From contig JAESQN010000043.1 of NCBI GenBank assembly GCA_016765135.1, positions 1 through 33,925 on the forward strand: DNA of 33,925 bases. Reading direction: 5' to 3'. The position numbers and the translations under genes are program-made. Below the pieces are notes generated by a model that saw only the letters and a program-made list of their open reading frames with translations, was not told the DNA's origin and ran no database searches. Positions 1 to 33,925 of this stretch are shown here, piece by piece. The first letter of the stretch is position 1. The number at the start of each line of letters is the position of its first letter. This stretch comes from Robiginitomaculum sp. Its GTDB lineage: Bacteria; Pseudomonadota; Alphaproteobacteria; Caulobacterales; Maricaulaceae.

Positions 1-30
1 GCCCCCATCGCCTACGCAAGAGCTTCGGCA

Positions 31-52
31 CTTCCCCCGTAAACGGAGGAAG
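31..52. other. Imperfect hairpin after the TRAP gene
   Basis: CTTCCCCCGT at 31-40 and ACGGAGGAAG at 43-52 are complementary except for one position. They lie just beyond the stop codon of the leftward TRAP gene. No T-run follows in the leftward direction, so a terminator role is weak. The rest of positions 1-75 shows no gene. Confidence 0.25.
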
Positions 53-75
53 GAAAGGTAATAACATCATCCCAA

Positions 76-1212
76 TCACTTAAGCGCTGCCGTTCTTGCG
101 GCTATATAGGCGCCGTCGCTGATTTCTGTCCAGGTGCGGTAGCTGTTGCGGGCTTTTAGATAGCTGTCATAAATAGCACGGGTTTCGGCATTTGAATTGC
201 CGATTTCGGCGACGACTGCTTCGCTGGTACGGCCGATTTTCTCCAAAACATCATCCGGGAATGTGCGCGGGATTATATTGTGCTCCCTCTTTAAAATCTC
301 CAAAGCTTTGCCGTTTTCGTGGGTGTATTCCCCGATGCTGAGGTCATTGACCATATGGCATGCAGCTTTGAAAATAACCTGGTCATTGGGAGACAGGCTG
401 TTCCAGACATCAAGATTTACCCCCAGGCCAATGGCGGCACCGGGTTCTTGAAAGCCGGGGCCGTAATAATAGGGGGCTTCGCGGTATAAACCGAAAGCAT
501 AATCATTCCACGGCCCGACCCACTCTGCCGCGTCAATGGCTCCGGATTGCAGGGCCTGGTATATTTCCCCGCCCGACAATCGTACCGCCGCCCCGCCGAG
601 CCTGCGCACAACTTCGCCGCCAATGCCGGGTATGCGCATTTTCAGGCCTTTGAAATCCTCCAGAGAATTGATCTCTTTTTTGAACCAGCCGCCCATTTGG
701 TGCCCGGTATTGCCCGCATGAAAGGGTTTGAGGTTAAACCGGCCCGACAGTTTGTCCCAGAGTTCTTGCCCGCCGCCAAAATTGACCCAGCCGGAAATTT
801 CGGTCGCCGTCATGCCCATTGGCACGGCGGTGAAAAACGAAAAGCCTTTGGCTTTACCCTGCCAGTAATATTCTGCCGAGTGGTACATGTCCGCCGCACC
901 CGTGGAGACGGCGTCGAAAACCTCGGTAGCCCCGACCAACTCGCCGGCCGAATAAACTTTTATCTCTATGCGGCCTTCGGTCATTGTGCCTACAAATTCA
1001 GCCAAACGGTTGGCCATAATACCCAGGCCAGGAAAGTCTTTCGGCCATGAAGTTACAAGGCGAAATTGACGACGGTTTTTGCCGATATTGGGTATGCCGG
1101 GTGTGCTTACGGCTTGCGTAGTTTTATTATCGGGCTTGCCGCCAAGTACGGCTACAGTCGTCGCTCCGGTGGCAAGGGCGGCCGCAGCGCCCAGTAAATC
1201 TCGTCGTTTCAT
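76..1212 (-). CDS. TRAP transporter solute-binding protein (DctP/TakP-like)
   Basis: This is a periplasmic receptor that would hand a carboxylate, probably a 2-oxo or related acid, to a TRAP membrane transporter. The N-terminus MKRRDLLGAAAALATG has twin arginines and a hydrophobic stretch, like the Tat signals common in this family. The body shows family features: RLVTSWPKD near the mature start, VYSAGELVGATEVFDAVSTGAADM, KMRIPGIGGEVVRRLGG (the Arg is the usual carboxylate anchor) and AAEWVGPWND. The 378-residue length is normal. An upstream in-frame ATG at 1230 would add six residues ahead of the Tat motif; 1212 gives the standard N-terminus. It lies 46 nt after bpt on the same strand. No DctQ or DctM membrane genes are in the window, though they could lie beyond the left edge. 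The substrate is inferred from resemblance only. Confidence 0.9.
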   Translation of the reverse strand: MKRRDLLGAAAALATGATTVAVLGGKPDNKTTQAVSTPGIPNIGKNRRQFRLVTSWPKDFPGLGIMANRLAEFVGTMTEGRIEIKVYSAGELVGATEVFDAVSTGAADMYHSAEYYWQGKAKGFSFFTAVPMGMTATEISGWVNFGGGQELWDKLSGRFNLKPFHAGNTGHQMGGWFKKEINSLEDFKGLKMRIPGIGGEVVRRLGGAAVRLSGGEIYQALQSGAIDAAEWVGPWNDYAFGLYREAPYYYGPGFQEPGAAIGLGVNLDVWNSLSPNDQVIFKAACHMVNDLSIGEYTHENGKALEILKREHNIIPRTFPDDVLEKIGRTSEAVVAEIGNSNAETRAIYDSYLKARNSYRTWTEISDGAYIAARTAALK

Positions 1213-1258
1213 AACTCCCCATTTCCCCATATATTTGTGGTTCTTGTTTTCCGAACCT

Positions 1259-1978
1259 TTAATCTACATTACACCAGCCAATTTTCCGCAATACCTGATG
1301 CGGTTTAAACCTGGCTTTATAGGACATTTTCGGGCTATTTTTCACCCAATATCCCAGATATAAAAATGAGAGCCCGGCTTTGGTGCAGGCATCAATATGA
1401 TCTAAAATCATATAATTACCAAGGCTGCGTTTGGTTTGAGTAATGTCAAAGAAGCTATAAACCATAGAAAGTCCGTCGCGCAATGTATCTGTGATGCAAC
1501 ACGCGACGAGGCGACCAGTATTATCGCGGTACTCAAAGATTTCGGTGCGGGCGGCGCAATCTTCCACCATCAATTCATAACGTTCGAAATCCATTTCGTT
1601 CATGCCGCCTTCGGGATGGCGACTGTGAAGATAGCGCCCCAGCAAGTCATATTGTTCGCGGGTGGCAAAGGCTTCATTGACGGTGCGGGTTATATCCGCA
1701 TTAGTTTTAACCGTGCGCTTGAAGCTTGAACCTAGTTTAAATGCAGGCGCTTTTACCCGTAATGAATGGCAGGCATGGCAGGTCTCGCAGGCCGGGCGGT
1801 AAATAACATTTTGCGAACGGCGAAACCCCGAATGGGTCAGATAATCATTAACATGTGGCCCGTCGAGTGGCTCTAGGGGCGTAAATATCTTGCGCTCCAT
1901 CTCCCCGTCCAAATAGGGACAAGGGGCGGGCAGGGTGATATAAAACTGCAAATCATTTGGATCAAAATGGCGAGACAT
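1259..1978 (-). CDS. bpt: Aspartate/glutamate leucyltransferase (bacterial arginyltransferase family)
   Basis: The enzyme transfers Leu from leucyl-tRNA to proteins with N-terminal Asp or Glu, marking them for ClpS/ClpAP under the bacterial N-end rule. It is cytosolic. The 239-residue length is typical. The N-terminal region has the Cys-rich signature of the ATE/Bpt family: C20 in PAPCPYLDGEMERK, then C64, C67 and C70 in PACETCHACHSLRV. The C-terminal GNAT-like half includes YRDNTGRLVACCITD, GLSMVYSFFD and LGYWVKNSPKMSYKARFKP. The gene begins 9 nt after the SLC13 permease stop, so the two are probably cotranscribed. Bpt is distinguished from eukaryotic-type Ate1 by its short length and context; the substrate specificity is family knowledge. 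Confidence 0.93.
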   Translation of the reverse strand: MSRHFDPNDLQFYITLPAPCPYLDGEMERKIFTPLEPLDGPHVNDYLTHSGFRRSQNVIYRPACETCHACHSLRVKAPAFKLGSSFKRTVKTNADITRTVNEAFATREQYDLLGRYLHSRHPEGGMNEMDFERYELMVEDCAARTEIFEYRDNTGRLVACCITDTLRDGLSMVYSFFDITQTKRSLGNYMILDHIDACTKAGLSFLYLGYWVKNSPKMSYKARFKPHQVLRKIGWCNVD

Positions 1979-1987
1979 GAAATCAGT

Positions 1988-3838
1988 TTACCCCAGATCA
2001 AACACAAAGGGAAGCATGACAATATAACTTACCCAAATAACCAGAATAAGCGGCACGCCGAACCGGACATAATCTATGAATTTATAGTGCCCTGGCCCCA
2101 TAACCAGCAAATTTGTCTGGTAGGCAATAGGGGTTGCGAAGGAGCAATTGGCGGCAAACAATACGGTCAGGATGAGGATTTTGGGATCAATCCCGGTCTG
2201 GTTGGAGATACCGATAGCAATAGGTGCGAACAGCAAAGCCGTCGCGTTATTGGACAACAGGTTAGTCATAACGGCTACGAGTAAAAACAACCCGCCCAGC
2301 AACACCTGGGGGCCGTAGCCTTGTAGGGCATTGACCACCTGCGCCGCTACATAACCCGCACCTCCGGTCGCTTCCAAGGCAATACCCATAGCAAAGGCAG
2401 CGCCTATCAACATGAATATCTTAGTGTCCAGCGCCCGTATGGCTTGGCGAATATTCAAGCACTGGGTCGCAATCATCAGTGCGGCACCGCTAAAAGCGGC
2501 GTGGACAATAGGTAATATGCCAAAGGACGCCATGAGAATAACGCCGGCAAAAATTATCCGCGCAATATTGGCTTTGCGTATGTCCGGTAAATCCTTGGTG
2601 GCCCAGTCAAGCAGCATAATATCGTGATTGTTACGCATAGCTTCGATTTGCGGCACATAGCCAAACAGGAGCAAATCATCTCCGGCTTCAAGCCGGATTT
2701 GCATCATACGTTCACGCATCATGCGCGATCGTCTTTGGATGCCGAGAACCAGGCACCCGGTCTGGCGTTGAAATCCAGCCTCTTCGATGGTTTCGCCGAT
2801 CATTTGTGAGCCCGGCGCAATCACCGCTTCGCTAATCACAATGCGCGCCGTACCTTCGCCTTTGCTAAAGCCGGGGGTTGCCAACATGCCTTTGAGGTAT
2901 TCGGGATAGGCAGAGAGCAGGCCAGTTAAGGCTTTGCGGGTTGCGGCTACTGTTAGGGTGTCGCCTTCTTCCAGGGCAGATGAAAATGGTGGCAATAATT
3001 GTTTGTCGCCGCGCTGGATTGAACGCACTGTCATCATGCGCAAGTCTCTGAACAGCCCGGCCACTGGTTTTGCACCGATCAAGGGATGTGAAGCGGTGAT
3101 GCGAATCGGTGCGATATATTGCCGCCCCGAACGGGTGGTGGTGCCGGGGGCAGGGCCTCTATTTGGTAATAGCCATTTTGACGTCAGTACAATAAACGCC
3201 ACCCCGATAGCCGCCAATATCAAACCGGGCCAGGCCGGGTCAAAAAACGCAATGCTTTCTTCGGTCGAGCGTTCTAATGCGCCCGCTACAAGGATATTGG
3301 TAGAAGACCCGATCAGTGTGGTCATGCCCGCCAATATGCAAATAAAACTGAGCGGCATCATGAATTTTGATGCAGAGCCGCGTAATTGTAGAGCCATAGC
3401 GGCGAGGATCGGGATGAACATCACCACCACGGGCGTGTTGTTCATGAACATTGAAGTGACAAAAGCCACAACAAACACCATGGTCAATGTGCGTTTTGGA
3501 TAACTGTCCAGGTAAGAGTTCAAGACACGAGTCGGGTTTTCCAAAGCGCCCGTATGAAATATACCTTGGCCAATCACCAAGAGAGCCATGATTGTGATCA
3601 AGGCAGGGTCAGAAAACCCCGACAGCAAGGTTCGTGCATTTGTGGCGGATAAACTTTCAGGTACAAATACTTGAAAAAACAGCAATAAAGCGGCTAATAT
3701 ACCAAGCGAAACCAATTCAATAGAGTATTTTTCAAAGGCATAAAGGGCAATGCCAAACAGGACAATCCCGAAAACGGCCCACATTTGCCAACTGGTTTCA
3801 ATAATCTGCCCACTGGCTTCAATAATTTGTATGTCCAT
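1988..3838 (-). CDS. SLC13/ArsB-NhaD-like permease with TrkA-C domains
   Basis: This is an inner-membrane ion-coupled anion transporter of about 616 residues. About five hydrophobic segments are followed by a cytosolic insert with two TrkA-C-like regions (around TVRSIQRGDKQLLPPFSSALEEGDTL and a second with a matching GDDLLLFG). A second membrane half follows. The halves carry the family's re-entrant signatures, FMNNTPVVVMFIPI and LSNNATALLFAPIAIGI, and end with the family's NCSFATPIAYQTNLLVMGPG. The open frame extends upstream to 4048, but those codons read poorly and overlap the promoter and start region of the divergent gene. The ATG at 3838 (MDIQIIEASG) starts just before the first membrane helix. 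It heads a leftward group with bpt and the TRAP receptor. The substrate (sulfate, dicarboxylate or other anion) cannot be read from the sequence. Confidence 0.9.
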   Translation of the reverse strand: MDIQIIEASGQIIETSWQMWAVFGIVLFGIALYAFEKYSIELVSLGILAALLLFFQVFVPESLSATNARTLLSGFSDPALITIMALLVIGQGIFHTGALENPTRVLNSYLDSYPKRTLTMVFVVAFVTSMFMNNTPVVVMFIPILAAMALQLRGSASKFMMPLSFICILAGMTTLIGSSTNILVAGALERSTEESIAFFDPAWPGLILAAIGVAFIVLTSKWLLPNRGPAPGTTTRSGRQYIAPIRITASHPLIGAKPVAGLFRDLRMMTVRSIQRGDKQLLPPFSSALEEGDTLTVAATRKALTGLLSAYPEYLKGMLATPGFSKGEGTARIVISEAVIAPGSQMIGETIEEAGFQRQTGCLVLGIQRRSRMMRERMMQIRLEAGDDLLLFGYVPQIEAMRNNHDIMLLDWATKDLPDIRKANIARIIFAGVILMASFGILPIVHAAFSGAALMIATQCLNIRQAIRALDTKIFMLIGAAFAMGIALEATGGAGYVAAQVVNALQGYGPQVLLGGLFLLVAVMTNLLSNNATALLFAPIAIGISNQTGIDPKILILTVLFAANCSFATPIAYQTNLLVMGPGHYKFIDYVRFGVPLILVIWVSYIVMLPFVFDLG

Positions 3839-3917
3839 AATTTGCGCTCTAGCAGGTAAATTAACGCTTGGCGAGCGTGTTTGGTTGTTTGTGCTCTTTA
3901 TTTGATTTCGATAAACA

Positions 3918-3947
3918 TTGACACGCCGTCTATCGGGCTGGCATGTA
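3918..3947 (+). promoter_or_regulatory. Candidate sigma-70 promoter for the AbgT operon
   Basis: A perfect -35 TTGACA lies at 3918-3923. After 18 nt there is a weak -10 candidate, CATGTA at 3942-3947. It sits 37 nt before the AbgT-family start codon, in the region between divergent transporter genes. The -10 is poor, so the call is tentative. Confidence 0.35.
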
Positions 3948-3983
3948 AGGTATGACAATAAAATAAAATTGGGGAGAGCCAAC

Positions 3984-5609
3984 ATGGCCGAAGCAAAAGT
4001 TGATAGCACACAAAAAGGAATATTGGGCTGGGTTGAACGGACAGGCAACCGCTTGCCGGATCCGGTGTTTATATTTTTCTACCTGATCGGCATTTTAATG
4101 GTGATCTCGGTGCTGTTGGCATTATTTGGCGTTACGGCTGAACATCCGGTTCAAAAAAATGCCGACGGAACGCCGCTTGTTATAAAGTCCCTCAGTTTAT
4201 TGTCGGCGGACAACATCCAAAAGCTTTGGGTGGAAATGCCCAAGACCTTCACCCATTTTCACCCGCTGGGCTATGTTCTGGTGGTGATGCTGGGTGCGGG
4301 TGTAGCGGAACGCTCCGGGTTTTTTGCCGCTGGTATGCGCGCCGCCGTGCGTTCAACCCCTGTGTTTTTGCTGACCCCCGTGGTTGCTCTGGTCGCCATG
4401 CTTGGTAATCATGCGGCGGACGCTGGTTATGTAGTGCTTATTCCGCTGGCCGGGATTTTGTTTGCGGCTGCCGGACGGCACCCGCTTGCCGGTATTGCCG
4501 CTGCCTTTGCCGGGGTTTCCGGCGGGTTTTCGGCCAATTTGTTGCCCGGTCAGCTTGATGCTCTATTGTTCGGGATTACCGAAGAAGCCGTCTCCGCTAG
4601 TGGGCTAGACTCAACTTGGGTCATGAATATTGCTGGAAACTGGTATTTTATTGCTGCGATGACTGTAATATATCTGCCGCTGATCTGGTTTGTTACCGAC
4701 AAAGTCATCGAGCCGCGTCTTGGCAAATGGTCTCCCGGCGGCGATAAAAGCAACGGCGAGTTAGCGGCGCAGTTTGAAGGCAAGGACACGGAGCTTTCTG
4801 CGGGTGAGAAAAAAGGCCTGAAGCTGGCTGGACTGGCGGCGCTGGGTATTGTTGGTCTATGGCTGTTTATGACCTTTGGCCCTGGCACTCCATTGATTGA
4901 CGAGGCGGCCTGCCCAATCGATGAAATGGAAGCAGGCCTGTGTTCCAAACAGGCAACATTGCGTCCGTTTTATACATCATTAGTTGGCGGGTTTATGGCG
5001 TTGTTTCTGGCCTGTGGTTGGGTTTATGGCAAGGTTTCAGGCACGATTAAAAATAAACAGGACTTGGTCGATATGATGACCGGAGCCATGAAAGACATGG
5101 GGTATTATCTAGTCCTGTCCTTTGCCGCAGCGCATTTCGTTGCCATGTTTGGCTGGTCAAATCTGGGACTGATTTCGGCGGTACACGGGGCGGATGCTAT
5201 TCAGTCCACTGGCTTGCCACTGCCGATTGTTCTGGGTCTGATCATTATTTTCTCGGCAATCCTCAATTTGTTTATTGGTTCCGCCAGTGCTAAATGGGCT
5301 TTGCTGGCCCCGATACTGGTGCCGATGTTGATGCTTTTGGGCTTTAGCCCTGAAGCCTCCACTGCCGCTTACCGGGTTGGGGACAGCGCTACCAATATCA
5401 TTACGCCGCTTATGGTGTATTTCCCACTCATCCTGATTTTTGCCAAACGCTGGCAAAAAGACTTCGGTCTCGGGAGTTTGACCGCTCTGATGATCCCCTA
5501 TTCAGTGTGGATGTTGATCTCGGGTACTGCGTTGATGATCATCTGGGTCATATTAGGTGTACCGCTTGGGCCGGATGTGTCGGTTGCTTATACCTTGCCA
5601 GGTCAGTAG
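3984..5609 (+). CDS. AbgT-family transporter
   Basis: This is an inner-membrane transporter of the AbgT/MtrF family, 541 residues with many hydrophobic segments. Characterised members import p-aminobenzoyl-glutamate or export sulfonamides. Family features include the N-terminal LGWVERTGNRLPDPVFIFFYL, GAGVAERSGFFAAGMRAAV, HAADAGYVVLIPLAG, GFSANLLPGQLDALLFGITEEA, and the C-terminal FIGSASAKWALLAPILVPMLMLLG with YRVGDSATNIITPLMVYFPL. The start at 3984 is set by GGGGAG at 3971-3976, seven nt ahead of the ATG; the longer frame from 3918 would begin inside the -35 element. It leads a short operon with a dehydrogenase 32 nt downstream and a phosphatase-fold protein. Which molecule it moves is unknown. 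Confidence 0.93.
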   Translation: MAEAKVDSTQKGILGWVERTGNRLPDPVFIFFYLIGILMVISVLLALFGVTAEHPVQKNADGTPLVIKSLSLLSADNIQKLWVEMPKTFTHFHPLGYVLVVMLGAGVAERSGFFAAGMRAAVRSTPVFLLTPVVALVAMLGNHAADAGYVVLIPLAGILFAAAGRHPLAGIAAAFAGVSGGFSANLLPGQLDALLFGITEEAVSASGLDSTWVMNIAGNWYFIAAMTVIYLPLIWFVTDKVIEPRLGKWSPGGDKSNGELAAQFEGKDTELSAGEKKGLKLAGLAALGIVGLWLFMTFGPGTPLIDEAACPIDEMEAGLCSKQATLRPFYTSLVGGFMALFLACGWVYGKVSGTIKNKQDLVDMMTGAMKDMGYYLVLSFAAAHFVAMFGWSNLGLISAVHGADAIQSTGLPLPIVLGLIIIFSAILNLFIGSASAKWALLAPILVPMLMLLGFSPEASTAAYRVGDSATNIITPLMVYFPLILIFAKRWQKDFGLGSLTALMIPYSVWMLISGTALMIIWVILGVPLGPDVSVAYTLPGQ

Positions 5610-5641
5610 CGAGACTGTAGGCATTATGATATGGGTTCTTT

Positions 5642-6511
5642 ATGGCTAATCTAGCATTTTTAGGGCTCGGAGTGATGGGCTATCCCATGGCCGGGCATTT
5701 GGTAAAGGCTGGGCATGAGGTCTGCGTGTGGAACCGCACGGCGTCTAAATCTGCGACCTGGGTCAAAGAATGGGCCGCAGAACATGACGCCAGTGCCGCG
5801 CCTGATATACCCACTGCCGTCCGGGACGCTGACTTCATAATGATGTGCGTAGGCAATGATGATGATGTTTATGCAGTGGCCGTGCAAGCCATTCAAACCA
5901 TGAAGCCCGGCAGTCTTCTGGTAGACCACACCACCGCTTCAGCCAAATGCGCCCGTCATTGCTACGCTGAGGCGAAAAGCGCAGGTGTCGGGTTTGTAGA
6001 CGCGCCCATATCAGGCGGTGAAGCCGGCGCGGTGAACGGGGCACTGACCATTATGTGCGGCGGCGCTGCTGCGGATTATAAGCGGGCTGAACCCGTCATG
6101 CAGGCTTACGCTAAAGCCGTCAAACATATGGGCGCGCCTGGTGCCGGGCAGCTGACCAAAATGGTCAATCAGATTTGTATCGCCGGTACACTACAAGGTT
6201 TGTCAGAAGCCGTGCATTTCGCCAAAAAGGCAGGGCTTGATGTGGACGCGGTGGTCGAAGCCATAGGCCAGGGCGCGGCCCAAAGTTGGCAGATGGACAA
6301 CCGTGCGTCCACCATGGGGCGGGGCGAATTTGAGTTTGGCTTTGCGGTCGATTGGATGCGCAAGGATTTGAAAATCGCGCTGGAGACGGCCGCCGAGACC
6401 GGGGCTATTTTGACCATGACCCAATTGGTGGATAATTATTATGAAGATATACAAAAAATGGGTGGCAATCGTTGGGACACCTCTAGCCTGATTAAAAGGC
6501 TGGAGAGATGA
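5642..6511 (+). CDS. NAD(P)-dependent 3-hydroxyisobutyrate dehydrogenase-family oxidoreductase
   Basis: This is a cytosolic beta-hydroxyacid dehydrogenase, 289 residues, the normal family length. The Rossmann motif is at the N-terminus (FLGLGVMGYPMAGHLVKAGH, followed by VWNRT). The substrate-binding signature DAPISGGEAGAVNGALTIMCGG follows at about residues 120-140. The catalytic Lys lies in GAPGAGQLTKMVNQ near residue 175, and the late KDLKIALE motif is present. Members act on 3-hydroxyisobutyrate, tartronate semialdehyde, glyoxylate or succinic semialdehyde; the sequence alone does not decide. It sits between the AbgT transporter and the phosphatase-fold gene. Its stop overlaps the next start by four bases (ATGA), so translation is probably coupled. 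Confidence 0.92.
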   Translation: MANLAFLGLGVMGYPMAGHLVKAGHEVCVWNRTASKSATWVKEWAAEHDASAAPDIPTAVRDADFIMMCVGNDDDVYAVAVQAIQTMKPGSLLVDHTTASAKCARHCYAEAKSAGVGFVDAPISGGEAGAVNGALTIMCGGAAADYKRAEPVMQAYAKAVKHMGAPGAGQLTKMVNQICIAGTLQGLSEAVHFAKKAGLDVDAVVEAIGQGAAQSWQMDNRASTMGRGEFEFGFAVDWMRKDLKIALETAAETGAILTMTQLVDNYYEDIQKMGGNRWDTSSLIKRLER

Positions 6512-7533
6512 TGAAAAAATTATTCAAATATATCAGTATTTTACTGGTATCTTTTCTTTTAACTATGGTCGTAGTTGTTGGCGTTAATTATTTCAATACG
6601 GGCATTAAAATTGATAAGAAAACTGCCTCTGAATCCCGACAACCGGGGCCAGTTATCACAGTGATGAACTGGAACATCGGGTATGCGGGCCTTGGCAAGG
6701 ACTCGGATTTTGTTATGGACGGGGGTGAAAATCTCCTACCGCCAAGCCGCGAAATTGTTGAGGTAAATGTTAAAGGGATCAATAATATTCTACAGACGCA
6801 TAAGGCCGATTTTTATTTAATACAGGAAATATCCAAACCCGACAGGCTCAATTTGGGTGTTGATGTTTTGGGTGATATACGGGCGGCGCTTGACGAATAT
6901 TCGTCTTGGTTCACGTATGATTTTAGCACACGGCTAGTACCAATCCGCTGGGCGCTTAAACATGGTCTGGCAACATTTGCGCCGTTTGCGCTTGATAATA
7001 TCAGCATAATCCGGCTACCCAACGAGCCGGATCGGCTTGGTAATATAATCCAGCGCCAATACCATATCCAACTCACGGAATTTAGTGCGGCAGGAAATGA
7101 TTGGGCGTTGATGAACATCCATCTGTCGGCCTTTGACGAGGGCGGAAATATCAGGGTTCAGCAATTCGAAAAATTGCTCGAAATCGCGCAGGCTTACTAC
7201 GCAGACGGTAAATATGTTATCATCGGCGGGGACTGGAATATGCAGCTTACCCCGACGGATTTCCCGCATACCACGTTGGAAAAACACTTGTTGTGGCTAA
7301 AAACACTGCCCGCGAATTCAATAAAACCGGGCTGGCAATTGGTGATTGACGAAAAAGTCGCGACCGTGCGCACCAATGAACGGCCCTATCAGCGCGGGCA
7401 AAATTATACGACTATTATTGACGGATTTTTAGTATCGCCCAATGTGGACGTGCGTAGCGTACAAACTCTGGACACGAATTTCGAGTTTACCGATCATCAG
7501 CCCACACTTGCCGCGTTTACGGCTAAACCATAA
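6508..7533 (+). CDS. Membrane-anchored endonuclease/exonuclease/phosphatase-fold protein
   Basis: The protein has 341 residues. An N-terminal hydrophobic segment (about residues 8-27, after MMKKLFKY) would be a signal anchor or uncleaved signal, placing the domain outside the inner membrane. The metal-dependent EEP fold is shown by MNWNIGYAG (Asn), FYLIQEISKP (Glu), MNIHLSAFD (His), IIGGDWNMQL (Asp/Asn) and the terminal DHQPTLAAF (Asp/His). All catalytic positions appear present. Such proteins cleave nucleic acids, sphingomyelin, inositol phosphates or other phosphodiesters; the substrate cannot be told here. It is translationally coupled to the dehydrogenase upstream and overlaps the convergent NnrU-like gene by 11 nt at its 3' end. 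Confidence 0.85.
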   Translation: MMKKLFKYISILLVSFLLTMVVVVGVNYFNTGIKIDKKTASESRQPGPVITVMNWNIGYAGLGKDSDFVMDGGENLLPPSREIVEVNVKGINNILQTHKADFYLIQEISKPDRLNLGVDVLGDIRAALDEYSSWFTYDFSTRLVPIRWALKHGLATFAPFALDNISIIRLPNEPDRLGNIIQRQYHIQLTEFSAAGNDWALMNIHLSAFDEGGNIRVQQFEKLLEIAQAYYADGKYVIIGGDWNMQLTPTDFPHTTLEKHLLWLKTLPANSIKPGWQLVIDEKVATVRTNERPYQRGQNYTTIIDGFLVSPNVDVRSVQTLDTNFEFTDHQPTLAAFTAKP

Positions 7534-8089
7534 TCGGCACCCCGATCATCAATTCATGCAAATGCGTGACGAAAACGAAATAGACCAGCGCTCCCATAAT
7601 AACTGCATAAATATCTCCGGCGATACCAGGTTTTTTTACTGCGACTTCCCGGTTTCTGGTGACGATCAGAACAATCGCGGCATAGGCGAGAAAACTACCA
7701 AATAAAATGAGCGAGTTCAGCTCGCCGTTGGCCAGTAAGTGGCCAAAACTCCATAGAACAATGCCCAATAACATGGGGTGTTTCAATTTTTTCTTGATAT
7801 AGCCATATGGCCCGTAAGCAGCAAACAGCAAAATCAAGGCGGGTAGCATTAGTGCCATAGTCACATGCATCCCCCAGCCGGGCGGGGTAAACACCAGCGC
7901 AGATGGCCGCACCAACCCATATCCCCACACCATCAGAACAAAGCCCAGACCCGCAAACAGGCTATACAGCCCCATATAACGCATATAGCCCATGCGCCCC
8001 CGTATATCACGGCTCGGTGCTCGCGAGCGCAGGCTGGAATAGAGGTGGGTGATGAAAAACAGTGCCGTACCGGCGATAAGAAAATACAT
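7523..8089 (-). CDS. NnrU-like membrane protein
   Basis: This is an inner-membrane protein of about 188 residues with five or six hydrophobic segments. It has the NnrU-family pattern: an N-terminal helix followed by THLYSSLRSRAPSRDIRGRMG, YMGLYSLFAGLGFVLMVWGY, a middle HPMLLGIVLWSFGHLLANGELNSLILFG and a C-terminal GxxxYxxFVxxLH. NnrU was named from nitrite/NO reduction clusters, but many copies, like this one, stand alone; the related NnrU/isoprenoid methyltransferase-like group is functionally unclear. The open frame reaches an ATG at 8104, but AGGAGG lies between that codon and the ATG at 8089, with five nt spacing. The start is therefore placed at 8089. It converges on the phosphatase-fold gene with an 11-nt overlap. 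Confidence 0.8.
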   Translation of the reverse strand: MYFLIAGTALFFITHLYSSLRSRAPSRDIRGRMGYMRYMGLYSLFAGLGFVLMVWGYGLVRPSALVFTPPGWGMHVTMALMLPALILLFAAYGPYGYIKKKLKHPMLLGIVLWSFGHLLANGELNSLILFGSFLAYAAIVLIVTRNREVAVKKPGIAGDIYAVIMGALVYFVFVTHLHELMIGVPIMV

Positions 8090-8130
8090 AAATGCCTCCT
8101 GCATTGACGCGAATCATATACTCACGACAC

Positions 8131-8158
8131 TTGCGCTCAATAGGGATTAGTCTATACA
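8131..8158 (+). promoter_or_regulatory. Candidate promoter for queD-metG
   Basis: TTGCGC at 8131-8136 and TATACA at 8153-8158 are separated by 16 nt. They lie 55 nt upstream of the QueD-like start codon, in the divergent region with the NnrU gene. A small inverted repeat GTGAC-5-GTCAC follows at 8180-8194. This is sequence resemblance only. Confidence 0.3.
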
Positions 8159-8212
8159 ACCGTTCTCACAACGACAAGTGTGACTATTGGTCACGATTTA
8201 CGGATATTTGAC

Positions 8213-8590
8213 ATGAAAGCCGACATCATCCTGTCCAAAAGTTTTAGCTTTGAGGCGGCCCATTCTATTGATCTGCCTGACGGCACCGATCCGGGCTATA
8301 AACACCTGCACGGGCATTCATTTAGCGCCAGCCTGTCAGTTAAGGGGCGTAAGGAAGATATTGATAAATGGCTGTTGGATTTCGGCTCGCTTGATCCGGT
8401 GATAGAGAAAATCCGGGACAAGCTCGATCATGCTTATTTGAACGATATTGAAGGGCTGAAATACTCAACCCTGGAAAATCTCTGTGCCTATATCTTTGAT
8501 TTGGCTGAGCCCATGGTGCCAAGCCTGCACGCCGTAGAGATTTCCCGCCACACCTGCGGCCAGACATGCCGTTTGGTGATTGACGAGTAG
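8213..8590 (+). CDS. queD: QueD/6-pyruvoyl-tetrahydropterin synthase family protein with altered active site
   Basis: The protein has 125 residues and the T-fold of the PTPS/QueD family. QueD makes 6-carboxy-tetrahydropterin for queuosine from dihydroneopterin triphosphate. The three zinc ligands are present: H17 (SFEAAH), H33 and H35 (HLHGHSF). The Asp-His pair is also there (D72-H73 in KLDHAYLND). The position four before H33, where E. coli QueD has its catalytic Cys, is Tyr29. The Glu of the C-terminal ETC motif is replaced (SRHTCGQTC). The start is ATG at 8213, giving the usual N-terminus; an alternative in-frame start at 8180 has no support. metG begins 9 nt downstream. No queC, queE or queF is in the window. 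A changed reaction or a paralog role is possible. Confidence 0.85.
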   Translation: MKADIILSKSFSFEAAHSIDLPDGTDPGYKHLHGHSFSASLSVKGRKEDIDKWLLDFGSLDPVIEKIRDKLDHAYLNDIEGLKYSTLENLCAYIFDLAEPMVPSLHAVEISRHTCGQTCRLVIDE

Positions 8591-8599
8591 GACAGGAAT

Positions 8600-10366
8600 A
8601 TGGCTAGAATTCTCATCACATCGGCATTGCCTTATATTAACGGGGTCAAGCATTTGGGCAATCTGGCGGGTTCCATGCTGCCTGCGGATGTGTATGCGCG
8701 GGCTATGCGTTTGCTGGGCCATGAGGTTTTATATATTTGTGCCACAGATGAGCACGGTACCCCGGCAGAACTGGCGGCGGCGGCGGCGGGCATAGATGTG
8801 CGCGAATTTTGCGATAAAATGTACGAGGCCCAGCGGGCCGCCGGGGCTGATTTTAAAATGTCTTATGATTATTTTGGCCGCTCCAGTAACCCGTCAAACC
8901 ACGTCCTGACCCAACATCTGGCCCATGCTTTGGAAGCGGAAGGCTTGATCGAGGAACGGATTTCCCAACAAGTGTATTCGGTAGATGACAAGCGGTTCTT
9001 ACCCGACCGTTATGTGGAAGGTACGTGCCCGGCTTGCGGTTACGAAAAAGCTCGAGGAGATCAATGTGATGGTTGTGGCAAGCTACTTGACCCCATTGAC
9101 CTAATTGACCCATATTCGGCCCTTTCGGGTTCAAAAAACGTCGAAATCCGCGATACTAATCATCTTTATCTCAAGCAAAGCGAAATGGCACCGCGTCTGC
9201 GTGCCTGGATTGACAAAGCTGAGGGTTGGCCAGCACTCGCCAAGTCTATCGCCTATAAATGGCTGGACGAGGGCCTGCGTGACCGCTCCATCACCCGTGA
9301 TTTAAGCTGGGGTATTCCCGTCGCCTACAAGGGCGAAGTGCGTCCCGGATTTGAAAACAAGGTTTTCTATGTCTGGTTTGATGCGCCCATAGAATATATC
9401 GCTGCGACCCAAGATTGGGCAGAGGAAACGGGTGGTACCGAAGAAAGAAATTGGCAAAGTTGGTGGCGCACTGGCTCCACGGTTTTGGGCGGCGCAGATA
9501 ATGTCACCTATGTACAATTTATGGGCAAGGACAATGTGGCCTTTCATACTCTGTCATTCCCGACCACACTTATCGGTTCGGGCGAGCCGTGGAAGCTGGT
9601 GGACAGGCTCAAGGCCTTTAACTGGGTGACATGGTACGGTGGCAAGTTCTCCACATCTGAGAAACGCGGCGTATTCATGGATCAAGCCATTGAATTGGCC
9701 CCGAGCGATTATTGGCGCTGGCACCTCACCGCAAATGCGCCGGAGGGTTCGGACGCAGGCTTTACCTTTGAGGATTTCGCCGCAAGGATAAATTCCGATC
9801 TGGCCAATGTACTGGGCAATTTCGTCAACCGCATCACCAAATATACGGTTTCTAAATTCGAGGGCAAGGTGCCATCATTTGAGCAATTTGGTGGCGGCGA
9901 ATGGGGCGCGGCGGAAGACATTTTGGTGGCCGAATTATCAGAACGTCTGCCAAAAATGATTGCTTATTACGAAAATATGGAGTTTCGCAAGGCGGCGGCT
10001 GAAACCCGCGCTATTTGGGCCACGGGCAATGAATATTTAACCCAGGCCGCCCCGTGGAGCCAATATAAAACCGATATTGACCAAGCGGCAATCGGCGTGC
10101 GTATCGGGCTAAACCTGGTGGCTCTGTTCGGCATATTGGCCCAACCAATACTCCCCGACGCCGCAGAAAAAATTCTGGACGCCATGAATGTTCCCAAGGG
10201 CAATCGTAGCTGGAATTTTGACAATGATGACTGGGCAACCCAAATCAAAGCCATATTGAACGCCCTGCCGCACGGGCTGGAGATTAGCGCACCAGAAGTG
10301 TTATTCGCCAAGATAGAGGATACAGACATAGACGTTTGGAAAGCTCAATTTGGCGGTGAGGTATAA
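8600..10366 (+). CDS. metG: Methionyl-tRNA synthetase
   Basis: This class I synthetase charges tRNA-Met in the cytosol and has 588 residues. The nucleotide-binding segment ALPYINGVKHLGN contains the HIGH equivalent HLGN at 18-21. A zinc knuckle lies at C143/C146 and C156/C159 (CPACG and CDGCG). The KMSKS equivalent is KFSTSEKRG from 349. The anticodon-binding domain follows (NVLGNFVNRITKY). It lacks the C-terminal Trbp111-like tRNA-binding extension found in longer MetG proteins. The start ATG is preceded by AGGA in GACAGGAAT, and the gene is 9 nt downstream of the QueD-like gene, so they form a likely operon. Confidence 0.97.
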   Translation: MARILITSALPYINGVKHLGNLAGSMLPADVYARAMRLLGHEVLYICATDEHGTPAELAAAAAGIDVREFCDKMYEAQRAAGADFKMSYDYFGRSSNPSNHVLTQHLAHALEAEGLIEERISQQVYSVDDKRFLPDRYVEGTCPACGYEKARGDQCDGCGKLLDPIDLIDPYSALSGSKNVEIRDTNHLYLKQSEMAPRLRAWIDKAEGWPALAKSIAYKWLDEGLRDRSITRDLSWGIPVAYKGEVRPGFENKVFYVWFDAPIEYIAATQDWAEETGGTEERNWQSWWRTGSTVLGGADNVTYVQFMGKDNVAFHTLSFPTTLIGSGEPWKLVDRLKAFNWVTWYGGKFSTSEKRGVFMDQAIELAPSDYWRWHLTANAPEGSDAGFTFEDFAARINSDLANVLGNFVNRITKYTVSKFEGKVPSFEQFGGGEWGAAEDILVAELSERLPKMIAYYENMEFRKAAAETRAIWATGNEYLTQAAPWSQYKTDIDQAAIGVRIGLNLVALFGILAQPILPDAAEKILDAMNVPKGNRSWNFDNDDWATQIKAILNALPHGLEISAPEVLFAKIEDTDIDVWKAQFGGEV

Positions 10367-10435
10367 ATAACCGTAATACATCAATTTAATAGCAGTAAAA
10401 ACTGCACCTTTGCGCTGTCTTTATACTGGCTATTA

Positions 10436-10458
10436 CGCGAATCATGTGTTAATTCGCG
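10436..10458. promoter_or_regulatory. Inverted repeat upstream of acpP
   Basis: CGCGAAT (10436-10442) and ATTCGCG (10452-10458) are perfect inverted arms around 9 nt, in the 175-nt gap between metG and acpP. The left arm holds part of a GANTC site (GAATC at 10439-10443), the CcrM methylation target in alphaproteobacteria. It could be an operator for the fatty-acid genes. The rest of the gap shows a 5-bp hairpin at 10392-10405 and no clear promoter. Confidence 0.35.
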
Positions 10459-10541
10459 CCCGTTGTTGGGATGGCTCTTGTAATTCAGTGGGAGAGTTCT
10501 AACATTACAAATAAGCGAATTGGCAACAAAAGGATTATCAT

Positions 10542-10778
10542 ATGTCAGACGTATTAAGCCGCGTAAGCAAAATGGTTGTTGAACACCTCGATGTTGAGGA
10601 AGACAAAGTAACCGAGAAGGCAAATTTCATTGAAGATCTGGGCGCTGACAGCCTGGACAATGTAGAGCTTGTTATGGCGTTTGAAGAGGAATTTGATATT
10701 GAAATTCCTGATGACGCTGCTGAAACTATTCAAACCGTGGGCGATGCTGTTAAGTTTATCACCGAAGCCACGGCTTAA
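10542..10778 (+). CDS. acpP: Acyl carrier protein
   Basis: This 78-residue acidic protein carries growing acyl chains in fatty-acid and lipid A synthesis. Ser37 in the invariant DSLD motif ([21 protein letters not shown]) receives 4'-phosphopantetheine. Length and sequence are standard for AcpP. AAAAGGATT precedes the ATG. The 5-nt gap to fabF and the acpP-fabF-mltG-yicC-gmk order match the usual alphaproteobacterial cluster, so this is the housekeeping ACP and not a polyketide-type paralog. Confidence 0.98.
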
Positions 10779-10783
10779 TCTGC

Positions 10784-12088
10784 ATGGCAGGGCGGCGGGT
10801 CGTTGTTACAGGACTGGGTCTCGTTACGCCTTTAGGGTGTGGTGTGGACACTGCGTGGAGCAATGTACTCGCCAATAAATCCGGTGCGAGCCGTATTGAG
10901 CATTTTCAAGCTGATGATCTGGGTTGCGAAATTGCCGCAATGGTGCCGCGTCTTGACGGGCGTGGTGGCGGTGGTGCCGACATTGCGGGTACGTTCGATC
11001 CTGATGCGTTTCTAACGAAACGTGAACAAAACCGAATTGACGAATTTATCGTATTTGGGATTGTCGCCGCAGAGGAGGCTATCAAGGATTCGGGCTGGGT
11101 GATTGACCCTGAGGATACGGAGACGCAAGAACGTACAGGTGTTATTTTCGGTTCAGGTCTGGGCGGTCTGCAAACCATTTACGAAAGTTCCTTGAAGTTG
11201 GCAGAAAAAGGCCCGCGACGATTTGGGCCGTTCGTTTTGCCTGGTATGCTGACCAATTTGACCTCAGGGCATATTTCTATTCGCCACGGTTATAAAGGAG
11301 CTAACCACAGTGTGGTGACGGCCTGTGCAACCGGCGCTCATGCGATCGGCGATGCGGCGCGGATGATTGAGCGCGGCGATGTAGATGTTATGATCGCTGG
11401 CGGTAGTGAAGCGACCATTTGCCGAATAGGCATAACCAGCTTCGTCGCTTGCCGGGCGATGACGACAGGGTTTAATGACAAGCCAGAAACGGCTTCGCGA
11501 CCTTACGATAAAGACCGCGACGGATTCTTGATGGGCGAGGGGGCGGGCGCAGTTGTTCTTGAAGAATACGAACATGCCAAAGCCCGTGGTGCCACAATAT
11601 ATGCAGAGCTAAAAGGATATGGTTTGACGGGCGACGCCTATCATATCACCAGTCCGGCTCCAGACGGCTCCGGTGGGTACCGGGCCATGAAAATGGCCCT
11701 TAATGATGCCGGAATGACGGTTGATGAAATCGGTTATGTCAATGCCCACGGGACGTCTACCCCCATGGGCGACGAGGTGGAGTTAAAAGCGGTGGAACGT
11801 CTATTCGGTGATGCGGCCAGCAATTTGTCCATGTCGTCAACCAAGTCTGCGACCGGACATTTATTGGGGGCGGCCGGGGCCGTAGAAGCGATCTTCTCCA
11901 TATTGGCGGTGCGCGATAATATGGTGCCGCCGACATTGAATTTACACAATCCGTCGGTGGAAACACCTATTGATCTTGTACCTCTGAAAGCGAAGAAAAA
12001 GTCCCTCAAAGCTGTCATGTCCAATTCATTTGGGTTTGGCGGCACCAATGCGTCACTTATCTTTGCTGAACTTCCTAAAAATGATTAG
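10784..12088 (+). CDS. fabF: 3-oxoacyl-[acyl-carrier-protein] synthase II
   Basis: This condensing enzyme extends acyl-ACP with malonyl-ACP in type II fatty-acid synthesis. It has 434 residues and the KAS fold. The catalytic Cys181 is in VVTACATGAHAIGDA, His322 in NAHGTSTPMGD, and Lys354 and His359 in STKSATGHLLGAAGAVE. The end, NSFGFGGTNASLIF, is typical. It starts five nt after acpP without its own clear Shine-Dalgarno sequence, suggesting coupled translation. A glycine-rich short insert (RGGGGAD) near residue 65 is a minor loop difference. FabF rather than FabB is chosen from acpP linkage and sequence. Confidence 0.97.
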   Translation: MAGRRVVVTGLGLVTPLGCGVDTAWSNVLANKSGASRIEHFQADDLGCEIAAMVPRLDGRGGGGADIAGTFDPDAFLTKREQNRIDEFIVFGIVAAEEAIKDSGWVIDPEDTETQERTGVIFGSGLGGLQTIYESSLKLAEKGPRRFGPFVLPGMLTNLTSGHISIRHGYKGANHSVVTACATGAHAIGDAARMIERGDVDVMIAGGSEATICRIGITSFVACRAMTTGFNDKPETASRPYDKDRDGFLMGEGAGAVVLEEYEHAKARGATIYAELKGYGLTGDAYHITSPAPDGSGGYRAMKMALNDAGMTVDEIGYVNAHGTSTPMGDEVELKAVERLFGDAASNLSMSSTKSATGHLLGAAGAVEAIFSILAVRDNMVPPTLNLHNPSVETPIDLVPLKAKKKSLKAVMSNSFGFGGTNASLIFAELPKND

Positions 12089-12096
12089 GTTCGGGT

Positions 12097-13188
12097 ATGA
12101 CCCGTGCTGGCTTCCAGATGCATGAAGACCCACAAGATGCTCATGATGAGGGTTTGAGTAAACGCCATGCGTTCGGCATTGCCACTATGATGATGGTTGG
12201 CATGCTGACCTTTTTATCCGCATTTGCCGTGCTCGGTTTTGCTGTTATGAAATATAGATATATTGGAGAAGGGCCTTTGCTGGCGGAGCAAATCTTCGAA
12301 GTGAAAAAGGGTGCCGGACTGTCAACCATAGCGACAAAGCTGGACGCCGAGGGTGTTATCAGTCGTGCGGGAACCTTTAAATTGTTTGTTAAACTGGACG
12401 GCGGGGAAGCTGACCTCAAGGCGGGGGAATATGCTATTCCGCCCGCTGCGAGCATGCGCGATGTTTACGAAATCCTCACGGACGGACAGGCGATTTTGTA
12501 TCCCTTTACTGTAGCAGAAGGTCTGACCAGTGCGCAAATTATTCGCCAAATCGGGGCAGCGGCAAACATACCTGGCGACATGCCCGTAGTCCCGGCTGAG
12601 GGTACGCTTTTACCCGAAACTTATATGCTACCCAAGTCCATGACCAAGACGGAATTGGTCAAAAAAATGCGCAATGAGCAAGAAGAACTTCTGGATAAAT
12701 TGTGGAAAGATCGCGCTCTTGGCCTGCCCATAAAAACCAAGAGGGAAGCCCTGATTTTGGCTTCCATAGTTGAAAAAGAAACTGGTGTAGGCAGTGAGCG
12801 CAAGCATGTGGCGGGTGTGTTTATTAACCGCTTGAACAGGGGGATGCGCCTCGAATCCGATCCAACAATTATCTACGGGCTTACGGGCGGTGAGAAATTG
12901 GGGCGAGGCTTGCGCCGCTCGGAAATTGACCGCAGAACCGATTGGAATACCTACCGGATTGACGGTTTGCCCAAAACCCCCATCTGCAATCCGGGCCGCG
13001 CCGCCATAGAAGCCGTGCTCGACCCAATGAAAACCGAAGATGTTTTCTTTGTGGCGGACGGAAAAGGCGGGCATGTATTTGCCAAAACCTTGCGCGGACA
13101 TAATGCAAATGTCCGAGAATGGCGCAAAATCGAGAAAGCGCGTAAGCGTGCTGCTCGTAAAAGGGCCAAAGAGAAAGCAAACCAATGA
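12097..13188 (+). CDS. mltG: Endolytic murein transglycosylase MltG
   Basis: MltG is an inner-membrane enzyme that cuts nascent glycan strands in the periplasm, ending their elongation. It has 363 residues: a short cytosolic N-terminus, one membrane helix at about 25-50 (FGIATMMMVGMLTFLSAFAV), a LysM-like region and the YceG domain. The catalytic Glu is expected at E226 in LASIVEKETG. MRLESDPTIIYGL and the closing VFFVADGKGGHVFAKTLRGHN are family signatures. A later ATG at 12118 is possible, but neither start has a good ribosome site. It sits between fabF and yicC in a conserved order. Confidence 0.94.
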   Translation: MTRAGFQMHEDPQDAHDEGLSKRHAFGIATMMMVGMLTFLSAFAVLGFAVMKYRYIGEGPLLAEQIFEVKKGAGLSTIATKLDAEGVISRAGTFKLFVKLDGGEADLKAGEYAIPPAASMRDVYEILTDGQAILYPFTVAEGLTSAQIIRQIGAAANIPGDMPVVPAEGTLLPETYMLPKSMTKTELVKKMRNEQEELLDKLWKDRALGLPIKTKREALILASIVEKETGVGSERKHVAGVFINRLNRGMRLESDPTIIYGLTGGEKLGRGLRRSEIDRRTDWNTYRIDGLPKTPICNPGRAAIEAVLDPMKTEDVFFVADGKGGHVFAKTLRGHNANVREWRKIEKARKRAARKRAKEKANQ

Positions 13189-13205
13189 TGAATTTGGGGA
13201 GCCTG

Positions 13206-14081
13206 ATGAGCATGACCGGATATGGCCGCGCTGAAGCGGGTTTTGAAGACTGGTCATGGGTGTGGGAAGTGCGGGCGGTCAACGGCAAGAATTTGGATAT
13301 GCGCCTGCGTCTGCCGCCGGGGTTTGAGAGCCTTGATCCTGCGGTACGTCGCCAAGTTAACAAGGCGTTGGCACGGGGGAATTTGCAAATCAATTTGACC
13401 ATGCAGGCGGCTGGCGGTGCAGAAAATTATGTGATTAACACCGAATGGCTACAAACCCTCATAAGTTCCGCGACCTATATGCGCCAAAAAAATGATCAGG
13501 TTTCAGCCGCAAGGCTTGACGGCTTATATCTAGTGAAAGGTGTCATTGCTGAAACCACTGACAATGCATCCGACCCGAAATATAAAGCCCGCAATGATGA
13601 GGTACTAAAGAGCCTCGGTGCGATGTTAGCAAGCCTGAAGAACGCCCGTAAAGTTGAGGGTAAGGCCATGGATAAAATCCTTAAAGCTAATATCAAGGAT
13701 TTCGGTAAATTGGTACAACAAGCACGGGCGTGTGAAAGTGTTTTGCCGCAAAATATCAAGGCCAGGTTCGAGCAAAAAATGACCGAACTGCTTGGAGACG
13801 ATTTACCCCAGGATAAACTGGTACAAGAGGCGGCACTTTTGGCCATCAAAGCGGATATACGCGAGGAGTTGGACAGGTTGGATGCCCATGTGGCTCAGGC
13901 CAGAGCCTTGTTAAAGGCCGGATCGCCTGTGGGCCGTAAGCTGGATTTTTTGTGCCAGGAATTTATCCGCGAAATTAACACAATGTGCGCAAAGTCTACG
14001 GATATTGATTTAACGCAAATCGGGCTGGAGATGAAAAGCCTGACCGAACAGTTTAGGGAGCAAGCGGCCAATGTTGAATAA
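13206..14081 (+). CDS. yicC: YicC-family protein (putative endoribonuclease)
   Basis: This protein has about 291 residues. The N-terminus MSMTGYGRAEA and the C-terminal DUF1732 segment (DFLCQEFIREINTMCAKSTDI, then GLEMKSLTEQFREQAANVE) are the two hallmarks of the family. E. coli YicC has been linked to RNA cleavage and small-RNA decay. GGGGAG at 13196-13201 supports the ATG at 13206, or the one at 13212. The longer frame from 13185 would overlap the mltG stop by four bases and is also possible. Its end overlaps gmk by 11 nt. Confidence 0.93.
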   Translation: MSMTGYGRAEAGFEDWSWVWEVRAVNGKNLDMRLRLPPGFESLDPAVRRQVNKALARGNLQINLTMQAAGGAENYVINTEWLQTLISSATYMRQKNDQVSAARLDGLYLVKGVIAETTDNASDPKYKARNDEVLKSLGAMLASLKNARKVEGKAMDKILKANIKDFGKLVQQARACESVLPQNIKARFEQKMTELLGDDLPQDKLVQEAALLAIKADIREELDRLDAHVAQARALLKAGSPVGRKLDFLCQEFIREINTMCAKSTDIDLTQIGLEMKSLTEQFREQAANVE

Positions 14082-14733
14082 TGGGTCGAATAGTTTGCAC
14101 GGTTTAAAGCGGAAACGTCGCGGACTTATGGTGGTGTTATCCTCGCCGTCCGGGGCCGGGAAAAGCACTCTGACCCGTAAGCTACTAACGGAAAATTCTA
14201 ATATGACTATGTCGGTGTCGGCCACCACGCGCCGTGCCCGTAGCGGTGAGCAAGACGGTGTTGATTACTATTTTGTCGGTAAAACCGAGTTTTCCAAAAT
14301 GCTCGACAATGAGGAATTCCTTGAACACGCCAAAGTGTTTGACAATTATTACGGCACCCCGCGTGCGCCTGTCGAGGCGGCGCTTGCGGACGGTAAAGAT
14401 GTGGTGTTTGACATTGACTGGCAAGGCGCCCAGCAACTGACCCAGGCGGCAGGAGATGATCTGGTTAAGATATTTATCCTGCCACCCAGCAAGCGCGAGC
14501 TGGAAACCCGTCTCCAAACCCGCGCCCAGGACAGTGCAAACGTCATAGCGCGGCGTATGGCAAAATCCGAAGCCGAGATTAGCCACTGGGCCGAATATGA
14601 TTACATCATCGTAAATGACGATCTGGAAACCGCTATGACCGAACTGCGCACAATCGTAACCGCAGAGCGCCTAAAACGACGCCGACAACTCTGGCTAGGC
14701 CCGTTTGTCAAGGGGTTGATTGAAGGACGTTAG
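14071..14733 (+). CDS. gmk: Guanylate kinase
   Basis: This enzyme phosphorylates GMP to GDP. It has 220 residues and the P-loop is SSPSGAGKST at 24-33. GMP-binding features follow: SATTRRARSGEQDGVDYYFV, FLEHAKVFDNYYGTPRAPVE and VVFDIDWQGAQQL. The lid region holds RLQTRAQDSANVIARRM. The N-terminal 17 residues before the first strand are slightly longer than in E. coli. The start lies within yicC. The 3' end overlaps the convergent rsmA gene by 39 nt, so both C-termini are encoded in the same DNA. Confidence 0.97.
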   Translation: MLNNGSNSLHGLKRKRRGLMVVLSSPSGAGKSTLTRKLLTENSNMTMSVSATTRRARSGEQDGVDYYFVGKTEFSKMLDNEEFLEHAKVFDNYYGTPRAPVEAALADGKDVVFDIDWQGAQQLTQAAGDDLVKIFILPPSKRELETRLQTRAQDSANVIARRMAKSEAEISHWAEYDYIIVNDDLETAMTELRTIVTAERLKRRRQLWLGPFVKGLIEGR

Positions 14734-15567
14734 AGACTGCGCCAATCTATGAAAACCCGCTATATCTATGGTTTCGGGGCGGGCCGTTGGATCTATATTG
14801 GCTTTTGTTAGCCAGTCGTTCAGGTCAATGCTATGGGTTTTAGCTAGGGGCTTTAAGGATTTTCTGAGCATTTTTCTGCGTTGCCCGAAGGCGCCTGCGG
14901 TGATTTGGCCCAGAAGTTTTAAATCGCCAAAGCGTTTGTTTTCGGGCAAAATATCCAACACAATCACGGCGCTGTCGACTTTGGGCGGCGGGGTGAAAGC
15001 GCTGGCGGGGATATCAAATGAGATATGTCCGTGGGCAATAGAGCCTGCCAAAACGGCCAACCTGCCATAGGCCTTGTTGCCCGGTGTGGCCACAACCCGT
15101 TCGGCCACTTCCTTTTGTAACATCAACACCAGTCTGTCCCAAAATGGTGGTGCTGCGGTTAACCAGTTAATTAGAAGCTTGGTGCCAACATTATAGGGCA
15201 GATTGGCACATATGCGTAGGGGGCGAATATCGGACAAGTTGGCCGGGTCAGTTCTCAGTGCGTCCTCATTGATGATGTGAAGCCTTGCATCTGCGACGCT
15301 CACAATGTCTTGGAGGGCTGGCAAGAACCGCTCGTCTTTTTCTATGGCAATGACCCGTTCGGCACCGGCCATAAGTAAAGAGCGGGTCAGCCCACCAGGG
15401 CCGGGGCCGACCTCTATGACCATCTCATGGGGAGCGGCAAGGCGGGCGATTTTGTCGGTCAGGTTCAAGTCCAGCAAGAAATGTTGGCCCAGGCTTTTTT
15501 TGGCAAACAGGTCGTGCTTTTGCAAGACATCCTTGAGGGGCGGTAAATTTTCCAGGGTGTTATTCAT
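14695..15567 (-). CDS. rsmA: 16S rRNA dimethyladenosine methyltransferase
   Basis: RsmA (KsgA) dimethylates the two adjacent adenines in the 3'-terminal hairpin of 16S rRNA late in 30S assembly. The protein has 290 residues. Motifs are KKSLGQHFLLDLNLTDKI, the SAM loop VIEVGPGPGGLTRSLL, and the catalytic NLPY in ICANLPYNVGTKLLI. The C-terminal domain has FGQRRKMLRKSLK. It is the last gene of the leftward lptF-lptG-surA-pdxA-rsmA run. It overlaps pdxA by 8 nt and the convergent gmk by 39 nt. Confidence 0.97.
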   Translation of the reverse strand: MNNTLENLPPLKDVLQKHDLFAKKSLGQHFLLDLNLTDKIARLAAPHEMVIEVGPGPGGLTRSLLMAGAERVIAIEKDERFLPALQDIVSVADARLHIINEDALRTDPANLSDIRPLRICANLPYNVGTKLLINWLTAAPPFWDRLVLMLQKEVAERVVATPGNKAYGRLAVLAGSIAHGHISFDIPASAFTPPPKVDSAVIVLDILPENKRFGDLKLLGQITAGAFGQRRKMLRKSLKPLAKTHSIDLNDWLTKANIDPTARPETIDIAGFHRLAQSLTSFNQPLDKRA

Positions 15568-16546
15568 TGTGCGCTCGATAATCTGACATGGTACGAGCGG
15601 CTTTGATGGCGGCGATCAGACTATCGGGGCGGGCAATACCGCGCCCGGCTATATCAAATGCGGTGCCGTGGTCGGGTGATGTGCGTATGATCGGCAGGCC
15701 AAGGGTCGTGTTAACGCCGCCGTGAAAATCCAGGGTTTTGACCGGAATAAGACCTTGGTCATGATACATAGCCAGCACCGCATCATAACCACGGCGGGCT
15801 TCGGCGTGGAACAGGGTATCGGCGGGGCTGGCGTCTGAAATATCAATACCGCTCGCTCGTAATTTAGCTGCCGCCGGGTTGAGAATTTCGATCTCCGCTC
15901 GTCCCAACGCGCCGCCTTCGCCAGCGTGAGGGTTAAGGCCCGCCATAGCAATGCGCGGGTTTTCGATACCGAAATCCGTGCGCAATGCTGCGTGCAGAAT
16001 TTTGGCGGTGCGTGTAATCGCTTCGCTCGTTATGGCGTCTGGTACGTCTTGTAAAGGGATGTGTATGGTCAGCAAAGCCACCCGCAAATCTTGGGCGCTG
16101 AGCATCATCACTGGCTTGCTCGCTTCGGTCAAATGGGCCAGATATTCCGTATGCCCCGGATGGGAAAAACCGGATTTATACAAAACTTCCTTGGCGATAG
16201 GATTGGTCACAACACCGCAGGCTTGGCCATTTTGTGCAAATTTCACCGCCATATCTATGGATTTTATTATAGTATTGGCGGCGTCCACATCTGGTTTGCC
16301 GGAGATTACGGGTACGCAGTCAATGGGCAAAACGGGCAGGGCATTGGGGAAATGTTTTACCGCCTGACTTGGTTTGTCGATCAAGGCCGCCCCGGGATAA
16401 AACATAGGGTCACCTATGACGAAAAAACACTCGTCGCTCTTTCGTGAGTTTTCCCAGGCTTTATACGTGATTTCCGGGCCAATACCTGCCGGGTCACCTA
16501 TAGTGAGCGCAAGCGGGTTAACGGTAGACGGATTAAGGGGAGGCAC
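15560..16546 (-). CDS. pdxA: 4-hydroxythreonine-4-phosphate dehydrogenase
   Basis: PdxA oxidises 4-phosphohydroxy-L-threonine in the DXP-dependent pyridoxal phosphate pathway, with NAD and a divalent metal. The protein has 328 residues. Family motifs are GDPAGIGPEI, GFSHPGHTEYLA, LNPHAGEGGALGRAE, AMYHDQGLIPVKTLDF and RTSPDHGTAFDIAG; the three His in GHTE, YHDQ and PDHG are the metal ligands. The start is GTG, sharing one base with the surA stop (TAGTG), so translation is probably coupled. The surA-pdxA-rsmA order is common in proteobacteria. Confidence 0.96.
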   Translation of the reverse strand: MPPLNPSTVNPLALTIGDPAGIGPEITYKAWENSRKSDECFFVIGDPMFYPGAALIDKPSQAVKHFPNALPVLPIDCVPVISGKPDVDAANTIIKSIDMAVKFAQNGQACGVVTNPIAKEVLYKSGFSHPGHTEYLAHLTEASKPVMMLSAQDLRVALLTIHIPLQDVPDAITSEAITRTAKILHAALRTDFGIENPRIAMAGLNPHAGEGGALGRAEIEILNPAAAKLRASGIDISDASPADTLFHAEARRGYDAVLAMYHDQGLIPVKTLDFHGGVNTTLGLPIIRTSPDHGTAFDIAGRGIARPDSLIAAIKAARTMSDYRAHNE

Positions 16547-17802
16547 TAGCGGCTAACAATGGTCGCTTTCCGGCGCAAATCCCTGAGGTGACGGCGTGAA
16601 GCCTGGGCTTCTTGTTGGCTAAGCAGGCGGTTTTCCACTTGCTCACGAGACGGTATATTGGAGCCGCGAACCTCTTGCTTGCAGACCATCACCGCAACCA
16701 GGGCGCTACCGGTTTCCATGGGTGCCGATACTTCGCCTTCATTGGTGGCGGAGAGGATGTTCAAAATATCCTCGGTCAAATCGCCGGCCTTAATTTCGCC
16801 CATGGCATTGCTACCAACGCCTTCAATCTCTTTGACATCATTGTCCAGCGTGTCACACGATTTGGCAGCTTCAGAGGCTGTTTTCAGTGCTGCTTTGGCT
16901 GCTGGTAGCTCGGTCTCATCTTCGATCTGGTAGTTGATTTGGCTCAGTGTGTAAAAAGTTTCGGTTGTGGAAACCTGCTTGTCTGCCAAGGCAACAATAT
17001 AAACTCCACCGGGTACCTGAATGGGGTTGGACACTTGCCCTTTTTCCATTTGAACAATGACTGCGTTAATCTCTTCGCGCAGCTCGCCTTCGCGAATCCA
17101 GCCAATATCACCACCCTTTGCCGAAGAAGGTGCAGAAGAAAATTGTCGGGCCAATACAGGCATAGGTACACCTTGGCCAAGTTGTTCAATCATGGCGGCA
17201 GCTCCTTGCATTGCACCATCCATGCCGCCGATGTCCGGTGTGGCTTCTATATAGATCTCTGCAAGTCTATAACTTGGCTTCTCGGCGTTTGCGGACAGCC
17301 GGTTTAATGTCTCGTCGATTTGTGCATCACTGATACGTATGCGGGAACCATAGAGGCCGCCGATAATACGTTCCCAGGCTATTTCCGAGCGCACCTGATC
17401 TTGTAGCGTACTGATTGAAATACCTGCCGAAGCAAGGCGTTGGGCAAATTCATCAATGTTGATGCCATTTCGGGAAAGGATGTTTTGCACACCGTGCGTT
17501 ACTTCATCATTGGAAATCGTTTGGTCAAATTTTTTGGCCTCCTGGATTTGCAATTTTTCATCCACCAGATTACGCATGGCTTGGGTAAAAATTTGCTTTT
17601 TAGCTTCGTCCGTTGGCTCAATGCCTTGTGTAGCCATCATGAACAAGCTGCGTTGGCGCAAATCATATGTTGTGATGACATCATCATTGACCACTGCTGC
17701 GATGCCGTGAGCTGTTTGGGCGTTGGCCAGCGGGGCGTAGGCAAATGCTGTCATCAGGCTAAATGTCAATATTGTGGTGTTTTTTAATATGGAGATGTTC
17801 AT
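16546..17802 (-). CDS. surA: Periplasmic peptidyl-prolyl isomerase/chaperone SurA
   Basis: SurA escorts unfolded outer-membrane proteins through the periplasm to the BAM complex. The protein has 418 residues. It has a Sec signal peptide (hydrophobic stretch up to ANAQTAHG), the SurA N-terminal chaperone region (GIAAVVNDDVITTYDLRQRS), one clear parvulin domain around residues 170-270 (RLAEIYIEA, ARQFSSAPSSAKGGDIGWI, VQMEKGQVSNPIQVPGGVYIV) and a C-terminal segment. AAGGAT lies about 9 nt ahead of the start. Only one parvulin domain is obvious, against two in E. coli, which is usual in alphaproteobacteria. lptD, which normally precedes it, is missing here. Confidence 0.92.
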   Translation of the reverse strand: MNISILKNTTILTFSLMTAFAYAPLANAQTAHGIAAVVNDDVITTYDLRQRSLFMMATQGIEPTDEAKKQIFTQAMRNLVDEKLQIQEAKKFDQTISNDEVTHGVQNILSRNGINIDEFAQRLASAGISISTLQDQVRSEIAWERIIGGLYGSRIRISDAQIDETLNRLSANAEKPSYRLAEIYIEATPDIGGMDGAMQGAAAMIEQLGQGVPMPVLARQFSSAPSSAKGGDIGWIREGELREEINAVIVQMEKGQVSNPIQVPGGVYIVALADKQVSTTETFYTLSQINYQIEDETELPAAKAALKTASEAAKSCDTLDNDVKEIEGVGSNAMGEIKAGDLTEDILNILSATNEGEVSAPMETGSALVAVMVCKQEVRGSNIPSREQVENRLLSQQEAQASRRHLRDLRRKATIVSR

Positions 17803-17871
17803 TTTACGAATATCCTTACTGATTTTGTCTTTTTATAGGCATTTTTAAGTTTAGCGCAATACTATCCTGCA

Positions 17872-18981
17872 TCACCCGTCTTCAATCCATGATAAAAACA
17901 CCAAGCCGCACGATAACACAAGCAAAGGCACAGTCCAAGCGGCGACAACAGGTGGTAACACACCGGTTTCGCCAAAGGCTCCGACCAAATTATCTACAAA
18001 ATATACACCAAACCCCATGGCAGCTCCAGCAATCAATAAGCGCAATGTACCACCCTCACGGGCCATATTCAAGGAAGCCCCTGCGGCAATGACAGCCATG
18101 GCAATGAGCGTCAAAGGCAAAGCTAATAATTTGTGCCACTGCATAACCAGTGTTGTCGGACTAAACCCGGCGCTTTTGGCTTTGTCGATTTCGCCGCGTA
18201 TTTGCCAGAAAGGAGGTGTTTTTTGGGTTTGAGAGCGTTCTTTAAGGCTATCCCATGTTATGGTCGTTAATTTTGAAATTGTTTTGAGTTTCTTTGGTTC
18301 TTTACCGTCTTCATTTTCAACAATGTCTGACAATTGCCAATATCCGTCATTGGATAGAACGGCCTGTTTGGCATCGTAACGCGTTGAAAATACATTGCGC
18401 CCGTTCGATATAATGTCAAAAGTATAAAAGGTGACATCAAATAATGTGTGCTTGTCTATATCAGCCGACAAAGCGTGAATAACCACATAGCCATCATCAT
18501 TGCCTTCGCGGAGCCAAATAGGTTTTTGGGCAGTACTGCTTGTTGGGGCGGCTTTGGTTTCGCCAGCCGTGATTTCATCAACGACCTTGCGATACTGTTT
18601 TTGAGATATTGAGGCGAGCGGGTTAAAAACTGTTGCCCACACAACCCCTAACAGCGCCGTGACCAACAAAGCCGGTCTCAAAAACCGCCACGCAGATAAC
18701 CCCGAGGCGCGCATAACGATCAACTCGGACCTGCGGTTAAGGGCAAATAATGCGCCCATAACTCCGAATAATACGACGAACGGCACGGTTTGCTCGACCA
18801 ACATAGGGGCGTTGAGCAAGGTAATGTACAAAACCCCCAACATGGAAACGTCGGAGTCCGATCCAAGATTACGGGAAGCTTCAACAAAATCTACGAGCAT
18901 GATAATACCCGTAATAATCATAAATGCGATAATGATCGCAAGTAAAACACGGGTGGCAATATATTTGTTTAAGGTCGGCAT
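17872..18981 (-). CDS. lptG: LPS export ABC transporter permease LptG
   Basis: LptG is one of two permeases of the LptB2FG complex that extracts LPS from the inner membrane. The start is the ATG at 18981 (MPTLNKYIATRVLLAII), giving 369 residues; it overlaps the lptF stop by one base. Six membrane helices in two groups of three flank a periplasmic beta-jellyroll domain. RRSELIVMRASGLSAWRFLRP is the cytosolic coupling signature and GAAMGFGVYFVDNLVGAFGETG the late helix. The longer frame, to 19071, would run into lptF and is not supported. The gap to surA is only 69 nt, so no lptD fits between. Confidence 0.95.
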   Translation of the reverse strand: MPTLNKYIATRVLLAIIIAFMIITGIIMLVDFVEASRNLGSDSDVSMLGVLYITLLNAPMLVEQTVPFVVLFGVMGALFALNRRSELIVMRASGLSAWRFLRPALLVTALLGVVWATVFNPLASISQKQYRKVVDEITAGETKAAPTSSTAQKPIWLREGNDDGYVVIHALSADIDKHTLFDVTFYTFDIISNGRNVFSTRYDAKQAVLSNDGYWQLSDIVENEDGKEPKKLKTISKLTTITWDSLKERSQTQKTPPFWQIRGEIDKAKSAGFSPTTLVMQWHKLLALPLTLIAMAVIAAGASLNMAREGGTLRLLIAGAAMGFGVYFVDNLVGAFGETGVLPPVVAAWTVPLLVLSCGLVFLSWIEDG

Positions 18982-20129
18982 TAACTGATGACCTTGGAAC
19001 TGGTGACTCTGGGTTTTGATTTGCGAAACCTGAAAATTATTTGTGCTCGTTTTTTGTGGAGCAAATACCACATAGATAGTAGAGCCGTAAGGATCGGCAA
19101 TGCATATTGAGCGATATTTAAAGAATTGTTTTTCTCGGCGGCAGAAGCGAGGGCAAAACCGCCGAGGCGTAGTGTGAAGCCCAGAGCCCCAGCCATGGCA
19201 ATTCGGCCACCATAGCCCAGTTTTTGGTGTTCCCCGCGTATAAGGAAAGCCAATGCCAATAACACCAGGGCATAATTATACAAAGGCGTAGATAACCGGG
19301 CATGGCCCTCCGCCAAATATTCTTTTCGAAAGCGGATCAATGCGTAATCAGCCGGATCGGGAATAAACAATTCATGTAAGTATCTGTCGGAAGTTTTGAG
19401 CCTCAGAACCGGATCCACCGCTAAGATTTTGGTGAGATCATAGGTGGTTTTCTCAAAGAATGTTATATCCATAGAGCCATTGTCTTTGAGGGAGGTGATA
19501 GAGCCGTCAAAGAGCGTGAAGCTGGTTTGCCCGCTTGGTGTCGATTGCACCTGACCTTCCTGGGCCGAATAGGTTAGGGGGGCGTCGGCACTGCGCTCAT
19601 CATAGATCAGCACATCGCGCATGAGGCCCGTTGGCAATATTTCGCTGGCATAGAGGGTTAGGCCTTTTGAGGGCGTGGTAAACTCGCCAGCCTGTACCAT
19701 GCGCGACGCAATGTCCAAATTAACGTCCAGCAATGCCTGGCGCATCAGGCGGAATGTATAGGGTTGGACGAACAGGTTTATCAACAAATGTACGACCAGC
19801 GCATAGCTGGCTATGCGAAGGGCTGGACTTGCGATTTGCCACGGGCTGAATCCAGAAGCTTTGGTCACCACCAATTCACTGTCCATATTGAGGCGGTTGA
19901 GGGCGTAAAGCATAGCCATAAACACGGCTAAAGGCATGATAATACTAAAGAGTTGTGGCAAGGTCAGGGTGGTAATATATAAAAATGTTAGAGCGGATTG
20001 GCGGTTTTGGGTGATCAAATCTAGGGTGGACAGGCTTTGTGTTAGCAAAGCAAGCAGGGATAATGCTGAAAGTGACAGCAAAAGCGGCGTGCGAATTTGA
20101 CGCAAAAAATATTTTTGTATTAGTTTCAC
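18981..20129 (-). CDS. lptF: LPS export ABC transporter permease LptF
   Basis: This is the partner permease of LptG in the LPS extractor. It has 382 residues and six predicted membrane helices around a periplasmic domain. The N-terminal MKLIQKYFLRQIRTPLLLSL, the coupling segment MDSELVVTKASGFSPWQIASPAL and a basic tail are typical. The start is GTG, with a weak ribosome site. It diverges from pepA with 150 nt between, the same arrangement as in many gamma- and alphaproteobacteria. It heads the lptF-lptG-surA-pdxA-rsmA transcript. Confidence 0.94.
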   Translation of the reverse strand: MKLIQKYFLRQIRTPLLLSLSALSLLALLTQSLSTLDLITQNRQSALTFLYITTLTLPQLFSIIMPLAVFMAMLYALNRLNMDSELVVTKASGFSPWQIASPALRIASYALVVHLLINLFVQPYTFRLMRQALLDVNLDIASRMVQAGEFTTPSKGLTLYASEILPTGLMRDVLIYDERSADAPLTYSAQEGQVQSTPSGQTSFTLFDGSITSLKDNGSMDITFFEKTTYDLTKILAVDPVLRLKTSDRYLHELFIPDPADYALIRFRKEYLAEGHARLSTPLYNYALVLLALAFLIRGEHQKLGYGGRIAMAGALGFTLRLGGFALASAAEKNNSLNIAQYALPILTALLSMWYLLHKKRAQIIFRFRKSKPRVTSSKVIS

Positions 20130-20147
20130 TTAACTGCTTTAGCCCTC

Positions 20148-20178
20148 TATACACAGATTCGACAACCGAATGTGTCAA
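20148..20178 (-). promoter_or_regulatory. Candidate lptF operon promoter
   Basis: Read on the minus strand, a perfect -35 TTGACA (complement of 20173-20178) is followed after 19 nt by TGTATA (complement of 20148-20153), 18 nt ahead of the GTG start. The spacer is longer than ideal. A GATTC at 20156-20160, a CcrM-type site, lies in the spacer. Confidence 0.38.
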
Positions 20179-20279
20179 TATATTTTAGCATATTCTAGCG
20201 CATACATTTATAGTTTACCATTGCCGATTGCGGCTAATATCTATAAGTTTTTGTAAGAAAAATAATAATGGAGTTCCAA

Positions 20280-21770
20280 GTGAAAATTAGTTTTATCAAC
20301 CCGCAAATCAAAGAAGGTCAGGCAAAGTCTGTTGCCGTGTTACCTGTTTTTAAAGGTGCCAAGCCGTCAGATGCATATAAGACCTATGACAAGTTATCGA
20401 AAAAGCGGGTCTCCGCTGCCGCAAAAGCAGGCCAGGTGGATGGTCGCACCGGGAAGAGCACCGAAATTCTAGGCCCGGACGGGACGAAAACCAATCGTCT
20501 TTATGTAACGGGTTGCGGTAAACGCGACGAATTTAATGCCGAGCTGTTTGGGGCGCGTGTCACCAAGGCGCTATTGATGTGCGGCGAAACCACTTTGGTC
20601 ATACATTTGGACGGATATGGTTTGTCGCCAACGGATGCCGCGCAAGCAGCCCTCGGCGCAGTGTTGGCAAGCTACCGGTTTGACAAATACCGCACGACTT
20701 TAGCCGCAGACAAAAAGCCAAGCTTGAAATCCGTGAAGATAGCCATCGAAAACCCGGCCAAAGCTCGGGCGGCCTGGAATAATTTCTACGGCCCCGTAGG
20801 CGAGGGTACGCTAATTGCCCGTGATCTGGTCATGGAGCCAGCCAATAAATTATACCCGGTCAGCTATGCCAAGCGCATCAAAAAAATGGAAACGCTTGGA
20901 CTGAAAGTGCAAATACTCGGCGAAGCGGCCATGAAAAAATTGGGCATGGATGCTTTGCTCGGTGTTGGCCAAGGCTCGCCGCGTGCTTCGCAACTCGTTA
21001 TTATGAAATGGGACGGCGGCAAGAAAGGCACCAAACCGGTTTGCCTGGTTGGTAAGGGCGTGACCTTTGACACCGGCGGTATTTCGCTCAAGCCTGGCGC
21101 TGGCATGTGGGATATGAAAGGCGATATGGGCGGGTCGGCCGCCGTTGTCGGGGCTATGCACACGATCGCAGCTCGCAAGGCCAAAGCTAATGTTATCGGC
21201 ATTGTCGGGCTGGTGGAAAACATGCCGGACGGCAAAGCGCAAAACCCTGGCGATATAGTCACATCCATGTCCGGGCAGACCATTGAAGTACTCAACACCG
21301 ATGCTGAAGGCCGTTTGGTTTTGGCCGATGCACTTTGGTACGCCAAAGGGAAGTTTAAGCCCAAAGCCATGATCAACCTTGCAACTTTGACCGGGGCAAT
21401 CATTACATGCCTTGGCCACGAACATGCAGGTGTGTTTTCAAATTCTGACGAAATTGCTGAACAATTACAAAAGGCTGCGGAAAATTCTTCAGAGGCCGTA
21501 TGGCGTTTGCCGCTGAACAAAGCCTATGATAAACTCGTCGATAGCCCCAATGCGGATATGAAAAATATCACGGCGGGCGCAGACGGCGCCGGGTCAATTA
21601 CGGCCGGGCAATTTCTGCAACGTTTTGTCGGGGATGTGCCTTGGGCCCATATCGACATAGCTGGCACGGCATGGAAATCAAACCGCTCAGACCCACGTGA
21701 ACCCACTTGGGCAACAGGCTTTGGTGCTCGCCTCATGAACCGTTGGGTGGCCGATAACCACGAGGGTTAA
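20280..21770 (+). CDS. pepA: Leucyl aminopeptidase (cytosol aminopeptidase, M17)
   Basis: This hexameric dizinc/manganese peptidase removes N-terminal residues in the cytosol and also binds DNA in some bacteria. It has about 496 residues. The active site shows Lys259 in VGKGVTFDTGG (metal Asp264), MKGDMGGSAAV and the signature NTDAEGRL from 339. The start is placed at GTG 20280 because GGAG at 20270-20273 precedes it by six nt and the N-terminus then reads MKISF; the in-frame ATG at 20268 has no good ribosome site. holC follows directly, with TAA and ATG adjacent. Confidence 0.95.
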   Translation: MKISFINPQIKEGQAKSVAVLPVFKGAKPSDAYKTYDKLSKKRVSAAAKAGQVDGRTGKSTEILGPDGTKTNRLYVTGCGKRDEFNAELFGARVTKALLMCGETTLVIHLDGYGLSPTDAAQAALGAVLASYRFDKYRTTLAADKKPSLKSVKIAIENPAKARAAWNNFYGPVGEGTLIARDLVMEPANKLYPVSYAKRIKKMETLGLKVQILGEAAMKKLGMDALLGVGQGSPRASQLVIMKWDGGKKGTKPVCLVGKGVTFDTGGISLKPGAGMWDMKGDMGGSAAVVGAMHTIAARKAKANVIGIVGLVENMPDGKAQNPGDIVTSMSGQTIEVLNTDAEGRLVLADALWYAKGKFKPKAMINLATLTGAIITCLGHEHAGVFSNSDEIAEQLQKAAENSSEAVWRLPLNKAYDKLVDSPNADMKNITAGADGAGSITAGQFLQRFVGDVPWAHIDIAGTAWKSNRSDPREPTWATGFGARLMNRWVADNHEG

Positions 21771-22265
21771 ATGGGTAAGCAGGATGTTCAGGACGGGCAA
21801 GTTGAATACTGGTTTTACCATTTGCAACAAAGCACGTTGGAAGCCGTCCTGCCGGATATTTTAGAAAAAACCCGCGCTAAAAATTGGCGGGCCTTAATCA
21901 AAATCGGCGAAACTTTCGGTGATCCGGGGGCCGAAATGGCAAGGCTTGATAAATTTCTGTGGACATACAAACAAGATGCTTTTTTGCCACACGGCAGGGA
22001 CGACGAACCTTTGGCCGAACACCAACCAATTTTGCTGTCTTGCACTTGCGAAAAAGCGGAGGGTATCGACGTGGTCATTCTGGTCGACGGGGCCGAAATG
22101 CAAGATGTATCCGCCGCCGAGCGGTGCATCACCATTCTCGACGGTCGCAACGAACAAGACAAAACCATAGCCCGTAAACGCTGGAAACAAGCCAACGATG
22201 CAGAACTAACTACGGCCTATTGGCAACAAGATGATCATGGCCGCTGGGTCAAGCCGGGGGGGTGA
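21771..22265 (+). CDS. holC: DNA polymerase III chi subunit
   Basis: HolC ties the clamp loader to SSB during replication. The protein has 164 residues. Chi-family features are EYWFYHLQQSTLEAVLPDILEKTRAKNWRALI near the N-terminus, LWTYKQDAFLPHGRDDEPLAEHQPILLS in the middle, and ARKRWKQANDAELTTAYWQQD near the end. The N-terminal extension before VEYWFYHL is a few residues longer than usual. The pepA-holC pairing is conserved. In relatives the ABC-F and ndk genes often come next; here they are delayed by the palindrome/arsR region. Confidence 0.93.
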   Translation: MGKQDVQDGQVEYWFYHLQQSTLEAVLPDILEKTRAKNWRALIKIGETFGDPGAEMARLDKFLWTYKQDAFLPHGRDDEPLAEHQPILLSCTCEKAEGIDVVILVDGAEMQDVSAAERCITILDGRNEQDKTIARKRWKQANDAELTTAYWQQDDHGRWVKPGG

Positions 22266-22429
22266 CAATGTTTTTCTTCATTACGACTAGGCCCGGCAAA
22301 ATATATGAAGTTTAGAATATTGTCGTTCATTACCGGGAGGCGGCAGGTGCATCTTACATCGACTTCTCTTACGAGATAAAAGGCTGTTTGATTGCGAATA
22401 AAATCATAGTCTTGAAGGTTGTATCGCAG

Positions 22430-22457
22430 ATTATCCTTGTAGCAAATTATCCTTGTA
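22430..22457. repeat. 12-nt tandem direct repeat
   Basis: ATTATCCTTGTA occurs at 22430-22441 and again at 22446-22457, a period of 16 nt. Confidence 0.9.
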
Positions 22458-22468
22458 AGCGTAGCTTT

Positions 22469-22491
22469 GTGATTAAGCCAAGATTAATCAC
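22469..22491. repeat. 8-bp inverted repeat
   Basis: GTGATTAA (22469-22476) and TTAATCAC (22484-22491) are perfect inverted arms around 7 nt. The pattern could be an operator; no gene is placed to use it. Confidence 0.7.
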
Positions 22492-22534
22492 CAAATGGTC
22501 GAAGGTCTATTTTCTTCATGAATCATTTATCCGG

Positions 22535-22616
22535 CCTATAACCATTTATCTATCCTATAAACCATTAAACTAATATATTAGTTTAATGGTTTATAGGATA
22601 GATAAATGGTTATAGG
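22535..22616. repeat. 82-bp perfect palindrome
   Basis: Every base from 22535 to 22575 pairs with its mirror from 22576 to 22616, with no loop. The central 24 bp (22564-22587, half-site ATTAAACTAATA followed by its complement) is identical to the centre of the palindrome at 23064-23101. Each arm also holds two related direct units: CCTATAACCATTTATC at 22535 and CCTATAAACCATTAAAC at 22554. A further CATTTATC at 22524 lies outside the perfect part. As RNA it would form a 41-bp hairpin and might end transcripts from holC or arsR, but no T-run follows. It is more likely a multi-site operator or an element end. Confidence 0.95.
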
Positions 22617-22715
22617 TGAATAGTTGGCAACATACCGTCTTGCGAGTGTGCCGGTTGTTTAGTGGGCTATACTTCTACACCGAAACTATGCAGTTCAGTC
22701 AAAATAAACCCGGTT

Positions 22716-23003
22716 TTATAAGCTTAGAAACTTCTGCGCTTGCTCCGCCTGGGCCAAATTTAGGGTGAGGACTGTCGCCGAGCCTTTGCTTTTCGCTTGG
22801 ATGAGACCACCTTTTTTCATCATTTTTAGGTGATGCGCCAGGCTTGGCTCGGCTATTTTGCAATATGTTGCCAAATCCCCAAATTTTAGCCCCTTTGCGC
22901 CCGTTTTTTGTAATGCAAGGAAAATGGCAATGCGCCTTGGGTGCCCCAAAGCATCAAAAAGCTGCGCTAATTCATCTCTCTGTCCAACCGAATAAGTATT
23001 CAT
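22716..23003 (-). CDS. ArsR-family winged-helix transcriptional regulator
   Basis: This is a 95-residue DNA-binding repressor. The winged helix shows LFDALGHPRRIAIFLAL, then the HTH at about 40-60 (FGDLATYCKIAEPSLAHHLKMMKKGGLI) and a beta-wing (AKSKGSATVLTLN). The ELCVCDL-type metal site of ArsR/SmtB is absent; Cys48 is the only cysteine, so metal sensing of the classic kind is unlikely. It looks closer to the SdpR/YgaV-like members. The start is the ATG at 23003, with GAGGGAG four nt ahead; an upstream in-frame start at 23027 is not needed. It is flanked by two palindromes with the same core. No target gene is adjacent, and its signal is unknown. Confidence 0.9.
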   Translation of the reverse strand: MNTYSVGQRDELAQLFDALGHPRRIAIFLALQKTGAKGLKFGDLATYCKIAEPSLAHHLKMMKKGGLIQAKSKGSATVLTLNLAQAEQAQKFLSL

Positions 23004-23037
23004 GAAACTCCCTCTGTTTTGACCCATTTACCAATCG

Positions 23038-23065
23038 ATTATACACGATGGAGACGAATATACAA
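23038..23065 (-). promoter_or_regulatory. arsR-family gene promoter
   Basis: On the minus strand, TTGTAT (complement of 23060-23065) and a perfect TATAAT (complement of 23038-23043) are 16 nt apart, about 35 nt ahead of the start codon. The 38-bp palindrome overlaps the last two bases of the -35 and extends upstream, a position suited to autoregulation. Confidence 0.65.
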
Positions 23066-23101
23066 TAACTATTAAACTAATATATTAGTTTAATAGTTAT
23101 T
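23064..23101. promoter_or_regulatory. 38-bp perfect palindrome, putative ArsR-family operator
   Basis: Bases 23064-23082 mirror 23083-23101 exactly. The central 24 bp (23071-23094) equals the core of the palindrome at 22535-22616, and the next base on each side differs (CT versus CC). It abuts the -35 of the regulator gene, so autorepression is the simplest reading. The stretch from 23102 to 23319 has no gene and no clear promoter for the lipoprotein gene. Confidence 0.8.
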
Positions 23102-23319
23102 TGCAATATTAGTGTTTATATTCTTGCGGAAGGACATCACAGAGCATCAACCAATGCACCAAGAGGGCATGCTGGACACTGAATTAACGATAGTTTAGGT
23201 TGTTCACTGCAATAAATCACCAAAACCATAAAAATAACCCGGACATTGGTTGCGATAACATGTGAACAGCTTTTAAGGTGGGATAGCGATTCGGTTTGAG
23301 AGTTAAAGGGAGCTTAGCT

Positions 23320-23799
23320 ATGCACGTATGGACGAATACAATAGTTTCAGCTCTTGCGTTGGTGCTTTTGTCAGCATGTTATACGCCCGGATCGGGTGTG
23401 CCAGGACAAAATCGCCGTCCCGGGCTTGGGCAATATGTGGTTCCTGTTAATCAGCGTCCGGAACCTACACGCCGTATTCCTGATGATGATTTATGCCGTT
23501 CGCGTTTGTTTTTGGGTTTGGTGGGGCAACATGAGGGCGGGATTGTATTTGCGGTCTTGCCAGGGCGCACCCGCGTGGTGAAGCCAGCGGAGCAAGAACT
23601 TGACCAGGACGAATTTTTGCAAGACACGCGCCCAAACCCGCCATTTGTCGAGGTGCGTGAATATCTGTCAGGGCAGGTGCTGCATGCGCCAGCCATCCGC
23701 GCCGTAAGTCGGGTCGATGAACTTGGCCCCATTATGCGTGACCGTTTGACCGTAGAGTTAAATGCGCAAGGTTATGTTAATCGTCTGACATGCCGTTGA
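23320..23799 (+). CDS. Lipoprotein resembling peptidase inhibitor I78 family
   Basis: This is a 159-residue predicted lipoprotein. The signal ends in the lipobox LLSAC with Cys20 followed by Tyr, so outer-membrane sorting is likely. The mature part begins DDLCRSRLFLGLVGQHEGGI, later has GRTRVVKP, and ends DRLTVELNAQGYVNRLTCR. This matches the I78 pattern of an early Cys and LVG, an arginine strand, then a RLNVELDxxGxIxRVxCG-like close. It has a longer middle (about 50 residues, from AEQELDQDEF through VDELGPIM) than compact I78 proteins. The start ATG at 23320 is supported by AAAGGGAG upstream. I78 proteins inhibit serine peptidases; whether this one does is unknown. Confidence 0.65.
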   Translation: MHVWTNTIVSALALVLLSACYTPGSGVPGQNRRPGLGQYVVPVNQRPEPTRRIPDDDLCRSRLFLGLVGQHEGGIVFAVLPGRTRVVKPAEQELDQDEFLQDTRPNPPFVEVREYLSGQVLHAPAIRAVSRVDELGPIMRDRLTVELNAQGYVNRLTCR

Positions 23800-23850
23800 T
23801 TGTTATGCGGCTTTTGGTTTGGCTTTTCGGGCTAGTTTTTCTTCCTTGGC

Positions 23851-24642
23851 CTACACATTTCTTTCCATGCGTTTACGCAAGTCTTTAATCGCAGGTTTGA
23901 ACAGGCACAATTGCCGAAAAGCTATTTTCAGATCTTTCTTCGTTTGGATGCTGAACAAATGCCCAAACTGCTTGAAAGCTCTGGCTTTGTTAAAGCCGCA
24001 AATTTGCAAATAGACGGCCAAAGCAAACGCCGCATAATTTTCTTTGCCGTCCCAACTGAACAATTTTCTGTGGCCACGATTTCTTGTGCAAAACAAATGC
24101 CCCATGCCCATAAATGCGCCGCAAATTATTGTCAGCTCCCGGTTTGGTGTTTCCTGGATATATACGGGTTTTGGCCCGGTTTTATGGAGCATATCAGCCA
24201 GGCGGTTGATAATACGGTAATTGATATATCCAGGGCCTTGGAGTTGCCGCTCGCAATAATAAATAACCGGACAGCCATAATCGTCCACATAGTATTTTTC
24301 GTCGTGACGGGCGGCGTGAATTTTCGTAAGGCGGTTCTGCTGAGTGCGGCCTTTACGTCGTGTGACCAGTTCGTCTGGTTCTTCGGCGAAATTCAGGGGC
24401 CATTTGGCCATAGCGAACCAATCTTTAAAATGTAAAAAGCGCTTTCCCGCCCAGATCATCTGCAAAATATGGTCACCTGGGGGTACGGTTTTGTAAAAAT
24501 CAACTTCGGATTCGGGATAAAGAATCTCCTCGGGCAAGCCGTGCTTTTCAGTGAAAGCTTCGATCACCCACGCAAATGCATTGATTATTTTATCGCCGGT
24601 TTCACCGCTGACGACACCCACCCCATTATATAGACTTCGCAT
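23851..24642 (-). CDS. Unrecognised 263-residue protein
   Basis: I do not recognise the family. The protein is soluble-looking, without signal peptide or membrane helix, rich in aromatic residues in the middle (KYYVDDYGCPVIYYCERQLQGPGYINYR) and strongly basic at the C-terminus (KTRFRQL-like, ending KDLRKRMERNV). Six Cys are scattered, including YGCPVIYYC and LFCTRNRGH, without a regular zinc spacing. The gene starts 37 nt after the ABC-F stop on the same strand and has GGA ahead of its ATG, so it is probably read through from the ABC-F gene. The frame is intact and codon use looks like its neighbours, supporting a real gene. It converges on the lipoprotein gene. Confidence 0.7.
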   Translation of the reverse strand: MRSLYNGVGVVSGETGDKIINAFAWVIEAFTEKHGLPEEILYPESEVDFYKTVPPGDHILQMIWAGKRFLHFKDWFAMAKWPLNFAEEPDELVTRRKGRTQQNRLTKIHAARHDEKYYVDDYGCPVIYYCERQLQGPGYINYRIINRLADMLHKTGPKPVYIQETPNRELTIICGAFMGMGHLFCTRNRGHRKLFSWDGKENYAAFALAVYLQICGFNKARAFKQFGHLFSIQTKKDLKIAFRQLCLFKPAIKDLRKRMERNV

Positions 24643-24679
24643 ATTCCTATTATCATCGGTGCCCCACCGTGATCCCCCA

Positions 24680-26557
24680 CTATATTTCCTTTAGTGCCGC
24701 GTCATAAATTTCCACGGCTTCCAACCATTCATTCTCCATGTTATCTAGTTGTAATAATGCCTTTACACGTTTCTGTCCTAGTTTTACAGCTTTTTCCCGG
24801 TTGTTGGTAAACAAATCTGAAACGGCGAGCTGTTTATCCAAGTCAGCAATTTGCTGTTTTGCCTTGCCTATGTTGGCTTCAAGCTTTGTTACTGCCTTTT
24901 TTAAGGGGGCTATGGCCTCTCTCGCTTGTGCGCCTTTGCGCCTTTGCTGATTTTTGGGGCCTTTGTCGGCTTTTTTCTTTCTGGGTGCGCGGTTTTTTTC
25001 AAGCTGCAAACGCCTGTAATCTTCCATATTTCCGTCATAGGTGACAATATCACCGTCCGCCACCACCCACAATCGGTCAACCACGGCTTCCATCAGGCTA
25101 CGGTCATGGGATATGAGCAACACGGCCCCGGCGTAGTCGTTGAGGGCTTTGGTTAGCTCGGCTCGGCTGTCCATGTCCAGATGGTTGGTCGGTTCGTCCA
25201 ACACCAGTAAATGCGGCGCGTGGAAGCTGATGATTGAGAATAACAGTCTCGCTTTTTCACCGCCTGATAGATCCCCCGCGATAGTTTCGGACTGGTCTCT
25301 ACCAAGCCCGAACCGGGCCAACCGTGCGCGCCTTTGGGCCTCGGTAGCGGTGGGCATCAAGTCGCACACATGGTCATAGGCGCTTTGTTTCATGTTGAGC
25401 GCGTCGATTTCGTGCTGGGCAAAATAGCCTATCCGCAGTTTTTTATGCCGTCTGATATGGCCCGATTGGGCTTCCAGCAAACCAAGAATACCTTTGGCAA
25501 AGGTGGATTTACCCTCGCCGTTTTTACCCAAAATACCGATGCGGTCATCATTGTCGATCCGCAAATTGATATTTCTTAGCACGCTCACACCATCTTCATA
25601 ACCAAGGGAAACCTCGTCAAAGCGGACGATGGGCGGGCTGAGGGCGCGCTCCGGGGAGGGCAGATCTATGGGCGGGATCGGGTCATTGATAATGGTGGCG
25701 ACGGGGCGCATTTTCTCAAGCCGCTTGATACGCGATTGAGCCTGCTTGGCTTTGGAGGCGGTATATCTGAACCGTTCGACAAAGCTCTCCAAATGCCGGC
25801 GCTCGGCGTCTTGTTTGCCGCGCATGGCCATGGACAACCGCTGCTGCTCGGCTAGTTTACGCTCGAAATCATCATATGTGCCGGGATAGCCAAATAATTT
25901 TCCGTCCCTAAGGTGGGCAATATGGGTCACGGCCGTGTTGAGGAAATCCCGGTCATGGGAGACTATAAACGCGGTGCCGGGATAGCTACGAATATGGGCT
26001 TCCAGCCAGACCGCGCCTTCAATATCAAGATAGTTGGTCGGCTCGTCTAGCAAGAGTAAATCCGGCATGGCGAACAGCATAGCCGCCAAGGCCACCCGCA
26101 TCCGCCAGCCGCCGGAAAACTCGCTACACGGTTTTTGTTGATCTTCTCCGGAAAAACCCAGTCCTGACAATATAGAGCCAGCTCTGGCTTCGGCGGTATA
26201 GGCATCTATATCGGCCAGGCGGGTGTAAATATCGGCGATACGGGTCGGGTCGGTCGCGGTTTCGGCTTCAGCCATGAGGGCGTGGCGCTCGGTATCAGCT
26301 TCCAGCACCGTGTCCAATAAGCTTATAGGGCCGGAAGGTACTTCTTGGTCAACCCAGCCAAGCCGGGCGCCTTTGTGCAGGCGGATTGAACCGCCGTCCG
26401 GGCTAATCTGGTTTTTAATCAGATTAAACAAGGTAGATTTGCCGGTACCGTTGCGCCCGACCAGGCCAACTTTGGAACCCTTTGTAATGGCCAGGGTCGC
26501 CTGGTCAAACAACATGCGGCCTTCAATACGAAATGTCAGATCATTTATATGTAACAT
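24680..26557 (-). CDS. ABC-F family ATPase
   Basis: This is a cytosolic twin-ATPase protein of 625 residues without membrane domain; relatives bind the ribosomal E site and modulate translation or confer antibiotic protection. The first domain has GRNGTGKST, SGGWRMRVALA and LLLLDEPTNYLD. A linker (about 230-320, with the arginine-rich FRYTASKAKQAQSRIKRLEKM) follows. The second has GKNGEGKST, LSGGEKARLLFS and LLVLDEPTNHLD. A lysine-rich stretch then leads to a C-terminal coiled coil (APLKKAVTKLEANIGKAKQQI). All catalytic motifs are intact. It is closest in style to YheS/Uup-type housekeeping members rather than resistance factors. It diverges from ndk. Confidence 0.94.
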   Translation of the reverse strand: MLHINDLTFRIEGRMLFDQATLAITKGSKVGLVGRNGTGKSTLFNLIKNQISPDGGSIRLHKGARLGWVDQEVPSGPISLLDTVLEADTERHALMAEAETATDPTRIADIYTRLADIDAYTAEARAGSILSGLGFSGEDQQKPCSEFSGGWRMRVALAAMLFAMPDLLLLDEPTNYLDIEGAVWLEAHIRSYPGTAFIVSHDRDFLNTAVTHIAHLRDGKLFGYPGTYDDFERKLAEQQRLSMAMRGKQDAERRHLESFVERFRYTASKAKQAQSRIKRLEKMRPVATIINDPIPPIDLPSPERALSPPIVRFDEVSLGYEDGVSVLRNINLRIDNDDRIGILGKNGEGKSTFAKGILGLLEAQSGHIRRHKKLRIGYFAQHEIDALNMKQSAYDHVCDLMPTATEAQRRARLARFGLGRDQSETIAGDLSGGEKARLLFSIISFHAPHLLVLDEPTNHLDMDSRAELTKALNDYAGAVLLISHDRSLMEAVVDRLWVVADGDIVTYDGNMEDYRRLQLEKNRAPRKKKADKGPKNQQRRKGAQAREAIAPLKKAVTKLEANIGKAKQQIADLDKQLAVSDLFTNNREKAVKLGQKRVKALLQLDNMENEWLEAVEIYDAALKEI

Positions 26558-26562
26558 AGCTC

Positions 26563-26590
26563 TTCACAGATGAATTTTCGCCCGTTATAG
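26563..26590 (+). promoter_or_regulatory. Candidate ndk promoter
   Basis: TTCACA (26563-26568) and TTATAG (26585-26590) are 16 nt apart and lie about 43 nt ahead of the ndk start, in the 76-nt region shared with the divergent ABC-F gene. Confidence 0.4.
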
Positions 26591-26633
26591 AGCACGCAAA
26601 TCAAATATCACGCCTTAAATGAAGGAAATTCAC

Positions 26634-27056
26634 ATGGCACTGCAAAGAACATTTTCGATCATCAAGCCCGATGCAACCAAACGCAATATTACTGGCAAAA
26701 TCAATGCTGTTATTGAAGCCGCCGGCCTGCGTATTATCGCGCAAAAACGCATTCAAATGAGTGAAGACCAAGCCAAAGGCTTTTATATTGAGCACGCCGA
26801 ACGTCCGTTTTACGGTGAATTGGTTGAGTTTATGATGTCCGAGCCAGTTATTGTGCAAGTATTAGAGGGCGAGAACGCCATCAAACATTACCGGGGTGTC
26901 ATGGGTGCAACCAACCCGGCTGATGCCGATGCGGGCACAATCCGCGCCGAATTTGCTCTAAGCCTGGGTGAAAATAGCGCCCACGGTTCCGACAGCGAAG
27001 CTTCTGCCATCAGAGAAATCGCGTTTTTCTTTTCTGAAAACGAAATTGTTGGTTAA
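26634..27056 (+). CDS. ndk: Nucleoside diphosphate kinase
   Basis: This enzyme transfers the terminal phosphate between nucleoside triphosphates and diphosphates through a phospho-histidine. It has 140 residues, the standard bacterial length. [14 protein letters not shown] opens the fold, and the catalytic His117 lies in NSAHGSDS, with [15 protein letters not shown] before it. The start is ATG at 26634 with AAGGAA upstream; the frame begins five codons earlier without support. A bidirectional hairpin terminator follows. Confidence 0.98.
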
Positions 27057-27072
27057 TTCTTCACGACCGCTC

Positions 27073-27099
27073 AGGCCTGTCATTATTTAGGACAGGCCT
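27073..27099. terminator. Bidirectional terminator between ndk and the TadG-like gene
   Basis: AGGCCTGTC (27073-27081) and GACAGGCCT (27091-27099) form a perfect 9-bp GC-rich stem with a 9-nt loop, placed midway between convergent gene ends. It is followed by TTAGTTTAT, a modest T-rich tail on the plus strand. Confidence 0.7.
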
Positions 27100-27114
27100 T
27101 AGTTTATACAGATT

Positions 27115-28413
27115 TTAGCGTTTAACGCGGATAACTTCCTTGACCACCGCTTCACCAATTTCGTCAAATACGGCTTGAAGGTCTGCACCAGTTGATGCGT
27201 ATTTGTAGTAAACGTCTTCCCCGCTAGAGCATTGTTTCATGAAATCTTCGGCTATTTCTCTCTCACTGGACGCAACATCATATGCAATTGAGTATATTTG
27301 AACGCCGTTGTTTTTCATAGACGTACACTGTTCCAGTGATGCTTCATTGACTGGGCTATATTCTTCTTCCGTGCAAATTTCTTCTGTCTCGAACCCACCA
27401 GAGTCGCTTTCTGGATAGTAGGTTACGTCATAGTGTCTGAACCACCAGCGCCAGGAATAATATGTGTAAAGGTTTCCTTGCCAATTTAGAATCCATCTTT
27501 CCGGGTGATCCGGAACCCAGACTTGCACATTTTCGCACACAGTTCTGGTGGTGATGCCGTTATTGGCACCGTCGGACATGAAGATAAGAAACTTAAGTGG
27601 TTCTTCTTCTCCGTTTTCACCTTCGTGGATGGCACCTTCCAAAGCAAACTCTGATTTAGCAAGGTCTAAGGCGCTCGTCGATCTTGTCCCGCCCTGGGCA
27701 TGCATTCGGTCGATTTCATAATCGGACAAAGTACCCCAATCAGGGATAACAACTCTGTTGTCAATTAGATCGGAATTATAAGGATAAAGTGCCGTCCGAA
27801 AGATATTATCACCATATGTTCGAATGTCTTCCAGCACGTCCATAAAGCTTTTCATACTGGCTTCAAGGCTGTTAATTTTGCGAACGCCATTATTGTCGGC
27901 GGACCACATAGAGCCTGAATTATCGGTAACAAAGAAAATACTTGCAGGCGTACCCTCGCGTTGGGCGTAGGCAACATCAGAGGTGGCTTCAAAATCTATC
28001 TCACCAACGCCGAGTATAGCCATAAATGCAGGCTGATAAGTGCCGGTAATAGTGGCACGCGCTAAAAGATTGCCTTCCCCGTCACCGTCATCGTCGACAT
28101 TATATTCCACTGAGCCGGTGATAGAATTCGTAAAATCTTCGACGGGGCCGCCAAGTTGCGTATAAGGGTATAGTTGTCCTGCCACATACCTGTTTTCATT
28201 GTTGGAATCTACCGCAATGGATGCGGCCAGTGCCATATTGTCCGCCGCAAGTTGCGCAATGGCTTTTGCTTTGCTGACTTGGCTTACATCATAGGCCGAC
28301 CCTACGGCCATAACCACACCGACGGACGCAACCGCCCATGTTAAAGCCATACTGCCCGCCGTATCTTTGAAGAAACGACCAAGCGTTTTTTTGTAATTAT
28401 ACCGTGTAAACAT
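27115..28413 (-). CDS. TadG-like pilus-assembly protein with von Willebrand factor A domain
   Basis: The protein has about 432 residues. A short basic cytosolic N-terminus (YNYKKTLGRFFKDTAGSMALTW) leads into one membrane helix and the TadE/TadG-like N-terminal region (VSQVSKAKAIAQLAADNMALAA). The MIDAS motif DNSGSM lies at about 164-169 of a vWA domain, which continues with ALYPYNSD, a T(R)STSALDLAKSEF segment and FLIFMSDGANNG. Several Cys in the C-terminal half could form disulfides outside the cell. TadG proteins help assemble Flp/Tad adhesive pili, but no other tad or cpa gene is in the window. The ATG at 28413 is preferred over the GTG at 28431, with GGA seven nt ahead. It sits between ndk and purN, an unusual spot. 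Confidence 0.85.
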   Translation of the reverse strand: MFTRYNYKKTLGRFFKDTAGSMALTWAVASVGVVMAVGSAYDVSQVSKAKAIAQLAADNMALAASIAVDSNNENRYVAGQLYPYTQLGGPVEDFTNSITGSVEYNVDDDGDGEGNLLARATITGTYQPAFMAILGVGEIDFEATSDVAYAQREGTPASIFFVTDNSGSMWSADNNGVRKINSLEASMKSFMDVLEDIRTYGDNIFRTALYPYNSDLIDNRVVIPDWGTLSDYEIDRMHAQGGTRSTSALDLAKSEFALEGAIHEGENGEEEPLKFLIFMSDGANNGITTRTVCENVQVWVPDHPERWILNWQGNLYTYYSWRWWFRHYDVTYYPESDSGGFETEEICTEEEYSPVNEASLEQCTSMKNNGVQIYSIAYDVASSEREIAEDFMKQCSSGEDVYYKYASTGADLQAVFDEIGEAVVKEVIRVKR

Positions 28414-28542
28414 AACCAATTCCAATCCCACTAAACTATATTTTGAGACTGGAACTTAGGTGGTAATGTTTTAATTCATCTCAAGAGATAATGTTACCAA
28501 ATAGTTAAATCCACTAAAACCATATTTTTGGCTAATAGAGTG

Positions 28543-29154
28543 TTAATTTGCATTCTTTGAGATTTTTTCTGCCACCTGCTTTAAAACCTGAGGATATAGC
28601 AAATGCTCTTGCTTCAATACCCGTGCGGCCAGGACTTGCGGTGTGTCGTTTGGGTATACTGGTACTGTAGCCTGGGCGATGATGCCGCCCGTATCCACAC
28701 CTTCGTCGATATAATGAACCGTACACCCATGTTCCGTTGCGCCAGCCTCTAAAACCCGTTCATGGGTGTGTAGGCCTTTATACTTGGGGAGCAAGGACGG
28801 GTGAATGTTCAATTGCCGACCTTGCCAACGTTTGACAAACCAGGGGCTTAAAATACGCATAAACCCGGCATTGCAGACCAGCTCTGTTTTGTGGCTTCGC
28901 AAAGCGGTGTCCAGTGCCTGCTCAAAGGATTTACGGGTTTTATAGTCTTTGTGGTCAATGCAAATGGCCGTGATGCCGTGTTTTTGGGCTTTAGCCAGAC
29001 CATCAGCATTTGGTCTGTTAGAGATCACCAAAACGATTTTGGCTGGATAACCCTCGGCTTTGGAGGCTCGGATCAGGGCATCCATATTGGAGCCGCCCCC
29101 TGATATCAGGATTGCCGTGTTTACTTTCACAGGAGGCAGGCTTAGCACTCGCAT
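28543..29154 (-). CDS. purN: Phosphoribosylglycinamide formyltransferase
   Basis: PurN uses 10-formyl-tetrahydrofolate to formylate GAR in step three of purine synthesis. The protein has 203 residues. The phosphate-binding [12 protein letters not shown], catalytic [24 protein letters not shown] (Asn and His) and [12 protein letters not shown] (Asp) are all present. The start ATG lies 13 nt inside the end of purM, so translation is coupled. The first nine residues (MRVLSLPPV) are extra relative to the usual N-terminus, so an internal GTG start is possible. Confidence 0.96.
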
Positions 29155-30194
29155 AGGCGGCCAATGATAAAGGCTTGCTCACTATCATTATTGAGCTTTG
29201 CCAAAACGCTGGCTGCGTCTTCGGAGGAAACACATAAAACCATACCGATACCGCAATTAAAAGCGCGGCGAAGCTCTGCCTCCTCGACACTGCCAATTTC
29301 TTGCAACCAGGAAAATACTGGCGGGCGCGGCCAAGTGGTGAAATCAATTTCGGGCCGCAAATGGTTCGGGAGCATACGCGGTACATTATCAGTAATGCCG
29401 CCGCCCGTAATATGGGCCAACCCCTTAATCTGACCTTTGATTGCGCCTTGCCTAACTAAAGGCATCAAGTCTTTGACATAAATCCTTGTTGGCGTCAGCA
29501 AGGCTTCGGCCAATGTTTGTGCAGGAGCGAACGGGGCAGGGGCGTTCCAGCCCAGACCCGATATTTCGACGATTTTACGAATAAGCGAATAGCCGTTTGA
29601 GTGGGGCCCGCTGGAGGATATACCAATGAGCATATCACCGGTCTTCATTTCGTCTTCAAGCGGCAATAGATTGCCGCGCTCCGCCGCGCCTACGACAAAT
29701 CCGGCCAAATCAAAATCATCACCCGCATACATGCCGGGCATTTCCGCCGTCTCGCCGCCTATAAGTGCGCACCCGGATTGTCGGCATCCCTCGGCAATAC
29801 CCGAAATCAGCAAAGCGGCCACGTCCGGGTCAAGTTTGCCCGTTGCATAATAATCCAGGAAAAACAGTGGCTCCGCACCCTGTGCCAACACATCATTCAC
29901 GCACATGGCCACCAGATCAATCCCGACCGTGTCCAACCTCCCGCTATCAATGGCAATGCGTAATTTAGTGCCAACACCGTCCGTGCCGGACACCAAAATC
30001 GGGTCGGAGAACCCGGCGCGTTTCAAGTCAAAGGCCCCGCCAAATCCGCCAAGTTGCGCATCAGCACCGGGGCGGCGCGTACTGGCGGCCAGTGGTTTAA
30101 TCTTGTCGATCAATGCCTCTCCGGCATCAATATCAACACCAGCATCTTTATAGCTCAGCGGTTTTTTTTCAGTCGTCATGATTCGAACTTTCAC
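29142..30194 (-). CDS. purM: Phosphoribosylformylglycinamidine cyclo-ligase
   Basis: PurM (AIR synthetase) closes the imidazole ring in step five of purine synthesis, using ATP. The protein has 345-350 residues. [59 protein letters not shown] and [13 protein letters not shown] are family motifs. Two starts compete: a GTG at 30194 with GGGAGG only three nt upstream, and an ATG at 30179 ([14 protein letters not shown]) that gives the commoner N-terminus. The outer one is listed. purN overlaps its end by 13 nt, and it diverges from the DUF2066 gene. Confidence 0.97.
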
Positions 30195-30321
30195 AATCCT
30201 CCCGCTTAATGGAACGGTTAGCGCGATAACTCAAGCCAACATACCTGCTTATCTCTATAAATCTGGTCTTTATATTGCCCTAATTTAGGTTAGTATGATG
30301 TAAATCATTAGAAGGTGTCGT

Positions 30322-31368
30322 ATGTTCATTAAACTACTTGGCGGATTTTTGTTGGCTATATCCCTGTGCGTGAACGCATTTGCGAGCGATCCTTATACGG
30401 TTAGCGGCGTGCATGTGGATGCACATGCGAAAAATGCTCTGGAAGCGCAAACCCTGGCCATAGCCCAGGGCCAACTAGCGGCTGCCAATTTATTGATCGA
30501 GCGTTTGACCTTGGCTACGGACCGCCGTGCCAAAGGGTTTCTGGGAGTTGCCCAAGAAGACGGAGCGAAGATGATCCGCGCCCTTGAAATTTCCAATGAA
30601 AAACGATCCGCCAACCGCTATCTTGGTGATATTACAGTGGCGTTTAACCGTGCGGCGGTAGAACAATATTTGCGCGCTAAAGGTTTGCGCCTGATCGACA
30701 CCCAATCACGCAAACGTCTGGTCATTCCGATGATGCAAGATACCGGGCTGTGGGAGCCAAACCCGTGGAGCCATGCCTGGCGCGAAACCAATATCAATAA
30801 TGTGCTCACACCAATGCAGACGATTACGCCCAATACAGATGTATTTCGTATCGTGGCAAACCCGGACGCCAGCAAGCTAGATATGAAAACCTTGCAGTCC
30901 ATTGGACGTATTTACGGTGTTCAGCAAATTTTGATTGTAAATGCCCGCCTGCAAAATGGTGGATATTCCAGCAGCATTGTTGATGTGTCGCTTGATGCTG
31001 GCAGTAGCCGTAACCTTGGCCGTGTCAGAGGGTTCAGTGCTGCCGAAACCGTAGCACAAGTGGTGCGCAAGGTTGAAGACGATTGGAAGGCCAACTCCGT
31101 CCAGGCGGTTGATGCGCGAACAATAACTTTACCCGTTTCCATCTTGTACCGCACCCATGCCGATTGGATTGAACTGCAAGATGTGATCAATGGCTCGGCG
31201 CAAATCCGCTCCGCTCAATTGATAGCTTTGTCTAAGTCGGGTGCGATGATGTATCTCAGCTACGGCGGTGATATGGAGCGCTTGCGCAATGAATTGGCCT
31301 TTAAGGGTGTGTCCTTGCGCAAGGACGAGGCTCTGGGCATGGTTTTAACCCGTACTGGTACTTTTTAA
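30322..31368 (+). CDS. DUF2066-containing exported protein
   Basis: This 348-residue protein has a Sec signal peptide (MFIKLLGGFLLAISLCVNAFA, cleavage before SDPYTVSG). The mature part matches DUF2066: a repeated-alanine early region (GVHVDAHAKNALEAQTLAIAQGQLAAANLLIERL), then YLGDITVAFNRAAVEQYLRAKGLRLIDTQSRKRLVIPM. The function of this family is unknown; a periplasmic or envelope location follows from the signal. It lies eight nt upstream of hdaA and is probably cotranscribed with it, an association seen in other proteobacteria where DUF2066 genes neighbour hda. Confidence 0.85.
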   Translation: MFIKLLGGFLLAISLCVNAFASDPYTVSGVHVDAHAKNALEAQTLAIAQGQLAAANLLIERLTLATDRRAKGFLGVAQEDGAKMIRALEISNEKRSANRYLGDITVAFNRAAVEQYLRAKGLRLIDTQSRKRLVIPMMQDTGLWEPNPWSHAWRETNINNVLTPMQTITPNTDVFRIVANPDASKLDMKTLQSIGRIYGVQQILIVNARLQNGGYSSSIVDVSLDAGSSRNLGRVRGFSAAETVAQVVRKVEDDWKANSVQAVDARTITLPVSILYRTHADWIELQDVINGSAQIRSAQLIALSKSGAMMYLSYGGDMERLRNELAFKGVSLRKDEALGMVLTRTGTF

Positions 31369-31375
31369 GGCGTTT

Positions 31376-32035
31376 ATGAGTATGCAAATCCCCTTCGATT
31401 TAGCCTCTCCTCCAGATTATAGCGCGGCCGCATTTATTCATGGAGCGTCAAATGCCGAAGCCGTAAATGCGCTTTCTGATAGTCAAAAATGGGCCAACCA
31501 AATTTTGGTAATTGTTGGGCCGAAAGGTTGCGGTAAAACCCATTTGGGGCACATGTGGGCCGAACGGGAAAATGCCATAGTTTTGGACGGCGCTGATGGT
31601 TTCGTACCGCGTAGAGATTACCGGGGCAGGGCGCTTTGGATCGACAATGGTTCGCAAGCGGATGAATACGCGCTTTTTACACTGATCAACCTGGTGATTA
31701 CCGGGGAAATAAGGGCCTTGCTTCTTTGCACGCGTGATATGCCGGCAACATGGCCAGTACAACTCCCGGACTTGCGTTCGCGCTTGCGTAATCTACAAAT
31801 AGCGCGGCTGCAAGAGCCAGACGAGGACGTTTTGCATGCAATTATAGCTAAATTATTTAAAGACAGAGGCTTAGTCGTTTCGGATAGTTTGATCGCATAT
31901 TTATTAAGCCATACCGACAGGTCGGTGAACGCTCTACGCCGTCTCATTATCGGGCTGGACCAAAAAGCGGCTAGCGAAAAAGTCAATGTAACCCGCACAT
32001 TCGCAGCCAAATATATGCAAGGGAAGTTGCTTTAA
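31376..32035 (+). CDS. hdaA: DnaA regulatory inactivator (HdaA/Hda)
   Basis: HdaA binds the DNA-loaded sliding clamp and stimulates ATP hydrolysis by DnaA, preventing re-initiation. The protein has 219 residues. The N-terminal MQIPFDL is a clamp-binding motif (QxxxxL type). A DnaA-like AAA+ domain follows with P-loop GPKGCGKTHLG (Lys54), RALWIDN in the Walker B region, DLRSRLRNLQIARLQEPDEDVL (sensor/box VII) and the late SVNALRRLI. It lacks the DnaA domain IV DNA-binding part. It lies just after the DUF2066 gene and before dnaB. Its last codons and stop are duplicated in tandem immediately downstream. Confidence 0.93.
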   Translation: MSMQIPFDLASPPDYSAAAFIHGASNAEAVNALSDSQKWANQILVIVGPKGCGKTHLGHMWAERENAIVLDGADGFVPRRDYRGRALWIDNGSQADEYALFTLINLVITGEIRALLLCTRDMPATWPVQLPDLRSRLRNLQIARLQEPDEDVLHAIIAKLFKDRGLVVSDSLIAYLLSHTDRSVNALRRLIIGLDQKAASEKVNVTRTFAAKYMQGKLL

Positions 32036-32058
32036 ATAAAGGGAAGTTGCTTTAAATA
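32019..32058. repeat. 20-nt perfect tandem duplication over the hdaA stop
   Basis: The 20-nt unit AAGGGAAGTTGCTTTAAATA occurs at 32019-32038 and again at 32039-32058 without change. The first copy holds the last codons and TAA of hdaA; the second is untranslated. Confidence 0.95.
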
Positions 32059-32100
32059 TAAGTGCAGATAGGGCTGTTATTACCAATAAATTATTGCGAA

Positions 32101-32129
32101 TTATCCACAGGCCTCGCGTTTTACCCACA
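32101..32129 (+). promoter_or_regulatory. Two DnaA-box-like sites ahead of dnaB
   Basis: TTATCCACA at 32101-32109 is a perfect consensus DnaA box. TTACCCACA at 32121-32129 differs by one base and has the same orientation, 20 bp (about two helical turns) downstream. Both lie in the 159-nt gap between hdaA and dnaB, 66-94 nt before the dnaB start. They fit DnaA control of dnaB transcription. Confidence 0.65.
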
Positions 32130-32194
32130 CATTACTGCGAAAATATTTGTGTCGGCGATAGCGCCGCCGTAATTTTCGTGTTAGCCATGCTCCC

Positions 32195-33682
32195 ATGGCG
32201 GATGTTTTGGAACAATTTGACGAGGACGGCATTGATGCTGAGGACTTGATCCCTAACAGTATCGAGGCTGAACAGGCACTTTTGGGTGCAATCTTGTATG
32301 ATAATGAGGTCTATCACCGGGTCAGCGCAATCGTCACCGCCCAGCATTTCTATAACCCGGTACATGTGCGCATTTTCGAAAGTGTTTCTCTTTTAATCGA
32401 ACACGGCAAGCTGGCTGATGCGATTGTGCTTAAAAACCGCTTCTCCCAGGACGAAACCTTGGTGGATATTGGCGGCATTGATTATCTGGCTTTATTGCTG
32501 GAGGGACGGCCAGACGGGTCTGCGGCGCCTGAATATGCCAAGCTGATATTTGATTTGGCCTTGCGCCGTGAATTGATCCGGCTCGGCGGCGATATCAAAT
32601 CAAACGCCGAAGATCCGGAAAACGAAAACGACGGGCGCATCCAAATCACCGAGGCCGAGGCGCAATTGTTCTCGCTAGCCGAGACAGGTGCCGTGCAAAG
32701 CGGGTTTATCGGCTTTGACAAGGCGCTCATGACATCTATCCAGATGGCCACTGCCGCCTATGAACGCGACGGCGGGTTGTCTGGTCTTGGTACTGGGTTG
32801 CTTGATTTGGACAGGCAATTGGGCGGGCTGCATAAATCTGATTTGATCATCTTGGCCGGGCGACCATCTATGGGGAAAACCGCCCTTGCGACCAATATCG
32901 CTTTCCATGTGGCCAAAAACTATAAGGCCGAGAAAGACGAGAAAGGCATCATGCGCACTGTTGAGGGCGGCGTGGTCGGGTTTTTCTCCCTGGAGATGTC
33001 GTCCGAGCAATTGGCCACACGATTGCTGGCAGAACAATCCAAAGTCCCGTCCAACAAAATCAGGCGCGGCGAAATCACCGAAACCCAATACGGGGATGTG
33101 CGCGAAGCTGCTGAAGCCATTGAGAAAATCCCGCTCCATATTGACGACACGGGTGGTTTGACCATTGGCGCATTGTCGGCGCGGGCCAGGCGGCTCAAGC
33201 GCATGGTTGGTCTTGATCTTATCATTGTGGACTATTTACAATTACTTACCGTTGGCGGCAGATCAAATGATGGTCGTGTGCAAGAAGTAACCCAGATCAC
33301 AATGGGGTTAAAAGCCCTGGCCAAAGAATTGAATGTACCGGTTTTGGCTCTGGCGCAATTGTCGCGGCAAGTTGAACAACGCGACGATAAAAAACCGCAG
33401 CTCGCGGATTTGCGCGAATCTGGTTCCATTGAGCAAGACGCCGATGTGGTGATGTTCGTTTACCGGGAAGAATATTATGTGTCGCGCACCGAACCCCGAG
33501 AAGGCACTGAGGAGCACATGAAATGGCAAGAAGCTATGGAGGTCCTGCACGGCAAGGCCGAGGTCATTGTCGGCAAGCAGCGTCACGGTGCCATTGGCAC
33601 GGTCAAGCTATCATTTGAAGCGCCGCTGACCAAGTTTGGTAACCTGACATTTGATGACCGCTATGATGATAGCCAGCATTAA
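32195..33682 (+). CDS. dnaB: Replicative DNA helicase DnaB
   Basis: DnaB is the hexameric 5'-3' helicase that unwinds the replication fork. The protein has 495 residues. The N-terminal collar domain begins with PNSIEAEQALLGAILYDN. The RecA-like motor has Walker A GRPSMGKT at 222-229 (Lys228), FSLEMSSEQLATRLLAEQS, IIVDYLQLL (Walker B) and ALAQLSRQVEQRDDKKPQLADLRESGSIEQDADVVMFVYREEYY. There is no intein. A charged insert near residue 245 (KAEKDEKGIMRTVEGG) is typical of alphaproteobacteria. The ATG has no strong Shine-Dalgarno sequence. DnaA-box-like sites lie upstream. Confidence 0.97.
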   Translation: MADVLEQFDEDGIDAEDLIPNSIEAEQALLGAILYDNEVYHRVSAIVTAQHFYNPVHVRIFESVSLLIEHGKLADAIVLKNRFSQDETLVDIGGIDYLALLLEGRPDGSAAPEYAKLIFDLALRRELIRLGGDIKSNAEDPENENDGRIQITEAEAQLFSLAETGAVQSGFIGFDKALMTSIQMATAAYERDGGLSGLGTGLLDLDRQLGGLHKSDLIILAGRPSMGKTALATNIAFHVAKNYKAEKDEKGIMRTVEGGVVGFFSLEMSSEQLATRLLAEQSKVPSNKIRRGEITETQYGDVREAAEAIEKIPLHIDDTGGLTIGALSARARRLKRMVGLDLIIVDYLQLLTVGGRSNDGRVQEVTQITMGLKALAKELNVPVLALAQLSRQVEQRDDKKPQLADLRESGSIEQDADVVMFVYREEYYVSRTEPREGTEEHMKWQEAMEVLHGKAEVIVGKQRHGAIGTVKLSFEAPLTKFGNLTFDDRYDDSQH

Positions 33683-33727
33683 TTTCAGGTTCTTATTGTG
33701 ACAATAACCACTCCCACACCCCGCTCA

Positions 33728-33835
33728 TACCCGCGCAGGCGGGTATCCACCTTCATGTTGAGTGGTGGGTCGGTGTTCTCGTTATATATTTGTGTTGTTT
33801 TGGACATCCCACTGGATTCCCCTCTTCAGGGGAAT
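33728..33835. repeat. REP-like inverted doublet
   Basis: Hairpin one is TACCCGC-4-GCGGGTA (33728-33745), hairpin two is ATTCCCCT-4-AGGGGAAT (33816-33835). Their flanks are mirror images (CATACCC ... GGGTATCCA and TGGATTCCC ... GGGAATG), so two related units face each other about 70 nt apart. They resemble the dispersed palindromic elements of many alphaproteobacterial intergenic regions. No transposase is present. Confidence 0.6.
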
Positions 33836-33871
33836 GCCCTAAAGGATAAAAGCGGGAGAGGTAGTATTCTT

Positions 33872-33925
33872 ATGTCTAACTCAAGTTTCGCAAAATGTTT
33901 GCTGGGGGATGCCCTCTTGTTGAAC
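33872..33925 (+). CDS. Possible start of a truncated downstream gene
   Basis: An ATG at 33872 opens a frame (MSNSSFAKCLLGDALLLN) that stays open to the window edge, with GGGAGAGG about 10 nt upstream. It is too short to identify or to be sure it is coding. Confidence 0.2.
   Translation, partial: MSNSSFAKCLLGDALLLN

Follow-up and report, generated by a model that had tools for sequence, protein, structure and literature searches.

The window, by which we mean the whole 33,925-nucleotide stretch of DNA analysed here, belongs to a host that is known from environmental DNA alone and whose genome assembly comprises 2.87 Mb in 52 contigs. It carries a small regulator gene, arsR1, that is bracketed by two perfect palindromes, W1 and W2 (Table 1). 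Both lack a loop, and their arms are 100% complementary, measuring 41 + 41 bp in W1 (22535-22575 and 22576-22616) and 19 + 19 bp in W2 (23064-23082 and 23083-23101). The centres lie 507 bp apart and a 24-bp core, ATTAAACTAATATATTAGTTTAAT, is identical in both; the match extends to 32 bp with a single symmetric change, C..G in W1 and T..A in W2. On recomputation these values agree exactly with those of an earlier note on this DNA, which had described palindromes of 82 bp and 38 bp with a common core, and the gene coordinates bear out its placement of W1 100 nt past the arsR1 stop, at a point on which holC and arsR1 converge. The same note spoke of a holC-ndk interval. holC is indeed the neighbour on the left, but on the right the 167-aa frame comes first, and the frame at 26619-27056, which we take to be ndk, lies farther away.

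Table 1. Genes, palindromes and further features of the arsR1 locus (positions in the window)
Feature	Position	Strand	Description
holC (DNA polymerase III chi)	21771..22265	+	left neighbour; Pfam DNA_pol3_chi
19-bp tandem repeat	22524..22566	+	2.2 copies; starts 11 bp to the left of W1 and extends into its left arm
W1	22535..22616	.	82-bp perfect palindrome; downstream of arsR1, between convergent holC and arsR1
W1 32-bp core AACCATTAAACTAATATATTAGTTTAATGGTT	22560..22591	.	
arsR1	22716..23027	-	103-aa winged-helix ArsR-family regulator with one cysteine; Pfam HTH_5
W2	23064..23101	.	38-bp perfect palindrome; 36 bp upstream of the arsR1 frame
W2 32-bp core AACTATTAAACTAATATATTAGTTTAATAGTT	23067..23098	.	
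Promoter-like match TTGCAA-16-TATATT	23079..23106	-	overlaps W2
167-aa frame	23296..23799	+	right neighbour; without Pfam or NCBIfam match

A chance origin of W1 and W2 is negligible. At the local base composition about 2e-5 loop-free palindromes with arms of at least 19 bp are expected per 2.87 Mb, and about 3e-18 with arms of at least 41 bp. Folding as single-stranded DNA gives z-scores of -16.20 for W1 and -7.39 for W2. The W2 region holds four promoter-like matches against a shuffle mean of 3.6, which is no excess. A terminator hairpin at either palindrome was rejected, the terminator scan of window positions 22200-23400 having given zero matches, and so was a known RNA family, as an Rfam search of 14 sources returned two tRNAs and RNase P and nothing on the palindromes. 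A 16-bp tandem duplication, GCAGATTATCCTTGTA, is found between holC and W1 (22426-22457).

The product of arsR1, which would have 95 aa if translation began at a second ATG at 23003, matches Pfam HTH_5 with 29.1 bits, above the curated cut-off of 22. Its structure model (pLDDT 82.2) predicts a fold of helices and a beta-wing as in SmtB and CzrA, and the best five Foldseek matches are ArsR-family chains (TMq 0.68-0.75). The matches to the NCBIfam families for the metalloregulator ArsR/SmtB (NF033788, 49.7 bits) and the autorepressor SdpR (NF033789, 38.3 bits) stay below the respective cut-offs of 55 and 100. Paired cysteines are the metal-site motif of the metalloregulator ArsR/SmtB subfamily. 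With a single cysteine in ArsR1, no cysteine that is conserved throughout the alignments of 8 and of 10 homologs, and the sub-threshold match to NF033788, a cysteine-pair metal sensor was rejected.

Palindrome families in the window genome and its relatives

A genome-wide search found six exact copies of the 24-bp core on five contigs, W1 and W2 included, and no further match in the genome with up to three mismatches; BLAST added a seventh copy, 8 bp longer, on contig C1. The reversed control pattern gave zero matches. Five copies of this family, which we call P1, lie elsewhere in the genome than W1 and W2 and have no arsR1 alongside. Among 60 relatives the core was found in none within three mismatches, and the exact core was found in no stretch of the viral contigs and none of the other genome contigs. 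The n=0 pattern does match in 32 viral stretches, in two cases with both strands matching at a single place, and none of the viral contigs matching the peptide patterns encodes a relative of ArsR1.

The window genome encodes three ArsR paralogs, each adjoining a palindrome family of its own (7, 10 and 5 sites). The P1 family beside arsR1 consists of the six exact sites and the longer one, and arsR2 adjoins 10 sites of the type ACTAAAYTRGTTTAGT, called P2 here. The arsR3 family, ACAAAACTAGTTTTGT, has two exact sites and three with one mismatch, in a pattern search whose reversed control gave one match, in G005. All 22 sites fall outside the called genes, in extragenic space. The gene caller had missed arsR1 and arsR3; with arsR1 restored by hand, which makes W1 convergent and W2 divergent, seven sites are co-directional, nine divergent, five convergent and one unclassified (nine, eight, four and one by the caller alone). 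At four P1 places the neighbours share no function: they are a glycosyltransferase, an HNH endonuclease, MarR, an M2 peptidase, an abhydrolase, an AMP-binding enzyme and a trypsin/PDZ protease.

The P1 copies align with one another over the palindrome only, for 32-58 bp, and a MITE or transposon with a common element body was rejected for P1 on this ground. The P2 copies and the elements of G006 have about 50-200 bp of common sequence beyond the core. In several P2 copies (L135 and others) part of the outer sequence is shared with the first codons of arsR2, ATGATAAACGATAA; it looks as if the start region of arsR2 with its promoter had been the source of these copies, or the copies the source of that region. 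G006 has a dispersed element of roughly 200 bp (L144, L136, L104, L106) that encloses the palindrome; between its copies the outer sequence is common and the arms are different.

Six of the 14 genomes surveyed within the genus encode close ArsR relatives (59 bits or more), ten genes in all: three in G000, which is the window genome, two each in G007 and G006 and one each in G002, G003 and G008. All ten have a palindrome or a related motif at their own promoter. Seven show perfect arms of at least 11 bp with a loop of at most 4 within about 125 bp upstream and three a related motif. In G002 the motif of arsR1 is an imperfect repeat at 99-134 bp upstream; the G003 gene is preceded by an array of TTTTCTAG with the caps TAAACTAG...CTAGTTTA, and the G008 gene by a palindrome core beside N letters. 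For arsR2 the start codon falls within the right arm in G000 and G007, and a 38-bp palindrome there is identical across both species. Of the weaker ArsR hits, 1 of 18 (L087) has a palindrome upstream, unrelated in sequence, two of the 18 being cut off by contig starts. P1-like sites with sequences of their own exist in G006 (TAAATTAGTAAACTAATTTA, three sites) and G007 (TAAATTAGTATACTAATTTA, two sites); when one mismatch is allowed, the loose n=1 pattern yields reversed-control matches too, up to four per genome.

The arsR2-type pattern occurs in 4 of 79 family-drawn genomes, all four with close ArsR homologs, against zero for the reversed control in the 79, and it is absent from G002, a carrier of arsR1. 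That genomes lacking the gene also lack the sites is thus only partly shown, the ArsR subfamily having been sought in a minority of the genomes of this survey and of the n=0 survey described below. Sites of the TTTTCTAG type are present in G006, where arsR3 was not found, and in G004, where only a fragment of an ArsR homolog was found. G002 has arsR1, yet its one imperfect repeat is the sole site of such a kind seen there. The spacing between half-sites would, by our reading, shift in 8-bp steps (-2, 6 and 14). The 8-bp unit forms arrays in G003, G004 and G006. Two sites, the seventh P1 copy and the imperfect repeat of G002, have a spacing of 14 bp where others have 6 bp, which is unexpected for a dimer of fixed geometry.

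Several further arrangements were seen in these genomes. TTTTCTAG arrays with the caps TAAACTAG and CTAGTTTA recur in G003, G004 and G006 (L120/L127, L116, L104, L106, L112, L113, L115, L117); one precedes arsR3 of G003, and another is flanked by seemingly GTA genes in G003 and G004. The named genomes are MAGs, in which hairpins can break assemblies, and in several the capped arrays lie near contig ends. Two frames of 183 and 187 aa in two species (L110:1365-1916 and L118:1430-1993), alike in one segment and without a Pfam family, both end just short of a palindrome. In G007 a tandem array of the 9-bp unit taggctggt stands upstream of the palindrome of arsR1 (L063). What seems to be the same intergenic place, between the same two genes, holds different palindrome sequences in L253 (G000, C10) and L105 (G006, C24).

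The association extends to distant carriers. All four distant ArsR relatives (L129-L132) have a CACTAAACTGGTTTAGTG-type site upstream, with outer arms that are short or imperfect in some. A tree sets 14 relatives, the ten of the genus and these four, apart from five other ArsR proteins with support 95/93, long branches being flagged. The gene and a related palindrome stay linked in these relatives. Queried with the protein of a distant carrier, a set of 385 genomes from the class gave matches at E<=1e-8 in five: the window genome with its three proteins, and four more whose matching frames are 155-343 aa long. The distant carriers G109-G112 have 8, 9, 9 and 10 sites, all with at most two mismatches (36 in the set, an extra exact G111 site at C22:268812 lying outside it), and the reversed control gave zero. 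Among 100 genomes from the family of G111, the exact n=0 pattern, which is of the arsR2 type, was found in G111 only, at 8 places, with one reversed-control match, in G157. Of the ten G112 sites eight, including that of arsR itself, have a partner at an orthologous place in G111, among them sites at gatC-, rsmB-, rlmH- and GTA terminase/portal-like loci, to go by names read from translations; one common site lies between convergent genes (L188, L196). The aligned stretches at these places are 79-90% identical and the cores nearly identical. Keeping the core across this distance points to selection, and we therefore treat the G111 and G112 sites as working sites.

Arm complementarity and the origin of the sites

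Outside the core the arms differ between copies and are mostly complementary within a copy. For positions 17-31 of the six exact P1 copies, 64 of 90 cells match within copies against 158 of 450 between copies (p=0.0015 by random re-dealing), and over positions 17-41 only 2 of the 720 dealings of the right arms, the true one included, reach the observed value. Re-dealing of positions 9-20 gave 0.0005 for G110, 0.00035 for G112, 0.013 for G111 and a weak p=0.10 for G109, the orthologous sites of G111 and G112 not being independent in this test. The result for P2 is weak as well (p=0.045), and P1 positions 13-16 (0.20) and P2 positions 9-14 (0.29) are not significant. At the rsmB-like sites G111 and G112 have unlike arms, each pair being perfectly complementary.

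A protein dimer alone cannot make unlike arms match, so we infer either a requirement for a hairpin or cruciform or copying by fold-back. We favour fold-back copying, judging from the sequences: the arm length varies freely, W1 is crossed by the 19-bp tandem repeat at its left edge and not at its right, and template switching is discussed for a like case in excerpts of a study of mitochondrial repeats (PMC6649704). The tandem repeat may mean that the right arm of W1 was synthesised on its left arm as template. Together with the GTA-like site of G112, it gives a hint, and only that, of one arm having been copied from the other.

Comparison with sister genomes bears on the age of the sites. G002 has an arsR at the corresponding locus, preceded by a related imperfect inverted repeat, and the stop codons of arsR and holC are 73 bp apart there, compared with 450 bp here; W1 therefore looks like a later addition. 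At the P1 places on contigs C25, C31, C46 and C1, the corresponding stretches between genes in G002 and G007 lack the palindrome. For C31 the intergenic lengths are alike and no clean insertion is seen, while C25, C46 (seen in part) and C1 have about 100-230 bp of additional DNA, more than the palindrome alone; C38 falls outside the comparison, its trimmed alignment starting beyond the palindrome. Given the G002 locus and the palindrome-free sister sites, W2 is probably an old operator, and W1 and the four P1 copies are probably gains in the window lineage, losses in the sisters being less likely. Two readings offered in the earlier note lose ground here. The movement of a self-contained cassette as one piece is not supported, given an arsR at the same locus of G002 with only a short gap to holC, and five copies elsewhere without the gene; the same two observations make an operator left behind after the loss of its target unlikely.

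A proposed role and its alternatives

We think it fairly probable that a small autoregulating ArsR protein binds the palindromes, with W2 as its own operator and W1 as a later extra copy. ArsR1 sites are the most likely identity of the palindromes given the dispersed family around the gene and the relatives with related palindromes of their own. An ArsR1 dimer would bind the AAACTAAT/ATTAGTTT dyad, and W2, at the arsR1 promoter, would let autoregulation set the protein level. This binding and the repression at W2 are predicted from sequence; the motif upstream of the ten genus and four distant homologs fits the suggestion of the earlier note that the upstream copy is an autoregulatory operator. 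W1 and the five other intergenic copies would be extra sites, gained in the lineage where a comparison could be made (W1 and four of the five). Binding would keep the core palindrome intact, with fold-back synthesis acting on the core, and the outer arms would stay complementary through this fold-back (template-switch) DNA synthesis and not because selection favours a hairpin.

The extra sites may act on adjacent promoters, but a role at promoters only is not well supported by the mix of co-directional, divergent and convergent contexts and the functionally unrelated neighbours. Classical repression does not account for sites between convergent genes, and with 5 of the 21 classified sites in such a context, as well as one site common to G111 and G112 (L188, L196), the sites may do something else, as the third reading of the earlier note has it. 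Titration of the protein or the marking of chromosome positions are possible roles.

The palindromes could instead be REPIN-like mobile extragenic hairpins, copied by an enzyme that is coded elsewhere, with arsR having acquired copies or using one as its promoter region. Excerpts of the REPIN literature describe both compensatory changes and adjacency to RAYT genes (PMC3116915), and mobility would suit the 22 extragenic sites, the four other P1 places whose gene neighbours in G002 and G007 are the same without the palindrome, and the sequence shared beyond the core by the P2 sites and the G006 elements. We nevertheless regard this as unlikely. Each of the three paralogs adjoins its own palindrome family and the link recurs in distant carriers, the P1 copies are alike over the palindrome only, and near-identical cores at orthologous positions would not be expected of idle repeats. 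The gene between W1 and W2 is arsR, adjacency of the REPIN/RAYT kind having been examined at this locus only.

Two other explanations appear less probable still. ArsR might mark dispersed positions as a chromosome-organising protein and regulate transcription at its own gene only; MatP/matS and SlmA are the models for such sites. Unrelated neighbour functions, convergent sites, 5 to 10 sites per family and genome and places kept across species would all agree with this, but we consider it improbable for so rare a gene, since a short-frame ArsR match at E<=1e-8 is found in the window genome only of the 385 class genomes; the assemblies are contig-level, which bears on the position of sites along a closed chromosome. 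RNA hairpins acting as terminators or mRNA stabilisers, with the complementarity of the arms kept by selection on RNA folding, would explain arms that differ in sequence and still pair, and W1 does sit between convergent genes. This seems very improbable, however, when 9 of 21 classified sites are divergent (arsR1 restored), when neither the terminator scan, limited to the region given above, nor the Rfam search put a match on the palindromes, and when the central TG of the GTA-like site is on the gene strand in G111 and G112 and on the other strand in G109.

A bolder extension of the binding-site reading is that regulator and palindrome act together to spread and maintain the sites: binding at a perfect dyad would promote or protect fold-back synthesis, so that each paralog keeps a separate set of sites that match one another. 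We offer this as a speculation that ranks a little below the REPIN-like alternative. If it were true, the pair would amount to a genomic symbiont of the REPIN kind, partnered by the gene of an ordinary DNA-binding protein and lacking a transposase, and new palindromic sites with locally copied arms would arise at intergenic places. Three paralogs with three palindrome families, together with the lineage-specific families of the sister genomes, offer a natural series for studying how protein and site change together, and arms that change and stay complementary allow one to ask whether binding protects or promotes the formation of palindromes by template switching. The sites between convergent genes challenge the default reading of repressor palindromes as promoter operators.

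Comparison with known systems

Core sequence strings have no match in the open-access literature searched, and within that literature we did not find this regulator-palindrome system in print. NolR of rhizobia is a global regulator of the ArsR family with several AT-rich sites, which are short and imperfect. The likeness lies in the ArsR fold, NolR structures being among those matched, and in the several AT-rich sites, whereas the sequence match is distant only (E 6.9e-4) and the palindromes here are neither short nor imperfect.

Among ArsR-family autoregulators, Rv2034 of M. tuberculosis has, according to excerpts of its description, a palindromic site in the promoter of its own gene, and five further promoters contain potential sites (PMC3338718). 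It resembles ArsR1 as a small dimer with an own-promoter palindrome and further potential sites, and its binding persists when the spacer is doubled from 4 to 8 bp (PMC3338718). The motif given in those excerpts consists of two 8-bp repeats with a 4-bp spacer (PMC3338718), in contrast to perfect palindromes of up to 82 bp here; compared with what they describe, the arms here vary in concert and the paralogs have separate dispersed families.

REPINs and their RAYT genes, as portrayed in the excerpts (PMC3116915), share with our families the short extragenic palindromes, dispersal, a gene nearby and compensatory changes of the arms. They differ in that the gene here is a DNA-binding regulator without a nuclease domain, that there are 5 to 10 copies per family, and that P1 is one AT-rich palindrome instead of two REPs with a spacer (PMC3116915). 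Perfect inverted repeats in the mitochondria of nematomorphs have arms that remain identical while the sequence changes between species, for which the authors discuss template switching and repeat conversion in the excerpts of their paper (PMC6649704). Those repeats lie within protein-coding genes, and the same excerpts mention no associated binding protein (PMC6649704), unlike the extragenic palindromes described here with their probable binding protein.
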